From Deltaproteobacteria bacterium (lineage in GTDB: Bacteria; Desulfobacterota; Binatia; Binatales; Binataceae): DNA of 64,000 bases. Positions 1 to 64,000 of the stretch are shown here, in pieces (positions within the stretch are counted from its first letter, which is position 1; each line of letters starts with the position of its first letter). The notes beneath the pieces are model-generated. The model did no database searches. It was given only the letters and a program-made list of their open reading frames with translations, and was not told the origin of the DNA. The position numbers and the translations under genes were made by a program. The stretch covers positions 288,620 through 352,619 of the forward strand of contig JAKBMB010000028.1 of assembly GCA_021831785.1 (NCBI GenBank), read 5' to 3'.

Positions 1-1450
1 CCACTGAGCTCTGCGCCGACGACGCCGGCCCGCCCGCGGCGCTTGTCGCCGCGGGACGCGCGCCCGCGCTGCCCGCCCCCGCGCTGCCGGTATCAACCGC
101 GCCCGCTGCCGGCTCGCCCGTCACCGCGCTGCCCGCCGTCACATCATGTACGGCGACGTTGCCGGCCTCAGGGTTGCCCGCGCCGACCGGGCCGGCCGCG
201 GCGTTGCCGGCAGAGGCATCGCTCGCCGGGGCGCCAGCCGCAGCAGCGCTGCCCGCAGGAGTTTCGATGGCGGCGCGGTCCGAGTCCGTGGCTTTACCGA
301 AGCTCGCGGAGGTATCGGGAGCAGGCTGGCCGCCCGTCGCCGCGCCGTTCAGCGCCGTGGGTCCCGCTGCCGCTGCGGCCGCCGAGGGGAGTGCTGCGCT
401 GGGAACTTTCACCACAGCGAGCTTAAGCGGCGCCGGCGCGGCGCCTGAGCTGCCGGAAGGCGCCGACCCTGGGGAGCCCCCGGACGCGCGGCGGTTCCCC
501 CTGGCGCCGGGTTGTAACGCGGCATCCGGGCCGGTCGATCCTGGCGGGGCCGTCGCGGCGCCGAGGTTCATCGCCAGGCCCGGACCTGCCGCGCCGGGCT
601 GTAGCGGCGAGCCGTTCGCTTCCGCTATTAACTGGCGCACCTGGGTGCGCGCGCGGTCGTCCGGGGCGAGCGTCAACGCCCGGTTGAGCGCTGCAATCGC
701 CTGAGCCCGATGGCCGAGCTGGTTGTACGCCACGCCGAGGTTAAAGTACGCCTCGAAAAAGTCGGGCTTGACCCGCAGCGCGACATTGTATTGCGCCACC
801 GCTTGGTCCGGGTTCCCGGTGTAGAGATAAAGCGTGCCCAGATCGGTGCGCACCGCGGGGTCGTCGGGCTTCTCCTTGAGGTAATGCTCGTAGGCCGCCG
901 TCGCCTCGTCATAATGATGGCGGTCGTAGTTGACATTGCCGATTCCGCGCAGAGCGCCCAGGTTATCGGGCTCGAGTTTCAGCACGTGCGTGTACGCCCG
1001 GGCCGCGGCCTCGTAAAAAGCAGGATCGAGAAGCGCAGCGCGAAAGGCAACGTCACCGAACTGATTCCACAGCGCGAGATCATGAGGCTTTTGCTCGGCC
1101 TCTCGTTTAAGCGCTTCGATAAACTTAAGGGCCTGCGCGGGCAGTTGAATCTTCGGATGGCCCGCCGGCAGACCGGCCTCCGAAGCCCCGGCGCTCTGGC
1201 TCGCGGCGGGCACGCCAGGATTGCCGGCGGCAGCGTCGAAGCGCTGTTCGCGCACGACCAGAACCCACGCGATCAGCGCGCCGGCCACCACCAACCCGGA
1301 GAAGACGGAAAGAAAGCCGAGGTCGGCGCCCATCCTCGGAGCGTCGGCTTTGCCCGCCGGCTGCCCGCGCGCGGGCAGCCGCTGACCGCACTGAACGCAA
1401 AACTTAGCTCCAGCTAGAAGCGGCGCGCCGCAATGCGGGCAAAAACGCAT
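1..1450 (-). CDS. Zinc-ribbon, single-TM, TPR-repeat protein (3' end outside window)
   Basis: This reading frame is open from an ATG at 1450 to the left edge, so the C-terminus is missing. It starts with a double zinc ribbon: CPHCG at residues 4-8 and CVQCG at about 18-22. One hydrophobic helix follows at about 45-63, then three to four TPR units at about 120-260, with motifs such as ALRGIGNVNYDRHHYDEATAAY. The visible C-terminal part, from about 270 on, is low-complexity and rich in Ala, Gly, Ser and Pro, with recurring AGSA/AGNA units. Zinc-ribbon-TM-TPR proteins usually act as membrane-anchored scaffolds; the partner here cannot be named. It is the last gene seen of the minus-strand series that includes def. 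The upstream ribosome binding site is weak. Confidence 0.75.
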   Translation of the reverse strand, partial: MRFCPHCGAPLLAGAKFCVQCGQRLPARGQPAGKADAPRMGADLGFLSVFSGLVVAGALIAWVLVVREQRFDAAAGNPGVPAASQSAGASEAGLPAGHPKIQLPAQALKFIEALKREAEQKPHDLALWNQFGDVAFRAALLDPAFYEAAARAYTHVLKLEPDNLGALRGIGNVNYDRHHYDEATAAYEHYLKEKPDDPAVRTDLGTLYLYTGNPDQAVAQYNVALRVKPDFFEAYFNLGVAYNQLGHRAQAIAALNRALTLAPDDRARTQVRQLIAEANGSPLQPGAAGPGLAMNLGAATAPPGSTGPDAALQPGARGNRRASGGSPGSAPSGSSGAAPAPLKLAVVKVPSAALPSAAAAAAGPTALNGAATGGQPAPDTSASFGKATDSDRAAIETPAGSAAAAGAPASDASAGNAAAGPVGAGNPEAGNVAVHDVTAGSAVTGEPAAGAVDTGSAGAGSAGARPAATSAAGGPASSAQSSV

Positions 1451-1565
1451 ACTACGAAATCCGTGCGATTAAGCAATCAAACATCGTCGCCGGCAACCGC
1501 CCTGCTCCACCATGAGTCCGCCGGAGGTCGGTCTTGCGCGAGCGCCGCCAAAGTCGCCTTGTGGC

Positions 1566-2138
1566 TCATTCGCGCCTTGCTGCGGCGGTTCCGGCCTTCG
1601 CCGCGGGCGCCTCGCCCAGAGCGTAGCGCTGCCACTCCAAAAGGTAGCTCAACGTGCGCAGCTCTTTCATTCGGTCGAGGTAGACCATCCCGTTCAGGTG
1701 GTCGGTCTCATGTTGAATCACGCGGGCGTGAAAATCGACGGCGATAAAGTCGAGCCTTTCGCCGCGCCGTCCGAGCGCCGAGACCCGCACCGCCTTATGG
1801 CGCGGCACCAGGCCGCGCAACTCGGGAACGCTCAGGCATCCCTCCCAATCTTCAACCGTATGCTCGTCCACCGCGCTGACCACCGGGTTGACCAGAAAAG
1901 TCAGCGGTATCGGCGCCAACTCGGGGTAGCGCGGATGGCGGATCACCTCCAGCACCGCCACGCACAGCGGCACATGCACCTGCGGCGCGGCAAGCCCCAC
2001 GCCGTCGTATTCGTGCATGGTCTCGACCATGTCGTCGAGCAGGCGCTGAAAGTCGCCCTCGGCGATCTGTTGCGCCGCAACCTCGCGGGCGACGCCGCGC
2101 ACTACAGGATTACCGAGACGAGCGACCTTGAGGATCAT
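1566..2138 (-). CDS. def: Peptide deformylase
   Basis: This enzyme removes the formyl group from the N-terminal methionine of new proteins, using a metal ion. The three family motifs are all present: GVGLAAPQV, EGCLSVP with the metal-binding Cys, and HETDHLNG with the two metal-binding His and the catalytic Glu. The ATG at 2138 is preferred over an in-frame TTG one codon upstream because GGAG lies about 11 bases before it. At 190 residues it is slightly longer than usual, with an Ala-rich C-terminal tail. The N-terminus MILKVARLGNPVVR is typical of the family. It lies between the HemQ-like gene and the TPR gene on the same strand; fmt is not next to it. Confidence 0.95.
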   Translation of the reverse strand: MILKVARLGNPVVRGVAREVAAQQIAEGDFQRLLDDMVETMHEYDGVGLAAPQVHVPLCVAVLEVIRHPRYPELAPIPLTFLVNPVVSAVDEHTVEDWEGCLSVPELRGLVPRHKAVRVSALGRRGERLDFIAVDFHARVIQHETDHLNGMVYLDRMKELRTLSYLLEWQRYALGEAPAAKAGTAAARRE

Positions 2139-2218
2139 CAACCGGATTCTCCGCGGCCCGCATCATCGGCGCATTCGCCTTCGGGCCGGCTTGCGCGCGG
2201 GCGCCGACGCGGCGCTTA

Positions 2219-2914
2219 TCAAGCCATCAGCTCCACTGCTTCTTCGATCGGACGCAGGATACACGTGAAGGCCGGCGTGTCGCGCAGCGTGTAGCGGCTG
2301 GCCTCGGTTTCGCGCAGCTCCATCACCAAGTTTAGAAAATCCTGCGGCGAGTCGGTCTCGAAGGCTACGACAAACTCTTGGTCGTCGAGGCCGAACGAAT
2401 ACGTGGTGTTGAGCTTAACCGTGGGATAGCGGTGACCCACCTCGATATGCTCGTTCATCATTCCTTGGCGCGCGTGCTTGGTCAGCATGTACCAGTCGCG
2501 CGTCTTGACGAACGGGTAAACAAAGATGTACTTCCCGCCACCAGGCACAATCTTAAGCCGGGCGCCTTCGGAGCCGGCGTGCTCGTGCCGGTCGATATAG
2601 GTCGACCGCTTGGTGAGCGCTAAGAAGCTATGCGCCACGGTGAGGTAGCGGCCCAAGCCGGTTGCCAGCAAGCGCGCCTGCATCTCCTGAAGCAGCTCCA
2701 GATCGTAGGCGATGCGCCATAGAAACAGGTCGCAGTCCGCGCGCAAGCCGACGGTCGAGTACGACCGCACGATCACGCGCTTGCCATACTCGCGCACCAC
2801 CGCGACGAATTGCATCTTTTCCGCCGCCCGGGTCTCCTCATCCAGCCGCCGGAACTGCGGATCAAGTTTGTAAAAGCAGAAGTTCGCAAATTGCTGGCGT
2901 GGTTTTTCTTCCAT
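2219..2914 (-). CDS. Chlorite dismutase / HemQ family heme protein
   Basis: The protein belongs to the dimeric ferredoxin-like heme family that includes HemQ (coproheme decarboxylase) and chlorite dismutase. The stretch YPFVKTRDWYML followed by RQGMMNEHIEVGHRYP, and then a YSFGLDDQEFVVAFE segment, matches the HemQ-type proximal heme region, where a His ligates the iron. The 231-residue length fits. A TTG at 2953 would add 13 residues, but the ATG at 2914 has a GAGG element 9 bases upstream and gives the usual N-terminus. True chlorite dismutases carry a distal Arg; I could not place it with certainty, so a coproheme decarboxylase role is an inference. Neighbouring genes give no heme-pathway context. 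Confidence 0.82.
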   Translation of the reverse strand: MEEKPRQQFANFCFYKLDPQFRRLDEETRAAEKMQFVAVVREYGKRVIVRSYSTVGLRADCDLFLWRIAYDLELLQEMQARLLATGLGRYLTVAHSFLALTKRSTYIDRHEHAGSEGARLKIVPGGGKYIFVYPFVKTRDWYMLTKHARQGMMNEHIEVGHRYPTVKLNTTYSFGLDDQEFVVAFETDSPQDFLNLVMELRETEASRYTLRDTPAFTCILRPIEEAVELMA

Positions 2915-3122
2915 TCGGATGGCCTCGCGGAAATTCGGAACCTCAAGGCACAATCAAGCAATTAACATACGTCAATGGTACGTCGGCTATTCACTCGCCC
3001 CGATGCTTGGCAGTCCGCCGGCGGCCTGCCCTACGGCGTCGATCAAATACCCCTTTAATTATAGGCGCGGCGTGTCCGAAAAGCATCCGGACCGGCGCGC
3101 CGCCGCTGGTAGCGGCGCCTGG

Positions 3123-4097
3123 TCAAGCGCGGCCGCGCGCCGAAGGCGGAGGTTGGCTCGGTTCGGCGGCAGGGAGAATCTTGACCGCGCGCAAGTAGCC
3201 CGAGCCGCTGGACTCGGTCACCAACAGCGGATCGTCTCTCAGCGTCATGTGGATCACGCGCCGCTCGCGCGGCGGCATCGGCTTGAGCCTGACCGCCTTG
3301 CGCTGGCGCTTGACCTGCTCTCCCAATGCAAGCGCGGTTCGGGCCAGGCGCTGGCTGTGCCGAGCGTAGTAGGACTCGATGTCGAGCAAAACCGGCGCCG
3401 GGTTCTCGGTGCGGCGCGCCAGGATGCGATTGACGACGTACTCGAGCGCTTCCAGCGTCTGCCCCCGCCGCCCAATCAGCAGGCCCGTGTTTTGGCCTTC
3501 GAGATTGATCTCGATCGCCGCGTGCTCGCCGGCTTCCTCGTCGAGGTCGGCAGCCACGGTCCGCATCTGCTCGCCCATCAGGGCCAAGAGTTCGCTCAGC
3601 ACGCTGACAGCCTCCTGCCGCTGCTCGTCCAGCGGCATGCTCGGCTTCGGCGCCTGGTCGTTAGGGCTTGCCGAGGAAGCGCTAAGGCTTGGCGATTCGG
3701 CGTCAGCGGCCGCCGAAGGGGCCTCAGCACGTCCCGGTGAAATGCGATGCGCGACAGCGGAGCCCGCCGGCCTGACGGCGGTGCGCGATGCGTCCGAGCT
3801 GCGAGGGGCCTTTTCGGCGCGCGCCAAGGGCTCGTCTTGGGCCGCGGATGGTTCGCCGGCCGCCGTGGAAACCGGCTTCGGCGCGCTTTGGCCCGCGCCC
3901 GCCGCCCCATGATAGCCGCGGCGCGTCACTCTGACCCGAGCCGGGCGGGCGCCCAAGCCCAAGAGGCCCGCTCGCGAGCTTGCGAGAATCTCGATTATGA
4001 CCTCGTCTTCCTGTGCGCCGAGTTGTTCAAGCGCTTGGCGCACGGCGGCGTCTAGCGACCGCGCGGTGATTTCGATTGAGTTAACAGCGTTCGTCAT
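3123..4097 (-). CDS. jag: Jag/KhpB RNA-binding protein (Jag-N, KH, R3H)
   Basis: This cytoplasmic RNA-binding protein is typically co-transcribed with yidC. The Jag N-terminal domain spans about residues 5-60, followed by a long Ala/Ser/Pro-rich linker (65-155). The KH domain carries GLLIGRRG at 205-212, and a C-terminal R3H domain has Arg-x3-His within RERRVIH at about 277-283. The start codon overlaps the yidC stop by four bases (ATGA), which indicates translational coupling. The linker is longer than in many homologues and explains the 324-residue length. In other bacteria the next gene downstream is usually mnmE; here mnmE lies on the other side of rpmH. Confidence 0.93.
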   Translation of the reverse strand: MTNAVNSIEITARSLDAAVRQALEQLGAQEDEVIIEILASSRAGLLGLGARPARVRVTRRGYHGAAGAGQSAPKPVSTAAGEPSAAQDEPLARAEKAPRSSDASRTAVRPAGSAVAHRISPGRAEAPSAAADAESPSLSASSASPNDQAPKPSMPLDEQRQEAVSVLSELLALMGEQMRTVAADLDEEAGEHAAIEINLEGQNTGLLIGRRGQTLEALEYVVNRILARRTENPAPVLLDIESYYARHSQRLARTALALGEQVKRQRKAVRLKPMPPRERRVIHMTLRDDPLLVTESSGSGYLRAVKILPAAEPSQPPPSARGRA

Positions 4098-5779
4098 GTG
4101 GCAACTGGAGCGGCCTGTTTGAATTCGCGATTTAGTACGTACTGTTGGATCACGCCAAGCAGGTTGGTGAAAAAGTAGTACAGCGTCAGGCCCGACGGGA
4201 AATTAAGAAACAGCAGCGTGAAGGCCAGCGGCATCCAGGTCATCATGCGCTGCTGGCTCGGATCGACCGGCTGCGGCGACATCTTTTGCTGCACGAAGGC
4301 GCTTAAGCCCATCAGCAGCACCAGCACCGGAATTCCTCCGCAAGTAGTGAACGGCAGCTCCGGCATGTGGGGAACAGTCAGACATTCCGGGGCGGACAAG
4401 TCATGAATCCACCAGATGAAAGGCGCGTGGCGCAGCTCCACGGCGTTGAGCAAGGCCTCGTAAAGCCCGATAAAAATGGGCAACTGCACGAGCGTGGGCA
4501 AGCACCCGCCCAGCGGGCTAACGTGGTTGCGCCGATAAAGGTCCATCATCTCGCGGTTGAGGCGCTGCTGGTCGTCTTTGTGCTTCTCACGCAGCCGCTC
4601 CACCTGAGGTGCCAGGCGCTGCATCTTTATCATCGAGCGCTGACTGCGCAATGAAATGGGTAGAAGCAGCAAACGGATAGTTATCGTCAGCAGTATGATA
4701 TCAACCCCGTAGTTGGGCGCAAAACGGTAAAAGAAGTTGAGCGCATGCACGAAGGGCACGGCGATTATGGCCGCCCAGCCGAAGTTTATTGAGTCGCGCA
4801 GACGCGGATTGACCGCCTCTAGGTGGTCCAGCTTTTTGGGCCCCAGATAAGCAGTCAAGTCGGCCTCGGCCTGGGTTCCGGCGCCAACCGGGAACCAGAG
4901 CAGCGCTACGCCCTGGCTGCCGTCGAGCCCCATCTCGAGCGTTGCTTGCGACGGTCGGCGCGGCAGCAGCGCGGACAGAAAGTAGCGGTCGCCGAAACCG
5001 GCATAAGCTACCGTCCCGGACACCGGGGCCACGCCGCCGGCGAGGTTGCTTTGCTCCTCGCTGAGCGTTTTGCCGTTGACCTCGGCTTCCAGTGTGAGGA
5101 CGTTGCGATAGCCTTCAAGCGCTCCAAGCTCCGCGCCAAGCTCGAGGCCGAAGGCCTTGAGCTTGGCCAGGTCTCCGTCCACGCGGGCCTTGAGTTCGAA
5201 GGCGTAGTTGTCGGCGGAAAACACCATCGTCTTGGTCAGCGCAAAACCGGAGGCGGTCGTCGCGGTGAAGGTTACAACGGCGCTCTGACCGGGCTCGAGC
5301 ACGGTCCTGGGCGGCGCCCCGGTGTGGTAGTCAAGCGCCCCATCGTCGCTGACCGCGCCTTCTTGCTTAAGCGCCAACCCCAGCGGATATGGCTCGCCCC
5401 GGCCGTGCCGCACCAGGTTAAGCGGGGGGCTCGCGGAACCGGCGCTCGCTCGATAATGCGTCAGCTCAAAACTCGTCAACCGCGCACCCAGACCGGAAAG
5501 AACGGCGTGGAAAAGCGGCGTCTCAATTTCGACTTGGCGCCCCGGACCGATCCCGGCTCGAAGGGCGGCGGCCGGCACGCCGGCCGCGATACCTGCGGTC
5601 AAGGCGGCCGGGGGCTGCACGGACGGTTGAGCCGGCGTCGGCACGGCCCTTAAGCTAGTCGACGGCTGAGCGGCCGGTTGCCGACCCGCGGGCGGATAAA
5701 GCCGCTTCAGCACGAACTCTTCGTAAGCAAAGATTGTCACCAGTGAGATGATGATCGCGATAAAGGCGCGGCTGTCCAA
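4094..5779 (-). CDS. yidC: Membrane protein insertase YidC
   Basis: YidC inserts and folds inner-membrane proteins, including the F0 subunits of ATP synthase. The 561-residue protein has an N-terminal transmembrane helix (residues 4-22), a Pro/Ala-rich linker, a large periplasmic P1-type domain (about 75-330) and the conserved five-helix insertase core (about 335-545) with FGWAAIIAVPFVHALNFFY and the PLGGCLPTLVQLPIFIGLYEAL segment. The presence of the P1 domain indicates a Gram-negative type protein. Translation starts at a TTG (5779), supported by GAGAGG eight bases upstream. It lies 4 bases downstream of yidD and overlaps jag. Confidence 0.96.
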   Translation of the reverse strand: MDSRAFIAIIISLVTIFAYEEFVLKRLYPPAGRQPAAQPSTSLRAVPTPAQPSVQPPAALTAGIAAGVPAAALRAGIGPGRQVEIETPLFHAVLSGLGARLTSFELTHYRASAGSASPPLNLVRHGRGEPYPLGLALKQEGAVSDDGALDYHTGAPPRTVLEPGQSAVVTFTATTASGFALTKTMVFSADNYAFELKARVDGDLAKLKAFGLELGAELGALEGYRNVLTLEAEVNGKTLSEEQSNLAGGVAPVSGTVAYAGFGDRYFLSALLPRRPSQATLEMGLDGSQGVALLWFPVGAGTQAEADLTAYLGPKKLDHLEAVNPRLRDSINFGWAAIIAVPFVHALNFFYRFAPNYGVDIILLTITIRLLLLPISLRSQRSMIKMQRLAPQVERLREKHKDDQQRLNREMMDLYRRNHVSPLGGCLPTLVQLPIFIGLYEALLNAVELRHAPFIWWIHDLSAPECLTVPHMPELPFTTCGGIPVLVLLMGLSAFVQQKMSPQPVDPSQQRMMTWMPLAFTLLFLNFPSGLTLYYFFTNLLGVIQQYVLNREFKQAAPVAT

Positions 5780-5783
5780 GTAA

Positions 5784-6104
5784 TTACCTCTCTGACCGGC
5801 GCGGTGATGAAGCCGCGAGCGAGACCGGGTCGTAACCCCAACCGCCGCCCGGGCGGCATCGCAGCAGGCGCCTCAGGGCAAGGCCGGTCCCGCGCCACAG
5901 CCCGTGGCTGGTCAGCGCCTGATGGGCATATTGCGCGCACGTCGGAGTGAAGCGGCAGGCGTGGCCGAACAGGACCACCAGCAGCGGCGAAAACGCGAAA
6001 CGATAGATGCCCAGCGCCAACAGCGCGCCGCGCGCGCCAATCAGCGCGGCCCAGTCGGCAAGCCTCTGCGCGCCCGGTCGCGGATTTCCCGGTTTAGCTT
6101 TCAC
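5784..6104 (-). CDS. yidD: Membrane protein insertion efficiency factor YidD
   Basis: YidD is a small amphipathic membrane-associated protein that assists YidC-dependent insertion. The family signature [15 protein letters not shown] with its paired Cys is present, followed by [31 protein letters not shown] start at 6104 overlaps the end of rnpA by 11 bases, the arrangement usual for this gene pair. The C-terminus after the YDPV motif is a short Ser/Arg-rich tail. Confidence 0.94.
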
Positions 6105-6423
6105 GCCTTCGCGCGAGCGCCTCGACGGCGGCGGTCAGTTGTTGATCAATAGCTGCAAAGTTAAGCTCGCCCGCGCCCGCAAGGCCGATCACGACCAGCG
6201 CGGCAGTCTGCGGTAGGATCGGTCTGAGCCTCAGGCGGAAACACTCCCGCACGCGGCGTTTGAGCCGGTTGCGCACCGCTGCCGTGCCGATCCGGCGGGA
6301 CACCGTAATTCCGAGCTTAGGACCGGCGGAATCGAACTCGGTTAACATCTGGAGCAAAAAATGGCTCGTGCGCCGCTTGCGCCCTTGGCGCTGTATGGTG
6401 AGGAAATCCGCCCGCCGGCGCAA
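6094..6423 (-). CDS. rnpA: Ribonuclease P protein component (start uncertain)
   Basis: RnpA is the protein subunit of RNase P, which matures tRNA 5' ends. The RNR signature [16 protein letters not shown] is intact, and [10 protein letters not shown] at the N-terminal edge matches the conserved beginning of the family. The annotated start, TTG at 6423, cuts into that N-terminal motif and has no ribosome binding site. No ATG, GTG or TTG occurs in frame between it and position 6723. The frame stays open upstream through the whole of rpmH to a GTG at 6723 and an ATG at 6732, which would give about 209 to 212 residues. The true start could therefore be the TTG, a non-standard codon, or a far upstream ATG or GTG that makes a long RnpA encoding rpmH in another frame. 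Confidence 0.85.
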
Positions 6424-6461
6424 CCGGTGGCGCCGCGCAAAACCGGCGCCGGGCCGTGCGG

Positions 6462-6620
6462 TTAGCCGGGCTGTTTGGGAGGGATTGCCACCGTCAGGCG
6501 ATGGCGGCCCTTGGCGCGCCGGCGCTTGAGCACGTTGCGTCCCCAGGGTGTGGCCATGCGCGCCCGAAAGCCGTGCGTCCTTTTGCGTCGCAGATTGCTC
6601 GGTTGGTAAGTTCTTTTCAT
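6462..6620 (-). CDS. rpmH: 50S ribosomal protein L34
   Basis: L34 is a small basic protein of the large ribosomal subunit. The start [18 protein letters not shown] and the core [24 protein letters not shown] are diagnostic. The stop lies 38 bases before the tentative rnpA start. At 52 residues it has about eight extra residues at the C-terminus (AIPPKQPG) relative to common 44-residue forms. There is no strong Shine-Dalgarno sequence. It heads the minus-strand block and diverges from mnmE. Confidence 0.96.
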
Positions 6621-6893
6621 CGCCGTGACTTCGCGAGAGACTTTGCGCGTGCCTGATGTCAATCTCCGGCTGCCCGATCGAAGGCGTTTCAACGCGCCCG
6701 TCCGGCGCCGTATCCTCAAACACGCGGTCCATTATCGAAACATACCCGACGCCAATGGGCAAGGCAGCTGCGCCCAAAGCCCGCGCCGAATAGCTTGTAT
6801 GTCGACGAGTTCCGTAGCTGCGGAGCCTGGATACGGCGCGGCACGGCGGCGTTCAAAAATTGCGAAGCTGATGTTACCTGACCCACGTAGAGA
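6621..6893. other. Intergenic region between divergent rpmH and mnmE
   Basis: This 273-base stretch must hold the promoters for both the rpmH and mnmE series. I looked for DnaA boxes (TTATNCACA on either strand) and saw none, and no convincing sigma-70 pair stands out. The upstream part of the extended rnpA frame crosses it. It is also the expected junction of the rearrangement that placed rpmH, rather than jag, next to mnmE. Confidence 0.4.
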
Positions 6894-8273
6894 ATGTACA
6901 CATCCGATACCATTGTAGCGCCGGCGACCGCCGCGGGCCAAGGCGCGGTGGCGATCGTGCGGCTTTCCGGCCAATCCGCCTTCTCGATTCTGCGCCGGAT
7001 ATGGCATCCGCTGAGCGGCGCGAGCCTCAAGGCGCGCGAGCTCACCCTGGGCGAGGTGTGCGACCCGGCAAGCGGGGCTCCGATCGACCGCGCGCTGGCG
7101 GTGACAATGCCGGGGCCGAAGAGCTTTACCGGCGAAGACGTGGCTGAAATCCACTGTCACGGCGGAGTCTTTATCGTGCGCCAAATCGTGGCTGCCGCGC
7201 TGGGCGCCGGGGCGCGGATGGCCAGCCCCGGCGAATTCAGCCGGCGCGCCTTTCTTAACGGGCGTATCGACCTGGCCGAGGCGGAGGCGGTCGCCGACCT
7301 GGTCGCGGCGCAAAGCGAAAGCGCCCTGGCCCAGGCGCTCAGCCAACTGACCGGCGCGCTCTCGTCCAAGGTGCGGCTACTGCGCGAACAGGTGATCGCG
7401 ATTCGAGCCTACTTAGAGGCGCACATCGACTTCAGCGATGAGGACCTGGCGCTGCCGGGCGCGGATGAGATCGAGGCGCGATGCGCGCGGCTATTCGCCG
7501 ACCTCAAGCGCCTGCACGACAGCTTTGCCCGCGGCCGGCTGACACGCGCCGGGGCGAAAGCGGCGATTATCGGCAAACCGAACGTGGGCAAATCAAGCCT
7601 GCTCAATTTGCTGCTCGGCGTCGAAAGGGCCATCGTCACGCCGATTCCGGGCACTACGCGGGACCTCATTGAGGACACGGTGAGGCTCGGCCCCTATTCG
7701 CTTATACTGCAGGACGGCGCCGGCATCCATGAAACCGGCGAGATCGTAGAGCGAATCGGCGTCGAGCGGGCGCGGGCCGGCGCCGCTCAGGCCGATTTGC
7801 TGCTCGTCGTCTTCGACGCGTCGCGGCCGCTGGAAGACGAGGACGGCGAGGTGATAAGGCTATGCCTTAAGCGCCCGACCGTGGCCCTGTTAAACAAGAT
7901 CGACCTGCCGCAGCAAATCGGCCGAGACGATCTGCGCCGATACGGCCTTGACGCGGCCGCCGTCGCGGTCTCGGCGGTGCGCGGCGACGGGCTTGAGCAG
8001 CTTCGCGCGGAGCTCACGACGATCCTCGAGCGTCTGGGCGGCGGGGCTCACAATGAATCGATCGCGGTTTCACGCGAACGCCACCGCGTGGCGCTCGCGG
8101 AAGCCCTTGCCGCCCTCGATTCCGCGCGCGGCGCGCTGGCAAGTAAGATGCCGCCCGAGATCGTGGCGTTCGATATTAACGCGGTGGCGCACGCGCTCGC
8201 CAGGATTACCGGTGAGGTAACCTCCGAAGACGTGCTCGATGCGATTTTCGGCGAGTTCTGCATCGGTAAATAA
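6894..8273 (+). CDS. mnmE: tRNA modification GTPase MnmE
   Basis: With MnmG, MnmE installs the carboxymethylaminomethyl (or aminomethyl) group on U34 of certain tRNAs. The N-terminal folate-binding domain spans about residues 1-115, a helical domain follows, and the inserted G domain has GKPNVGKSS (G1), PGTT (G2), NKID (G4) and SAVRG near G5. The protein ends with the hallmark CIGK, whose Cys is required for the reaction. The G3 motif reads DGAG instead of the usual DTAG, a noticeable substitution. The 459-residue length is normal. It starts at ATG 6894 with only a weak GAGA element upstream. Confidence 0.96.
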   Translation: MYTSDTIVAPATAAGQGAVAIVRLSGQSAFSILRRIWHPLSGASLKARELTLGEVCDPASGAPIDRALAVTMPGPKSFTGEDVAEIHCHGGVFIVRQIVAAALGAGARMASPGEFSRRAFLNGRIDLAEAEAVADLVAAQSESALAQALSQLTGALSSKVRLLREQVIAIRAYLEAHIDFSDEDLALPGADEIEARCARLFADLKRLHDSFARGRLTRAGAKAAIIGKPNVGKSSLLNLLLGVERAIVTPIPGTTRDLIEDTVRLGPYSLILQDGAGIHETGEIVERIGVERARAGAAQADLLLVVFDASRPLEDEDGEVIRLCLKRPTVALLNKIDLPQQIGRDDLRRYGLDAAAVAVSAVRGDGLEQLRAELTTILERLGGGAHNESIAVSRERHRVALAEALAALDSARGALASKMPPEIVAFDINAVAHALARITGEVTSEDVLDAIFGEFCIGK

Positions 8274-8340
8274 TACCGACGACAACTGACGCCGACGACG
8301 CGGACCTCCTTTGACCCGCGCCAGGCCTCTCAGCTAACGA

Positions 8341-8368
8341 TTGGGGCTGGCTCTGAATAAAGTATAAC
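8341..8368 (+). promoter_or_regulatory. Possible sigma-70 promoter upstream of mnmG
   Basis: In the 232-base gap between mnmE and mnmG there is a TATAAC hexamer at 8363-8368, 16 bases after TTGGGG at 8341-8346. The -10 is good and the -35 is weak. The surrounding DNA is less GC-rich than the coding regions. The gap size suggests that mnmG has its own promoter. Confidence 0.3.
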
Positions 8369-8505
8369 ATCGTTCTGCGACTAAACCAATATCCGCTTTT
8401 TTAGGACATTACGACTAGGCTGAAGCGGCGAGCAGTTGTATAGCGCGATGGTTGGTCAGGATGAAATTCTCTAAGGTAGTCTTTCAACGGCTGAGATAAA
8501 GTATC

Positions 8506-10398
8506 GTGAAATACCGAGTAATCGTAGTCGGGGCGGGGCACGCCGGAATCGAGGCGGCGTTGGCAGCGGCTCGGATGGGCGAGAAGACGCTGATGCTCAC
8601 GCTCAATCTCGACCATATTGGTCAGATGTCCTGCAATCCCGCGATCGGGGGAATCGGCAAGGGTCATCTGGTGCGAGAGATCGACGCGCTGGGTGGAGAG
8701 ATGGGGCTGGCGATTGACGAGACCGGGATTCAGTTCCGCTTTCTCAACACCAGAAAAGGTCCCGCCGTGCGCGCGCGACGCGCCCAAGCCGATAAGGCAG
8801 CTTACCGGGCGCGGATGAAGCGCGTGGCGGAGCGTGGGTTGAATTTGACCGTGCGCCAGGGCAGCGTAGAGCGGCTGTTAATTGATGACGGCCGGGTAAT
8901 CGGCGTGGAGAGCCAGCTTGGCGAGTGCTTTTACGCCGACGCCGTGGTCTTGACTACGGGAACATTTCTCAAGGGCCTGGTTCACGTCGGGGACAAGAAT
9001 TATGCGGCCGGGCGCGCCGGCGACTTCGCCGCGATGGGACTGAGCGAGCATCTGCGCGAGCTCGGCCTTCATATCGGCAGGCTTAAGACCGGCACCTGCC
9101 CGCGTCTTGATAACCGCACGATTGATTATTCGGCACTGGAGATGCAGCGCGGCGACGAGCCGCCGCCGGCGTTTTCCTTTCGCACGACGCGAATCGCGCG
9201 GGAGCAGATCGCGTGCCATCTCACTTACACCACCGAGCGCACCCATGAGATCATCCGCGCCAACCTTAAGCGCTCGCCGATGTACTGCGGGGTGATCCAG
9301 AGCCGAGGTCCGCGCTATTGCCCGTCGATCGAAGACAAAGTCGCGCGTTTTGCCGACAAGCAGCGCCATCAGATTTTCCTTGAGCCGGAAGGGCGCGACA
9401 CGGTCGAGGTCTATCCCAATGGCCTTTCGACCAGCCTTCCGCTTGACGTGCAACTAGCGATGGTACGTTCGATTCCAGGTCTGGAGCAGGCCGAGCTGAT
9501 GCGCCCGGGCTACGCTATTGAATACGACTACGCCGACCCGACGCAGCTAAGAGCATCGCTTGAAAGCAAGCTCGTTGCCGGTCTTTTCCTCGCCGGCCAG
9601 ATCAACGGCACCACCGGCTACGAGGAGGCTGGCGCACAGGGTCTTATCGCCGGGATCAATGCGGTCCTAAAGCTCAGGGCCGCGCCCGCGCTTATTTTGC
9701 GCCGCGATGAGGCGTATATCGGAGTCTTGATCGACGATTTGGTCACGCGGGGTATCGGGGGCGAGCCTTATCGGATGTTCACGTCGCGCGCCGAGTATCG
9801 CCTTTTGCTGCGCGAGGACAACGCCGATCGCCGACTGGGAGCGATCGCCGAGCGATTAGGTCTACTTGGCCCCGAGATAGCCGAGCGAGTTCGCGCTAAA
9901 GATGCGGCGGTCAGCGCGGAACGTGAGCGGCTAAACCATACTATGGTGAAATGCGACGCGACGACCCACAAAGCGCTGTTGAGTCTCGATTCGGCGCCGG
10001 TTAGAGAGCCGGTGCGGGCGATCGAGTTGTTACGTCGGCCGGAGATTTCATACGCCTGCGCGATTATGCTCGCCGGCTTGCAGCCCCTTCTCGGGGCCGA
10101 CGGGGCAGCCGCATTGGAAATCGAGGTTAAGTACGAGGGCTACGTCAGGCGCGAGGCGGAGTTGATCGCGCGGCTGCGTCGGCTCGAAGAGACGCCGATC
10201 CCCGAGGGGCTTGACTACGGTCGAATCGAAGGCCTTTCGACCGAAGTGCGAGAACGCCTGTTGCGCGTGAGACCGCGCTCACTGGGTCAGGCAAGCCGGA
10301 TGCCCGGGATTACGCCGGCAGCGATTTCAATCTTGGCGGTACATCTTAAGAGCCGGCGCCCGACCGCACACGCGTTCGAGCGCACCGCTGAACTTTAA
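8506..10398 (+). CDS. mnmG: tRNA uridine-5-carboxymethylaminomethyl modification enzyme MnmG
   Basis: MnmG is the FAD-dependent partner of MnmE in wobble-uridine modification. It starts at a GTG with the dinucleotide-binding motif [19 protein letters not shown] at residues 7-25. The family stretch [28 protein letters not shown] follows, along with [18 protein letters not shown] and [21 protein letters not shown] near the FAD site. The C-terminal MnmE-binding helical domain is complete ([31 protein letters not shown]), and the 630-residue length is normal. It is followed 110 bases later by rsmG, as in most genomes. Confidence 0.97.
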
Positions 10399-10508
10399 AA
10401 CGATTAAACTTTACAAAAGCGCGCTGAGGGACGCCAAGCGGCCCGCTGAACGCGAAACGCTTGGGCATCGCGTTATCCGAGGCCCATCTTCTCGCCAAAA
10501 AGCGGCGC

Positions 10509-11318
10509 ATGACTGAAAGGGCGATAAGGCGCACCTTGAAGACGGCCGACACGGGCGATTTGGTGGGCGCCAGAGACGTTCGTCAAGCTTTACCCACGGC
10601 GGTCGGGCGGGATACGGCGCGCATCCTGGAACACTGGCTGCCCCAGGTATGGCCGAGGGCGATTTTTGCCCCGGGTTTCATCGAGCGCATGAACCGTTTT
10701 GCGCAACTGCTCGCTTGCTGGGGCAAGGCCTTTAACTTGACCTCGCGGCCGGATGATCCTGCGACGCTGGCGTTCCATATTATAGATTGCGCAAGCGTGC
10801 TGGCGCTTAAGGATGAGGCTGCGCTTTTGCGCGGGTATTTCGAGCCTGGTCGAGCGGTCGCGGACATCGGCAGCGGATGCGGCTTTCCGGGCGTGGTGTT
10901 GGCCAGCGGATGCGGCGCGCACTTGGTTCTTTTTGAGCCGCGGCGCAAACGCGCGGCCTTTTTGCGCATCGTTATCGCCGAGCTCGGCCTCGACAACGCC
11001 GAGGTCTCGGCGTTGAGCCTCCCAAGCGAGCAGATTCGGGCGCGCTTTGACGTCGCGGTGGGTCGCGCGCTAGGCGCGCCCGCAAAGTTTTACCGTCTTG
11101 CGCATAGCGTGCTCTTGGAGGGTGGTGTCGCTATACTCTACGCGACGCGATTCCAGACGGTTGCCCCGGGGAGCGCGCAAGCCGCGGGGTTTAGCGCCGG
11201 CGAGACTTTGGTCTACCGGCTATCGCTTGCGGCCTCGTGGCAACGCCGGAGGTCGTCGGCGGATGAGGCGGGCGTTTTGCCGGACCGGGCGCTGGTGACG
11301 TGGCAGAAGGTGCGATAG
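10509..11318 (+). CDS. rsmG: 16S rRNA (guanine-N7) methyltransferase RsmG
   Basis: RsmG methylates G527 of 16S rRNA using S-adenosylmethionine. The SAM-binding motif VADIGSGCGFPGVVLA and the downstream FEPRRKRAAFLRIV and VGRALGAPAKF segments match the family. An upstream TTG at 10461 would add 16 residues; the ATG at 10509 is preferred. Even so, about 35 residues precede the usual start of the fold (ARILEHWLPQVWP), so this protein has an N-terminal extension. It sits between mnmG and the parS-parA-parB locus, its standard position. Confidence 0.9.
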   Translation: MTERAIRRTLKTADTGDLVGARDVRQALPTAVGRDTARILEHWLPQVWPRAIFAPGFIERMNRFAQLLACWGKAFNLTSRPDDPATLAFHIIDCASVLALKDEAALLRGYFEPGRAVADIGSGCGFPGVVLASGCGAHLVLFEPRRKRAAFLRIVIAELGLDNAEVSALSLPSEQIRARFDVAVGRALGAPAKFYRLAHSVLLEGGVAILYATRFQTVAPGSAQAAGFSAGETLVYRLSLAASWQRRRSSADEAGVLPDRALVTWQKVR

Positions 11319-11439
11319 AAGCGGCCGCGTTGGGCGTAAGATTCGGGCAGACGTTGGGGCAATCGCGCATTTGTGCCGCCAAGCGACGGCGAATACGTGG
11401 CAGCGCCAGCAGCAGGATGCCCTAGGACACTCGAGCGAT

Positions 11440-11455
11440 CGTTCCACGTGAAACA
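11440..11455. promoter_or_regulatory. parS: parS centromere-like ParB-binding site
   Basis: The 16-mer CGTTCCACGTGAAACA matches the conserved bacterial parS consensus TGTTNCACGTGAAACA at every fixed position except the first base. It is a near-palindrome centred on CACGTG. It lies between rsmG and parA, 67 bases before the parA start, which is a common location. Known biology: ParB loads here as a CTP-dependent clamp and ParA moves the complex during chromosome segregation. No other copy was noticed in this window by eye. Confidence 0.93.
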
Positions 11456-11522
11456 AAGCGCAGTCCTTGAACCCGAACTAGGAGTTTTGGCCTAGGCGAG
11501 CCGGCCCACGGAGTTCCGAGAC

Positions 11523-12383
11523 TTGGAGAAGGTTCTCACTATCGCAAATCAAAAAGGCGGAGTTGGCAAGACCACTACCGCAGTAAACCTCGGCGTGGGC
11601 CTCGCGGAACTCGAGCGCGAGGTCTTGCTGGTGGACCTCGACCCTCAGGCGAACGCGACCTCGGGTCTTGTCCCGGACGCCAGGGTAAGAGCCTCGTGGG
11701 TCGAGGCTGGAGTCACCACCTACGAAGCGATGATCGGACAGATCGAATTGCGCGATATCGTCAGAGCCGTCTCACGATCGCTCTTTCTCGCGCCGGCAGG
11801 AACGAACCTGGTCGGGGCCGAGATCGAGCTGGTCGGTCTCGCCGAGCGCGAAAAGCGGCTTGGGACGGCGCTGACCCCAGTGCATCGCCAGTACGACTAT
11901 ATCCTAATCGATACCCCGCCATCGCTCGGCTTGCTCACGCTAAACGCGCTCGTCGCGGCGGATTCCGTGATTATCCCTATACAGTGCGAATATTATGCGC
12001 TCGAAGGACTAAGCGCCCTTTTGGCGACTATTCGACGGGTCCGTGATACCTTGAACCCGAAGCTCACGATCGGCGGCATCTTGCTCACAATGTTCGACTC
12101 TCGTAATCGCCTAAGCCATGAGGTGGCCCAGGAAATCCGCCAACATTTCGGCGATCAGGTCTTCCGCAGCGTCATCCCGCGCAACGTGAGAATCTCGGAA
12201 AGTCCTAGCCACGGCCTCTCGGTCCTAGACTACGAAAGCAAGTCCGCAGGCGCGCAGAGCTACCGCGCCTTGGCCGCCGAGCTGAACCAACGCGATAGCG
12301 TGGTTCTCGACGCATCGGCGAACCAGGCTAGCCCCTCGCCGGTTCAAGATACGCTGCGCAAGGCCGCAAGCAAGGAAAGCTGA
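11523..12383 (+). CDS. parA: Chromosome partitioning ATPase ParA (Soj)
   Basis: ParA is the Walker-type ATPase that positions ParB-parS complexes on the nucleoid. The deviant Walker A motif KGGVGKTTT starts at residue 11, LLVDLDPQANATSG is Walker A', and DYILIDTPPSLGLLTLNAL is Walker B. There is no N-terminal HTH, so this is the short chromosomal (Ib or Soj-like) form, 286 residues. The start is a TTG at 11523; no ATG is suitably placed. Its stop overlaps the parB start by one base (TGATG), so the two are translationally coupled. Confidence 0.95.
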   Translation: MEKVLTIANQKGGVGKTTTAVNLGVGLAELEREVLLVDLDPQANATSGLVPDARVRASWVEAGVTTYEAMIGQIELRDIVRAVSRSLFLAPAGTNLVGAEIELVGLAEREKRLGTALTPVHRQYDYILIDTPPSLGLLTLNALVAADSVIIPIQCEYYALEGLSALLATIRRVRDTLNPKLTIGGILLTMFDSRNRLSHEVAQEIRQHFGDQVFRSVIPRNVRISESPSHGLSVLDYESKSAGAQSYRALAAELNQRDSVVLDASANQASPSPVQDTLRKAASKES

Positions 12384-13258
12384 TGGCGCGCAAGCCGCTC
12401 GGGCGCGGTCTTGAAGCCCTGATCGAAGGTCCTCGCACGCCGCCGCCAGGCAGCAGCGCAGCCAACGTGCTCGACGTTCCTATTGACCGGATCTCTCCAT
12501 CGCCTTTCCAACCTCGCACCCGGTTCGATAGCGAACGCCTGGATGAGCTGGCGCGCTCGATAAATAGCCAGGGCTTGATCGAGCCGCTCATCGTTCGGCC
12601 AACTCCGAACGCTAGTGACTCATATCAGCTTATTGCCGGCGAGCGGCGGCTGCGCGCGGCACGCAAAGCCGGACTCAATGTCGTGCCGGTGCTCGTCAGG
12701 AGCCTTGACGACAGGCGGGCGCTTGAGATGTCCTTGGTCGAAAACCTGGCGCGCGAGGACCTCGGCCCGATCGACGAAGCCCGCGCGCTGCTTCGTCTCA
12801 GCCGCGAATTCGGCCTGCCGCAAGAAGAGATAGCGCTGAGAATCGGCAAAAGCCGCCCTTATGTGAGCAACGCTATCCGGCTCCTCGATTTGCCTGCGGC
12901 AATTGTGGAAATGATCGAAAATGGCGAACTGAGCGCAGGCCAGGCCCGTCCCTTAATCGCGCTCGACGAAGAGCAGTCGCAGTTGGAGGTAGCCCGGAAG
13001 ATCGTTGCGAGCGCTGTCTCCGCCCGGGGCGCCGAGGCGATGGCGCGAGCGATGCGGCCATCGGGCGCCTCTCCCAGACGGCGAACGCTTGAGGCGAATC
13101 TGCAGGCGCTGAACGACGCTCTCCAAGAGGCCCTCAAGCGTCGCGTACGAATCGTTGCCGGCAAACGAGGCGCTGCGGGACGAATCGAAATCGAATATTA
13201 CGACGACACCGACCTTACCGCGTTGGTTGATTCGCTCCTGAAAAATCAACAAACATAG
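12383..13258 (+). CDS. parB: Chromosome partitioning protein ParB
   Basis: ParB binds parS and spreads as a CTP-dependent clamp. It begins with the typical RKPLGRGLEALI motif. The N-terminal CTP-binding domain includes PFQPRTRFD, IAGERRLRAARKAG and the box ENLAREDLGPIDEARA. A helix-turn-helix follows (QEEIALRIGKSRPYVSNAIRLLDLP), then a C-terminal dimerisation segment. The length of 291 residues is normal. A parS site precedes parA, 0.9 kb upstream. Confidence 0.95.
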   Translation: MARKPLGRGLEALIEGPRTPPPGSSAANVLDVPIDRISPSPFQPRTRFDSERLDELARSINSQGLIEPLIVRPTPNASDSYQLIAGERRLRAARKAGLNVVPVLVRSLDDRRALEMSLVENLAREDLGPIDEARALLRLSREFGLPQEEIALRIGKSRPYVSNAIRLLDLPAAIVEMIENGELSAGQARPLIALDEEQSQLEVARKIVASAVSARGAEAMARAMRPSGASPRRRTLEANLQALNDALQEALKRRVRIVAGKRGAAGRIEIEYYDDTDLTALVDSLLKNQQT

Positions 13259-13288
13259 TTTTATTTTCATCAGCGGAGACTTTTGCGC

Positions 13289-13783
13289 ATGACTGTTCAT
13301 ACGGCTGTCTGGGTCGGGGTGGTGATTGGAAGCAAGACCGACTACGAGTATTTGTCGCCGGCGTGCGAGATTCTGAGCGAGTTTCAAATTCCGTACGAAA
13401 CCCGGGTGCTCTCAGCTCATCGCACGCCCGATTTGACGCTTGAGTACGCCAACCGGGCGATCGAACGCGGACTTGAGGCGATAATCGCGGGCGCGGGCGG
13501 TGCAGCCCACCTGCCGGGTATGCTCGCGGCCAAAACCCTTTTGCCGGTGATTGGCGTTCCGGTGCCGACAACCGACCTCAGGGGTCTTGACGCGCTGCTC
13601 TCTATCGCTCAGATGCCCAAGGGCGTGCCGGTGGCCACGATGGCGATCGGCAAAGCCGGGGCGGCAAATGCGGCGCTTTTCGCGGCGGCGATCATTTCGT
13701 CGCGTCATCCCGAAGTGCGCGAGCGGCTGGCCGCTTTTCGCGCCGCTCGAGCTGAAGAAGCGCTCAACCAGAAGCTTCCGTAG
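13289..13783 (+). CDS. purE: 5-(carboxyamino)imidazole ribonucleotide mutase PurE
   Basis: PurE converts N5-CAIR to CAIR in purine synthesis. The motifs GSKTDYEY near residue 15, SAHRTPD and [26 protein letters not shown] are diagnostic of class I PurE, as is [23 protein letters not shown]. The ATG at 13289 has GGAG 10 bases upstream; an in-frame TTG at 13283 is too close to that element. No purK follows. In related genomes other genes (bactofilin, atp) often follow parB, so purE marks the beginning of the stretch that separates these groups here. Confidence 0.95.
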
Positions 13784-13841
13784 GGCCGCTTGCGCCTGCC
13801 TGTGCCCCGAGCCAACCCCGGCGCGGGCGTGATGGCGCAGC

Positions 13842-13870
13842 TTATAACCGGGCCGCGTTCTTGTTATAAT
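13842..13870 (+). promoter_or_regulatory. Candidate sigma-70 promoter for the nuclease/TA operon
   Basis: A perfect TATAAT -10 hexamer lies at 13865-13870, with TTATAA at 13842-13847, 17 bases upstream, as a weak -35. It is about 120 bases before the PD-(D/E)XK-like gene and its toxin-antitoxin partners. No other promoter is apparent in the 206-base gap after purE. Confidence 0.45.
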
Positions 13871-13989
13871 GCAAGCCGTCAAGCGGTCATAAAGGCGCCG
13901 TCGCCCGCTGAGACAGCTAAGAAGGAAGACCTTATCGGCTGCTCGGAAAAATACCGAACTGGCGGTGACTTCAGGAGAGAAATCCGATC

Positions 13990-14412
13990 ATGGCGCGTTG
14001 TTTCGCCATGTCCGCGGAGAACGAACTTCAAGAGGATGAGGTCAAGGAACACTTGCGCAAGTGTTTGGAAGCTAAGGGCTGGTGTCCGAAAATCGCTCAA
14101 GGAAAGTCGCGCGGCATTGATATCGAGGCACTCCGCGAGGGTAAGCGTTGGGTTATCGAAGTGAAGGGCTGTGGTTCGCGAGACGCAATGCGCGTGAACT
14201 ACTTCCTTACTGCACTGGGCGAGCTGCTTCAGCGAATGAATGATCCGAGTGCAAAGTACAGCGTGGCTTTCCCTGATCTCGTGCAGTTTCGCCGCTTGTG
14301 GAAGCAGCTTCCCAAATTCGCGAAGGAGAGAACAGGGGTGAACTGTCTCTTCGTCCGCGCCAACGGTGAGGTTGACGAAGTGAACCATGCGGGCGATGCT
14401 CAAGAAGCTTGA
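13990..14412 (+). CDS. Small PD-(D/E)XK nuclease-fold-like protein
   Basis: This 140-residue protein is not a family I can name. The arrangement RGIDIEA (about residue 41) followed by RWVIEVKG (about 53) fits the D...ExK core of the PD-(D/E)XK restriction-endonuclease fold, and an upstream Glu-rich helix fits the fold's first helix. A catalytic role is therefore possible but unproven. AGGAG lies 12 bases before the ATG at 13990; a second in-frame ATG is at 14008. Its last 26 bases overlap the start of an antitoxin-like gene, so the two appear to be co-translated. It could be a host-defence or DNA-repair accessory protein. Confidence 0.6.
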   Translation: MARCFAMSAENELQEDEVKEHLRKCLEAKGWCPKIAQGKSRGIDIEALREGKRWVIEVKGCGSRDAMRVNYFLTALGELLQRMNDPSAKYSVAFPDLVQFRRLWKQLPKFAKERTGVNCLFVRANGEVDEVNHAGDAQEA

Positions 14413-14620
14413 AGATGAGGCGATGAGGCTTCCCGCTCGTTCGCGGGCGCGGCTCGCCGAAAGATTGCTCGCAAGCTTAGATGAGGAGTCCACAGACCCG
14501 GATGCCGAAAGATTATGGAGCGTTGAGGCAGAGCGGCGGGCGCAAGAGATCGCCAGCGGCAGGGCTAAGGGAATACCCGCCGGGAAGGCGCTCACGAAGG
14601 CACGTGCGGCGCTTCGGTGA
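14387..14620 (+). CDS. Addiction-module component antitoxin
   Basis: This 77-residue acidic/basic helical protein matches the 'putative addiction module component' type of antitoxin: LPARSRARLAERLLASLDE is the typical N-terminal helix, followed by a Trp-containing linker and an Arg/Ala-rich C-terminus. The next gene is a RelE/ParE-like toxin that overlaps it by four bases (GTGA), the classic order antitoxin-toxin. It starts at ATG 14387 inside the end of the nuclease-like gene; ATG 14396 is an alternative. Confidence 0.8.
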   Translation: MRAMLKKLEDEAMRLPARSRARLAERLLASLDEESTDPDAERLWSVEAERRAQEIASGRAKGIPAGKALTKARAALR

Positions 14621-14922
14621 CCAGGGTTGTTTTTCACCCCTTGGCCGAACGTGAACTCATCGAATCAGCGAGATTTTATGAGGCAAGGTCCGGCGGCCTG
14701 GGTGGAGATTTCATCCGGCGGGTGGAGCGCACGTTGGCGCAGATCGTTCTTCATCCCGAAGCCGGAAGCTTCTTTTCGGGAACGATCCGGCGGCGACTCG
14801 TCCGGCGTTTCCCGTTTGCGATTCTGTATCAGCCCGGTCCGGAGGACCTGTGGGTGATCGCAGTTATGCACTTACACCGGCGTCCAGGTTATTGGAAGGA
14901 TCGGCTGCGAGAGAAATCTTGA
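14617..14922 (+). CDS. RelE/ParE-family toxin
   Basis: The 101-residue protein has the RelE/ParE order of elements: VVFHPLAERELIESARFYEARSGGLGGDFIRRVE at the N-terminus, HPEAGSFFSGTIRRRLVRRFPFAILY in the middle and VIAVMHLHRRPGYWKDR at the end. This type is closest to the ParE-like (plasmid stabilisation) group. Known members inhibit either the ribosome or DNA gyrase; the sequence does not settle which. The GTG start overlaps the antitoxin stop, indicating coupled translation. Confidence 0.85.
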   Translation: MTRVVFHPLAERELIESARFYEARSGGLGGDFIRRVERTLAQIVLHPEAGSFFSGTIRRRLVRRFPFAILYQPGPEDLWVIAVMHLHRRPGYWKDRLREKS

Positions 14923-15104
14923 GAGGCCGCCGCTGTAGCCTCGCGCCTACTGGTTTGGGCGCTGCTACGGCCAGCAGGTATGGCGCAGGGACTGCCGGGG
15001 AGAGGCAGCCCGGCGATGGGGGTCCCCGATCACTGACTAAGCGGGCGGCTCATTGCTAAACGCCCTCATTTGAGCGGCGGCAAGTCGAGAGCCAGGAGGA
15101 GCCT

Positions 15105-15440
15105 GTGAATAATTTCTACGACTCGAACAACATAAAACAACTCCGCAAACTCAGGCAGCTTCGGCCGGAGCTTTTCCGCCTCTTTGTCGATTGGAACAAG
15201 GAAGTTTTCAAGGACGGCGCACTGCCTGCCAAGATGAAAGAACTGATGGCGGTAGTGGCGGCTCATGTCACGCAGTGTCCGTGGTGTATCGAGGAGCATA
15301 CCAGGCGCGCGAAAGACCAAGGCGCCAACGAGACGGAATTGGTCGAGGCGGCGTTTGTGGCGATGGCGATGCGCGCGGGCGGTGCGTTCGCTCATAGCTG
15401 CATCGCGCTCGGCATTTTCGAAGAGCACGAGCATAAATAG
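15105..15440 (+). CDS. AhpD-like carboxymuconolactone decarboxylase family protein
   Basis: The 111-residue helical protein contains CPWCIEEHTRRAKDQGA, the CxxC...H motif of AhpD-type peroxidase-associated proteins, in an alpha-helical CMD fold. In this family the Cys pair carries out thiol redox chemistry. The start is a GTG at 15105 with a perfect AGGAGG five bases upstream. It lies 35 bases before ispG and might be co-transcribed. A peroxiredoxin gene follows ispG, which fits a peroxide-defence role; the exact substrate is unknown. Confidence 0.85.
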   Translation: MNNFYDSNNIKQLRKLRQLRPELFRLFVDWNKEVFKDGALPAKMKELMAVVAAHVTQCPWCIEEHTRRAKDQGANETELVEAAFVAMAMRAGGAFAHSCIALGIFEEHEHK

Positions 15441-15475
15441 CCGCAACCGCGTGGTAAAGGACACGATTAGCTGAG

Positions 15476-16621
15476 ATGTCGCAAGCAGCCGCAGCGCGCC
15501 TGACGCGCGTCGTTGACGTTGGTGGCAAGCAAATCGGGGGCGGCGCCCCGGTGCTGGTGCAGTCGATGTGCGCGACGCGCACGCTGAATATCGATGAAAC
15601 CGTGCGCCAGGTCCACCAATTGGCGCAGGCGGGCGCCGGAATAGTCCGCATCGCGCTGGATAACGAGAAAGAGGTCGCGGCGCTCAAGGAGATTCGCGCG
15701 CAAAGCCCCGGCGTGGTGCTGTCCGTCGATCTGCAGGAAAATTACCGCATCGCGGACAAGGTCGGGCCGTACGTGGACAAAATCCGCTACAACCCGGGCC
15801 ATCTCCATCATATCGAGAAGCGCAAGTCGATCGCGGACAAGGTTTCCTGGCTAGCTTCGGTCGCGCGCGAGCATAATTTGGCGATGCGCGTCGGCGTCAA
15901 CTGCGGCTCTATCGCGCCGGACTTTTTAAGGCGCTATCCGGACGACCAGCTCGCGGCCCTGGTCGAATCGGCCGTCTATCACTGCCGGCTTCTGGATGAC
16001 TTGGGCTTTAGCCGCTTCGTCGTCTCGCTCAAGGACTCGGATCCGGCAAAGGTGGTCGAGGTTAACCGCCGATTTGCCGCCCGGCGCTCCGACGTGCCGC
16101 TTCACCTCGGGGTCACCGAGGCCGGTCTGCCGCCGGACGGCATAATCAAGACCCGCCTTGCGTTCGAGAAACTGCTCGCGCAGGGGATCGGCGACACGAT
16201 CCGAGTCTCGCTTACGCTGCCCCATGCGCGCAAGCACCAAGAGGTTCTGGTTGGCCGCCAAATCTTGGAGGACGTCGCCGCCAGACGCTTTATCTCGGTG
16301 CCGGACTTCGGCAAAGGGCTTAACATAATCTCCTGCCCTTCTTGCTCGCGGGTGGAAAACGAGAAGTTCGTCGAGCTTGCCGAGCAGGTCAAGGAACTGA
16401 CGGCTTACGCTGCCCAGCATCGGTTGACAATAGCGGTGATGGGATGCCGGGTTAACGGACCGGGCGAGACCGACGATGCCGACCTGGGACTGTGGTGCGG
16501 CCCGACCACGGTTAACCTCAAGCGCAGAGACCGCAAACTGGGAAACTTCGGCTACGATGAGGTCTTGCCGCGTCTGCGGGCGGAGTTGGACCGGCTTATC
16601 GCCGAACGTGCCGCCGCGTAG
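15476..16621 (+). CDS. ispG: 4-hydroxy-3-methylbut-2-en-1-yl diphosphate synthase IspG
   Basis: IspG is the iron-sulfur enzyme of the penultimate MEP-pathway step of isoprenoid synthesis. The N-terminal TIM-barrel has [16 protein letters not shown] and KIRYNPGHL. The C-terminal cluster-binding domain has [10 protein letters not shown] and, further on, [16 protein letters not shown], giving the three Cys and one Glu that bind the 4Fe-4S cluster. The 381-residue length matches the short bacterial form without the plant-type insert. IspD of the same pathway is encoded at 48502-49218. Confidence 0.96.
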
Positions 16622-16650
16622 GGCGCTATTTGCCCGCGAGAGCGAGGGTT

Positions 16651-17220
16651 ATGTCGCAACAGACCGACTTTCCATTGCCGGCGGACCTGCCGCGGCCGGT
16701 TGACGACGGCGCGTGCCGTCATCTGACCGGGATGCGTCTGCCCCACATCATTCTTCCGTCCACTGCGGGGCGCATGGTTGACCTTGCGGCGCTCAGCGCG
16801 GCGCGAACGGTGATTTATTGTTACCCGATGACCGGAGTGCCGGGAAAGCCGCTGCCCCAAGGCTGGGACCTGATCCCAGGCGCTCGCGGATGCACTCCTC
16901 AAACTTGCGCCTTTCGCGACCATCACGGCGAATTGGCGGAACTTGGCGCCGAGGTCTTCGGCCTTAGCACGCAAACCACGGAGTACCAGCGTGAGATGGC
17001 CGAGCGGCTGCATCTACCCTTCGAAGTGCTGAGCGACGCGCAATTTAAGCTCTGCGAGGCGCTGCGGCTACCGACCTTCGAGATAGAAGGAATGCGGCTG
17101 ATTAAGCGGCTTACGCTCATCGTGCGCGACGGCGCGATAGAGCATGTCTTCTACCCGGTCTTTCCGTCGGACGAAAGCGCTGCGCAAACAATTCGCTGGC
17201 TCAAGGCGAATCTCACATGA
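16651..17220 (+). CDS. Peroxiredoxin (AhpC/TSA, BCP-like)
   Basis: The 189-residue protein has the thioredoxin-fold peroxiredoxin motif IYCYPMTGVPGKPLPQGWDLIPGARGCTPQTCAFRD. The peroxidatic Cys sits in GCTPQTC, and the second Cys five residues later suggests an atypical 2-Cys, BCP-like mechanism. ATG 16651 has GCGAGGG upstream and is preferred over a TTG at 16630. It reduces peroxides in the cytoplasm by family analogy. It sits 30 bases after ispG, an iron-sulfur enzyme that is sensitive to oxidation. The TGA stop is immediately followed, in the same frame, by an integrase remnant. Confidence 0.9.
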   Translation: MSQQTDFPLPADLPRPVDDGACRHLTGMRLPHIILPSTAGRMVDLAALSAARTVIYCYPMTGVPGKPLPQGWDLIPGARGCTPQTCAFRDHHGELAELGAEVFGLSTQTTEYQREMAERLHLPFEVLSDAQFKLCEALRLPTFEIEGMRLIKRLTLIVRDGAIEHVFYPVFPSDESAAQTIRWLKANLT

Positions 17221-17460
17221 TTGCCGACACGCCACTCAGAGCATCGCACTCCAGATGATCGCGCGCGCCAGGCTGGCCTTGCGGCCAAGGTTTGCAACCA
17301 CAGTTTTCGCGCCACCGGCATCACGGCCTATCTGAAAAGCGGCGGCACGCTCGAGAAGGCTGCCGCCATGGCCAACCATTCCAGTACTCGCACCACCCAG
17401 CTCTACGACCGGCGCTCCGACGAGGTGACGCTCGACGAAGTTGAGCGCGTGGGGATTTGA
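17221..17460 (+). pseudogene. Tyrosine recombinase (phage integrase) C-terminal remnant
   Basis: Only the end of a tyrosine recombinase is left. NHSFRATGITAYLKSGG carries the H-x-x-R pair of the active site, and NHSSTRTTQLYDRRSDEVTLDEVERV carries the second His and the nucleophilic Tyr. The catalytic Arg I, the Lys and the whole DNA-binding N-terminus are absent. The frame opens directly after the peroxiredoxin TGA and has no proper start. It marks a past integration event next to the toxin-antitoxin genes; no att repeats were recognised. Confidence 0.85.
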
Positions 17461-17507
17461 ACTCCGTACCCAACGGCGCCCGGACAAGGTTCCATGACTT
17501 GCGTTTA

Positions 17508-17524
17508 GTACGCTTTAAGCGTAC
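17508..17524. promoter_or_regulatory. Palindromic operator/promoter of the BrnT-XRE pair
   Basis: GTACGCTTTAAGCGTAC is a perfect inverted repeat with 8-base arms and a one-base centre. It ends 9 bases before the BrnT start. A possible -35 (TTGCGT, 17499-17504) and -10 (TACCAT, 17522-17527), with a 17-base spacer, straddle it, so a bound repressor would block the promoter. Autoregulation by the antitoxin of the pair is usual for such modules. The binding protein is inferred to be the XRE antitoxin. Confidence 0.7.
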
Positions 17525-17533
17525 CATTTTGCA

Positions 17534-17803
17534 GTGGAGTTCGAGTGGGAGGAGGCCAAGCACGCCAAGACCCTGCGCGAACGCGGCATCGGCTTCGACG
17601 ACGGCGCGCGAATCTTCGCGGGGCCGGTTCTAATTTGGCAGGACACCCGCCGCAACTATGGTGAGGATCGGTTCCGGGCTGTAGGAAAAAGCGAAGGCGA
17701 CATTCTGCACCTGGTGTTCACGTGGCGCGGCGACAGAGTACGGATCATCTCGGTACGACGGGCCAATCGAAAGGAAACCAAGGCATGGCTATCACGCGAA
17801 TGA
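17534..17803 (+). CDS. BrnT-family toxin
   Basis: This 89-residue protein matches the BrnT ribonuclease toxins: FEWEEAKHAKTLRERGIGFDDGARIFAG at the N-terminus, then EDRFRAVGKSEGDILHLVFTWRGDRVRIISVRRANRKE. The Arg/Ser/Arg residues in the last segment include the catalytic ones of the RelE-like fold. It starts at a GTG right after a palindromic operator and overlaps the downstream antitoxin by 19 bases. BrnT is normally paired with the RHH antitoxin BrnA; here the partner is an XRE-type protein. Confidence 0.88.
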   Translation: MEFEWEEAKHAKTLRERGIGFDDGARIFAGPVLIWQDTRRNYGEDRFRAVGKSEGDILHLVFTWRGDRVRIISVRRANRKETKAWLSRE

Positions 17804-18135
17804 CGCTCGATGAGATTAAGGCGCGCCCATCGAAACGTGACCGTGCCAAGATCAAAGCGACGACCGAAGAGGATATTCGCCGGCAGATGATTGAGGACGG
17901 CGAAGACCCGGACGCGGAACTGCGCGAGGAAGACATCATCTCGCCCTGGTATATCCGCAAGCGGTTGGGCATGTCTCAGCAGCAATTCGCCGCCACGCTG
18001 GGCATCCCCATCGCGACGCTGCGGAATTGGGAACAGAACCGGGTGATGATGGAACCCGCGACCATCGCGCTCATGCGCATTCTGGCGCATGAGCCTAAGG
18101 CCGCGCTCCGCGCGCTTCGCCGCCGCGCGGCGTGA
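17785..18135 (+). CDS. XRE-type HTH antitoxin partner of BrnT
   Basis: The 116-residue protein has an acidic N-terminal half (KATTEEDIRRQMIEDGEDPDAEL) and a C-terminal XRE helix-turn-helix, YIRKRLGMSQQQFAATLGIPIATLRNWEQNR. The first part resembles the toxin-binding segment found in BrnT partners. The ATG at 17785 has an AAGGAAACCAAGG element upstream. It overlaps the toxin gene, so the order is toxin first, antitoxin second, as in brnTA. It probably represses the module at the palindrome at 17508-17524. Confidence 0.85.
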   Translation: MAITRMTLDEIKARPSKRDRAKIKATTEEDIRRQMIEDGEDPDAELREEDIISPWYIRKRLGMSQQQFAATLGIPIATLRNWEQNRVMMEPATIALMRILAHEPKAALRALRRRAA

Positions 18136-18178
18136 CCTCTGCCATCGCCACGCCGCCCGCGCCAGAGGAATTAGCCAA

Positions 18179-18400
18179 ATGGAGTCATTCGCCAAAGCCC
18201 TCGAAACGGTCGCCGGCGTCATGCGCCACGGCGCCGCCAGCCACCCCGACAACGACTGGGTCAGGCGCACGCTCGAGTATCACATCGGCCGCGCCGAAGA
18301 GTACCGCGCGCTGCTACGCGAAGGTGACCAGCGCCGGGACCATCTCGCCCACGCGGCCACGCGCCTGCTCATGGCGCTGACCCTGCGCGAGTTTACGTGA
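18179..18400 (+). CDS. Small phage-type protein, dATP/dGTP diphosphohydrolase N-terminal-like
   Basis: The 73-residue protein has HPDNDWVRRTLEYHIGRAEEY and DHLAHAATRLLMALTLRE. These resemble the short phage family described as dATP/dGTP diphosphohydrolase N-terminal (DUF5664-like), in which the His/Asp residues lie in a helical bundle. The ATG at 18179 has GAGGAA 9 bases upstream. It lies 43 bases after the XRE antitoxin on the same strand and may be part of the same transcript. Function is unknown; the assignment rests on pattern recognition only. Confidence 0.6.
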   Translation: MESFAKALETVAGVMRHGAASHPDNDWVRRTLEYHIGRAEEYRALLREGDQRRDHLAHAATRLLMALTLREFT

Positions 18401-18438
18401 ATTGGGACGACACGGGCACCGGTCTCTCTATCTACAGT

Positions 18439-18756
18439 CTATCGTTTCCTACTGACCACCAATAATATTTCCACGCCTTTGGCGTTAAGGGCCTTCGGCA
18501 CGAGCGGTTCGATGTCGCGCAAGCGGTTGCTGACCGCGGCGAACACCACCACCGCGATCCGAAACGTCGGCAGGTTTTGTTGGTTGGGCAGTTTCTGGTC
18601 GGCGGTCAGGAAGACCTCGAATTCCTGTTCGGCAAGTCGCAGAAGCTCACCGTTGGTCTTGCCCGCCCAGCCCATCTCCGGAACGGTCCGGACCTCATGA
18701 GGCGCGAGGCGTGCCTTGAGCTTCCTTGGCAGCGACTCGTCCAGCAACCGCCGCAT
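18439..18756 (-). CDS. DUF5615-type PIN-like toxin
   Basis: This 105-residue protein begins MRRLLDESLPRKLKARLAPHEV and has an internal FEVFLTADQKLPNQQNL, the DxxL...TxD pattern of the DUF5615 (Mut7-C/PIN-like) family. The conserved Asp residues suggest a metal-dependent RNase. Its 5' end overlaps by 62 bases the gene of a DUF433 protein, the standard antitoxin partner. The pair is convergent to the BrnT module. Confidence 0.85.
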   Translation of the reverse strand: MRRLLDESLPRKLKARLAPHEVRTVPEMGWAGKTNGELLRLAEQEFEVFLTADQKLPNQQNLPTFRIAVVVFAAVSNRLRDIEPLVPKALNAKGVEILLVVSRKR

Positions 18757-18958
18757 CGATCAAGTCCTCTCCGGCAAGTTCGAGCGCGTTCACCGCCTGT
18801 TCCCGGCTGACAGTGGGAAAGTCGTCGAGAAAATCGGCCAGCGTGTCGCCGCCCTTCAGATAGTCAAACAGAGTCTTCACCGGCACGCGGGTTCCCGAAA
18901 AAACTGGGGTTCCATGCAGGACCTCCGGCGAGACCTCGATAACGCTCTGTTCCATCAT
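18695..18958 (-). CDS. DUF433 antitoxin
   Basis: The 87-residue protein contains the DUF433 core: VIEVSPEVLHGTPVFSGTRVPVKTLFDYLKGGDTLADFLDDFPTVSREQAVNALELA, which has a winged-helix/HTH fold. The ATG at 18958 follows GAGGAA by 11 bases and is followed by a second in-frame ATG. DUF433 proteins act as antitoxins and repressors for DUF5615 toxins. The long overlap with the toxin gene suggests strict co-expression. Confidence 0.87.
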   Translation of the reverse strand: MMEQSVIEVSPEVLHGTPVFSGTRVPVKTLFDYLKGGDTLADFLDDFPTVSREQAVNALELAGEDLIDAAVAGRVAAKEAQGTPRAS

Positions 18959-19033
18959 GGCAATCCGGTTCCTCGATAAACTATCTCGTTGCAATCGTAC
19001 CAGACTTCACGTCACGTCCGCAGGGTGTCCCTC

Positions 19034-19305
19034 CTATTCCGCTTGCCGGAGCGCCTTGCCGGCGGTGCGTTCGGCGTATTCGAGTTGGCGCTTGCGGCTG
19101 CCCTTCTTGGGCAGGTCGCGGGCCTGCAAGAGCGCGGGGTGAATCTCGCCCCGGCGGGCAGGCCCATTTCCGCGGCGTGCCGCATCCAGGCCAAGTCGGC
19201 CCGATGCAGGTCGCCACCGTAGCGCGGACACGATGAAACTCTTCCAGCCGCCGGCTCAATCGAGACGCGAGAGCAAGTCAGAAGTGCGAACCGGGGACAA
19301 TGGCG
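19034..19305 (-). pseudogene. Possible frameshifted gene remnant
   Basis: Two adjacent minus-strand frames read like one protein broken by a frameshift near 19130-19140. The upstream part is YGGDLHRADLAWMRHAAEMG and continues into a second frame as ALLQARDLPKKGSRKRQLEY, followed by AERTAGKALRQAE and a stop. The amino-acid make-up is more protein-like than either full frame. I do not recognise a family. It follows the toxin-antitoxin genes and could be debris of an accessory gene. Confidence 0.25.
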
Positions 19306-19309
19306 TGGG

Positions 19310-20479
19310 TCAGAGGTCGTGGCGCAAGACAAGCAGTTTTGCGCGCCGCGTCCGATCGTAGCCGTGCCATTTAGCCGCGGCGACTTCATGCGGCGAGATC
19401 CGCCGGAAGCTCAGACGCTCGAACAAACGGGCAGCGTGCAGTTCGCTGGTGCAGGCAAAAACGTATTTCAACCGGCGCGCGCGGGCCTCCTTGAGCACCT
19501 CCTTGACCAGCTCCGAGGCCACGCCTTCGCCCTGAAAGCGAGTCAGCGTGTAGAGGGCGGTGATTTCCCCGGCCCGATCGCGCAGATACGGCTCTGTCAG
19601 CAGCGAGCAGATGCCGGCGAGCTGGCGCTCGCCCAGCCGGTAGCCGACGCACGAGGGCAAAAGCCGCGCGACCTCTTCGCGCGTACGCGCCAGAAGAACG
19701 CCTTCGCTCTGGCCGCGCTCGATCAGCGCTTGCGCCTGGTCGAACTCGTCGATCGAGATAGGGCGCGCCGTGCCGTACGGCGCTTTGGTGAACAGCGTGC
19801 CGGTGCCGAGATAGCTGAAAAGCTCTGCGTAAACCCCGTTCGGAGCGGTCAGGTTGACGGAGCCGACCTCGTGGTCGAGCATGCGCTTTACCTCGCTTAG
19901 AAGCCGGCGCTGCGTGGCCGAGGTCTCGGCGCGCGCGACGCGGCCGATTCGGCCCATCTCGAGGAACGAGATGCGGGCGTCCTGAGCCTCGCGCAGACCG
20001 CCGGCACGGTCGAGCAGCACGGCTTTAAAAACGCGCAGGCGGCTTGCCAGCGCGCTCACAAAACGGAGGAAGTCGGCCGGTTCGTCGCTCTTGACGCCGG
20101 TTACGACCAGGGCGTTGACGCTGAGCTCCAGCCAAAGCTCGCCCAGTGCCGAGTCCGGCGGAAAAGGCCGGCGGCCTGTGCGACGTGCAGGCGCGAAGGT
20201 TTGCGCCGAGATGCGCGGGCGAAGCCGTCCAATGCGCCTTAGCAGAGCGGCGGTCGCGCCCGGGTCCGCCGCGACGAGGCAGCGCGTTTGATTGCGCTTG
20301 AGCTCACGTAAGGTTTTCACCAGCGCGCTCAGCTCCGAGAATCGCCGGCCGGCCGGGGAAATCAGCGCGAAAAGCAGGCTTTTGCCACGGAACTCCTCAA
20401 GATAGAAGCTCTTTTCGCTGAACGGCGACTTGGGCAGCGAGCCTTTGCTGTCCGGCGCGGCGCAGGCGCTAAGGTTCAT
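19310..20479 (-). CDS. N-acetylglutamate synthase-like GNAT protein
   Basis: The C-terminal ~150 residues are a GNAT acetyltransferase of the ArgA type: ALYTLTRFQGEGVASELVKEVLKEARARRLKYVFACT contains the acetyl-CoA loop, and LFERLSFRRISPHEVAAAKWHGYDRTRRAKLLVL matches the end of NAGS. The N-terminal ~240 residues are in the place of the amino-acid-kinase domain but lack its obvious motifs, so they may be a degenerate, regulatory version. The protein would then make N-acetylglutamate from glutamate in arginine synthesis. ATG 20479 is chosen; a GTG at 20521 is possible. No other arg genes lie nearby. Confidence 0.68.
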   Translation of the reverse strand: MNLSACAAPDSKGSLPKSPFSEKSFYLEEFRGKSLLFALISPAGRRFSELSALVKTLRELKRNQTRCLVAADPGATAALLRRIGRLRPRISAQTFAPARRTGRRPFPPDSALGELWLELSVNALVVTGVKSDEPADFLRFVSALASRLRVFKAVLLDRAGGLREAQDARISFLEMGRIGRVARAETSATQRRLLSEVKRMLDHEVGSVNLTAPNGVYAELFSYLGTGTLFTKAPYGTARPISIDEFDQAQALIERGQSEGVLLARTREEVARLLPSCVGYRLGERQLAGICSLLTEPYLRDRAGEITALYTLTRFQGEGVASELVKEVLKEARARRLKYVFACTSELHAARLFERLSFRRISPHEVAAAKWHGYDRTRRAKLLVLRHDL

Positions 20480-20595
20480 TGCCGCGGTCCGGGCCGGAGT
20501 GGCGAGCGCGCGCGGGAGCACAAGCTTGTCCGGGCATCGGCAGAATGTCTTGCGGCGCGCGCGGGAAAAGCCTCAAGGTCGCTTTCCGGAACTGG

Positions 20596-21363
20596 TTAGT
20601 GGTCGACCAGGACGATTTCGATATGCCGGATCGGCTCGATTTCCACTTTGAGTTGCGTAAATTCGCAGCTTAAGACATGACCGCCATGTTTGCCGTCAGC
20701 GCTGATAAAGTGCAAATGCAGGCCGCCGCCGCTCATCTCAGCCATCGCCGGCGGTGACCAGAAACCGACCATCGTGGCCTCGGTCTCACGCAGCGTAAAG
20801 ACGTGCTCCTGCTCGAGCGCCCGGACCAGGGTCGGATAAGGGCGGCTTTGCGCGGGCACGCTGCGGGCCTTGATCGAAGTGAACTTACCGGTCAGCCGCA
20901 CCGCGCTGTAGATCTTTTTCGACGGCATCGCCGCCAGGATTAGCTGTTCGAGCCCCGCGAGGTCCGTTTTATCGTGCACGCCCATCGTTTGGGAGGGCTT
21001 AAAGAAAGTGACCAACGCGAACGGCGTGTGAACGGAATCCCCCGCTATTGTCGGCGGCGCATCCACTTTCGCCTGATAGACCTTGCCGTCGACCAGGATA
21101 AGCTCGCCATCGAATCCGTCAAATGTGCCGAGCCCGAAATCGCCGTGCTTTTTGAGCGTGGCAATTGTCGGCCCGCCGTCGAATCGACCGGCCGCCATCG
21201 CCTCGCGCGAGGAGACTTGGTAAATTTCGCGGGTGTCTTGAGCGGTACATGTTTCGGCGCTCAAGCAAAGGACCGATGCGCCCAAGGCGCTTAGCGCCGC
21301 GGCCAGCCATAGACGGCGGCACCGGCCTGTCGCCCGGATTCTCCTGAACGCTGAAGGTTTCAC
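20596..21363 (-). CDS. Alpha-acetolactate decarboxylase, probably exported
   Basis: The enzyme converts acetolactate to acetoin. The zinc-binding HLHF motif in GGGLHLHFISADGKHGGHVL is present, together with the upstream LGTFDGFDGELILVDGKVYQ and TPFALVTFF segments. The start is a GTG at 21363 with GCGAGGAA seven bases upstream; this resolves an apparent overlap with the antiporter gene. The N-terminus (basic residues, then RLWLAAALSALGASVLCLS and CTAQD) looks like a signal peptide, so the protein is probably periplasmic. No acetolactate synthase lies nearby. The 255-residue length fits the family plus the signal. Confidence 0.88.
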   Translation of the reverse strand: MKPSAFRRIRATGRCRRLWLAAALSALGASVLCLSAETCTAQDTREIYQVSSREAMAAGRFDGGPTIATLKKHGDFGLGTFDGFDGELILVDGKVYQAKVDAPPTIAGDSVHTPFALVTFFKPSQTMGVHDKTDLAGLEQLILAAMPSKKIYSAVRLTGKFTSIKARSVPAQSRPYPTLVRALEQEHVFTLRETEATMVGFWSPPAMAEMSGGGLHLHFISADGKHGGHVLSCEFTQLKVEIEPIRHIEIVLVDH

Positions 21364-21506
21364 GCCATCGTTCCTCGCTCGCGTAGAGTCCTGCTCCGGA
21401 TGATACCGCATCGACCGCCAAACGCGCGAGTTCCGCGCGCGGGCGCAATTTAGGCGTCGCGGGCCGGAGTACGGCAATCGTCCTGCCCGGGCTCGCCGCA
21501 CCTGGC

Positions 21507-22997
21507 TCAGCTTGCCTCGGAACGGCCGAAGATCAGCCGAATAAACGGCCGATCCGTAGGCTGACATAGCACGTAGACATGGTCGCCCTCGGCCAAGACG
21601 GTCGCGCCTTTAGGGGCGATCACTTCCTCGCCGCGAATCAACAAAATCACTGCCGAATCGGGCGGAAACGGCAGCTCGCTGATCGCTGCTCCGCACGCTG
21701 CCGCCGACGCCCCCAGGGAGAAGGATACGATTTCGGCCCCCTTGAGTACGCGCGTCGAGATCACCTCGAGCAGCGCGGGCGCGGCCGGCGGTTCCTGCGA
21801 CTCAAGTCCCAGGCGGCGGGTCAGCCAGCGGACGGTTGCGCCGGGCACGAAGGTGTTTACCAACACGACGAAGAACACGACGTGAAAGATGATCGTTGCG
21901 CCCTCGACTCGAGCGAGAATGGGATAGGTCGCCAGGATAATCGGCACCGCCCCACGCAGGCCGACCCATCCCAGGTATGCCACCTCTCTAATCGGATAGC
22001 GAAACGCAAGCACGCATAGCGTCACCGCGAGCGGACGGGCGAACAAGGCCAGCGCGAGCCCCAGCACGATTCCCTGCGGGGCCACCTTAAGCAGCTCGAC
22101 TGGAGCGGCGAGTAGGCCGAGCAGTAAATACATCGCTACCTGCCCGAGCCAGGCCAGCGAGTCATGCACGCGCAGAATCCCGCCCCGACAGGGCATCGGT
22201 CCGTTTCCCAGCACCATTGCGGCCACGTACGCGCCTAGAAAGCCGCTTCCGTGCGCCAGCGCGGGCAGGCCGAAGCCAAGCAGGGCAAAGGCCAGCGTCA
22301 GCAAAGGATAGAGCCCCCCGGCGACCGGGCGCGCGCGCAGCATAAGCCAGCGGCCGCCGTAGCCGACCGCTGCACCGACGATAGCCCCCAGCAAGAGCTG
22401 TATCGGTATATGCGCGAGAGTGGCCAGCGTAAGCGGGCCTTGGCCCGACAGAGACGCCGTCAGGGCGATAGTTAGTGTCACCGCGATAGGATCGTTGAGC
22501 CCCGACTCGAGCTCGAGCACCGCCACGACGCGTTTGCGCAACTGAAGACCGCTGCCGCGTAGAATCGGGAATACCGCGGCTGCGTCGGTAGAAGAGACAA
22601 TCGCGCCGAGCAAAAACGCCTGTGTCCAGGAAGAGTGGAATAACCGCGCGCACAGCGCGAACAGCGACATCGTGCCGACGACTCCGACCGTCGCTAGCAC
22701 TGCTGCCGGCCAGATTGCCATTTGCACTTGCGCTAACGGCGTGTTGAGCCCGCCGTCAAATAGAATGAGGACCAGCGTCAGCGTGCCGAGGTCGAAACAG
22801 ACCTCGTAGTCCTGATAAAGCAGCGGCCGCAAGCCCGTGCCGCCGGCGATCAGGCCAAGCGCCAAAAACGGTAGAACGACCGGTACTCCGGCCCAATCCG
22901 AGGTGCCGGCGAGCATCACGCTGGTCAAGATGAGCAGCGCGCAGACCGAAAAGAGCAAGGCAATCGAGGCCGGTCCCAGCGCACTCATCGGTTCCAT
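21507..22997 (-). CDS. CPA1-type Na+ or K+/H+ antiporter (NhaP2/CvrA-like)
   Basis: The 496-residue protein has about a dozen membrane helices of the Na+/H+ exchanger fold. LLGAIVSSTDAAAVFPIL and LELESGLNDPIAVTLTIAL carry the conserved Asp residues of the ion site. VGLRGAVPIILATYPIL is typical of the NhaP2 group. A cytosolic TrkA-C-like domain (about residues 405-490, ending VLAEGDHVYVLCQPTDRPFI) probably senses a ligand. By analogy it exchanges K+ or Na+ for protons. ATG 22997 follows a GAAGG element. Confidence 0.9.
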   Translation of the reverse strand: MEPMSALGPASIALLFSVCALLILTSVMLAGTSDWAGVPVVLPFLALGLIAGGTGLRPLLYQDYEVCFDLGTLTLVLILFDGGLNTPLAQVQMAIWPAAVLATVGVVGTMSLFALCARLFHSSWTQAFLLGAIVSSTDAAAVFPILRGSGLQLRKRVVAVLELESGLNDPIAVTLTIALTASLSGQGPLTLATLAHIPIQLLLGAIVGAAVGYGGRWLMLRARPVAGGLYPLLTLAFALLGFGLPALAHGSGFLGAYVAAMVLGNGPMPCRGGILRVHDSLAWLGQVAMYLLLGLLAAPVELLKVAPQGIVLGLALALFARPLAVTLCVLAFRYPIREVAYLGWVGLRGAVPIILATYPILARVEGATIIFHVVFFVVLVNTFVPGATVRWLTRRLGLESQEPPAAPALLEVISTRVLKGAEIVSFSLGASAAACGAAISELPFPPDSAVILLIRGEEVIAPKGATVLAEGDHVYVLCQPTDRPFIRLIFGRSEAS

Positions 22998-23029
22998 CTA
23001 AGCGATGCCTTCAGAGCGGCGTTCCGTTC

Positions 23030-23290
23030 TCAGCGGCCGAGGGCGTCGAAGCTCGGCTGTATGCCGCTAAGGTCGAAATCGCGTGCCGGTACGGCAGACT
23101 CAAGCCACGCCGATGCGCGTCTCAAAGCACGCCGGCACCCCAGCCGCGTCAAGCGCTGCTTACCCTGCCGCGCGCTCGGAGCGAGCCCCCTTGCGCCTAG
23201 CAAAGCCGCGGCGGTAAGGATGTCAGTCCGTAGCCGGCACGGATCAACCGTACCCCCTTCATGATTGGAGCAAGTCCACTCGTCTTGCAT
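23030..23290 (-). CDS. Small hypothetical protein
   Basis: This 86-residue frame begins MQDEWTCSNHEGGTVDPCRL and has no family I recognise. The main support is a strong GGGAGGG ribosome binding site six bases before the ATG at 23290. An ATG five codons further upstream (23305) overlaps that element. It carries a few Cys residues in its first 20 positions and an Arg/Ala-rich remainder. It is possibly real but could be chance in GC-rich DNA. Confidence 0.35.
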   Translation of the reverse strand: MQDEWTCSNHEGGTVDPCRLRTDILTAAALLGARGLAPSARQGKQRLTRLGCRRALRRASAWLESAVPARDFDLSGIQPSFDALGR

Positions 23291-23643
23291 CGGATTCCCT
23301 CCCATCGCGCGAGGCCGATTGACTCTCTCTGACGCTGATTGCTTTTGCCTCGCCCGAACTCCCTATGATGTTCGCGCGTAAGCGCCCCGCATCCTCGCCA
23401 TGTTTCATAAATGCTGCAGATTCGTACGAACGCGTGCCCCAATCTGCCCCGAGATAGGCCGCTCAAATCGCGCGGCCGGTGGACGACGCCGCCCGACGAT
23501 GCAGATCGATAAGTTTCACCGGCGAAAGATAATCATAGCCTGCCGGCGACGGCCCGGTTAAACGGCACCGTTTTTGTTCCAACGACATCTCGATCGGACA
23601 AGTGCGGTCAAGCATCACCCCAAGGTCGCGAGGAAGCATTGAA
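23291..23643. other. Intergenic region before the glycosyltransferase gene
   Basis: About 350 bases separate the hypothetical gene from the GT2 gene. An alternative GTG for the glycosyltransferase lies at 23602 within it. No convincing hairpin terminator, repeat or RNA gene was seen. A promoter for the plus-strand gene should lie here, but no strong hexamer pair stands out. Confidence 0.3.
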
Positions 23644-24495
23644 ATGACCAGCGGGTTCTTGGATCCAGCGGTTGCGCCGGCGCCGGCTTCGAGTTCGGGC
23701 GGCGCGCCGCTCGGTCCAGTAACGGGCGCTGAGCGGGCCGCGGCCGACGGTGAATCGGCGAACGGGTTTGAGACGCGCGCGGCGCTGCCTGCCAGCGTGC
23801 ATGCCACCAGGCTCTCCGTCGTTATTCCGGTTTACAACGAGGTCTCCACGATCGGCGAAGTCATCCGCCGCGTGCTTGCCACCGGCTTCGACGTTGAAGT
23901 AATCGTCGTGGACGACGGCTCGACCGACGGCACGAGCGAGTATCTCAAGCGGATCAAACATCCGCGGGTGTGCAGTCTTCGTCAGGCGGTCAATCGAGGC
24001 AAGGGTGCCGCGCTTAGACTGGGATTCGCGGCCGTCTCCAGTCCCTTTGTTGTCGTACAGGATGCCGACTTGGAATATGACCCCAGGGACTATGCCGCGC
24101 TGCTTGAGCCGCTACTGGACGGACGGGCCGACATAGTGTTCGGCTCGCGCTTTTTGGGAGGACCCCATCGTGTGCTGTTCTTCTGGCATTTTGTCGGCAA
24201 CCGTTTTTTGACCTTGCTCTGCGACATGCTGAGCAACTTAAACCTCAGCGACATGGAAACCGGCATGAAGGCGTTTAGGCGCGACAAGCTCGCGCGGCTG
24301 AGTCTATGCGCCAATCGCTTTACCTTCGAGCCCGAAGTCACAATTAAAGCCGCGCGCGCCGGATGGCGGGTGTACGAGGTGCCAATTTCTTACACCGGCC
24401 GCACTTACGCCGAGGGTAAGAAGATAGGGTGGCACGACGGCTTGGCCGCGATCGTCTCGATGTTGTACCATCGGCTATTCGAGCGCATTTACTGA
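23644..24495 (+). CDS. Family 2 glycosyltransferase (DPM1-like)
   Basis: The 283-residue protein starts with about 55 Ala/Ser/Gly-rich residues before the GT-A fold. LSVVIPVYNEVSTIGEVIRRV is the nucleotide-sugar-binding start, VIVVDDGSTDGT follows, and VVQDADLEYDPRDY contains the metal-binding DAD. The later region YEVPISYTGRTYAEGKKIGW matches the dolichyl/polyprenyl-phosphate mannosyl-transferase group. It probably moves a sugar to a lipid carrier or glycan at the membrane. ATG 23644 has GAGGAAGC upstream and is preferred over GTG 23602. Neighbours give no pathway. Confidence 0.9.
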   Translation: MTSGFLDPAVAPAPASSSGGAPLGPVTGAERAAADGESANGFETRAALPASVHATRLSVVIPVYNEVSTIGEVIRRVLATGFDVEVIVVDDGSTDGTSEYLKRIKHPRVCSLRQAVNRGKGAALRLGFAAVSSPFVVVQDADLEYDPRDYAALLEPLLDGRADIVFGSRFLGGPHRVLFFWHFVGNRFLTLLCDMLSNLNLSDMETGMKAFRRDKLARLSLCANRFTFEPEVTIKAARAGWRVYEVPISYTGRTYAEGKKIGWHDGLAAIVSMLYHRLFERIY

Positions 24496-24551
24496 GGACT
24501 GGGGAAGATAGCGACAGGCGCACTCTGAGCGTTTGTGAGGTTTTGAGTAGC

Positions 24552-24668
24552 GGGGCGGGCCGGAGCCTGTTCTGAGCGAAGCCGAAGAATGCCCGCCATG
24601 ATGCGCGGGCGCTACGCCCGCGCGGCCAATGAATCACCGGCAACCGGGCGGGCACGGCGGCCCGCCCC
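24552..24668. repeat. Nested palindromic dispersed-repeat-like element
   Basis: Three inverted repeats are nested. The outer arms are GGGGCGGGCC at 24552-24561 and GGCCCGCCCC at 24659-24668. The middle arms are TGCCCGCC (24590-24597) and GGCGGGCA (24647-24654). The inner hairpin at 24603-24623 has 9-base arms GCGCGGGCG/CGCCCGCGC and a 3-base loop. The segment TCTGAGCGAAGCCGAAGAA at about 24571-24589 resembles a dispersed intergenic repeat seen in many environmental genomes. The whole could fold as a branched RNA or cruciform. Confidence 0.6.
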
Positions 24669-24854
24669 ACTAGAGACACATCGGGTGCGGCCTACGGCGA
24701 CATGCGGCAGCTTGCCAAAAATTCACCGGCTCTGAGCTCGGTCCTCTAGCGCCAGCCCCCTTCCCGACCTTCTCCCGCGCGCGGAGGTAAGGAGAATGAG
24801 AAGTTTGACTTCGCCGCGCTGCGGGGGGAGGAGTTGGAACTTGCTCAAGCGAAG

Positions 24855-24890
24855 ACATGGGTAGCACTCAGACCGATCACATAGGTGACA
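24855..24890. repeat. Tandem ACATRGGTRRCA motif, possible insertion-sequence end
   Basis: Two 12-base copies, ACATGGGTAGCA (24855-24866) and ACATAGGTGACA (24879-24890), recur with a 24-base period. From memory, repeats of this shape are found at the ends of IS481-like elements. No transposase is present, so this would be a remnant end only. Confidence 0.3.
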
Positions 24891-25073
24891 GATCATAAAG
24901 CGCAGCAGGCCGCATGGGCAGGGGTGCAGGAATTATTCGCCGACCTTCTCATGTCCTGAGTCAGAGATTCGCGGCATGTGTTTAGGCCGAAATGTGAGGA
25001 ATCGCGGGCATTTGTTCTTCACCAAACTTCAGACTTAGGACACTAACTCGGGACAGTAGAAATCTCCGCTGCT

Positions 25074-27152
25074 ATGGCCGAGCACACCGAAAATACGCAA
25101 CCACCGGCGGAAACTAAGCATTTCCTGCGAGATATCATTGTCGGCCCGCCGCGCGACGTTCACGACCCTACGGTATTTCATCGGCTTTCGCTCGCCGCTC
25201 TTTTGGCCTGGGTTGGGCTTGGCGCCGACGGCATGACGTCTTCGTGCTACGGGCCGGAAGAAGCCTTCCTTGCGCTGGGCCATCACCAGTATCTTGCCAT
25301 CTTTCTGGGATTACTCACCGCGCTGACCGTGTTTATCGTGTCAGCATCGTATTCGCAGATCATCGACTTATTCCCCACCGGAGGCGGGGGCTACATAGTC
25401 GCGACCGACTTGCTTGGCCCGCGCGTCGGGCTGATCTCAGGATGCGCGCTGGTGGTGGACTATGTGTTGACCATCACGGTCTCGATCGCGAGCGGCGCCG
25501 ACGCCCTGTTCAGCCTTTTGCCTCTAGGATGGCAGCCGTTCAAGCTGACCTTTTCTGCCTTAGTGCTGCTGGCGCTGGCCGCGATGAATCTACGGGGCGT
25601 CAAGGAATCGGTGCATGCGATGCTGCCGATTTTCGTCGCCTTCGTGGTTATGCATCTGGGTCTGATTAGCTACGGCCTTCTTATCCACGCCGCAAACCTG
25701 CCCGGCGTGATTCACGCGGCGGCGGCCCAGGCTCATGACGACATTCACGCTATCGGAGGGTTGGCCGTAGCGTTCATTTTTCTGCGCGCGTACAGCCTGG
25801 GCGGCGGCACGTACACCGGCATCGAAGCGGTGAGCAACGGCCTGCCAATCTTGCGCGAGCCGCGCACCGTTACCGCCAAGCGCGCGATGCTTTACATGGC
25901 GATATCGCTCGCCTTTCTCGCGGCCGGCATATTGTTTTGTTACCTTGTGTTCCACGTCGCGCCCGAGCCGGGTAAGACGCTTAACGCGGTGCTTTTCGAG
26001 CGTCTGGCCGAAGGCTGGCATCTTGGCAGCCTGCCTATCGGATGGGCGATCGTCACTTTCGCCTTGCTCACTGAGGCTAGCCTGCTATTCGTCGCCGCGC
26101 AGACCGGTTTCGCCGATGGTCCGCGCGTGCTGGCCACGATGGCGGCCGACCGATGGCTGCCCACACGCTTGGCCAATGTCAGCGCCCGCCTGGTGACGCA
26201 GGACGGCGTGTTTGCGATCGGCTTGACCGGCGGGTTGCTGCTGCTCGGCACCAAAGGCGACGTATCGACCCTGGTCGGCTTGTACGCCATCAACGTTTTC
26301 ATCACTTTCACGCTCTCGCAGCTCGGCATGAGCGTGCACTGGTGGCAGGTGCGCCGACTGGGCGAGCGGCGCTGGGCGCGCAAGCTTGCGATCAACGGGG
26401 TCGGCTGTGTGCTGACGTCGGCTATTCTGCTGGCGACGGTAATCGTGAAGTTCGACGAGGGCGGCTGGGTGACGCTGGTAATGACTGGCGGGTTGGTAAT
26501 GGCGTGTCAGTTGGTGCGCCGCCATTACGATCGCGTCGGCGCGGCGGTTGCTCAGCTCGAGGCGCAGGTCTTGCCCCGGATACGCGCCGCTAGAGTCGAG
26601 CATCCGCGTCCCGCGCCCGCCGCCGGCGCGCCGACCGCCGCGCTGCTGGTTAATCGCTTCAACGGCCTGGGTTTGGCGACGCTTTTGAACCTGTCGCAGC
26701 TATTCAAGGGTCAATACGCCAAGGTGGTTTTTCTTGGCGTTGCCGAGGTCGATTCGCGGTCGCTCAAAGGGCCTAAGGACATCCAAGGCCTGGAAGAACA
26801 GTTGGCCAACGATCTCAAAGCGTACTGCCGGCTCGCGGAGGACCTGGGCTATTACACGGAATCGCGGATGGCGATCGCGGCCGATATCGTGGATGAACTC
26901 TACCGCATGTGCCTTGAGCTTGCCGAGCAGTATCCGAAGGTCGTGTTTTTTTGCGGCAAGCTCATCTTCGGGCGCGAGCTCGAGGGCTTTTTGAGCCGCT
27001 TCCTGCACCACCACATCGCGCTTGAATTACAGGCTTTGCTTCAGTTGAAGGGCTTGAGCCTCGTGATCCTTCCGGCACGCGTTGCTCCCGACAAGCTACT
27101 CGATACCTACCGGAGCTCGCCTGGCCCGGAGTCCATGGCTAGAGGCGGTTGA
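25074..27152 (+). CDS. APC-superfamily permease, KimA-like
   Basis: The protein has 12 predicted membrane helices in the first ~465 residues and a long cytosolic C-terminal domain (about 490-692). FPTGGGGYIVATDLLG, LVVDYVLTITVSIASGADAL and TGIEAVSNGLPIL parallel the K+ importer KimA (YdaO) of Bacillus. The C-terminal domain, with NLSQLFKGQYAKVVFLGVAEVD, corresponds to the regulatory region of that family. K+ import driven by protons is the likely role, but an amino acid substrate cannot be excluded. There is no clear Shine-Dalgarno sequence before ATG 25074. Confidence 0.78.
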   Translation: MAEHTENTQPPAETKHFLRDIIVGPPRDVHDPTVFHRLSLAALLAWVGLGADGMTSSCYGPEEAFLALGHHQYLAIFLGLLTALTVFIVSASYSQIIDLFPTGGGGYIVATDLLGPRVGLISGCALVVDYVLTITVSIASGADALFSLLPLGWQPFKLTFSALVLLALAAMNLRGVKESVHAMLPIFVAFVVMHLGLISYGLLIHAANLPGVIHAAAAQAHDDIHAIGGLAVAFIFLRAYSLGGGTYTGIEAVSNGLPILREPRTVTAKRAMLYMAISLAFLAAGILFCYLVFHVAPEPGKTLNAVLFERLAEGWHLGSLPIGWAIVTFALLTEASLLFVAAQTGFADGPRVLATMAADRWLPTRLANVSARLVTQDGVFAIGLTGGLLLLGTKGDVSTLVGLYAINVFITFTLSQLGMSVHWWQVRRLGERRWARKLAINGVGCVLTSAILLATVIVKFDEGGWVTLVMTGGLVMACQLVRRHYDRVGAAVAQLEAQVLPRIRAARVEHPRPAPAAGAPTAALLVNRFNGLGLATLLNLSQLFKGQYAKVVFLGVAEVDSRSLKGPKDIQGLEEQLANDLKAYCRLAEDLGYYTESRMAIAADIVDELYRMCLELAEQYPKVVFFCGKLIFGRELEGFLSRFLHHHIALELQALLQLKGLSLVILPARVAPDKLLDTYRSSPGPESMARGG

Positions 27153-27384
27153 GCCGCGACGTCTGCAAATAGCCTTGGCTCGGCAGTCCCACTGGCTAGC
27201 CCGAAGTTCCCCTTTGAAAAGTCGCCACTGCTTGAATTGCCAGGGTTGCGGCCGGTTTGTGGGGCCATAGCGTTGGCATGTAGGGACGACCGGCTCTTTA
27301 TCGCATGCAGCTCTGCGCTACATTTTTTCGCCGCGCAGCGTGACTTGCGTTTTCCGCGAATCGAGAGCCGGTCGCTCCAGGTGA

Positions 27385-28605
27385 CTAGCGATGCATCTTG
27401 CTGGTGTCGTACAGATTGCCGAAAAGCACCCAGCGCGTGCCGTCAAACTTAGCCAGGTAAACTTGTTTTATCGGGTAAAAGTCGGTCGGGCTCGTATTAA
27501 TGGTGATTCCGGGCAACAGAAGCGGCTGGTGCAGGTCATGGAGGTTGGCCGCCTGCCTCATCAAGTTTTCCCGCGAGAGGTCGTTGCCGCTTTGCTTGAG
27601 CACCTGGGCGAAGGTCTGCGCAAGACTGTATCCCCAAACGATGAACTGATCGTACGGGTTGGCCCGCGGCTCATATTTTTGGATGTCGGCGACGTATTCC
27701 TTAAAGCCGGGATCATTGGCGTAGCGCGGGTCGGATGGGTCGATCACAAACTCGATGGTCAGCAGCCCCTTGGACGCCTCGATTCCGGCGGGTTTGAGAA
27801 CCACGTTGACCGAGTTCGAAACGCTGTTGAGGAAGTGCAGCGGATGCCAGCCGATCTCATAGGCCTTCTTGATCGCTTGCGAGGCGTACTTGGGAATCGT
27901 GATGTCGACGAAGACGTTCGCGCCGCTGTTCTTGAGATTGATTACCTGCGAATCGATCGTGGGATCCGTCGTTTCATAGGTTTGCTCTTTAACGATTAGG
28001 TTGCTGCGGCCGGCCGCTGCCAATGCGTCCTTGAAGCCGACCACGTAGTCTTTGCCGTAATCGTCGTTCTGATAAAGGATGCCGATCTTGGCGTTGGGCA
28101 CGTTGTCCAGAACGTACTGCGCGTAAACGCGCCCTTCGGACTGATAGGTGGGCAGCCAGCCGATCGTCCACGGATGGCCTTTCGGGTCGCCCCACTTGGT
28201 GGCACCGGTCAGTACGAAAAGCTGCGGCACCTTCTGGGTGTTCATGTACTTCCAAATCGCGGTGTTAGTCGGAGTTCCGATCGAGCCGACCATCGCCAGC
28301 ACGTGGTCCTGCTCGACCAACTTGCGCGTCACCTCGACCATCCGCGGCGGGCTGTAAGCCGAGTCGTAGCTGATGAAGTTGATTTTGCGCCCGCCGATCC
28401 CGCCCTGGTCGTTAACCTTCTTGAAATAAGCGTCCTCCCCGAGGCCGCACGCGCCGTAAGCGGAGGCGGACCCGCTGTAAGGCTCCGCGTTGCCAATCTT
28501 GACCTCGGTTGCGGTGACGCCCACGTCTTGGGCCCAACTCGCGGCACTCAAGAAAGCCAGTCCCAGCAGCGACAACAGTGCGGAACCTAGAATTGTACGT
28601 CTCAT
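27385..28605 (-). CDS. Branched-chain amino acid-type ABC transporter substrate-binding protein
   Basis: The 406-residue protein has a signal peptide (MRRTILGSALLSLLGLAF, cleavage after SWAQ) and a type I periplasmic-binding fold. VTATEVKIGNAEPYSGSASAYG and NDQGGIGGRKINFISYDSAYSPPRMVEVTRKLVEQDHVLAMVGSIGTPTN are typical of the LivK/Peripla_BP_6 family. The start has GGGAGGG four bases upstream. No permease or ATPase gene is next to it, so it is an orphan receptor here. The ligand may be an aromatic or acyl compound; this is not decidable from sequence. Confidence 0.92.
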   Translation of the reverse strand: MRRTILGSALLSLLGLAFLSAASWAQDVGVTATEVKIGNAEPYSGSASAYGACGLGEDAYFKKVNDQGGIGGRKINFISYDSAYSPPRMVEVTRKLVEQDHVLAMVGSIGTPTNTAIWKYMNTQKVPQLFVLTGATKWGDPKGHPWTIGWLPTYQSEGRVYAQYVLDNVPNAKIGILYQNDDYGKDYVVGFKDALAAAGRSNLIVKEQTYETTDPTIDSQVINLKNSGANVFVDITIPKYASQAIKKAYEIGWHPLHFLNSVSNSVNVVLKPAGIEASKGLLTIEFVIDPSDPRYANDPGFKEYVADIQKYEPRANPYDQFIVWGYSLAQTFAQVLKQSGNDLSRENLMRQAANLHDLHQPLLLPGITINTSPTDFYPIKQVYLAKFDGTRWVLFGNLYDTSKMHR

Positions 28606-28950
28606 AATCCCTCCCCGTGTGAGAGTAAGCCGCGCCCAATTAGACCACGCTGCGCCACCGTGCTGCCTCGCGCGATGCCGACTTTAAGCGTGGCGCGAAT
28701 AAATTAACAAATACAAGGTTTTCAGCGCAAGAACTCGATAAGAAGCAAATTAAGCTAGCCAAGAGCGGGTTTAACCGATGCGCGCGCCTTCACCACGTTG
28801 CGCGCGGGCCGAACAGCCCGACCTCACAAAAGCTCCCAGGTACAGACCTTTGCCCCCGGCGACTCGCAAACTTGGCAACTCAAGTCCCGGTGCCCATTCA
28901 CTAAATCGGGGCGCGCGCGGAGCGGATTTAGTCGCCGCTACCGCCCAATC
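28606..28950. other. 345-base intergenic region without gene
   Basis: No coding frame is supported. A weak inverted repeat, ACTAAATC (28910-28917) and GATTTAGT (28925-28932), could be a terminator for the CoA-transferase genes that end at 28951; it has no T-tract. The right part includes the upstream region of the substrate-binding protein gene. Confidence 0.3.
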
Positions 28951-29853
28951 TCACAAGGGCGATATCTTCTTGCTCTGCTCTTTGGCGACCACCGACCAGC
29001 GCTCGCCCTCTTTGACGATCCAGTGCGCGGCGGTGTCGGTAAACTGCCCGCTCACGTCCATCTCGGTGCGGAAAATCGTCAGCTCCTGTTCGGTTGGAGG
29101 CTCCAGCGTCTGAACTTTTCCGTCCGGCGGCATCAGGGGCTTAAACGACATCTCGGCCAAGACCTGGTCAAGAGTCACGAAAGGAGCGATCGCGCGCAGA
29201 CGCAGATGGCGGCTGCCCTCGTCGAAATCGAACAACGCCCAGTTGGTCACCACCGCCCACGGACCGGTCTTAGCCGGCAATCCCACGCGCTCGCGAGCTC
29301 CTGGAGAACCGTCGAGATAGCCGGGCGAGGAGATGAAGTCGACGCGGGGCACGAACTTGCGCCGCTGATGGTCGAGCATCAGTACAACCCGCCGGCACAT
29401 CGCGGCGATCGTGTCGGCGCCGCCGGGACCGTTGAAGCGCCGGCCCTCGACGCCGTAGGTGCCGAGCCAGGTCGAGTTAAGATTGCCGTAGGGGTCGATC
29501 TGCAGCGTATTGAGTACGCCGTAGTCGAGGTAACCGGCGGCGCAATGGTCGCCGATCCCGTTCATCGTGCTCCACATCAGCGCGCGGTATGACGGCCGCG
29601 CCGCCGCCAGCGTCATCACCGGGTCGAACGGCAACATCGGCTCGGCGCCGATCACTCCGTCTTCGGCGACGTAGATCACGTCGGGCGTGTAAAGCCGCTT
29701 TGCCAGCAGCACCGCGTACATCGGTCCACCGCCCCCGGCCACCCAGTACGTCTTGCGGTCTTCGACCAGGCGCGCCGCGATGCACACCTGAAACTCCCGC
29801 TCGGCGAAGCTCGCCGCCTTGGGCGCCTCACTCCAGGGTCCCTTGCCTATCAC
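28951..29853 (-). CDS. CoA-transferase family I, beta subunit
   Basis: The 300-residue protein belongs to the beta (B) subunits of two-component acyl-CoA transferases or hydrolases of the IpdB type. EDGVIGAEPML and the GVEGRRFNGPGGADTIAAMCRR stretch are typical of this family. In classic transferases a Glu in the beta subunit forms a thioester with CoA; ED in the first motif is the best candidate here. It starts at a GTG overlapping the alpha subunit stop by four bases. Substrate possibilities include acids from sterol-like or aromatic ring degradation; this is an inference only. Confidence 0.85.
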   Translation of the reverse strand: MIGKGPWSEAPKAASFAEREFQVCIAARLVEDRKTYWVAGGGGPMYAVLLAKRLYTPDVIYVAEDGVIGAEPMLPFDPVMTLAAARPSYRALMWSTMNGIGDHCAAGYLDYGVLNTLQIDPYGNLNSTWLGTYGVEGRRFNGPGGADTIAAMCRRVVLMLDHQRRKFVPRVDFISSPGYLDGSPGARERVGLPAKTGPWAVVTNWALFDFDEGSRHLRLRAIAPFVTLDQVLAEMSFKPLMPPDGKVQTLEPPTEQELTIFRTEMDVSGQFTDTAAHWIVKEGERWSVVAKEQSKKISPL

Positions 29854-30839
29854 GCTCGGTATCCTTCGGCTGCCACGGTTGTGGCGCGCCGTTGCAGTTC
29901 CCTAAGTTTGGGCGTCCCGACCCGCTCGATCAGCATCTGCTCGTCCGACGCCATGCCGTAGATCCACTTGTCGAGATATTGCTTGACCCGGTCGCCGTTG
30001 ATCGCGCCGAGGATTTCCACCACGTGGTTGCTGTCCGAAGAGTATAGCCCCGGACATTCGCCCGGATAGGCGCCGAACGGCTGATGGACCACCGCGTCCA
30101 CCACGTAATACGGAATCTTGGTCAATCCCGGCTTATGGCGGAACTCTTCGGTGTTGATGATCTCTTCAGCCGAGACGATCACTTTGCGCGAGGCGAGCGC
30201 GGATTCGACGTCGGTGATGGTGGTGCCGAAGATGCGCGCGTTCCCGTACTGGTCGGCTTGATGCACATGGATCAGCGCCACGTCGGGATTAAGCGCGGGA
30301 ACCACTACCGTGGGCTTGCCGGTGTACGGGTCTTCAAGCAGCTTGGCACCCGAGTACTTGAAGTTGTCGGTGCCACCCAGCGAACGCACTGGGATAAAGC
30401 TGATGCCCATCGCCCCCGCCCGCAACCGCGCGGTCATGATCAGATTGCTGTATTCGTATACCTTAAGCTTTTTCTCGATCACGGCGCGGGTGACCGCCGG
30501 ACCGCCGACGAAAAATCCGAGATCTGCGCGGTCGCAGCATCCGGCCTCGACCAGCATCGCCACGATCACCCAGGTAAACTTGCCGCCCACCCACAGCCGC
30601 TGTTTGCGCTGGCGGATCACCTCGCGGATCAACGTGGCCGGGCCGCGGTTTAGGTAGTTGGTCTCCCAGACCACGTAATCGCCGTCGGCAACGAAGCGGG
30701 ATACCGCCTCGGCCGGCGACATGAGCTTGGCCACAAGCGCGCGTTCCTTGCGCCCGGTCCATTCCCTGAATTGGTCGGGATCAACGCTGAGGTACTCGCC
30801 CTGTCCTTCATCCAGTACGCGCAAACTTTTGCCTGTCAC
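29850..30839 (-). CDS. CoA-transferase family I, alpha subunit
   Basis: This is the partner of the preceding beta subunit, translated first, from a GTG at 30839. The family motif is in KLMSPAEAVSRFVADGDYVVWETNYLNRGPATLIREV near the N-terminus. VVVPALNPDVALIHVHQADQYGNARIFG is the diagnostic CoA-transferase segment (DVALIHV.AD..GN). The 329-residue length fits the IpdA-type alpha subunits. The four-base GTGA overlap with the beta gene ensures equal synthesis of both chains. Confidence 0.86.
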   Translation of the reverse strand: MTGKSLRVLDEGQGEYLSVDPDQFREWTGRKERALVAKLMSPAEAVSRFVADGDYVVWETNYLNRGPATLIREVIRQRKQRLWVGGKFTWVIVAMLVEAGCCDRADLGFFVGGPAVTRAVIEKKLKVYEYSNLIMTARLRAGAMGISFIPVRSLGGTDNFKYSGAKLLEDPYTGKPTVVVPALNPDVALIHVHQADQYGNARIFGTTITDVESALASRKVIVSAEEIINTEEFRHKPGLTKIPYYVVDAVVHQPFGAYPGECPGLYSSDSNHVVEILGAINGDRVKQYLDKWIYGMASDEQMLIERVGTPKLRELQRRATTVAAEGYRA

Positions 30840-31269
30840 GACCAGCGCCCTGTCCCAGAGAAGCGAGCATTAATAGTGAGTCGAACCACGCGACCCCCGC
30901 TTTTTGTCATTCCACGCGCGTTGCGCGCGTGGAAACCCGAGCTCTGTTCCTGTACCGCCGGGATTCTCCGCGAGGACGCGGAGAATGGCGCAAAATGCGC
31001 ACCGCCGGGAAGTACCGCGGTGCGCCGGTGCCCGCATTACCACCAGGCGGCGCGCTCGCATGGCGGTTTACCCTCGCCTACCACAACCATTTATTCGCCG
31101 CTTCTCTTTAATTTACCGCTTCTCTGTGACATGACTCCAGCGCCTCGCGAGAATCTCGACCCAAGCTTACCACCCGAGCGGGTCTTGCCTACGCCCTGCT
31201 GATGAGGCTACCAAGCCTCTATAAAGCCGGCAACCGCGCGTCGTCGGCGCGCGCGGCGGCGCCGGGCCG
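30840..31269. other. 430-base intergenic region with tandem hairpins
   Basis: No gene is supported. The left half carries two perfect hairpins listed below, plus a short direct repeat CACCGCCGGGA-like around 30955 and 31006. The right half, before the PPOX gene stop at 31270, has nothing recognisable. Confidence 0.4.
30910..30986. repeat. Two adjacent perfect hairpins (REP-like)
   Basis: The first hairpin has 11-base arms TTCCACGCGCG/CGCGCGTGGAA with a TTG loop (30910-30934). The second has 10-base arms ATTCTCCGCG/CGCGGAGAAT with an AGGA loop (30963-30986). The first is preceded by TTTGTCA, giving a GTCATTCC...GGAA arrangement known from dispersed intergenic repeats of Proteobacteria. Neither has a T-tract. 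A role as transcription terminator or mRNA stabiliser between oppositely placed genes is possible. Confidence 0.65.
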
Positions 31270-31668
31270 TCAGCCCATCGTGGAGCAGGACTGCGGCTCG
31301 ATCTCGAAAATCACGCGCACGTCGCCGGGCTGATGATACGGGTACTTATCCTTGCCCAGATACTTCTTGGCCATGGCGTCGATGTGCTCCGCCGCTCCCT
31401 TTTCGACGATGTTGGTCACGCGGCCGCGGATTTGGACATGGCGGTACGGATTGTCCGGATCTGAAATCGCCAGCGCCACGCGCGAATCGGCGCTCATATT
31501 GCGGTCTTTGGTGCGGCCGCGCGCGGTATTGACGAGAACCTTCCCGTCCTTGTAGTCCACCCATACCGGGGTTACCTGCGGCGACCCGTCCGGCATCACC
31601 GTGGCCAGATCGGCGAAGGCTTTCTTCTGCGTCAGAAGGTCGAGAAACTCGCTGGGTATCTTTGCCAT
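31270..31668 (-). CDS. PPOX-fold (pyridoxamine oxidase-like) flavin/F420 protein
   Basis: The 132-residue protein has the split-barrel pattern of PPOX-class enzymes: FADLATVMPDGSPQVTPVWVDYKDGKVLVNTARGRTKDRNM and VALAISDPDNPYRHVQIRGRV. This subgroup often uses F420 rather than FMN; the sequence alone does not decide. It probably binds a cofactor as a homodimer in the cytoplasm. ATG 31668 starts with AKIPSEFLDLL, a common N-terminus of the family. It lies alone between repeat-rich DNA and the divergent thaumatin-like gene. Confidence 0.88.
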   Translation of the reverse strand: MAKIPSEFLDLLTQKKAFADLATVMPDGSPQVTPVWVDYKDGKVLVNTARGRTKDRNMSADSRVALAISDPDNPYRHVQIRGRVTNIVEKGAAEHIDAMAKKYLGKDKYPYHQPGDVRVIFEIEPQSCSTMG

Positions 31669-31889
31669 TTCAATCTCACCTCGCGTCCTATGCAGGGTCG
31701 AATTTCAACTTACGCGATTTAATCATGGCGCGACGCGTTCGTAAGAGACAAGCCGCTCACGGCGACGCCCCCGACCGATTCGCGCCGGCCTAAGTAATGT
31801 GCAAATTTTCCCTGGGTCGGCTGCCGGAATTAGCGGCGTTGTCGCTTGACTTATAGTGCGCCATCTGACTAAAAGTCGCTCACCCGAGT

Positions 31890-31926
31890 GCTCAAGCACG
31901 CTTGGGAACACTCAAACATGCCTGAA
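31890..31926. promoter_or_regulatory. Tandem operator-like repeats upstream of the thaumatin-like gene
   Basis: GCTCAAGCACGCTTG (from 31890) and ACTCAAACATGCCTG (from 31910) are two related 15-base units with a 20-base period, followed by a partial GTCAAGG. The first includes the palindrome CAAGCACGCTTG (31893-31904). They sit 30-65 bases before the start of the secreted protein gene and could bind a regulator. A TATAGT hexamer lies upstream at 31852. Confidence 0.35.
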
Positions 31927-31953
31927 TAGTCAAGGCAAAGGGGGGCATCCCGC

Positions 31954-33651
31954 ATGACTAGCAAGATCGTATTAGGCCTTGTCGTAGCGCTATTCCTAGC
32001 GGCCTTCGCGTCCGACGCCGCGCATGCCCAAACGTGCGGATCCACCGATTACACCTACACCTTCACCAATGATTGCGCATACCCGGTCTGGATCGCCCAG
32101 TACAATGGCAACGAGACCTCTGGACACCAGCCGCAGGGCGACAACTGGGCGCTCGCCAACTCTTGCCAGACCAGCGCCGACTGCCTCAGCGGCAGCCAAT
32201 GTAGCGACGGGCAGTGCAGCTGTACAAGCAGTACCGACTGCCCCGGGGGCGCTAGCTGCAACAGCGGCCTGTGCAGTACTACCGACGTCTTCTGCATGCC
32301 GCAGGCGTGGACCTCGGGACGGTTCTGGCCGCGCACCGGATGCAGCGGCAGCGGGAGTACGCTGAACTGCGCTACCGGACAATGCGGAGGTAGTGGCGAT
32401 GGCGCGCTTGATTGCACTGCGGCCAAGGCGACCGGCGACAACCCCTCCACGCTGTTTGAGGTCACCAGCATCACGGGCGGCACCGCCAACTACGACGTAA
32501 GCATGGTTGACGGCGGTAACGTCTCGCTGCGCGCCGAGCCGATCGATGCGAATCCGGGTACCGGATGCATTGCGGGCGGATGCGTGAGCGACCTCAACCG
32601 AACCTGCCCAGCCGATTTGCAGATCACTACGCCGGCCGGCGACGCGCCCACCGCGATTCCGTGCGGGAGCGGCAAGTATTGCCCCGAGGGTACGTGCGTC
32701 AGCAACGCCGGCACTCCGACCTGCGTCATCGGATGCGTCGCGCCATGCGACCAGTGCCAGCAAAGCTCACCCCCCGCCGGCCTGAAGTGCACGGATGAGA
32801 TCGGGAGCTCGTACACGGCGTGCGATAAATCCAGCCAACAGGCTACGTACGAGGATCTCTATTGCACGAAGAGTTTTCATGACGGTAACTCGATGGCATC
32901 GGGGAACCAGGGCACTCCGACCTGTTTCAGTAACCTTGATTGTCCTCCCGGCAGCATATGCTACGGCATCGGCAAGAATCCGGCAGCGCCCGCGGCAGGG
33001 GTGTGCATCAATCCCAGGAGTCCGGCGAACAACGGCACCTGCTTTCAGAACTTGACCACCGGCCCTTGCAGCGCGACCAATGTCGGCGAGCCCTGCGGCG
33101 GATACATGGAATTTTTCAGCGACGCCCTGGGCTATACCTGCCAGGCGGTCAAGTACAAGTACAAAGGCGTTGAGAACACCACATACGCGTGCCTCCCTCC
33201 GACGACCACGGGTCTGGGCACCTGTGAAGTCGCAACCCCGCCCAAAGCCGGGACCTGCGGCATCGGATCCCCGCCGCCGACGCAGGCGCCGCTATACACC
33301 GGCACGGGCTCACCCGCCAATGCGGATTTCGTCACCGCGGCGACACAGGCCGGCGGCGGCAGTGAGCCCTACTACGCGATCTTCAAGCGGGCCTGCCCAC
33401 GCGCCTACAGCTGGAGCTACGACGACGCATCGGGCGGCCTCGCATGCACCGGCGGCCTCACCGGTTTCAATGTCGTTTTCTGTCCCGAGAACGCGCGAAG
33501 GCCGCTTGGAAATCTTGGCTTTGGCCTAGAGAATCGCATTGGAAATCTTGGCTTTGGCTTACTGGGAAATCTTGGTTTTGGCCTAGAGAACCTCGAAGGC
33601 CTCGGTAGCGGCGACAACCCGTATCGGGATTTCGATAGTCACGATTTTTGA
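31954..33651 (+). CDS. Secreted thaumatin-like protein with cysteine-rich inserts
   Basis: A signal peptide (residues 1-26, ending AHAQ) precedes a thaumatin-family fold: FTNDCAYPVWIAQ (37-49), SGRFWPRTGC (121-130), CATGQCGG and ALDC (139-154), LFEVTSITGGTANYDVSMVDG (167-187) and the family end YYAIFKRACPRAYSWSYDD...FNVVFCP (473-511). Two Cys-rich insertions break the fold, at about 70-110 and 240-430; the first has EGF/Dickkopf-like CxxxxDC spacing. After the fold, GNLGFGL occurs three times (518-544). Thaumatin proteins are mostly from plants and fungi, where many bind or cut beta-glucans. An extracellular glucan-related or structural role is an inference. A GGGGGG stretch serves as the ribosome binding site. 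Confidence 0.85.
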   Translation: MTSKIVLGLVVALFLAAFASDAAHAQTCGSTDYTYTFTNDCAYPVWIAQYNGNETSGHQPQGDNWALANSCQTSADCLSGSQCSDGQCSCTSSTDCPGGASCNSGLCSTTDVFCMPQAWTSGRFWPRTGCSGSGSTLNCATGQCGGSGDGALDCTAAKATGDNPSTLFEVTSITGGTANYDVSMVDGGNVSLRAEPIDANPGTGCIAGGCVSDLNRTCPADLQITTPAGDAPTAIPCGSGKYCPEGTCVSNAGTPTCVIGCVAPCDQCQQSSPPAGLKCTDEIGSSYTACDKSSQQATYEDLYCTKSFHDGNSMASGNQGTPTCFSNLDCPPGSICYGIGKNPAAPAAGVCINPRSPANNGTCFQNLTTGPCSATNVGEPCGGYMEFFSDALGYTCQAVKYKYKGVENTTYACLPPTTTGLGTCEVATPPKAGTCGIGSPPPTQAPLYTGTGSPANADFVTAATQAGGGSEPYYAIFKRACPRAYSWSYDDASGGLACTGGLTGFNVVFCPENARRPLGNLGFGLENRIGNLGFGLLGNLGFGLENLEGLGSGDNPYRDFDSHDF

Positions 33652-34130
33652 TGACGCGCTGGCGCCGACTGCGGCCGACGACGTTCTGACGATCCGGTAA
33701 TCCGCCGCGGCCCTTCACGTCCAGCGTGACGGGCCGCGGCGGATTCATCTCTGAGATCCCGTTTAACCCCGCATCTGAACGAAAGCTTGCCGGACAGGGA
33801 CGAGCGTCTAAATGATGCGCGCCGCGGCTATTAGGCGTTCTGTTAATCTATTGATTCCGGCGGATTGCAGGACCTGAAAACCCTTTGTGGTCGGGCTTTG
33901 CGAGCGCTAGAATTAGTGGGCCGAGTCTGATGAAATCGAGCTTGTGCGATGGCCCGTCCGGTTTCGGAAAGCTTCCTGGACCTCGCCAGCATCGCGGCGA
34001 TGAAGGTGGGGGATGACGGCAAAATTGACTGCGGCTGCTCGATACGTTATAGGGCAGGCCGGGGCGAGCGGAGCGCTTCCCCGGGTTCTGCAGCCGCAAC
34101 GATGGCATTCTCGATGGAGTGTGAACGGCC
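33652..34130. other. 479-base intergenic region between thaumatin-like and bactofilin genes
   Basis: It starts with a very strong hairpin (33699-33745, listed separately). A plus-strand frame at 33949-34215 (MARPVSESFLDLASIAAMKV at its start) has no recognisable family and overlaps the bactofilin start; I do not support it. The bactofilin promoter should lie here. Confidence 0.4.
33699..33745 (+). terminator. Long perfect hairpin after the thaumatin-like gene
   Basis: AATCCGCCGCGGCCC (33699-33713) pairs perfectly with GGGCCGCGGCGGATT (33731-33745). The loop itself can form a second five-base helix (TCACG/CGTGA), so the total stem is about 20 pairs with one mismatch. It starts 48 bases after the stop codon. 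There is no T-tract, so it is either a terminator of atypical form, an mRNA 3'-end stabiliser, or a repeat. Confidence 0.55.
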
Positions 34131-34757
34131 ATGGCATTGTTCAACAAGGAGCCCGAGAAAAATTCTTCCAGGACTTTCTTTTGGAGAGGACAAGATAGAA
34201 AAATGGCATCGTTGAGCGAGGAGCCCGAGAAAAACTCTAAGCTGCAGGCTCCGGAAAAGCCGCTGCCGCAAACAGCCACGGCCGTGACCTCGTCGCCGAC
34301 GGCCGCCGATAACCGTGGTATGGCGCCCAAGCCGACCGTGAACGCCAATATGTTGAACGCAGACGGCCGCGCTTTCCTTGATAAGGGATGCAAGATCAAC
34401 GGCAAAGTATCCTTCGAGGGGCCGGCGCGAATCGATGGCCAGGTTGAGGGCGAAATCAGCGGCAGCGACACGATCGTGATCGGCGAGAGCGCTGTAGTCA
34501 ACGCCCAGGTACGCGCCGAGACGGTCGTGATAGCAGGCAAGGTCGCCGGTGATGTGGTCGCTGGCCAGCGGGTCGAGATACGGCCTTCGGCGCGTGTGGT
34601 CGGCAACCTAACCACGCCAGTCTTGGTCATTCATGAAGGGGCGCTGTTCAAGGGGCATTGCTCGATGCAGATTGAGGGGATGCGCGAGGAGCGCAAGATG
34701 GCTGTACTGCCCAAGGACGAGCGGCCGGCCGTAGGCGCTCAACCGAAACCGGCTTGA
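34131..34757 (+). CDS. Bactofilin (polymer-forming cytoskeletal protein)
   Basis: The bactofilin beta-helix domain spans about residues 80-180: LDKGCKINGKVSFEGPARIDGQVEGEISGSDTIVIGESAVVNAQVRAETVVIAGKVAGDVVAGQRVEIRPSARVVGNL. The flanks are disordered and Pro/Lys-rich, as usual. Bactofilins form nucleotide-free filaments that organise the envelope and, in some species, the ParABS machinery. Two starts are plausible, ATG 34131 and ATG 34203, because the first 36 bases are duplicated 72 bases later. The gene lies 98 bases upstream of the ATP synthase operon, as in Geobacter-like genomes. Confidence 0.92.
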   Translation: MALFNKEPEKNSSRTFFWRGQDRKMASLSEEPEKNSKLQAPEKPLPQTATAVTSSPTAADNRGMAPKPTVNANMLNADGRAFLDKGCKINGKVSFEGPARIDGQVEGEISGSDTIVIGESAVVNAQVRAETVVIAGKVAGDVVAGQRVEIRPSARVVGNLTTPVLVIHEGALFKGHCSMQIEGMREERKMAVLPKDERPAVGAQPKPA

Positions 34758-34855
34758 GAGCAAGCGGGGTGGGCTAGGGACCTTCGGCGCCAACGGGGCG
34801 GCAAGCCGAAGATGCCCGTTTCGGCCTTGAACTGCTTGCTGCGAGATTCCAGAGC

Positions 34856-35323
34856 ATGCTTAACATTCCGCCGAACTGGGGGACGTTCTTTGTCCTGATT
34901 GTTTCCTTCCTGGTTTTTTGGTTTATACTCAAGCGGGTTTTATTTGAGCCGTTCCTGGCTTTGGCGAGCGCTCGTGACGATCGCCTGCGCCAGCTCAAGG
35001 AAGATGCTCAGCGCGCGCTAGGCGAAGCCAAGGCTGACGATGAACAGTATAGACGCGAGATAGCGCAGGCGCGCCAGGCCGGCGCGGCTGCGCGAGAAAA
35101 GGCGCGCTGGGCCGCCGAGCAGGAAGTCGCCGCCATCGTCGAGCAGGCGCGCGAAGCGGCACGGCAGACGATCGAAAGGGCCCAAGCTGAGGCCGACCGG
35201 AAGCTGAAGCTTGCTTATCAGCAGGTTGAAGAACTCTCCCGCAGCTTGGCGCTCGAGCTTGCAGAGCGCCTGCTCGGGCGTCGGCTCAACGAGCGTGAGC
35301 CGGACTCGGAACTGGCCCAATGA
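34856..35323 (+). CDS. ATP synthase subunit b' (F0 stator)
   Basis: This is the first of two b-type stator subunits. One N-terminal membrane helix (FFVLIVSFLVFWFILKRVLFEPF, residues 11-33) is followed by a long charged, Ala-rich coiled coil to residue 155. Two different b subunits form a heterodimer in organisms with this arrangement. It starts at ATG 34856 and overlaps the second b gene by four bases (ATGA). It lacks a signal peptide, unlike the second copy. Confidence 0.9.
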   Translation: MLNIPPNWGTFFVLIVSFLVFWFILKRVLFEPFLALASARDDRLRQLKEDAQRALGEAKADDEQYRREIAQARQAGAAAREKARWAAEQEVAAIVEQAREAARQTIERAQAEADRKLKLAYQQVEELSRSLALELAERLLGRRLNEREPDSELAQ

Positions 35324-35907
35324 TCTATCGGACTAAGCACAGGTTTGCCGTGAGCGCCACTGCGCTGGCGCTGTTGAGCCTTTCGGGGCCGGCACTGGCC
35401 GCTGAGCCGGTCGAATCCGGGGCTTCGCCGATGACGCTGGTCTTTTACGCGATCAATTTCGTTGTCTTTGTTCTGTTGCTAGCCAGGTACGCGGGCGGCA
35501 GTGTAAAAAATTATTTCTCCCTGCGGGCCCGAACAATATTCTCCGCGTTCGCCAACTTGGAGGGCGCTTTGCGCGAGGCGCGGGCGCAAGCGGCACGCGC
35601 CGCCGCCCGTGTGGGCCAACTGGCCTCCGAGAAGGCTCGCATCGAAGCTCTTATCCACCAACAGACCGAGCAGGAAGTGGAGGCGATTCGCCAGGGCGCG
35701 CGCAGCCTGGCGGCGCAAATTCGCCGCGACGCAGAGGTGGCGGCGCGCTCGGTTAGCGAGAAGGCCGTGCGGCAGTTTAGGGCGACGATCGCGCGCCGCA
35801 CCGCGCACATGGCGCGGGAGATGCTGCGCGATCATCTTAGACCTGCCGACCAACGTCACCTGGTCGAGAATTTCGTTCAACAGATGGCGGGCCCGGAGGC
35901 GCGGTAA
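35320..35907 (+). CDS. atpF: ATP synthase subunit b (F0 stator)
   Basis: This second b-type subunit has a signal-peptide-like N-terminus (residues 1-28, ending GPALAAE), then a membrane helix (MTLVFYAINFVVFVLLLARY) and an Arg/Ala-rich coiled coil. b subunits with such a cleavable leader are characteristic of deltaproteobacterial ATP synthases. The C-terminal RHLVENFVQQMAG segment is expected to contact the delta subunit. It overlaps atpH by one base, so the genes are coupled. Confidence 0.9.
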   Translation: MIYRTKHRFAVSATALALLSLSGPALAAEPVESGASPMTLVFYAINFVVFVLLLARYAGGSVKNYFSLRARTIFSAFANLEGALREARAQAARAAARVGQLASEKARIEALIHQQTEQEVEAIRQGARSLAAQIRRDAEVAARSVSEKAVRQFRATIARRTAHMAREMLRDHLRPADQRHLVENFVQQMAGPEAR

Positions 35908-36440
35908 TGCCCGTGCAGGCGGCGAAGCGATACGCGCGCGCGCTGCTCGAAGTCGCCGTCGAGTCGGGTCGCATGGAGAGCTGGGGCGCCGAGCTCGACT
36001 TGCTGGCGCGCATGACGACCGAAGTGGCGGCGGGCTCGACGTTGACCACACCTGATCTTCCGCAGCACAGCCGGATAAAGGCGATGGGCCTAATGGCCGA
36101 ACGTTTAGGGTTGAGCTTTCCGGTGCGCTCCTTTGCCTTGGTGGTGGCGCGGCGCAACCGGATCGCCGCCTTACCCGAGATTGCACATGCCTACCAGGGC
36201 TTTGCCGATGAGCGCTTAGGCCGGGCGCGGGCGGCGCTTAGCTTTGCGCTTGAGCCGAGCGCGCAGGAGATTCACCAGGTCGTGAACGTGCTGGAGCGGC
36301 TCAGCGGCAAGACCGTCCTGCCCGCCGTGAAGGTCGAACCGGCCCTGCTTGGCGGCCTGGTTGCGCAGCTTGAGGGTAAAACCTACGATCTGAGCCTTGC
36401 CAACAAACTTAAGCAAGCAGAGCAGCTTTTGGGCGCTTGA
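35907..36440 (+). CDS. atpH: ATP synthase subunit delta
   Basis: The delta subunit links F1 to the b stator. The 177-residue protein begins [19 protein letters not shown], the usual OSCP/delta N-terminus, and ends with [43 protein letters not shown], the conserved C-terminal strand-loop (P.LLGG). The start ATG overlaps the atpF stop. Length and order are normal. Confidence 0.95.
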
Positions 36441-36465
36441 GCTTGCAGCGTATCCGGAGATTGTT

Positions 36466-38010
36466 ATGGCGGATGTCAGAGCGTCGGAAGTCAGCGAAAT
36501 TCTGAAGGCCGAGATCAAAGGCTTTGAGGCCGGGCTGGAGGTGCGTGAGACCGGGCGCGTGCTTTCCTGCGGCGACGGCATCGCTCGCATCTATGGACTC
36601 AATAACGCCGCCGCCGGCGAGCTTATCGAGTTCCCTCATGCAATCTTCGGACTTGTGCTCAATCTGGAAGACGACCACGTCGGCGCCGCGATATGCGGCG
36701 AGCCGTGGGCGGTCAAAGAAGGCGACGAGGTCAAACGCACCGGGCGGATCGCCGAGGTTCCCGTCGGCGACGCTCTTTTGGGCCGCGTCGTCAACGCGCT
36801 CGGCGAGCCCATTGACGCCCAAGGGCCGCTGCGGACAACGGAGACCCGGCGCATTGAGCTTAAGGCCCCCGGTATCATCTATCGCCAGCCGGTCAAGGAG
36901 CCGCTGCAGACCGGCATCAAGGCCATAGACTCGATGATCCCGATCGGACGAGGCCAGCGCGAGTTGATTATCGGCGACCGAGGAACCGGAAAAACCGCGC
37001 TCGCGACCGACACGATCATCAATCAGCACGGCGAAAACGTGCACTGTTTTTACGTAGCGATCGGCCAGAAGCAGTCCACCGTGGCGCAGATTGTCGAGAT
37101 GCTCAAGCGGCGCGGCGCGATGGAGTACACCACAGTTGTCGCCGCCACCGCCGCAGACCCGGCGCCGCTTCAGTTCATGGCGCCTTACGCCGGCTGCGCG
37201 ATGGCCGAGCATTACCGCGATAACGGCAAGCACGCCCTTGTGGTTTATGACGACCTGAGCAAGCACGCGCAGGCTTATCGCCAAATGTCCTTGCTGCTGC
37301 GCCGTCCGCCGGGGCGCGAGGCCTACCCGGGCGACGTTTTTTACCTCCATTCGCGCCTACTTGAGCGCGCGGCCAAGCTTAGCGAGGAGTACGGCGCCGG
37401 CTCGCTTACCGCCTTGCCGATAATTGAAACCCAAGCCGGCGACATCTCGGCGTACATACCAACCAACGTGATCTCGATCACCGACGGGCAGATTTTCCTC
37501 GAGACCGACTTGTTCTACTCGGGTATCCGCCCGGCGGTTAACGCCGGACTCTCGGTCTCGCGCGTCGGCTTCTCGGCAACCATCAAGGCGATGAAGCAGG
37601 TGGGCGGCACTCTCAAGCTCGACCTCGCGCAGTATCGCGAGATGGCTGCCTTTGCCCAGTTCGGCTCGGACCTCGACCCGGCCTCGCAACGGCTGTTGCA
37701 TCGCGGCGTGCGGTTGACTGAGATGCTCAAGCAGGACCAATACTCGCCGCTACCGGTCGAGAAGGAAGTGCTTATAATATACGCTGGTACACAGGGTTTC
37801 CTCGACCATTTGGAGGTGGAGCAGGTTAGAGACTACGAGCGCGAGCTTTTCACTCGCTTCCAGGCCGAGCATCGGGAGCTGCTGGACGAAATCCGCACCA
37901 AACGGGAGCTTAGCGAGGATCTGCGCGCGCGCCTAACCAAGGCGCTCGAGACGCTGACCGAGGACTTCATCAAGCGGAGCAAGGATGAGAGCATGGCGCG
38001 CGCGGCTTAG
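36466..38010 (+). CDS. atpA: ATP synthase subunit alpha
   Basis: The alpha subunit is the non-catalytic nucleotide-binding chain of F1. Its P-loop [15 protein letters not shown] and the signature [17 protein letters not shown] are intact, and the 514-residue length is typical. The start [17 protein letters not shown] at ATG 36466 has CCGGAGA upstream; a longer in-frame reading from inside atpH is not needed. It lies 25 bases after atpH. Confidence 0.97.
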
Positions 38011-38034
38011 CCATCGGCGCAAGCAAAGGTTGGC

Positions 38035-38919
38035 GTGGCGAGCTTAAAGGCGATTCGCCGGCGCATCGCGTCGGTGGCCTCGACCCAGAAAACGACGCGC
38101 GCGATGAAGCTGGTCTCCTCGGCCAAGCTGCGCCGCGCTCGGGAGGCGCGGGAGCGGGCGAGGCCTTATGTGACGGCCGCGGTCGAAATGGCCGGGTCGG
38201 TGCCTAAGGCGTTGTTCGAGCCGTTCGCCTTGCACGCCGAGGCCAGGGCGCGAGCGCTGCTCGTCGTGGTCAGCTCGGACCGCGGCCTATGCGGCGCGTA
38301 TAATGCCAATCTGATGCGCGCGGTGGAGGAAAAGGAACGCGAACTGCGCGCGCGTGGTCTTGAACCGCTCTTTTTCGCGGTCGGGCGCCGCGCGCTGGAC
38401 CATCTGCGTCGCGCGCGCGCGACGATCGTCGACCAGCGCGTAAACCTGGCGCCGCGCGCGGCCAAGGCCGAACTTGCGCGCGAACTGGCAGCACGCGTGC
38501 TCAAACAGTACGAGGGCGGCGAGATCAGACAAGCGGGGATCGCTTACAACGTGTTCCGCTCGATGTTCTCGCAGCAGCCGGTATATCGAATGCTGATGCC
38601 GGCCGAGGCGCCCCAGCCGGAGCAGGCGCAAGCCGATGCCCGCGGGTCGACCGAACCGTACTTCCTGCTCGAACCGGCGCCCCCCGAGCTTGCCCCGGTG
38701 GTGGTCCGTTTCTATCTCGAGGCCGAGATTTTCGCCGCCCTGCTCGACGCGGAAACCGGCGAACACGCCGCGCGGATGATGGCGATGGACGCGGCCACCA
38801 ACAACGCCGGCGAAATGATCGAACGGTTGACCCTGGAAATGAACCGCGTGCGCCAGGGCACGATCACGCGCGAGCTGATGGATATCGTCAGCGGCGCCGA
38901 GGCGCTGCGCGAATTTTAG
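38035..38919 (+). CDS. atpG: ATP synthase subunit gamma
   Basis: Gamma is the central rotor shaft of F1. The N-terminal helix begins ASLKAIRRRIASVASTQKTTRAMKLVSSAKLRRA, a strict family motif, and the C-terminal helix includes AMDAATNNAGEMIERLTLEMNRVRQGTITRELMDIVSGAEAL. SSDRGLCGAYNANL is also conserved. It starts at GTG 38035 with AAAGGT upstream. 294 residues is normal. A 152-base gap before atpD is larger than elsewhere in the operon and shows no structure of note. Confidence 0.96.
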   Translation: MASLKAIRRRIASVASTQKTTRAMKLVSSAKLRRAREARERARPYVTAAVEMAGSVPKALFEPFALHAEARARALLVVVSSDRGLCGAYNANLMRAVEEKERELRARGLEPLFFAVGRRALDHLRRARATIVDQRVNLAPRAAKAELARELAARVLKQYEGGEIRQAGIAYNVFRSMFSQQPVYRMLMPAEAPQPEQAQADARGSTEPYFLLEPAPPELAPVVVRFYLEAEIFAALLDAETGEHAARMMAMDAATNNAGEMIERLTLEMNRVRQGTITRELMDIVSGAEALREF

Positions 38920-39050
38920 GGCCGCCGGTAGCTTGCGCCGAAGAAGCTGCCCAGCGCGTAATTTTCAAGCTCTCCGTGCGCGCAGCGCTGGCGCCCAGGG
39001 CGGGCATCGAGCAGTCGGGCAAGGCGAAGAAGTATAGGCTCTCAGCGTAG

Positions 39051-40520
<1,470 letters not shown>

Positions 40521-40532
40521 GCGCAGTCGGCG

Positions 40533-40952
40533 ATGGCTTCTTTTCCGCTGCGGCTTATTGCGCCCCACGGCGTTATCTTCGAGGGGCAGGTCGAACAGGT
40601 CACTGCTACCAGCCCGGTTGGCGAGTTCGGCGTTCTCGCTCAGCACGTTGACTTCCTGACCGCTCTGACCGCCTGTCCGCTGATACTCAAGCTCGCCGGC
40701 GCAGGTTACCGGTACTACGTCGTCCCGTCAGGACTGGCCGAGGTCAAGGACGGCAACATGACGATCTTGGTGCCGCAGGCGACCCCGGCCCAGGAGATTG
40801 AGCTTGAGCAAGCCGACACCGAGATGAAGGAGCTGCGCGAGAAGCTTGAATCGCTCGCAATCGGCAGCGAGCAATATGCCGAGGCCGAGCGCGCTTTCGC
40901 CCTGGCTCAAGCGCGATGGCGCGCCGCGCAGCTAACCGCGCCGCGAGCTTAG
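40533..40952 (+). CDS. atpC: ATP synthase subunit epsilon
   Basis: Epsilon is the regulatory rotor subunit. It begins FPLRLIAPHGVIFEGQVEQVTATSPVGEFGVLAQHVDFLTAL, the conserved beta-sandwich start, and ends with a two-helix C-terminal domain (QAEIELEQADTEMKELR-like). It is the last gene of the operon, 12 bases after atpD. The a and c subunits and atpI are not in this window. Confidence 0.95.
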   Translation: MASFPLRLIAPHGVIFEGQVEQVTATSPVGEFGVLAQHVDFLTALTACPLILKLAGAGYRYYVVPSGLAEVKDGNMTILVPQATPAQEIELEQADTEMKELREKLESLAIGSEQYAEAERAFALAQARWRAAQLTAPRA

Positions 40953-41174
40953 ACGGCTGCTTCAATCGTCGGGCACGTCGCGGCGCCTCGACTCGTTGCT
41001 TCAAAGCCGCCGGCGCCTTCAGCAAAAGGGGGCGCTCGTTAGCCGCGCGTCAAAAGAGACGCTTGCATTTGCGTTGACTCGCGCCGGTCGCCGCCGTGGT
41101 TAGGTCCGCCGGGCAGAGCGCTCAAGCAGCTTGCGGCACAGCGGCAAAGCAGGCTTAAAAAACGGTGGAGCAAA

Positions 41175-41924
41175 TTGGTTAAGGATTTCGACGCAAAGGC
41201 GGCGATCGTAAGCGGCGCCAGTCGCGGAATCGGGCGCGCGATCGCGCTGGAACTTGCCCGGCGCGGGGCCAACGTGGCGTTCAACTACGTTAAAAGCGAG
41301 CACCAAGCCAGCGAGTTGGTCGCAGAACTAGAGGCGTTCGGGGTCAAAGCGCTGGCCTTCAGGCTCGACGTCTCGGACTTAAAGGGCGTGCGCGAGATGG
41401 TCAACGCGGTCAAGGGCACGTTCGGACGCCTGGACGCGGTGGTGAACAACGCCGGAGTGACGCGCGATAAGCTCCTGGTAATGATGAGCGAAGAGGACTG
41501 GAACGAGGTCATCAGGACCAACCTGACCGGCGCTTTCAACCTCGCGCGCGCCGCGGCGTTCATCATGATGAAGGCCAGGTCCGGCGCGATTCTCAACATA
41601 ACCTCGGTCAGCGGCATCGTCGGCATGGCGGGGCAGGTTAATTACTCGGCCTCGAAAGCAGGCCTTATCGGCATGACCAAGGCGCTGGCCAAAGAGCTCG
41701 GACGCGCCGGCGTTCGGGTCAACGCTTTGGCCCTGGGGTTCGTCGAGACCGACATGACCGCCAAGCTGCCCGAGCAGAGCCGCGAACAGGCGCTGGCGAT
41801 GATCCCGCTGGGGCGCTTCGGCAAGGTCTCCGAGGTCGCGCCGGCAGCGGCCTTTCTGCTCTCGGATGCCGCTTCGTATATTACCGGTGCGGTGGTCCAG
41901 GTTGACGGCGGGATCGCGATGTGA
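41175..41924 (+). CDS. fabG: 3-oxoacyl-ACP reductase FabG-like SDR
   Basis: The 249-residue short-chain dehydrogenase has the NADP(H) motif VSGASRGIGRAIALELARRGANVAF, NNAG in LDAVVNNAGVTRD, and the catalytic Ser/Tyr/Lys in ITSVSGIVGMAGQVNYSASKAGL. The end, AAFLLSDAASYITGAVVQVDGGIAM, is typical of FabG. It would reduce 3-oxoacyl-ACP in fatty acid synthesis; a different ketone substrate cannot be excluded because other fab genes are absent. It starts at a TTG with GGAG only 4 bases away, so the start may be imperfect. Confidence 0.88.
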   Translation: MVKDFDAKAAIVSGASRGIGRAIALELARRGANVAFNYVKSEHQASELVAELEAFGVKALAFRLDVSDLKGVREMVNAVKGTFGRLDAVVNNAGVTRDKLLVMMSEEDWNEVIRTNLTGAFNLARAAAFIMMKARSGAILNITSVSGIVGMAGQVNYSASKAGLIGMTKALAKELGRAGVRVNALALGFVETDMTAKLPEQSREQALAMIPLGRFGKVSEVAPAAAFLLSDAASYITGAVVQVDGGIAM

Positions 41925-42187
41925 CCGCGCGATGCGGCGAGAGCGCGCAAGCCAGGCGGGCGCAGGAGAGCCGGCAAGCGTTGAATCGGGCTCGAGGGCG
42001 GGGACCGGGATAAAGTGGACTTGCGCGCCGAGGCGCCGATTATCCGGCAGTGTTCATCGCCCGCGCAAAAGGCCACAATGGAAGACTGGCGAGTTTGCGC
42101 GGCAATCCTTAAGACCGCAAACGGCGCCGGTTCTGTCGGCCGCTCGACGCCGAGCAGCGGCCATGTTCGCAGCCCGGGGGTTTATAG

Positions 42188-42736
42188 GTGGCGCTCGCGC
42201 CGTGCGCCAATGAGCTCGAACCGCGGTACGCCGCGCAACATAATTTAGTGGGACGCCTTATGGTCGAGCGTCTATTCAACGACACTTCAACTCCGCAAGC
42301 CTCGCGCGAACTGGCCGACCTGCGGCAAAGCGGTGCCTACCAACCGCCTTTTCAAACCGTGCGCCGACGGGTAATCGATGATTTGCTTGAAGGGCGCATG
42401 ACGATCGACGCAATGATCGTCGTGCGCGTCGGCGAGGCGGAAGAAACCGGGGCCGCCTCCGGCGTCGGCGTGGTCAACGCGCTCGACCTCGCGCTGCGCA
42501 AGGCGCTGCTCAAGCATTTTCCGTTTCTCGACTCGGTTCACGTAGTGGAGACCTATATCCACGGCAGCGGCGACTCGACCGAAGCCGAGATGGTCTCGGT
42601 CAAGAAATTTGGCGACGGCAAGCGCGTGTGGGCCACGCTGGCCAAGTCCGCCGATACGGTCGAGGCGGCGTGGCAATCGCTGGTTGACGGCTACGAGTGG
42701 CGCATCTACGACGAACAGCGCCGCCATCTTCGTTAG
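42188..42736 (+). CDS. Stand-alone LeuA/CimA-type regulatory-domain protein
   Basis: There is no catalytic TIM-barrel; the 182-residue protein has only a C-terminal-like domain of isopropylmalate/citramalate synthases. GVGVVNALDLALRKALLKHFPFLDSVHVVETYIHG and VWATLAKSADTVEAAWQSLVDGYEWRI align by eye with the CimA/LeuA allosteric domain (..VDALDKALRKAL..FP.L...WGTVGVS.NIIEASWEALVD). The N-terminal ~65 residues are an extra helical part. It starts at GTG 42188 after a G-rich element. A role as an amino-acid-sensing or dimerisation partner is an inference. The gene lies between fabG and a DCC thiol protein. Confidence 0.75.
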   Translation: MALAPCANELEPRYAAQHNLVGRLMVERLFNDTSTPQASRELADLRQSGAYQPPFQTVRRRVIDDLLEGRMTIDAMIVVRVGEAEETGAASGVGVVNALDLALRKALLKHFPFLDSVHVVETYIHGSGDSTEAEMVSVKKFGDGKRVWATLAKSADTVEAAWQSLVDGYEWRIYDEQRRHLR

Positions 42737-42797
42737 CTCGCCGCGCTGTTTCGCGCCGCCGGCGTGAAGCTGGCAACCGGCGCGCACAAGCCTAATC

Positions 42798-43172
42798 ATG
42801 GCCTCGGACCAATCGCCGCGCGCCAAGCTCACGGTGCTTTACGACGCCCGCTGTTCGATCTGCGCTGCCTCGGTCAAGGCGCTGCTTAAACGGCGCCCCG
42901 CGCACGCTGATATCGAGCCGCTCGATCTCCACAGTCAGCGCGCGCGAGAACTCTTTCCCCATCTCGACCGCGGCGCCCTGATGGGCGAGCTTCACGTGGT
43001 CGACGCCGCCGGCAACGTGTTCAGCGGCGCGCGCGCGGTCCACGAAGTCCTGCGCTACCAGAGGCCGCCGCTGAGTTGGCTTGCGCTGCTGTGGAATGTG
43101 CCGGGCTATCCGTGCGTGGCGCAGGAGTTCTACCGATGGTTTTCCGCCCGCCGTTACCGCTTGCAGCGCTGA
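42798..43172 (+). CDS. DCC-family thiol-disulfide oxidoreductase-like protein (DUF393)
   Basis: The 124-residue protein starts VLYDARCSICAASVKALLKRR, the DxxCxxC motif that names the DCC family, in a thioredoxin-like fold. The later GELHVVDAAGNVFSGARAVHEVLR and PGYPCVAQEFYRWFSARRY are also typical. The substrate is not known for the family. It lies 61 bases after the LeuA-like gene and may be co-transcribed. Confidence 0.9.
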   Translation: MASDQSPRAKLTVLYDARCSICAASVKALLKRRPAHADIEPLDLHSQRARELFPHLDRGALMGELHVVDAAGNVFSGARAVHEVLRYQRPPLSWLALLWNVPGYPCVAQEFYRWFSARRYRLQR

Positions 43173-43369
43173 GCGCAACGCGACACGACCACGCGCCGAT
43201 GCGGCAGCGGGTGGCGCCCGCGTCGGGGTTTGACGCTCCGTTGCCGCGCGCTATCATCGTAAGCTCGCGGACCGGGTAAGCTCGCGCAGGCGGCGGGCAT
43301 GCGCCGCTGGCCGAGAATTTAGCGGCACGCCGGGCGTCTTGCGGCCCGCGGCCGAACGCACCTTTAGGC

Positions 43370-44755
43370 ATGACGAGCGCACAAATCACGACGCCACGGC
43401 TGGTGATCGCCGGGCTCGCCAGCGGCGTGGGCAAAACCACGGTCACCGCGGGGCTTATCGGCGCGCTTCGCGCGCGCGGCATGAAGGTCGCGGTCTTCAA
43501 ATGCGGGCCCGACTATCTCGACCCGACTTATCATGCTCGCGCCGCCGGGAGTTGCCATAACTTGGATGGATGGATGATGGGCCGCGAAGCGGTGCTCGCC
43601 ACTTTCGCGCGCGCGGCCGATGGGGCGGATATCGCGTTGATCGAGGGCGTGATGGGCTTGTTCGACGGCGCCACCCCCACCAGCGAACAGGGCTCGACCG
43701 CCGAGATCGCTAAGTGGCTGGAGGCGCCCGTGCTGCTCGTGATCGACGCGTCCGGGATGGCGCGGACAGTCGCGGCCGTGGCTCAGGGCTTCGCCGCTTT
43801 CGACCCGGCGCTGCGCGTGGCGGGTATGATCTGCAACCGGCTCGGCAGCCGCGGCCATCTCGAGCTGCTGCGCGCCAGCGCCGGCGCGCTGCCGATCGTG
43901 GGCGGGATGCCTAAGCGGCCGGAATACGCCTTCCCCGAGCGTCACCTCGGCCTTTACAGCGCCAACCTGGCGAGCGTGCCGCAAAGCCTCTTCGCTGCGT
44001 GGGAGGAAATCGCCGCGCAGTGGCTCGACCTCGAGACGATATCGGCCGCGGCGCGTTCGGCGCCGCCGCTCGCGTCGCCGGCAAGCTTGGGTCAGGCCGC
44101 GCCGAACGGACCGCTATGCCGGATCGGAATCGCCTTCGACGAGGCGTTCCATTTCTATTACGAGGACAACCTGCGCCGTCTCGAGGAAAACGGCGCGCAA
44201 CTGGAGCGCTTCTCGCCGCTTCGCTGCTCATCACCGCCGACGGACGCGGACGGGCTTTATTTCGGCGGCGGATATCCCGAGACGGTGGCCGGCGCGCTCT
44301 CGGCGAACACCTCGATGATCCGAGCAATCCGGGAATTCGCCTTAAGCGGAAGGCCGATCTATGCCGAATGCGGCGGCCTGATGTACCTCTCGGGCGGTAT
44401 CCGGACCGCGGCCGGCGATTTTTTTCCTATGGTTGACTTGATCCCGGGCGAGGCCGTCATGGCCCAGAGCATTCAAGCTCTGGGCTACGCCGAAGTCGAA
44501 ACGACGCAGCCCACGCTCCTGGGCCCCGCGGGCGAACGCTTTCGCGGTCATCAGTTCCGCTACTCAAGCTTAACTGCCGCAGGGCAAGCTCGATGCGCCT
44601 ACCGCGTCGCTACACGGCGCAAGAAGGATGCGTTCGCCGAAGGGTATATGCGAGACAACGTGCTGGCCTCCTACGTGCACGCGCATTGGGCTTCAAACCC
44701 GCGCTTGGCGCAAAACTTCGTCGCCTCCTGCTTGGCGCACGGCCGTTGCCGGTAA
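43370..44755 (+). CDS. cobB: Cobyrinic acid a,c-diamide synthase CobB/CbiA
   Basis: This glutamine amidotransferase amidates the a and c side chains of cobyrinic (or hydrogenobyrinic) acid. The N-terminal P-loop is GLASGVGKTTVTAGLIGAL, with KCGPDYLDPTYH and EGVMGLFDG following. The C-terminal GATase domain has the nucleophile in ECGGLMYL and the His in SYVHAHWASNP. 461 residues is normal. It is followed 93 bases later by cobQ. No cobalamin riboswitch consensus was noticed upstream. Confidence 0.93.
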   Translation: MTSAQITTPRLVIAGLASGVGKTTVTAGLIGALRARGMKVAVFKCGPDYLDPTYHARAAGSCHNLDGWMMGREAVLATFARAADGADIALIEGVMGLFDGATPTSEQGSTAEIAKWLEAPVLLVIDASGMARTVAAVAQGFAAFDPALRVAGMICNRLGSRGHLELLRASAGALPIVGGMPKRPEYAFPERHLGLYSANLASVPQSLFAAWEEIAAQWLDLETISAAARSAPPLASPASLGQAAPNGPLCRIGIAFDEAFHFYYEDNLRRLEENGAQLERFSPLRCSSPPTDADGLYFGGGYPETVAGALSANTSMIRAIREFALSGRPIYAECGGLMYLSGGIRTAAGDFFPMVDLIPGEAVMAQSIQALGYAEVETTQPTLLGPAGERFRGHQFRYSSLTAAGQARCAYRVATRRKKDAFAEGYMRDNVLASYVHAHWASNPRLAQNFVASCLAHGRCR

Positions 44756-44848
44756 GGCTCTACCGGGCCCACACCAGGCGGGCCGGATTGCCGGCACGTG
44801 CGCGCTGGGCACCAAGGGGCAGAGCGTAGCAACGGAGAACCACTGCGC

Positions 44849-46381
44849 ATGGCCGCGCGAACCTTGATGGTGCAGGGGACCGGGTCGTCGGTCGGCAAGA
44901 GCATTTTGGTCGCGGCTTTGCTGCGAATCTTGCGCGGCTACGGCCTTTCCGTGGCGCCGTTCAAAGCACAGAACATGGCGCTTAACTCATTTGTTACGCC
45001 CGACGGCTGCGAAATAAGCCGCGCCCAAGCCGTGCAGGCCGAGGCGGCCGAGATTGCGCCCAGCGTTGAGATGAACCCCGTACTGCTCAAGCCCGAGGCC
45101 GAGCGCCGCGCGCAGGTAATCGTGATGGGCAAGCCGATAGGACGTCTTAGCGCCGCGCAGTACCAGGCGTACAAACCCCGGTTGCGCGAGGTGGTCGCAA
45201 GCTCGCTCGAACGCCTGGTGCAGCGCTATGACTTGGTGGTAATCGAGGGCGCCGGCAGTCCGGCCGAGATCAACCTCAAGCAAAGCGATATCGTTAATAT
45301 GTACGTGGCCAAGCTGGCCGACGCGCCGGTTATCCTGGTCGGCGACATCGACCGCGGCGGGGTCTTCGCCCATCTCGTGGGCACGATGGAGCTGCTTGAG
45401 CAAGACGAGCGGGCGCGCGTCGCGGCGCTGCTGATCAACAAGTTTCGCGGCGACCGCGCGCTGCTCGAGCCCGGCCTGAAATTCATAGCGCGCCGGCTCG
45501 ATCGCCCGGTGCTCGGCGTAGTTCCCTATATCGAGAACCTGCGCATCGCGGACGAAGACTCGGTGGCGCTAGAAGAGCGCAGACCGGCGCCGGCGTCGGC
45601 TGCCGCCGAGCTCGACGTTGCCGTGATCCGGCTGCCGCGTCTTTCTAACTATGACGACCTACTTGCGCTGGAGCGAATTGCGGCGGTGCGCGTGCGCTTC
45701 GTCGAGGCTCCCGAGGCGCTCGCCGGCGCCGATTTGGCGATCGTTCCGGGCTCTAAGAGCACGATCGCCGACCTGGAATGGATGCGCCGCACCGGAATCG
45801 CGCGCGCGCTTGTCGCCCGCGCGTCTCAGGCGCTGCCGGTCCTGGGGATCTGCGGGGGATGCCAGATGCTCGGCGAAGCGATCGAAGACCCGACCGGCGC
45901 CGAGTCGGACCGCAAATACGCCGAAGGGCTGGGGTTGCTCGCGCTGCGCACGCGCTTTGGGCCGCACAAGCGCACCGCTCAGGTCACGGCGCGCGCGGCC
46001 GGCCGATGCTTTCTGACCGAGGGCTTAAGCTCGCAAGAGATACTCCGCGCTTACGAGATTCACATGGGGATGGTCGAAAGGAGCGGCGCGCAGCTCGCGC
46101 CCTTCGAGGTGCTGACGCGCAATGGCCGCGCCGATTCGGACTTGGACGGCGCGCTCGCGGCCAACGGGGCGGTGGTCGGCACGATGCTCCACGGCATCTT
46201 CGACAACGACGCCGTGCGCGGCGCGGCGCTCGGCTTCTTGCGCGCGCGCAAGGGACTGCCGGACTTATCGGCGCCGCAGCTAAGTTGCGCCCTCAGTAAG
46301 CAGCGCGAGTACGACCGGCTAGCCGCCGTGGTGCGCGAGCATATCGACTGCGCGCTGCTGAAGCGGCTCGCCGGCCTTTGA
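44849..46381 (+). CDS. cobQ: Cobyric acid synthase CobQ/CbiP
   Basis: CobQ amidates four side chains of the corrin ring using glutamine. The P-loop VQGTGSSVGKSILVAALLRIL, the substrate-binding KAQNMALNSFVTPDGCEISRAQAVQAEAA and the class I GATase nucleophile in GICGGCQMLGE are clear, with GDIDRGGVFAHLVGT typical of the family. ATG 44849 is preferred because GGAG lies about 11 bases upstream; an earlier in-frame start would add 17 residues. 510 residues. Together with cobB it suggests corrinoid synthesis or salvage. Confidence 0.95.
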   Translation: MAARTLMVQGTGSSVGKSILVAALLRILRGYGLSVAPFKAQNMALNSFVTPDGCEISRAQAVQAEAAEIAPSVEMNPVLLKPEAERRAQVIVMGKPIGRLSAAQYQAYKPRLREVVASSLERLVQRYDLVVIEGAGSPAEINLKQSDIVNMYVAKLADAPVILVGDIDRGGVFAHLVGTMELLEQDERARVAALLINKFRGDRALLEPGLKFIARRLDRPVLGVVPYIENLRIADEDSVALEERRPAPASAAAELDVAVIRLPRLSNYDDLLALERIAAVRVRFVEAPEALAGADLAIVPGSKSTIADLEWMRRTGIARALVARASQALPVLGICGGCQMLGEAIEDPTGAESDRKYAEGLGLLALRTRFGPHKRTAQVTARAAGRCFLTEGLSSQEILRAYEIHMGMVERSGAQLAPFEVLTRNGRADSDLDGALAANGAVVGTMLHGIFDNDAVRGAALGFLRARKGLPDLSAPQLSCALSKQREYDRLAAVVREHIDCALLKRLAGL

Positions 46382-46471
46382 CCGGCGCCGGAAAACGCAG
46401 CCGCACGCAGCCCGGTGAAACGCAACCGTGCGCGGTCGCGCGGCCGCGGCCGGTATGATTTAATCTAGCCT

Positions 46472-47407
46472 ATGCCGGTAGACGTGGGGCGCTCGCCGAC
46501 CGATTTCATCGGACGCACGCCGGTCGTGCGCGTAAGGCGCCTGGTGCCGAGCGACCACGCGCAGGTGTGGGCCAAGCTGGAGACCTTCAACCCCGGCGGC
46601 AGCGTCAAGGACCGAATTTGCTTGGCGATGATCGAACGCGCCGAGCGCGAGGGGCGGCTTAAGCCCGGCGGAACGATCGTCGAGCCGACCTCGGGCAACA
46701 CCGGGATCGGCCTGGCGATGATCGCGGCAGTCAAGGGCTATCGGCTGATCCTGACCATGCCCGACACGATGAGCGAGGAGCGCCGCTCGCTGCTGGCGGC
46801 TTACGGGGCGCAATTGGTGCTCACGCCGGACAGCCGCGGGATGCACGCCGCGATCGCCAAGGCGCAGGAACTGGTGCGCGAGAACCCGGATTATTTCATG
46901 CCCCAGCAGTTCGCCAACCCATCAAATCCGCAAGTGCACCACGATACCACGGGACCGGAGCTGCTCGATCAATTGGAGCGCATCGACGCGTTTGTGGCCG
47001 GGGTGGGTACCGGCGGGACGATCACCGGGGTGGGCCATTACCTTCGCCGCGAGCTTAAAAATCAGCTCCTGATCGTCGCCGTAGAGCCCAAAAGCTCACC
47101 GGTGCTCTCCGGCGGTGAGCCCGGCTTTCACAAGATCCAGGGAATCGGCGCCGGCTTCGTGCCGGAAATTCTTGATACGAGAATCTACGACGAGGTGATC
47201 GCGGTCAGCGATGAAGAGGCGGCCGAATGCGCGCGCCGCCTAGCGCGCGCCGAGGGGCTGCTGGTCGGCATCTCAGCCGGCGCGAACTGCTGGGCGTCGC
47301 TCGAGATCGCGCGCCGGCTTGGTCCCGGCAAGGTAGTCGCCACGGTGTTTTGCGACTCGGGCGAGCGCTATCTGACCACCGGCTTGTTCCAGTTCGACGG
47401 AATCTGA
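46472..47407 (+). CDS. cysK: Cysteine synthase (O-acetylserine sulfhydrylase)
   Basis: This PLP enzyme makes cysteine from O-acetylserine and sulfide. The PLP-binding Lys lies in [31 protein letters not shown] forms the substrate loop, [15 protein letters not shown] binds the phosphate, and [15 protein letters not shown] matches CysK. 311 residues with the usual end [13 protein letters not shown]. It starts at ATG 46472. No serine acetyltransferase lies nearby. Confidence 0.95.
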
Positions 47408-47674
47408 CGCGCGCCAACGCGCCAGGCGGCGCAAAGAGCCCGCGCCTGGCCGGCTGACAACAGCGGCCAGCGAGCCCGGGGCGTAAAAATAGAGACGCGC
47501 GCGCCATAGCTAATCGGCGCCAGGCCGCCGGTTGCATCGCGCGCTGTAGGTCCCGGTCGTTCGCGCGCGGCCGCGCAGCCGATCGGCCGCGCGGCCGGCG
47601 CCGGACGAAGCGCTGAAGACAGGCTTGCGGAACTGACCGCGGATGTGACAAGCCTGGGCTTGAGAGCTGCAATC

Positions 47675-48499
47675 ATGGATGAGCTTGCAAAGAAATTAAA
47701 CCGCTTGCGCGGAGTGCTTAAACCGATGGCGTCGGTGATCGTCGCCTTTTCGGGAGGCGTCGATTCCGCCTTTTTGCTCAAGGTCGCCCAGGAGGCTCTG
47801 GGCGAGGGCGTTCTGGCGCTGACCACCACGTCGCCCACGATGCCGCGCGAGGACTTGCAGTCCGCGCGCGCGGTGGCCGGGCTGATTGGCGCGCGCCATC
47901 TGCTGGTCGAGTCGAACGAGCTTTTGATTCCGGGCTACGCGGCGAACTCGACCAACCGATGTTATCTGTGCAAGAACAATCTCTTCGCGGTGTGCGAAGA
48001 GAAGGCGCAGGAACTCGGCATCAAGCATATCGTCGACGGGCTCAACCTGGACGATCTGCGCGACTACCGACCCGGCATCAAGGCGGCGCAGCAACGGCGC
48101 GTGCGTCATCCGCTGGTCGAGGCCGGTCTGACCAAGGCCGAGATTCGCGAGCTTTCGCGCGCGCTGGCGCTGCCGACCTGGGACCGGCCCGCTTCACCGT
48201 GCCTGTCCTCGCGCTTCCCTTACGGAACCACGATTACGCTCGACGCGCTGACCAAGGTCGAGCAGGGCGAGCAGCTTTTGCGCGAGCTCGGCTTCAAGGT
48301 GGCTCGCGTGCGCTACCACCAGGAGGTCGCGCGGCTCGAGATCGAGCGGCAAGAGATGGGGCGAATTATCGAACCTGGACTGGCCGAAGTTATTTTTCGC
48401 GAGTTTCGGCGCATCGGGTTTCGCTTCGTCGCGGTCGATCTCAAGGGCTTTCGCTCCGGCTCGCTCAACGAGGGACTTGCCCCGCAGCCGTCGTCCTGA
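47675..48499 (+). CDS. larE: LarE-type ATP-dependent sulfurtransferase
   Basis: LarE makes the dithiolated precursor of the nickel-pincer cofactor by sacrificing its own Cys sulfur. The PP-loop VAFSGGVDSAFLLKVA is at the N-terminus, NRCYLCKNNLF and SPCLSSRFPYG supply the Cys residues, and the latter matches the sacrificial Cys region. ATG 47675 is chosen; a GTG at 47645 would add 10 residues. larB and larC are not in the window. In many bacteria such proteins serve unknown sulfur-transfer reactions. It converges with ispD, two bases apart. Confidence 0.88.
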   Translation: MDELAKKLNRLRGVLKPMASVIVAFSGGVDSAFLLKVAQEALGEGVLALTTTSPTMPREDLQSARAVAGLIGARHLLVESNELLIPGYAANSTNRCYLCKNNLFAVCEEKAQELGIKHIVDGLNLDDLRDYRPGIKAAQQRRVRHPLVEAGLTKAEIRELSRALALPTWDRPASPCLSSRFPYGTTITLDALTKVEQGEQLLRELGFKVARVRYHQEVARLEIERQEMGRIIEPGLAEVIFREFRRIGFRFVAVDLKGFRSGSLNEGLAPQPSS

Positions 48500-48501
48500 G
48501 A

Positions 48502-49218
48502 TCAACCGAGGGCGCGCCCGCGTGCGGCGATCAGAGCTTGCGCCATTGCCAGGTCCTCGGGCGTCGTTATCTTGAAGTTCTCGGGCGAACCTTTCACCAG
48601 GCGGACCTCGCCGCCGATTCGCTCCACGAGCTCGGCCTCGTCGGTCGCCTCCCATCCCCGCTCCTGCGCGGTCTTAAAGGCGCTGAGCAACAGCGCGCGG
48701 CGAAACGCCTGCGGCGTCTGGGACTGAAACAATCCCGCGCGTGAAAGCGTGGCAGAGATCGCTTCGGCTTGGCCGCGCTTGAGCGTGTCCGCAACCGGCA
48801 CCGCCGCGATCGCCGCGCCAAACCGCGAGGCATCGGCAAGAGCAGCGGCAAATAATTCGGCCGGCGCCAGCGGCCGGGCCGCATCGTGAACCGCCACCAA
48901 ATCGCTTTCGGCGCTGGTGAGCTCGAGAGCGATACGCACGGAATCTTGGCGCGCGGCTCCGCCTGGAGTAATTTTGACCGGCAACGCTACTCCCGCCTCG
49001 CTCACCGCCGCCCGCGCTGCCCGCTCCATCCCGGGCGGTACGGCGATTACGAGCTCGATTACCCCTTCGACGCGGGCAGCCGCGGCAAGCGAGTAGTACA
49101 GCATCGGATGCCCACAAAGCTCGACGAACGCCTTGGCCGCCGCGAGGCCCAGCCGCGAACCCGAACCTGCGGCCGCAATAATGACTGACGCTCTACCTAA
49201 ACGGCCGCCCGCGGACAT
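48502..49218 (-). CDS. ispD: 2-C-methyl-D-erythritol 4-phosphate cytidylyltransferase IspD
   Basis: IspD makes CDP-methylerythritol in the MEP pathway. IIAAAGSGSRLGLAAAKAFVELCGHPMLYYSL is the CTP-binding start, VAVHDAARPLAP contains the metal site, and the segment FQSQTPQAFRRALL with ATDEAELVERIG is diagnostic. 238 residues. The carD gene upstream, 190 bases away on the same strand, is the common neighbour of ispD (carD-ispD-ispF). ispF is not present downstream. Confidence 0.95.
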   Translation of the reverse strand: MSAGGRLGRASVIIAAAGSGSRLGLAAAKAFVELCGHPMLYYSLAAAARVEGVIELVIAVPPGMERAARAAVSEAGVALPVKITPGGAARQDSVRIALELTSAESDLVAVHDAARPLAPAELFAAALADASRFGAAIAAVPVADTLKRGQAEAISATLSRAGLFQSQTPQAFRRALLLSAFKTAQERGWEATDEAELVERIGGEVRLVKGSPENFKITTPEDLAMAQALIAARGRALG

Positions 49219-49407
49219 CGATTTAAGGCGCGTGCTTAGCCGCGGCCATCACGAACTCGGAAGTTGCGTTGGCTCACGGAGCACTCGCCCGTGCCGCCGG
49301 CGACGACAGGCAACTCGCTCTGCGGCCATTTTCGCCGTCCGCGGCCGCGCGCTCCCGCTCGTTGCGGCCATCACCATTGCGGGTTACGGACGCAATCGCG
49401 CTGCGCG

Positions 49408-49899
49408 CTAATTGGCAAACAGGACGTTGAGCTCTTCGATGATCTTTTCTTCGGGATGGTCTTGAGCGATGGAAAGTTCCTTGACCAGAAGATTGCGCGC
49501 AGTGTCAAGGATTTTGCGCTCTCCGAACGACAAATCCTTGTCCGCCTTGAGCATCAGGAGATCGCGCAGCACCTGAGCGATCTCGAGCGGCGAGCCGGTC
49601 TTAATTTTTTCCGTATATTCGCGATAGCGCCGGTTCCAAGTCTGAGCGTCCGCGTGAACCTTGCGGTCGCGCAGGATGCGATAGATTTTGGTCACCATAT
49701 CTTTGCCGATCACGCGGCGCAGACCGACCACCGCTACGTTCTCGGTCGGGACCATTATTGTCATTCGGTTATCGAGGATTTTCAGCAGATAATACGTGCG
49801 TTCGGTGCCGGAGATGGTTCTGGTCTGAACGCCCTCGATTACGCCCACACCGTGAGCGGGATAAACAACCTTTTCGCCTTTTTTGAAACTCAGGGACAT
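49408..49899 (-). CDS. carD: CarD-family transcription regulator
   Basis: CarD binds RNA polymerase beta and stabilises open promoter complexes. The 163-residue protein starts MSLSFKKGEKVVYPAHGVGVIEGV, the RNAP-interacting Tudor-like domain, and then has a helical DNA-binding C-terminus (RRYREYTEKIKTGSPLEIAQVLRDL). ATG 49899 has AAGGTG five bases upstream; the longer reading up to 50022 is not needed. Pairing with ispD is widespread and suggests co-transcription. Confidence 0.94.
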   Translation of the reverse strand: MSLSFKKGEKVVYPAHGVGVIEGVQTRTISGTERTYYLLKILDNRMTIMVPTENVAVVGLRRVIGKDMVTKIYRILRDRKVHADAQTWNRRYREYTEKIKTGSPLEIAQVLRDLLMLKADKDLSFGERKILDTARNLLVKELSIAQDHPEEKIIEELNVLFAN

Positions 49900-50262
49900 A
49901 TCGCACCTTGCCATAAAATCCCGCGCGCTGGCTCGGCCCGGCGCCTTGGGCCGGTCCTCATGTCCCGCCCAGGCGTCCGCCGATTTGGAAGCAGGGAAAC
50001 CATTATGGCACAGAACGGGCAACTAATACCAGCGCCCTTTAACCGAGCGCAGCGGAAGGTTGGAAGGGCCGCGTGGGTTTAGCGCTGGGCAGCCGCCGAG
50101 GAGTCAAGCCGCGCGTCTAAAGCTTATCTAAGTCAGAATGGGTAGACTTGACTCGCTCGAAGGTTCTTCAACCCGTCAGTGGTAACCATACGCGCATCGG
50201 CGCGTCACGCCTGGCGCTCCTCGCGCTCCGCATGCCGGCGCGAACCCGTGCGCCCGCCCGCG
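49900..50262. other. 363-base region between carD and a membrane protein gene
   Basis: It holds the carD promoter region. No gene, repeat or RNA element was recognised; short plus-strand frames here have no supporting features. The carD Shine-Dalgarno sequence lies at its left edge. Confidence 0.3.
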
Positions 50263-51171
50263 TCAAGCAGGTCTGGCGCCCAGAGATTCGGTGGGTGCTA
50301 AGGCCGGCGCGGAGGAGGTCTCAAGACGCGTGCGGCGGGCATGGTTTAAGTCTTCGTACAGGCGCGCGCCGGCGGCAAAGAAAAACGCGATCGTTGCGTA
50401 GCCCACGCAGGTCGCCAGCAGGTCGGCCGCAAACATTCCCGCCCAGAGAAAGCCGGTCACAACACCGATTATGCCCAGTGTCCAGCTCACCAGTACGAAC
50501 GCGCCGCCGGTCCACGAGTTGAATCCCGACCACACGGCGAGAAAAACCACGATGCGCGCCGCGACCGCAAAAAATCGCCCGCGCATCAGCTCGCGGCTAA
50601 ACAGCAGAGCCGGCCAACTGCGCTGATTGTCCATCACTACGGCGTACTGCGCGAAATACAGCCATACGTAGGCCAACACGCCGGGTATCACGAGCAGAAA
50701 AAGGCCGACCAGCGTAGTGAACACCTGCAATAGAAAGACCCAGGCGAAGGGACCGACGAGCGCCCAGGCGCGCCGATAGATCGCCCGCGCTTCGTCGAGC
50801 GCGCTATTCTCGCGCACGCCGGCGCGTATCCGGCTCAACGCGCATAGCACGACCAGATTCACCGCCAGCGTCAGCAAAACAATGATCAGGTGCAAAAGCC
50901 GCGTCTGCCAGGGAGAAAAGGGCAAGCTCGCCTGCGGCCCGTTCTTTATCGCTTGCGCCGCGCGCAAACTCACGTTATGCACGCCGGGTGAAAGGAACAG
51001 CATCAATTGATGCTGTAGATTGAGCGCGTCGGGCATCAGGCACAGCGCCGCTGCGAAGGCCAGCGGCCCCAGTGTCAGGGCGAAGGTCTGCCAGTTGCCG
51101 GTGAGGTCACGCACCGCGTTGGCGAGGTAAATGAAGCTGCTTTTAAGACGTGCCTGCTCCTGCGCCGTCAT
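50263..51171 (-). CDS. Multi-pass membrane protein, YciC/DUF7544-like
   Basis: The 302-residue protein has about six hydrophobic helices (for example LLHLIIVLLTLAVNLVVLCAL, VFLLQVFTTLVGLFLLVIPGVLAYVWLYF and IGVVTGFLWAGMFAADLLATC). The central region FARELMRGRFF-like, with 'VIPGVLAYVWLYFAQYAVVMDNQRSWPALLFSRELMRGR', resembles bacterial integral membrane proteins of the 'glycerophosphoryl diester phosphodiesterase membrane domain' type, which have no known activity. It ends in a disordered Ala/Pro tail. No partner genes lie nearby. Confidence 0.65.
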   Translation of the reverse strand: MTAQEQARLKSSFIYLANAVRDLTGNWQTFALTLGPLAFAAALCLMPDALNLQHQLMLFLSPGVHNVSLRAAQAIKNGPQASLPFSPWQTRLLHLIIVLLTLAVNLVVLCALSRIRAGVRENSALDEARAIYRRAWALVGPFAWVFLLQVFTTLVGLFLLVIPGVLAYVWLYFAQYAVVMDNQRSWPALLFSRELMRGRFFAVAARIVVFLAVWSGFNSWTGGAFVLVSWTLGIIGVVTGFLWAGMFAADLLATCVGYATIAFFFAAGARLYEDLNHARRTRLETSSAPALAPTESLGARPA

Positions 51172-51461
51172 TCCAATTGTAAACCTCCCGTTACGGCTTA
51201 GCCGCGCACACTCGCCGCGGCTTTCGAGACCTGCGCGGATACGATAGAGCTGCGTCCCGTCGGCGCAATCGAGCAGCCCGAGCGCGCGCGGCGCAGAACT
51301 CTGTCCGCGTCGGGCCCAAAGGTCTTTTCGCTAAGCACCTAGGCGCTTTTTCGCGCGCTGCACTGGCGCCTTTTCGCTCATAGCGCAGCGCTAAACGACG
51401 TCGTGTTAACGATGCTATAGTTAACTCGCATCAACAATCGCAACCGCGAGGTGAAAGTGCA

Positions 51462-51713
51462 ATGGGCAACTGCGGCCGCGAAACGGAGTTGGCTTTGGAA
51501 GAGCGCCTGATCCGGCGCATGCACCTGCTCGTCGACCTGACAACGGCCATCATCGCGCAGGACCCCGCCTTGACGCTTGATGAGGCGTGGCAGCATGTGC
51601 TGGCGCTCAAGCGCGCGGTGCTGGCGATGTTTCCGGACAAAGAAGCGGTCTTTGACCTGATATATATACCACGCTTTTCCCGCCTGTTGGCGGAGCGTTT
51701 CGGCGCCAACTAG
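51462..51713 (+). CDS. Small conserved-looking hypothetical protein
   Basis: The 83-residue protein is helical, with LALEERLIRRMHLLVDLTTAIIAQDPALTLDEAWQHVLALKRAVLAMFPDKEAVFDLIYIPRFSRLL. It begins with an N-terminal NCGRE. The helical amphipathic pattern and acidic-basic balance look like a real protein, but I do not recognise a family. The ATG at 51462 is preceded by AGGTGAAAGTGCA. It is 24 bases upstream of nagA, so it may be co-transcribed with it. Confidence 0.6.
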   Translation: MGNCGRETELALEERLIRRMHLLVDLTTAIIAQDPALTLDEAWQHVLALKRAVLAMFPDKEAVFDLIYIPRFSRLLAERFGAN

Positions 51714-51737
51714 GCCCTGCGAGCGAAAAGAGCGCTG

Positions 51738-52865
51738 ATGGCGACAACCAGGACCCTGCGCGGCCTGCTCACGCGCGCCGATGGCGTGAGCTTTGCCGGC
51801 AAGGTGACGTTCTCGGAGCGTGTCGAAGCAATCGAATCCGCATGCGCCGGCTGCGACGACCATGTCGTTCCGGGGCTTATCGACCTGCAGGTAAATGGGC
51901 TCGGGCGCTACGATGTAATGGGGGCTTCGGCCGCCGACATGGCTGCGATCGCGCGCGCGCTGCCCGCCGAAGGAGTCACCGCGTTTCTGCCGACGGCGAT
52001 CACCGCGCCGCTCGAACATCTCGAGCGTGTTCACGACGCGGTGCGGCAGGCGGCGGTGTTTGCCGAGGGGCAGCCCGGCTACGCCGCGATTGTCGGGCTC
52101 CATCTGGAGGGTCCGTTTATTTCGCCGGTTCGGCTGGGAGTACATCCGCGTTTTAATCTGGAGCCGCGGGGTGATCCGCTTGAGCGAGTGCTGGCAATGG
52201 AGCAGCTAAAGCTGATTACGCTTGCGCCGGAGCTCGCGGGGGCGCTGGATGCGCTCGGCCGGCTTACGGCGCGCGGCGTGGTCGGCGCGATTGGCCATTC
52301 GGACGCCACGCTGGAGCAGGCCATGGAGGCGGTGTCGGCAGGAGCGCGCATGTTCACGCATCTGTTTAACGCGATGCGCCCGATTCATCATCGCGCTCCC
52401 GGCGTAGCGCTGGCCGGCTTACTGCCCTCGCCGGCGTTCGCCGCTCTGATTGCCGACGGCACGCACGTTCATCCCTCGATGCTGCGCTTGGCCTACAACG
52501 CCCGCGGGCCGCAAGGCCTTATCCTAACCAGCGATCGGGTCGCGCTGGTGAGCACCGATGGCCAATGCGCTACGGCCGTCGCCGGCGCGGCGCGCGACGC
52601 CAGCGCCCGCGGCGCCGCAGCGCGGCGCGATGACGGCACCCTGGCCGGCAGCCTGACCTCGCTGCTCGACGCAGTTCGCCTGATCGTGCAAACCACCGGC
52701 GCATCCGTGGCTCAGGCGGTCTCGATGGCGGCGGGCAATCCGGCGCGCCTTTTGGCCCTTGACCAGCGCGGAACTATCGCTGTGGGCGCCCGCGCAGACC
52801 TGCTCGTGCTCGACCGCGAGCTCAAGCTAAAGACGGTGTTCGTCGCGGGACGAGAAGTCGGCTGA
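51738..52865 (+). CDS. nagA: N-acetylglucosamine-6-phosphate deacetylase NagA
   Basis: The amidohydrolase-fold enzyme removes the acetyl group from GlcNAc-6-P during amino-sugar recycling. Motifs in order: VPGLIDLQVNGLGRYDVMG, GLHLEGPFISPVRLGVH with the metal-binding Glu, AIGHSDATLEQAMEAV, THLFNAM, IADGTHVHPSMLRLAYNARGPQGLILTSD with the catalytic Asp. The first motif has Q/N where many NagA proteins have H.H, as in the mono-metal type. 375 residues. nagB is absent nearby. Confidence 0.93.
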   Translation: MATTRTLRGLLTRADGVSFAGKVTFSERVEAIESACAGCDDHVVPGLIDLQVNGLGRYDVMGASAADMAAIARALPAEGVTAFLPTAITAPLEHLERVHDAVRQAAVFAEGQPGYAAIVGLHLEGPFISPVRLGVHPRFNLEPRGDPLERVLAMEQLKLITLAPELAGALDALGRLTARGVVGAIGHSDATLEQAMEAVSAGARMFTHLFNAMRPIHHRAPGVALAGLLPSPAFAALIADGTHVHPSMLRLAYNARGPQGLILTSDRVALVSTDGQCATAVAGAARDASARGAAARRDDGTLAGSLTSLLDAVRLIVQTTGASVAQAVSMAAGNPARLLALDQRGTIAVGARADLLVLDRELKLKTVFVAGREVG

Positions 52866-53110
52866 CCCGGCGCTTGGGAGCATTTGCGCAACGCGCCTTG
52901 GTTTGATGTGCTTAAAGGCGTGCGGGGGCCGGACGATAAGGCTTTTGTACAGGTATAACACGAGGTATCGCATGGCGAAGACCGGAGGTAAACCTAGCAG
53001 AGCCAACAGCAGCCTCGCGTATGCCACCCCAGCCTCGCGCACGTCACACCGCTTTTTCGAGCCGAATGATTCGACCGCCGCAGGGCCAGCTAAGGAGCAG
53101 CACGCGCGAG

Positions 53111-53998
53111 ATGGCGCTTAACAAAGACTGTGTCGGCAAGATTTATCCGGCCACGACACTTAAGGTTACCGCAGCCGCGATCAGAGGATATGCCCTGGCT
53201 TACAACGAGGACAATCCGGCCTTTCTTGAGGGCACCTGGACGGGCGGCATAGTCGCACCGCCGCTATTCGGTGCCGTGGCGGCTCACCCGGCAGTGCTCC
53301 AGGTAGCTGGCGACCCTGAACTCGGCGTCGATCTTGTGCGGCTTTTGCACAGCGAACAGGACATGGAATACCTAGCGCCCATCCGCCCCGCCGACATGAT
53401 TACGACCGTGGCCAAAATACTGCGCATCCAAGCGATGGTCCACGGCGAAACGCTCGCTGTCGAGCTGCGCGCCTTTAATCAGGACCGGGTCGAGGTGCAG
53501 CGGATAATCTTTACCGCCTTCATCCGCGCGCGTAACAAAACGCAGACGCGCGACCCGCTGTCGCGCGAGCAGCGCGACGCGCGCAAGGCGGTCGCTGCCG
53601 AGCCGTCGCCGAAAGGCGAGCCGGTGGCAACGGTGACGCAGCGCCTGGACCTCGACCAGACGGTGCGTTACGCCAAGGCTTCGGGCGACAACAATCCGAT
53701 TCACCTCAACGAGGACTTCGCCAAGGCCGCAGGACTGCCGGGCGTAATCGTGCACGGGTTGTGTACTATGGCGTTTGCTTCGAAGGCGGTGATCAATGCC
53801 GTATCCGGGCGCGACCCGCTGCGGCTAAAGCGCCTATATGCACGCTTTGCGCGTCCAGTCTTTCCCGGCCAGACGCTAACCACGACGCTCTGGTCCGGCG
53901 CGCCGGGCCGCTCACGCCGCACCTACCTCTACGAAACTTGCAACCCGCAGGGCCAGGCAGTTATTCGACAGGGAATCGCCGAGGTCCAAGCAGCGTAG
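53111..53998 (+). CDS. MaoC-like double hot-dog dehydratase
   Basis: The 295-residue protein has two hot-dog domains. The N-terminal one (about 1-140) is of the FAS1-type dehydratase form (YALAYNEDNPAFLEGTWTGGIVAPPLFG). The C-terminal one has the active motif YAKASGDNNPIHLNEDFAKAAGLPGVIVHGLCTMAF, where Asp/His form the hydratase pair. It probably hydrates enoyl-CoA compounds. ATG 53111 follows AAGGAG by 12 bases and is preferred over a start 30 codons upstream. Confidence 0.9.
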   Translation: MALNKDCVGKIYPATTLKVTAAAIRGYALAYNEDNPAFLEGTWTGGIVAPPLFGAVAAHPAVLQVAGDPELGVDLVRLLHSEQDMEYLAPIRPADMITTVAKILRIQAMVHGETLAVELRAFNQDRVEVQRIIFTAFIRARNKTQTRDPLSREQRDARKAVAAEPSPKGEPVATVTQRLDLDQTVRYAKASGDNNPIHLNEDFAKAAGLPGVIVHGLCTMAFASKAVINAVSGRDPLRLKRLYARFARPVFPGQTLTTTLWSGAPGRSRRTYLYETCNPQGQAVIRQGIAEVQAA

Positions 53999-54119
53999 CT
54001 GGCGCCAAAAGAAGGCGCCATTTATTGCCCGGGCGCTTAGCCCTCCGAAGGCGGCATTTCGGCTTACCGCAGGTGTCTCGCGATGCGCGCCGAATTGCGC
54101 TTCTCACTCTTTCCCCAAG

Positions 54120-54872
54120 TCAATCGCGGCTTTGTGAGGGAAACAGCGTCTTCTCCGCCGTGCACAGGGCCTCGAAGATGGCTTCGGGGGTCGGCGCCTC
54201 AAGCACGGCCCCAGTGGCCTCGGTCCGCGCGAACATCTGCGCAAGCTTAGCCAACCAGGGAAGCTGCAACTCCTGGAACTTAAGGCCTAGGACAAAGAAC
54301 AGATGGGTCGGCCTGCCGTCCAATGCATCACACTCGACGCCCCGCGATGAGCGGCCGAACACCATGAAGGGGCGCACGATCTGCTCCGGATGGCGGTACA
54401 TGGTGTGCAGGAAAGCGACTCCGTTCCCGACCGCGCCAGGGATGATATTTTCGCGTTCGATAAGCGCGCCGACGAACCAATTCTTATCCCGCACGAGGCC
54501 CAATCCATTGGCCAGAGCCGCAAGTTCCTCGACCACCCCAATCATGGTGTTTGCTTCGAGTTGCGGGATGATGTGGCTTGGCCGGAAACAGTTTGCGAGC
54601 TCGAGCATCCGGCGGGGCGCGCGCGTCGCGCTGCCAATCTCAACTTGCCGCGGTGCGACTCCAAGCATTTGGTCGTCGAGCCAAGCGTCGATCATGACCT
54701 TACGAAACCGCCACTGATTACCAATCTTGACGCCGGGCAGTGCGCCATCCGAAACGAGCTTGAGCAGTGTGCGCTCGTTGATGTTCAAGTACGCGGCCAA
54801 CTCTTTGACCGTCATCAAGCGATCACTCGGCTGGATCGGATCTTGCGTCAAGCTTTTAGGAACCGTTGACAT
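54120..54872 (-). CDS. HTH-EIIA fusion regulator (PTS IIA-like domain)
   Basis: The N-terminal part (about 18-70) is an excisionase/MerR-type HTH: LMTVKELAAYLNINERTLLKLVSDGALPGVKIGNQWRFRKVMIDAWLDDQ. The remaining ~160 residues are a PtsN-like EIIA domain. In this family a His in the G-x-G-x-A-x-x-H segment takes the phosphate, and here GNGVAFLHTM places it at His156. DNA binding controlled by phosphorylation state is the likely mode. ATG 54872 diverges from a pentapeptide-repeat gene. Similar fusions occur in deltaproteobacteria, from memory. Confidence 0.85.
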   Translation of the reverse strand: MSTVPKSLTQDPIQPSDRLMTVKELAAYLNINERTLLKLVSDGALPGVKIGNQWRFRKVMIDAWLDDQMLGVAPRQVEIGSATRAPRRMLELANCFRPSHIIPQLEANTMIGVVEELAALANGLGLVRDKNWFVGALIERENIIPGAVGNGVAFLHTMYRHPEQIVRPFMVFGRSSRGVECDALDGRPTHLFFVLGLKFQELQLPWLAKLAQMFARTEATGAVLEAPTPEAIFEALCTAEKTLFPSQSRD

Positions 54873-54881
54873 CTAAAGTAT

Positions 54882-54893
54882 ATTTACGTAAAT
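54882..54893. promoter_or_regulatory. Palindrome and TACGT repeats in the divergent intergenic region
   Basis: The 83-base intergenic region between two divergent genes has the perfect palindrome ATTTACGTAAAT. Two further TACGTTA motifs follow at 54895-54901 and at about 54926-54932. The region is markedly AT-rich against the rest of the window. It is a plausible binding site for the HTH-EIIA protein, acting on its own and the pentapeptide gene's promoters. Confidence 0.55.
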
Positions 54894-54955
54894 GTACGTT
54901 AAAATGCAAAGAATTTCGGATTTCTACGTTATTTTCCGGCGGAGGACTTAGTTTG

Positions 54956-55309
54956 ATGCCAGATGGCCAAGAGTTCGGAACCGCCCTTGTAGAGATCTTC
55001 ACTTATCGAGAGAAGCAACAACTTGCCGGGCTCTGCGTCCGCTGCTTCGAGATGAACCGCATCGATTTCGCCCACGCGAATCTGCGCGGCGCACGTTTCG
55101 AAGAAGTTTCGCTCTATGCGTGTGATTTTTCCGGAGCTGACCTACGGGGCGCTCAATTCGTCCGCTGCGACCTGCGCGCTGCCAGGTTTAAAGACGCTTT
55201 CTTCGCTTGCAACACTTTCGCCGGAAGTTGGTTGATCGGCGCAACCGGCATCTCGCCGCGGCTTAGGCGCTACATCAGGGAGCGTGGCGGGCACTTCTTG
55301 TACTGCTAG
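54956..55309 (+). CDS. Pentapeptide-repeat protein
   Basis: The 117-residue protein contains about seven pentapeptide units of the A(D/N)LxG type: RIDFAHANLRGARFEEVSLYACDFSGADLRGAQFVRCDLRAARFKDAFFACNTFAGSW. Such proteins fold into a right-handed beta-helix; some block DNA gyrase, most have unknown roles. ATG 54956 has GGAGG 10 bases upstream. The upstream region shares a palindrome with the divergent HTH-EIIA gene. Confidence 0.85.
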   Translation: MPDGQEFGTALVEIFTYREKQQLAGLCVRCFEMNRIDFAHANLRGARFEEVSLYACDFSGADLRGAQFVRCDLRAARFKDAFFACNTFAGSWLIGATGISPRLRRYIRERGGHFLYC

Positions 55310-55936
55310 CGCCGATACCCTGGGTCGCTTGGCAAGGCCGCCATAGAATTCGCGCCACCATTCGCCGCAGGATCGACCGGAATCTCGGGCTTCGGCTGAC
55401 CGAACGTCGGGTATCTACCTGTTTTCGCAAGGCCGTGATGCCTTCCGCAAGACCGTGGGCGGCCCAACCCTACACTGGCCGCCCCCGTCTTGCATGCCGG
55501 CCGGTTACGTTAGGTGGGCGTCCGCTAATCGGTCGGCTGCTCTGCGACTTGATGGGCTTAAGTGGCACATCTTCGCCGACGGCTGCCGCTCGATGCTGAA
55601 GCCGAAACCAGCGGTGAGGGCTAACTTGCAATGATGAACCAAGCCGCTTAATTGTACTGGGGCATAAGAATGGGCGTGATTTGCGGGAGCGACGCTTTAC
55701 GGCGCTGCTGCATCAAGAGCAACGCTAGGGGGCTCAGGGGGGTAAGGGGGCCAGCGCTTACGAGCATACGTAGAGCTGCGACGGAGAGCGGCAAAGGCAG
55801 GTCGAGGTTAACGAGGAACGGCGTGCGCCAAGCCACAACGAAGGCGCACGCTTCGGGAAAAACGCAAATCCGTTTCAAGGGCAATAATCGGTGCTAGACC
55901 GTAGGATAGTATAAGGAGGTTCAAGCGACTCATCTT
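55310..55936. other. 627-base stretch without a supported gene
   Basis: A direct repeat of TTCGCAAGGCCGTG and TCCGCAAGACCGTG occurs around 55424-55457. Both strands have short open frames from 55648 on, but none has recognisable motifs or a good ribosome binding site. The last part holds AAGGAGG at about 55913-55919, 17 bases before the desulforedoxin-like start. Confidence 0.35.
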
Positions 55937-56056
55937 ATGGCTAATCAGCTTGGCAAAGTTTACGTCTGCGCCAAGTGCGGCGCGCAGCTAATCGTGACTA
56001 AGGCGGGCAACGGCACGCTTAAATGCTGCGGCGGCGCCATGGAGCAGAAAAAATAA
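55937..56056 (+). CDS. Desulforedoxin-like rubredoxin-fold small protein
   Basis: This 39-residue gene is too short for common length cut-offs. The protein reads VYVCAKCGAQLIVTKAG followed by LKCCGGAM, which gives the C-x2-C...C-C cluster of desulforedoxin and of the desulfoferrodoxin N-terminal domain. Those proteins hold one Fe in a distorted tetrahedral Cys4 site and carry electrons. AAGGAGG stands unusually far, about 17 bases, upstream of ATG 55937. As a separate small protein it may pair with an oxidoreductase; the partner is unknown. Confidence 0.85.
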   Translation: MANQLGKVYVCAKCGAQLIVTKAGNGTLKCCGGAMEQKK

Positions 56057-56180
56057 CGCGGGCTTGCGCGCCGGCCAGCACCGCCTACATCTGGGCGATA
56101 CTGATGAACGCCGGAGAGAAGCTGCGCCGCGGCGAGCCAGGCGCCGGCGCACGCGAGGATTTTAGCTTAGCAGGCTTCAC

Positions 56181-56789
56181 ATGGAGACCATTGGCGCGCT
56201 GCTCTTCGACGGGTTCGAGCTGCTCGACGTGTTCGGGCCGCTAGAGGCCTTTGGCAAGCTCGCTGAGTCGGGAAAATGCCGCGTCATCACGCTTGCTGAA
56301 CGCGCGGGCACTGTCGCAAGCGCGCAAGGACCCCGGGCGGTCGCCGACTACGGCCTCGCCGACTGCCCCCGACTTCATATGCTTCTGGTTCCCGGAGGAA
56401 TCGGAACCCGACGAGAGGTCGAAAATCGACGCCTGATCGACTTCATCCGCATCCGCGCCGTTGAAGCGGAGGTGGTGATGTCGGTATGTACGGGGGCAGG
56501 CTTGCTGGCCCGTGCGGGGCTGTTGGATGGACGGCGCGCGACGACCAACAAGCGGGCTTTCGCCTGGCCTGTTTCCCAGGGACCCGAGGTGAACTGGGTG
56601 CGCGAGGCGCGCTGGGTCGAGGACGGCAGGTTCGTCACGTCGTCGGGCATCTCGGCCGGCATCGACATGGCGCTTGCGGTGATCGGGCGGCGATACGGTG
56701 CCGAGACGGCGCAGGGAATCGCCGTCGTTATGGAATACGATTGGCATCGCGATTCGCTTCGGGATCCGTTTGCGCGAATCTACAGCTAG
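56181..56789 (+). CDS. DJ-1/PfpI-family protein (isonitrile hydratase-like)
   Basis: The 202-residue protein has the glutamine-amidotransferase-like fold. IGALLFDGFELLDVFGPLEAFGKL is the N-terminal strand-helix, LLVPGGIGTRREVEN follows, and VVMSVCTGAGLLARAGLLDGRRATTNKRAFAW carries the nucleophile-elbow Cys. VTSSGISAGIDMALAVIGRRYG is typical of the same subgroup as the amidase part of AraC-type GATase regulators and isonitrile hydratases. The exact substrate cannot be told. The start is ATG 56181. Confidence 0.9.
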   Translation: METIGALLFDGFELLDVFGPLEAFGKLAESGKCRVITLAERAGTVASAQGPRAVADYGLADCPRLHMLLVPGGIGTRREVENRRLIDFIRIRAVEAEVVMSVCTGAGLLARAGLLDGRRATTNKRAFAWPVSQGPEVNWVREARWVEDGRFVTSSGISAGIDMALAVIGRRYGAETAQGIAVVMEYDWHRDSLRDPFARIYS

Positions 56790-56975
56790 GCCGACGGCCG
56801 TTATCAGAGCAATGGTTCGGTGCGCTTCCTGCCAGAGAGGCTTCCGTCCTTTTTTGCGCAACACCGGCGCGCCGCGCTAGTTTTAATCTCAAGGACTGAT
56901 GGTTCCCGCGGACATCGTCGAGGCGTCTATTTTCCCAACGGCTGGGAGCGGGCGCTGCGCCGCCCTCGCTAAGCG

Positions 56976-58712
56976 ATGAGGCGGACGATGGTCACAGCCA
57001 GCAACAAGACGGCGCTTGCGCGCTATGGGTCTGCGGGTGTGCTGGGCGCGGTCTTCTACCTGGCGCAGGCGGGGGCCTTGATGCCCTTGGCGTACGGCGC
57101 GCTGTCGGCATGGCCCGAGCTTGTCGGACAGCGGCGCTTTGGCGGACTCTTTGCGCCGCTGCTATGCGGGTTCTTCGCGGAAGCCGGGCGCTGGCTAGGC
57201 TTAGTTGCGCTGACCGGCGACAAGCGACCGCGTCTCGGCGCGCCGCGCGCCCTAGCTTACGGTGTTGGCTTCGGCGCGGCCGAGCTTTTTCGCGCCACGC
57301 TTCTTGCTCGGCGCTGGCCGGCACGGCTGAGGGTCGCCCTGTTGGCCCTTCCGATAAGCCCGACCGGGCCGATTCCGGCCTGGGCCGGAACGCTGTTTTT
57401 CGAAGCGAGCTTATCCGCCCTGGCAGGTGTCGGCGCAGCGCAGGGGCGCGCCGGATTTTTGACCGTGCTTGTGTTATTCCATGCGCTGCTTAACCTCGCG
57501 CTCGCGAGACTCTTGACTCACGGCCTGGTGCTCGGCGCGCAGCTCGCGGGCTTAGCGGCGGCCGCCGCGGCCGGTTTCGTCGCGCTTAGCCTTTGGCGAA
57601 GGCCTTTAGCGTTACAACCGCTAAGCGCAAGAGCGTCCGGGCGAGCCGGCGATGCTGATGGTGTTTTAGTCGAAGAACTCGTATGTCGGTACAACGGCGC
57701 CTCGGCGGATGCTGGAGAAGCCCAACTTGGGCCGCTGAGCTTTGAGGCGAAGCCCGGCCAACTGCTCGCTCTCTTGGGGCCCAACGGGGCCGGCAAAACC
57801 ACCACGCTGAGGGTCCTGGCGGGCTTGCTCAAGCCGGTCAGCGGAAAAGTTTCGGTCTTCGGGATCGACCTTGAGCAGGGCGCCAGCCGCCAGGTGAATG
57901 CTCTAGCCGGCCTGGCGGCCGAGGAGCCCGGGCTTTATCCCAAAATGCGAGTTGGCGGTTACCTGGAATTCTTTGCTCGCCTGTATCATCTCCCGCGCCA
58001 GGAGCGCGACGGCCGGGTCGCCGAGCTTTTGCAGTGGCTGGAACTTAGCCGAGGCCGAGAGGCCCGGATCGCGACTCTTTCCAAGGGCGAGCGGCAGAAG
58101 CTTGCCCTGGCGCGCGCCTTAGTCCACAAGCCGCGCTTGCTCCTGCTCGACGAGCCCACCGCCGCGCTTGACCCTAAAGTGGCGCGCAGCGTAAGGCAGC
58201 TAATCGCCGTGCTCAAGGCGCATGCATGCGCAATCGTGATCGCGACTCATGACCTCGATGAAGCGCAAAGCCTTGCCGACCAGCTTCTGATTCTGCGCCG
58301 GGGCCGAATCGTTCGTTGCCTGTACCAGGGCAACAGCGCGCAAAGCGTCCCATCCGCGGCGCGCTTCGAGATTCGCCTGGCGCCGAGCGCCTGCGACGCC
58401 GCATTGGCGGTCGCAAAGCTGGCTAACCTCGACTCTCTCGAAGAACTTCGTCTTGAACCAGGCCTTTACCAAGGCGAGCTTGTGCTTTCGTTCTCGACCG
58501 CGACGCCGCTGACAACGAATCCCGCGGTCCTAGATGCGCTGCTCGGCATGGGGCTTAAACCTTACGCGCTGACGCAAAGCGGTCTTAGCGTCGAGCAGAT
58601 TTATTCGTCCGAGAGCGATCCGGGCGCGCGCGCCGCCGACGCCCGCTCAGCCAACGAGCCGCAGGCCGGCGCGGCCGATTTGACAGCCGCGCCAAAGGGA
58701 CCTCGCCGATGA
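56976..58712 (+). CDS. YhfC-like membrane domain fused to ABC transporter ATPase
   Basis: The first ~210 residues form about six helices with CGFFAEAGRW (64-73), GVGFGAAELF (96-105) and FHALLNLAL (168-176). These recall the YhfC/CPBP intramembrane metalloprotease-like family, though a key His seems replaced by Phe. Residues ~232-480 are a full ABC ATPase: Walker A GPNGAGKTTT (268-277), signature LSKGERQ (368-374), Walker B LLLLDEP (388-394) and switch His in THDLDEAQ (~425). A C-terminal ~100 residues resemble the NatA/CcmA tail. The gene overlaps the permease gene by four bases, so the pair forms an ABC-2 exporter. Confidence 0.8.
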   Translation: MRRTMVTASNKTALARYGSAGVLGAVFYLAQAGALMPLAYGALSAWPELVGQRRFGGLFAPLLCGFFAEAGRWLGLVALTGDKRPRLGAPRALAYGVGFGAAELFRATLLARRWPARLRVALLALPISPTGPIPAWAGTLFFEASLSALAGVGAAQGRAGFLTVLVLFHALLNLALARLLTHGLVLGAQLAGLAAAAAAGFVALSLWRRPLALQPLSARASGRAGDADGVLVEELVCRYNGASADAGEAQLGPLSFEAKPGQLLALLGPNGAGKTTTLRVLAGLLKPVSGKVSVFGIDLEQGASRQVNALAGLAAEEPGLYPKMRVGGYLEFFARLYHLPRQERDGRVAELLQWLELSRGREARIATLSKGERQKLALARALVHKPRLLLLDEPTAALDPKVARSVRQLIAVLKAHACAIVIATHDLDEAQSLADQLLILRRGRIVRCLYQGNSAQSVPSAARFEIRLAPSACDAALAVAKLANLDSLEELRLEPGLYQGELVLSFSTATPLTTNPAVLDALLGMGLKPYALTQSGLSVEQIYSSESDPGARAADARSANEPQAGAADLTAAPKGPRR

Positions 58713-59425
58713 GCACGGATGCGCGCGACACGCTCGTGATCGTTAGGCGCGAGCTCGGCGACCTGACCGGCGACGCAGCGCTGATCATAGTGGCCGTGGG
58801 ATCGGCGGTCGGGCTTCCGCTCTACCTGGGTTACCTGGCGGCGGCGCAGCGTCTGGCGCCAGGCCATATGCCGGCTTGGGCGCTGGAAGCGACGCTGCTC
58901 CAGGTTTTCGTTGCTTCGACCACGGCGCTGCAAGGTCTTGCGATCGAACGCGAGCAGGGCACGCTTGCGCCGCTGATAGTCACGCCGGTTTCCGACTTGG
59001 CGCTGTTCTTGGGCAAAGCCTTGCCCAGCGTGCTGCTCAGTGTCGGCCAGGGCGCGATCGCGCTTGGCCTGTTTTTAGTTACGCTGGCCGCGCGTGATCC
59101 GGCGCTGCTCGCGCGGCTCGATCCGGCGGCGATTTTGGCTGTGTCAGCCAGCGCGCTGAGCGCGGCAATGATGTGCGCTGGTATCGGGATTTCCCTCGCC
59201 TCGCGGATGCGTTCCAGCCGCGCGATCGCGCTGAGCCTTACGCTGAGCTCGCTCGCGGTGGTCGCGCTTGAGACAACGCTGGGTCTCTGGAACATGTTCG
59301 CTCCGACCGGCCGCGCGCTGGGGCCGGACCTGGCGATAACTCAGCCCGCGTTGGGGCTGGCAACGCTCGCGGTCAGCGCCGCGCTCTATCGGCGCGCTAG
59401 GATAGTCAAGGGCCTCTGGCGCTGA
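58709..59425 (+). CDS. ABC-2 type permease (NatB/CcmB-like)
   Basis: The 238-residue protein has six hydrophobic helices. TTALQGLAIEREQGTLAPLIVTPVSDLALFLGKALPSVLLSVGQ contains the ABC-2 coupling element (E-R-E-x-G-T-L..L..P). It lacks the large extracytoplasmic loop of NatB, so it is a minimal permease. Its start overlaps the stop of the ATPase-fusion gene (ATGA), and the two should be made in balance. The exported substrate is unknown. Confidence 0.85.
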   Translation: MSTDARDTLVIVRRELGDLTGDAALIIVAVGSAVGLPLYLGYLAAAQRLAPGHMPAWALEATLLQVFVASTTALQGLAIEREQGTLAPLIVTPVSDLALFLGKALPSVLLSVGQGAIALGLFLVTLAARDPALLARLDPAAILAVSASALSAAMMCAGIGISLASRMRSSRAIALSLTLSSLAVVALETTLGLWNMFAPTGRALGPDLAITQPALGLATLAVSAALYRRARIVKGLWR

Positions 59426-59504
59426 AGCTTTGTCGGCGTGCCTCCCGCGCGCGGATGAGCGAAGCGGGCGGCCGCTTGAGCATCTCGGCAGACCCCTCGC
59501 GGCG

Positions 59505-60764
59505 CTAGCTCGCCTCGTCTTCCACCAGAATCCCCGGAGCAGGAAAACCGTGGCACCATTCACGCACCTCGGCCGCCACTTTCGCGAGGCGAGCCTCGTC
59601 GTCCGGATGGGTGATGACCTCGTCCATCCAAGCGCCTATGCGGCCCATCTCGGCCACGCCCATCCCGCGCGAGGTTACCGCCGGGCTGCCCAGCCTGATT
59701 CCGCTGGGATTGAATGGCTTTCGCGGGTCGTAGGGTATGGTGTTGTAGTTGCATACGATACCGGCGCGGTCGAGCGCCTTGGCCGCTTGCTTGCCGGTCA
59801 CCTTCTTGTGGGTTAAATCGACCAGCACCAGATGGTTGTCGGTGCCGCCCGAGACCAGGGTGTAGCCGCGCTCCAGCAGCTTGTCGGCGAGCGCCTTGGC
59901 GTTGACGACCACTTGCCGGGCGTAATCCTTGAAGGCCGGCGTACCGGCCTCTTTAAGGGCAACGCCGATCGCGGCGGTGGTGTGGTTATGGGGACCGCCT
60001 TGAAGCCCGGGGAACACCGCGCGATCGACTTGGTCCGCGAGCGCCTTGCGACACATCACCATCGCGCCCCGCGGTCCGCGCAGCGTCTTGTGCGTCGTGG
60101 TGGTAACCACGTCGGCGAAGGGCAACGGGCTTGGATGGACGCCGCCCACGATAAGTCCCGCGATATGGGCGATGTCGGCCAAGAAGTAGGCATCGACCTC
60201 TTTGGCGATCTCGCCGAAGGCCTTAAAGTCGAGCTCGCGCGGATAGGCCGTCGCGCCGGCAACTATGATGCGCGGCTTTTCCCGCTTCGCCAGCTCTCTG
60301 ACTAGATTGTAATCGATTCGGCCGCTCTCGCGGTCCACCGTATAACGCACCGGCCGGTAGAGCATCCCGGTTATGCTTACGTCCCATCCGTGGGTAAGAT
60401 GGCCTCCATGGGGCAGCGCGAGGCCCATGATGGCGTCGCCTGGTTTGAGCAGCGCCACGTAAACCGCCAGATTGGCCGGCGAGCCGGAATAGGGCTGAAC
60501 GTTCGCGTGCTCGGCGCCGAACAAAGCGCAAGCCCGCTGGGCCGTCAGGGCCTCGATCTGGTCGATATAGCGTTGCCCTTCGTAGTAGCGCCGGCCCGGG
60601 TAGCCTTCCGAGTATTTGTTGGTCAAGACCGAGCCGTTGGCTTCCAGCACCGCCTTGGAGCAATAGTTCTCCGACGGGATCAGGCGCACCGATTCGAGCT
60701 GATAGCGGCTCTCATCCAGAATCAGCCGGTAAATTTCCGGGTCGGTTCGTTTCAACTCGTTCAC
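59505..60764 (-). CDS. glyA: Serine hydroxymethyltransferase GlyA
   Basis: GlyA interconverts serine and glycine with tetrahydrofolate. RLIPSENYCSKAVLEANGSVLTNKYSEGYPGRRYYEG is the diagnostic N-terminus, and VVTTTTHKTLRGPRGAMVMC carries the PLP Lys. 419 residues, normal ending. It starts at GTG 60764 with AAGGAGC 9 bases upstream, which is a strong site. It converges on the ABC genes and lies 22 bases from the FAD-oxidoreductase stop. Confidence 0.97.
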   Translation of the reverse strand: MNELKRTDPEIYRLILDESRYQLESVRLIPSENYCSKAVLEANGSVLTNKYSEGYPGRRYYEGQRYIDQIEALTAQRACALFGAEHANVQPYSGSPANLAVYVALLKPGDAIMGLALPHGGHLTHGWDVSITGMLYRPVRYTVDRESGRIDYNLVRELAKREKPRIIVAGATAYPRELDFKAFGEIAKEVDAYFLADIAHIAGLIVGGVHPSPLPFADVVTTTTHKTLRGPRGAMVMCRKALADQVDRAVFPGLQGGPHNHTTAAIGVALKEAGTPAFKDYARQVVVNAKALADKLLERGYTLVSGGTDNHLVLVDLTHKKVTGKQAAKALDRAGIVCNYNTIPYDPRKPFNPSGIRLGSPAVTSRGMGVAEMGRIGAWMDEVITHPDDEARLAKVAAEVREWCHGFPAPGILVEDEAS

Positions 60765-60786
60765 TCACGCACGCTCCTTGCCGCGC

Positions 60787-62151
60787 TTATTGTAAGTCGG
60801 GCGGCAATACTTTAGCTATCCACGCGCGGTAATCCCCGGCGTATCCCACGGCGCCTTGACGCTCGCGCACTCGCGCTAATAGCTCGGCCACGCGCGCGGG
60901 GTTAAGCGGCCGGCGCTGTGCCAGCATCGCCGCCTGCGCCTCACCCATCTCTCGCGCGAGCCGCCGTTCGCTTTCGCCAACCTCAAATCCTCCAGGTTCC
61001 AGGCCGAGATAGCGCTCGGCGACATAAACACCGGTTTCGGCCGCGCTATCCAAGGAATCCTTGATGTTGCCCTTGCCGGTGAGCACATTACCGGTTGCAA
61101 AGACCGCGGTGCGGCCGTCGCGCAGTAGTCCCAGCTTCGGGTCGACGTAGCGATAGACCTCGCCGTTTTGCGCGACACCGGCGATGGCCTCGGGAATGCT
61201 GCCGATGGAGCTTATCGTGAGCTCGGCGCGATGCTCCACGTCGCTCGCCGGGACAACTTGTATCCGGCCCTGCTCGACCTTGGTGCGGGCGATTTTGATA
61301 CCCGCCAGCCGCTCGTCCTCGATAATCAGGCCGCTCGGCACGCTGAGTTCCTGAAAATCGAACAAATACTTGCGCTGGGCCTTGTCGAGAATCTTGATCT
61401 TCGCGCGCCGAATGGCCTCAACCTTTTTAGCATCGGCACCGCCAGGAATGTCAGCCAGTGGCATGTCGAGCACGGTTCTGCGGTAGTAGAGCTTGCACGG
61501 CTTCAGATTGAGGCGCGGCCAGGTAAGGTCGTGCGACTTGAGCACCGGGTCGATTCCTTCGCGCTCCAATCGCAGCAAATCCTCACGTATCCCCAGGCGC
61601 TCAAGCGCGCGCAGCGCCGCTTCGAGTTGCAGCACCTTGACGACGTCGATCGAGGCCAAGCCACCGCCGATCACTATCGTTCCTGGCCGGATTTCGTAGC
61701 GGGGCCCGCTATAGGTCTTCTCCGGGTAATGGTTAAACCAGTAAATAAAAGAATTCTGATAGACTAGCCCGCGGCCGACGTAGCGGTCGGCGCCTTCGAC
61801 CGGAAACGGACGGTCGCGCCATGCGCCGTTGGCCAGAATCACAGCGCTAAGGCCCCAAGCGTCCGCTAGTTCATCAAACTGGAGGTCGCGCCCCAGTCGG
61901 GTGAGCGGTGCGTAGTAAATATTGGCATGTGACAGCCGCCGGTCGATCTTGGCGTACTCCTCGCGCCGTTGATCGACGTGCCAGCGCGGCAACCCGTCTT
62001 CGATTTTCCCGTAGGGGCGCGCATTTTGCTCAAAGACGAAGACCAGCGCTCCGCGCTCCGCCAAGATTCGCGCCACTTCCGAACCGGCAACCGCCGCGCC
62101 CACAACCGCGACTACGTAACGTGAGGAGGTAGAATTCCCGCCGATGTTCAT
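60787..62151 (-). CDS. FAD/NAD(P)-dependent oxidoreductase (glutamate-synthase beta / ferredoxin reductase-like)
   Basis: The 454-residue protein begins VVAVVGAAVAGSEVARILAERGALVFVFEQN, an FAD-binding Rossmann motif, followed by the GLPRWHVD stretch. A second NAD(P)-binding motif is VIGGGLASIDVVKVLQL near the middle. VFATGNVLTGKGNIKDSLDSA is a typical FAD/C-terminal motif (GD..G.G). It resembles the small subunit of glutamate synthase and adrenodoxin-type ferredoxin-NADP reductases; no partner subunit is encoded nearby. Substrate unknown. Confidence 0.85.
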   Translation of the reverse strand: MNIGGNSTSSRYVVAVVGAAVAGSEVARILAERGALVFVFEQNARPYGKIEDGLPRWHVDQRREEYAKIDRRLSHANIYYAPLTRLGRDLQFDELADAWGLSAVILANGAWRDRPFPVEGADRYVGRGLVYQNSFIYWFNHYPEKTYSGPRYEIRPGTIVIGGGLASIDVVKVLQLEAALRALERLGIREDLLRLEREGIDPVLKSHDLTWPRLNLKPCKLYYRRTVLDMPLADIPGGADAKKVEAIRRAKIKILDKAQRKYLFDFQELSVPSGLIIEDERLAGIKIARTKVEQGRIQVVPASDVEHRAELTISSIGSIPEAIAGVAQNGEVYRYVDPKLGLLRDGRTAVFATGNVLTGKGNIKDSLDSAAETGVYVAERYLGLEPGGFEVGESERRLAREMGEAQAAMLAQRRPLNPARVAELLARVRERQGAVGYAGDYRAWIAKVLPPDLQ

Positions 62152-62388
62152 AGAGAGGTTCGCTTATCCCACAGTTTTGCGCCGCCGAGATGATTCGCGC
62201 GGTCAAGCCCACGCCGGCCGGGCCAGCAGTCCAAGGTTATTCTAACAATATCGCGGATTCCCTTACGATATGGGGCAAGGCGAGGTCTAACATTCGCCTG
62301 TCGCCGAGTCCCCGACCGAGTGTGTCCAACCTTGTTTTTGCGCGCCGGAATTGGTTCCCTTAATAGCGATGCGGGGCGAAGCATAGGC

Positions 62389-63051
62389 ATGCGGCGAAAG
62401 CTTATCGAGCTTGTCATGCTGCCGGCGATGACGTTGCTGACCTTCGGCTGCTTTGCCGGCTCCACGCCGCAGCCTGGCGCAACCGAGCAGCGTGAGGTCA
62501 ACTTTTCCGCGAAAGACTCGATGAGCCTGGTCAAAGGAGTCCTACGCAGCGAGGGGGTTTTATTTACGCCCGATTCCGACGATTCTCTGACCACGCTGTG
62601 GTCGCCCGCCGACAACCGGCCCACCCTCGCCCAGAGTCTCATTGGTAGCCAGCCGCGCTACCGCTACCGCGTGCGCGTCGTGCCGCGAGGACCGAAGCAG
62701 AGCGACCTCGTAGCCAGTCTGCTTACGGAGGACGTGCCGCCCGACGAGCTTGAACGCTACAAAGCGAGCCGGCGCCTGGACCTGTTCAACAAGTTCGACC
62801 ACTTAGCGGCTGCTTTCCCGCCCGCTTTCTCTGAGCCGCAAAGTGGCGGCGTTATTTTTTCGGTGTTGCCCGACGAAGATTTGAAGGCGCTGGCCAAGCG
62901 GGCAACCGGCAATGCGGAAAATTGGCGCCGGATCGCCGGCGACAACGGACTCTCGTCACCTTCGCAAGTAAAACCGTTTCAGACGATTTGGGTCCGTGAC
63001 AGCCTGCTTAAGCAGGCCGACGGGGCCGGTGCCGTTCGAGGCTCTCAGTGA
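62389..63051 (+). CDS. Lipoprotein with C-terminal LysM-like domain
   Basis: A lipoprotein signal is visible: MRRKLIELVMLPAMTLLTFGC, with lipobox LTFGC at residues 17-21. The mature protein is about 200 residues, mostly unclassified (LFNKFDHLAAAFPPAFSEPQSGG). The end, DEDLKALAKRATGNAENWRRIAGDNGLSSPSQVKPFQTIWV, matches the LysM pattern (repeats of L..IA...G...W..I...N.L..P..V.PG..I.V). It should bind peptidoglycan at the outer membrane. ATG 62389 is chosen over an upstream start 23 codons earlier. Confidence 0.75.
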   Translation: MRRKLIELVMLPAMTLLTFGCFAGSTPQPGATEQREVNFSAKDSMSLVKGVLRSEGVLFTPDSDDSLTTLWSPADNRPTLAQSLIGSQPRYRYRVRVVPRGPKQSDLVASLLTEDVPPDELERYKASRRLDLFNKFDHLAAAFPPAFSEPQSGGVIFSVLPDEDLKALAKRATGNAENWRRIAGDNGLSSPSQVKPFQTIWVRDSLLKQADGAGAVRGSQ

Positions 63052-63129
63052 ATCCTGGAACTCCAGCCCAAGGCGCTTGCCGCGAAAGACGTGGGTTCGC
63101 CGCGGGCCGAATGCCTTTCGCCTGCTGGG

Positions 63130-63453
63130 TCAGACGCTTTCGCCACCTGCCAGGTCGCCCTCATACTCAGGAAATAGACCCGCCGGAGCCAACGTAGCGA
63201 CAACAGCCAGGAACTGTTCGAACGTCATCTGCATGTTGAGAAACCCGCCTTGGCAGAAGACCCATCCGTAGTAATCGAGTATCTCATCGGGAATCATCAC
63301 CGGAAGCCGCGGTAAGGTCGAAACGACAGGAAATCGTCGCGGCCACTTGGCGTCGAGCTTGCCCCCGAGCAAAACATCGGGAGCCGGCGCGTCGCCGTTT
63401 GTGGGTTTCCCGTCGTGCAACGGGACTACCTTGGTCCTTTGCTGTCTTCTCAT
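63130..63453 (-). CDS. Small hypothetical protein
   Basis: The 107-residue frame begins MRRQQRTKVVPLHDGKPTNG and includes VSTLPRLPVMIPDEILDYYGWVFCQGGFLNMQMTFEQFLAVVATLAPAGLFPEYE. The composition (aromatic-rich, acidic C-terminus) looks protein-like and the frame is long for this AT content, but I know no family. No strong ribosome binding site is seen before ATG 63453; a start at 63507 is also possible. Confidence 0.5.
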   Translation of the reverse strand: MRRQQRTKVVPLHDGKPTNGDAPAPDVLLGGKLDAKWPRRFPVVSTLPRLPVMIPDEILDYYGWVFCQGGFLNMQMTFEQFLAVVATLAPAGLFPEYEGDLAGGESV

Positions 63454-63507
63454 ACGATGAACCAACTCTTCAGCAAGGCTGCCGCCGGCAACAGCGATGC
63501 TTCGCAA

Positions 63508-64000
63508 TTATTCTAGAGCATTTGGCCGGTCGGTCAAGTTTTAGCGCTTGCGGACTTGAAGCGCAATATAGCCCAGTCATCGTAAATAGCATTAATTAAT
63601 AATATTTAGCGCATTTAGAAGCTTAATCTCTGCGACCGATCTCTCGCATGGACATGTCGTGCCTCCCTTTTTAACGATGAAAAAGCGAAGCTTAACTGCT
63701 TTTCGGCTAGGCCGCTATCTCTGGGCCGAGCAGAACGGCACGGTATCAGACGGGACCGCTAGTAACTGAAAAGGGCCTTTTGCGCGTAGGTCCTCGCGCG
63801 CCGAGGGGCCTTTCGGTCGCCCGTACCATTGGCTCGAAGTCAGGCTTCTGTGCTTGCGCGGCAATTATGCGCTATCAAGGCTGCGCGGCGTCGCCGCAAA
63901 GGCCGACGCTCATCACTGCGCCACGCCACCGCTTTAACGCGAGAGCGATGCACGCAGTGACCTGCCCCCGTTCTTTGGTCCACGGATAATGTGGGTCCTC
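63508..64000. other. 493-base AT-richer end region without a supported gene
   Basis: The region 63510-63610 is clearly more AT-rich than the rest of the window and includes ATTAATTAAT (63591-63600). The palindrome AAAAGGGCCTTTT lies at 63769-63781. No DnaA box, RNA gene or coding frame with motifs was seen. It could hold promoters for genes on either side of the window edge. Confidence 0.35.

Follow-up and report, generated by a model that had tools for sequence, protein, structure and literature searches.

In the literature, thaumatin-like proteins (TLPs) are ascribed to plants, fungi and animals, and the bacterial ones have barely been studied: among 5.39 million papers of the PMC literature, none contains "bacterial thaumatin" and none pairs "thaumatin-like" with Binatota. 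The plant PR-5 proteins have a compact domain of ~200 amino acids with the signature G-x-[GF]-x-C-x-T-[GA]-D-C.

The acidic cleft of TLPs, whose residues are denoted REDDD, has been linked to antifungal or glycan-lytic activity (PMC3048497). The GH64 beta-1,3-glucanases and the TLPs form one superfamily, and the SUN domains of fungi, which have a thaumatin-like fold, have been proposed to bind beta-1,3-glucan (PMC13251364). Thaumatin-domain proteins are already known from bacteria, namely from Amycolatopsis rifamycinica (solved structure, PDB 7p22), from Legionella (PMC4256840), and from a Streptomyces plasmid ("thaumatin family protein" WP_331728241.1, compact, 265 amino acids). The 565-residue protein analysed here, from a soil-type bacterium, is therefore an elaborated variant of a known bacterial type.

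Gene organization and predicted export signal

The gene lies in a 64,000-nucleotide stretch of DNA, referred to as the window, and comprises the following features.

31954..33651, + strand: gene of the thaumatin-like protein (565 amino acids, 42 Cys); ORF list, Pfam, phmmer against PDB, and a syntenic orthologue 63-65% identical
31954..32031, + strand: predicted Sec signal peptide (residues 1-26, ending DAAHA-Q, without a lipobox); read from the sequence, and at 35% identity the segment least conserved in the orthologue
32032..32163, + strand: N-terminal strands of the thaumatin core (residues 27-70), containing C41; AlphaFold2 model with structural alignment, and joint retention or loss of C41 and C510
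32164..32283, + strand: Cys-rich insert 1 (residues 71-110, 8 Cys, two successive four-Cys units of ~19 residues); loop-length comparison, pLDDT ~90
32284..32622, + strand: middle part of the thaumatin core (residues 111-223) with cleft residues R123, E169, D181 and D186; Pfam, phmmer, alignment
32623..33318, + strand: enlarged domain II (residues 224-455, 232 residues, 21 Cys); loop-length comparison, no PDB match when taken alone
33319..33489, + strand: C-terminal part of the thaumatin core (residues 456-512) with D490/D491, C481, C498 and C510; phmmer, alignment, and at 80% identity the segment most conserved in the orthologue
33490..33648, + strand: disordered Gly/Leu/Phe tail (residues 513-565) with three GNLGFGL copies, ending RDFDSHDF; pLDDT ~30, low GC3

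The N terminus, judged by eye, reads as a Sec-type signal, MTSKIVLGLVVALFLAAFASDAAHA-Q, and the protein is very probably exported. The genome encodes seven matches to DsbA-family proteins, and a search of it for VKOR found none, suggesting that disulfide formation in the envelope is plausible.

The thaumatin fold

A Pfam-A scan of the protein matched the Thaumatin family (PF00314) in two stretches, with an E value of 5.3e-26 and a score of 92 bits (cut-off 27.4), and the same family was matched by all 25 of the aligned family members; an NCBIfam scan of the protein gave no match. Against the PDB sequences, phmmer matched proteins from apple, tomato (NP24) and cherry, as well as osmotin and PR-5d (best E 2e-17). 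These matches fell in two separate parts, at residues ~115-243 and ~472-511, indicating that an intact thaumatin domain is split by a long internal insert. The profile of the 25 members reached E values down to 1e-43 against cherry Pru av 2.

The AlphaFold2 model, built with 25 sequences, had a mean pLDDT of 75 and a pTM of 0.79. The pLDDT was near 90 in most blocks of the core and insert 1, lower in parts of domain II, and ~30 at residues 517-565. Thaumatin-like proteins ranked at the top of the Foldseek search with this model (E 1e-10), and VIA-align superimposed 212 residues on apple Mal d 2 (3zs3) with a Z of 17.6. As modelled, the protein almost certainly adopts the thaumatin fold. These results bear out the proposal of the earlier note that the first and last parts match the thaumatin/PR-5 fold, and the structure prediction run as a check on it contains the thaumatin sandwich. 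That note had also described two large Cys-rich insertions as breaking the fold. Both are present, with 8 and 21 Cys, but the second enlarges domain II of the thaumatin domain and does not break the fold.

The signature region of the protein reads LNCATGQC, with TGQ where TGD is usual. The presence of this sequence instead of the PR-5 signature, together with the far longer domain II, indicates a protein of the thaumatin superfamily and not a PR-5 protein.

Compared with the eukaryotic TLPs and PR-5 proteins (Mal d 2 3zs3, Pru av 2 2ahn, osmotin 1pcv, and NP24 2i0w), the model shares the core fold (Z 15-18), the REDDD residues and 11/16 canonical Cys positions, at ~30-34% structure-aligned identity, whereas those proteins are not bacterial, have ~200-220 amino acids, and lack counterparts of insert 1 (40 residues), of the enlarged domain II (232 residues) and of the tail. 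The Amycolatopsis protein (Z 15.3) is likewise compact and without Cys-rich inserts, and its aligned part has no C9-type Cys. The GH64 beta-1,3-glucanases (3gd0, 5h9x, and 7vtk; Z 10-12) are alike in fold only, with ~14% identity over the aligned part. The fungal SUN domain proteins (9t47, Z 6.8) are proposed to use the thaumatin-like fold for beta-1,3-glucan binding (PMC13251364), but have a fused Sushi-like domain instead of an extended domain II, and no REDDD.

The acidic cleft and a probable disulfide

By sequence alignment, the REDDD set is complete in the protein (R123, E169, D181, D186, and D491), and also in its orthologue from the same genus. Across the 25 sequences, E169, D490, D491, and G187 are invariant and D181 is nearly so, while R123 is kept in 15 and D186 in 7. 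The full set occurs in 4/25 relatives, suggesting that the members of the family may not all bind the same glycan.

Eleven of the 16 canonical thaumatin Cys positions could be mapped by alignment, and the other five fall in the enlarged domain II, a region that is not alignable. C41 and C510, which correspond to C9 and C204 of thaumatin, were scored by script in 21 sequences: 12 have both and 9 have neither. Reading of the sequences (relatives are given by their locus numbers) found both in the window protein, L027 and L044, and found C41 in L034, L038, L044, and L064. The joint absence occurs at three separate places on the core tree: L028-L033 with L010, L039/L053/L055, and L040. The retention or loss of both residues together supports real disulfide pairing over chance Cys spacing. 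With the invariant residues, it shows that the likeness among the homologues exceeds Cys spacing.

The Cys-rich loops and the tail

Loop lengths were taken as the distances between core motifs. In the window protein and its nearest relatives (L027 and L030), loop 1 has 75-77 residues, compared to 38-43 in the compact members L040 and L071. The sister clade (L010, L028, L029, L032, and L033) has a short loop 1 (37-40 residues) but a loop 2 of 72-85 residues, compared to 5-12 in most others. The domain II loop has 250-283 residues in both the window clade and the sister clade, compared to 107-128 in compact members. Both Cys-rich elaborations of the window protein are thus common to relatives. 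Since the two clades fall within one supported clade of the core tree (96/96), and their inserts lie in loop 1 and loop 2, respectively, similar Cys-rich inserts were acquired at different sites.

When domain II was modelled alone, the pLDDT was 66, and no match was found by Foldseek at E<=0.001 or by VIA-align at Z 2 or more, which does not imply a new fold; the best Foldseek match was a Draxin fragment (E 1.2). The EGF/Dickkopf-like Cys clusters seen in the earlier reading did not hold up: a search for an EGF, Dickkopf or EB origin of the inserts gave a single sub-threshold hint, an EB match (E=0.0089, 16.5 bits vs a cut-off of 24.3) in one of the 25 members; the Pfam-A scan of the protein gave an EB module below the cut-off. 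A duplication of a 19-residue unit in insert 1 was not borne out (9/19 identical, p=0.067 with the Cys positions fixed). A search of the genome with the insert 1 sequence returned its own gene only.

The C-terminal repeat tail noticed earlier contains three GNLGFGL copies, located at 33505, 33538, and 33562 in the DNA. Positions 33505-33590, which encode the GNLGFGL copies of the tail, are near-identical 29-nt repeats of unusually low GC3. The GC3 of the tail is 0.47 vs ~0.77. The tail was seen only in the two genomes of the source genus, and a search across the genome gave one chance-level match (E=0.6).

Distribution, evolution and genomic site

The gene is real and conserved. The syntenic orthologue (63-65% identical) was found in a MAG of the same genus, deposited as Deltaproteobacteria bacterium FK3.bin99, and another 14 genomes of the class have homologues. 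Between the protein and its orthologue, dS was 0.81, close to the 0.83-0.86 of the flanking genes, whereas dN was 0.23 vs 0.04-0.05, giving a dN/dS of ~0.28 vs 0.05. The ratio was ~0.16-0.34 in the inserts and ~0.25 in the core, indicating that both are under purifying selection. The protein therefore changes faster than its flanking genes while remaining under purifying selection.

Thaumatin domains were detected in 21/41 genomes of the organism's family and in 5/107 in the rest of the class (26/148 in total). An even sample of the phylum yielded 9 more genomes outside the class with such a domain (6 above the cut-off), among roughly 370-380, and the 14 control genomes yielded none. The suggestion that such proteins are rare in bacteria, examined inside the source phylum, thus applies there, but not to the organism's own family, half of which has them. 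Some relatives carry several copies. In a tree on 121 columns, plant and compact bacterial sequences were intermixed with weak support.

The neighbours, assigned by Pfam and NCBIfam, are CoA transferase subunits, an F420-type PPOX oxidoreductase, a bactofilin and ATP synthase subunit b, and the gene lies, in the source genus, within a conserved PPOX-bactofilin-ATP synthase block. Among 28 other family genomes in which the bactofilin locus was read, 26 have PPOX so close upstream of bactofilin (<=1.5 kb) that the gene would not fit between them, and none has a thaumatin-like protein at that locus. The adjacency of PPOX and bactofilin elsewhere in the family indicates insertion or relocation of the gene into this conserved block in the source genus. 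A recent foreign origin was rejected, as the gene has native GC and codon usage outside the tail, and phage carriage was rejected, as no relative was found in phages or viral contigs; a compact relative is carried on one Streptomyces plasmid. Outside the genus, no operon partner is conserved except between sister genomes, and no conserved neighbour pointing to a pathway was found. A search for a sigma-70 promoter found none.

The setting of the relatives

A lipobox and Thr/Pro-rich linkers occur in several relatives. Of the sister clade, L010, L028, L029, and L032 are apparent lipoproteins with such a linker ahead of the thaumatin domain. Other relatives have ASH/Cep192-like C-terminal domains. 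In L074:202-1827, an inverse-autotransporter beta-domain (PF11924, E=9e-7) is joined to a C-terminal thaumatin domain, and L076, L077, and L082 resemble it at the N terminus and also end in a thaumatin domain. These surface-displayed thaumatin domains belong to another family of the phylum.

Two further loci were observed. L031:8535-10385 (genome G007) is a relative broken by two in-frame stops (TGA and TAG) in its N-terminal third; the copy may be decaying, or the break may be an assembly artefact. L040:6205-6780, on the - strand, encodes a 192-residue, 16-Cys predicted exported protein without a Pfam match, adjoining the compact thaumatin-like protein in genome G045.

Proposed function

The protein is best explained as a disulfide-rich protein of the thaumatin superfamily that is exported by the Sec route; up to 21 disulfides would form as it folds, either periplasmically or extracellularly. 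Its acidic cleft may bind a beta-linked polysaccharide, at best guess the beta-1,3-glucan of fungi, algae, plants or a biofilm matrix, and the enlarged domain II and insert 1 would reshape the cleft walls and set the specificity, while the core stays constant.

The literature on cleft activity (PMC3048497) and the superfamily shared with GH64 (PMC13251364) favour extracellular glycan binding, with beta-glucan the most likely ligand. The complete REDDD set and the invariant E169 and D490/D491 count for glycan binding by the cleft, and the lipobox and linker relatives and the inverse-autotransporter fusion count for an extracellular setting; the extracellular location suggested earlier is thus supported. 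The fold, the purifying selection on inserts and core, the placing of inserts in loop 1 or loop 2 depending on the clade, and the DsbA-family proteins also speak for this explanation. By homology, glycan binding through the cleft is a good possibility that falls just short of probable. Lytic activity is unlikely, and we think that binding is likelier than catalysis. GH64 was not matched in the Pfam scan of the protein. Counting against the glycan-binding reading are the full REDDD set in only 4/25 relatives, the TGQ in place of TGD, and the failure to find a conserved neighbour that points to a pathway. No glucan-degrading partner was seen either: the genome encodes no GH16, and a GH64 search of it, run without a positive control, gave no match.

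The main rival is a surface adhesin or envelope-structure protein, in which the thaumatin domain would serve only as rigid support, with protein-protein contacts in the cell envelope or matrix made by the Cys-rich loops and the Gly/Leu/Phe tail. The far greater variation of the loops than of the core among relatives, the low complexity of the tail, the anchoring of relatives as lipoproteins or through a fused inverse-autotransporter barrel, and the failure to find catalytic partners are all consistent with it. However, such a role would not explain the five intact cleft residues or the invariance of E169 and D490/D491 across the family, and it is possible but clearly less likely than glycan binding.

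A secreted antifungal or glucan-lytic factor, directed against soil fungi or algae as plant PR-5 proteins and osmotin are, would fit the fold shared with osmotin and zeamatin, the complete REDDD set, the faster evolution of the protein relative to its flanks, its patchy presence and its genus-specific site. Any surface protein fits the same pattern, however, and the large domain II alters the surface that the plant proteins use, making this role improbable. An inhibitor of other organisms' enzymes, comparable to the wheat thaumatin-like xylanase inhibitor TLXI, is very unlikely: the fold is shared (Z 12.0) and long variable loops are typical of inhibitors, but TLXI is small and without much of domain II, the opposite of the present protein. 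Eukaryotic contamination, an assembly artefact or mere Cys spacing, which the incomplete assembly (34 contigs) and a family best known from plants might suggest, is refuted by the same-genus MAG, where the orthologue has PPOX, bactofilin and ATP synthase as neighbours, by the native GC3, by the homologues in 14 other genomes of the class, and by the confirmed fold.

Returning to glycan binding as the favoured reading, the thaumatin core might more broadly be a binding scaffold on which exchangeable disulfide-rich loop modules, whose position differs between lineages (loop 1 in this clade, loop 2 in the sister clade), set the specificity and give rise to a bacterial repertoire of extracellular glycan receptors; we offer this as a speculation that is rather unlikely to hold. 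A family concentrated in one bacterial group, whose core stays constant while its disulfide-rich loops vary, provides a natural comparison for what the acidic cleft binds, and might be a source of stable glycan binders.
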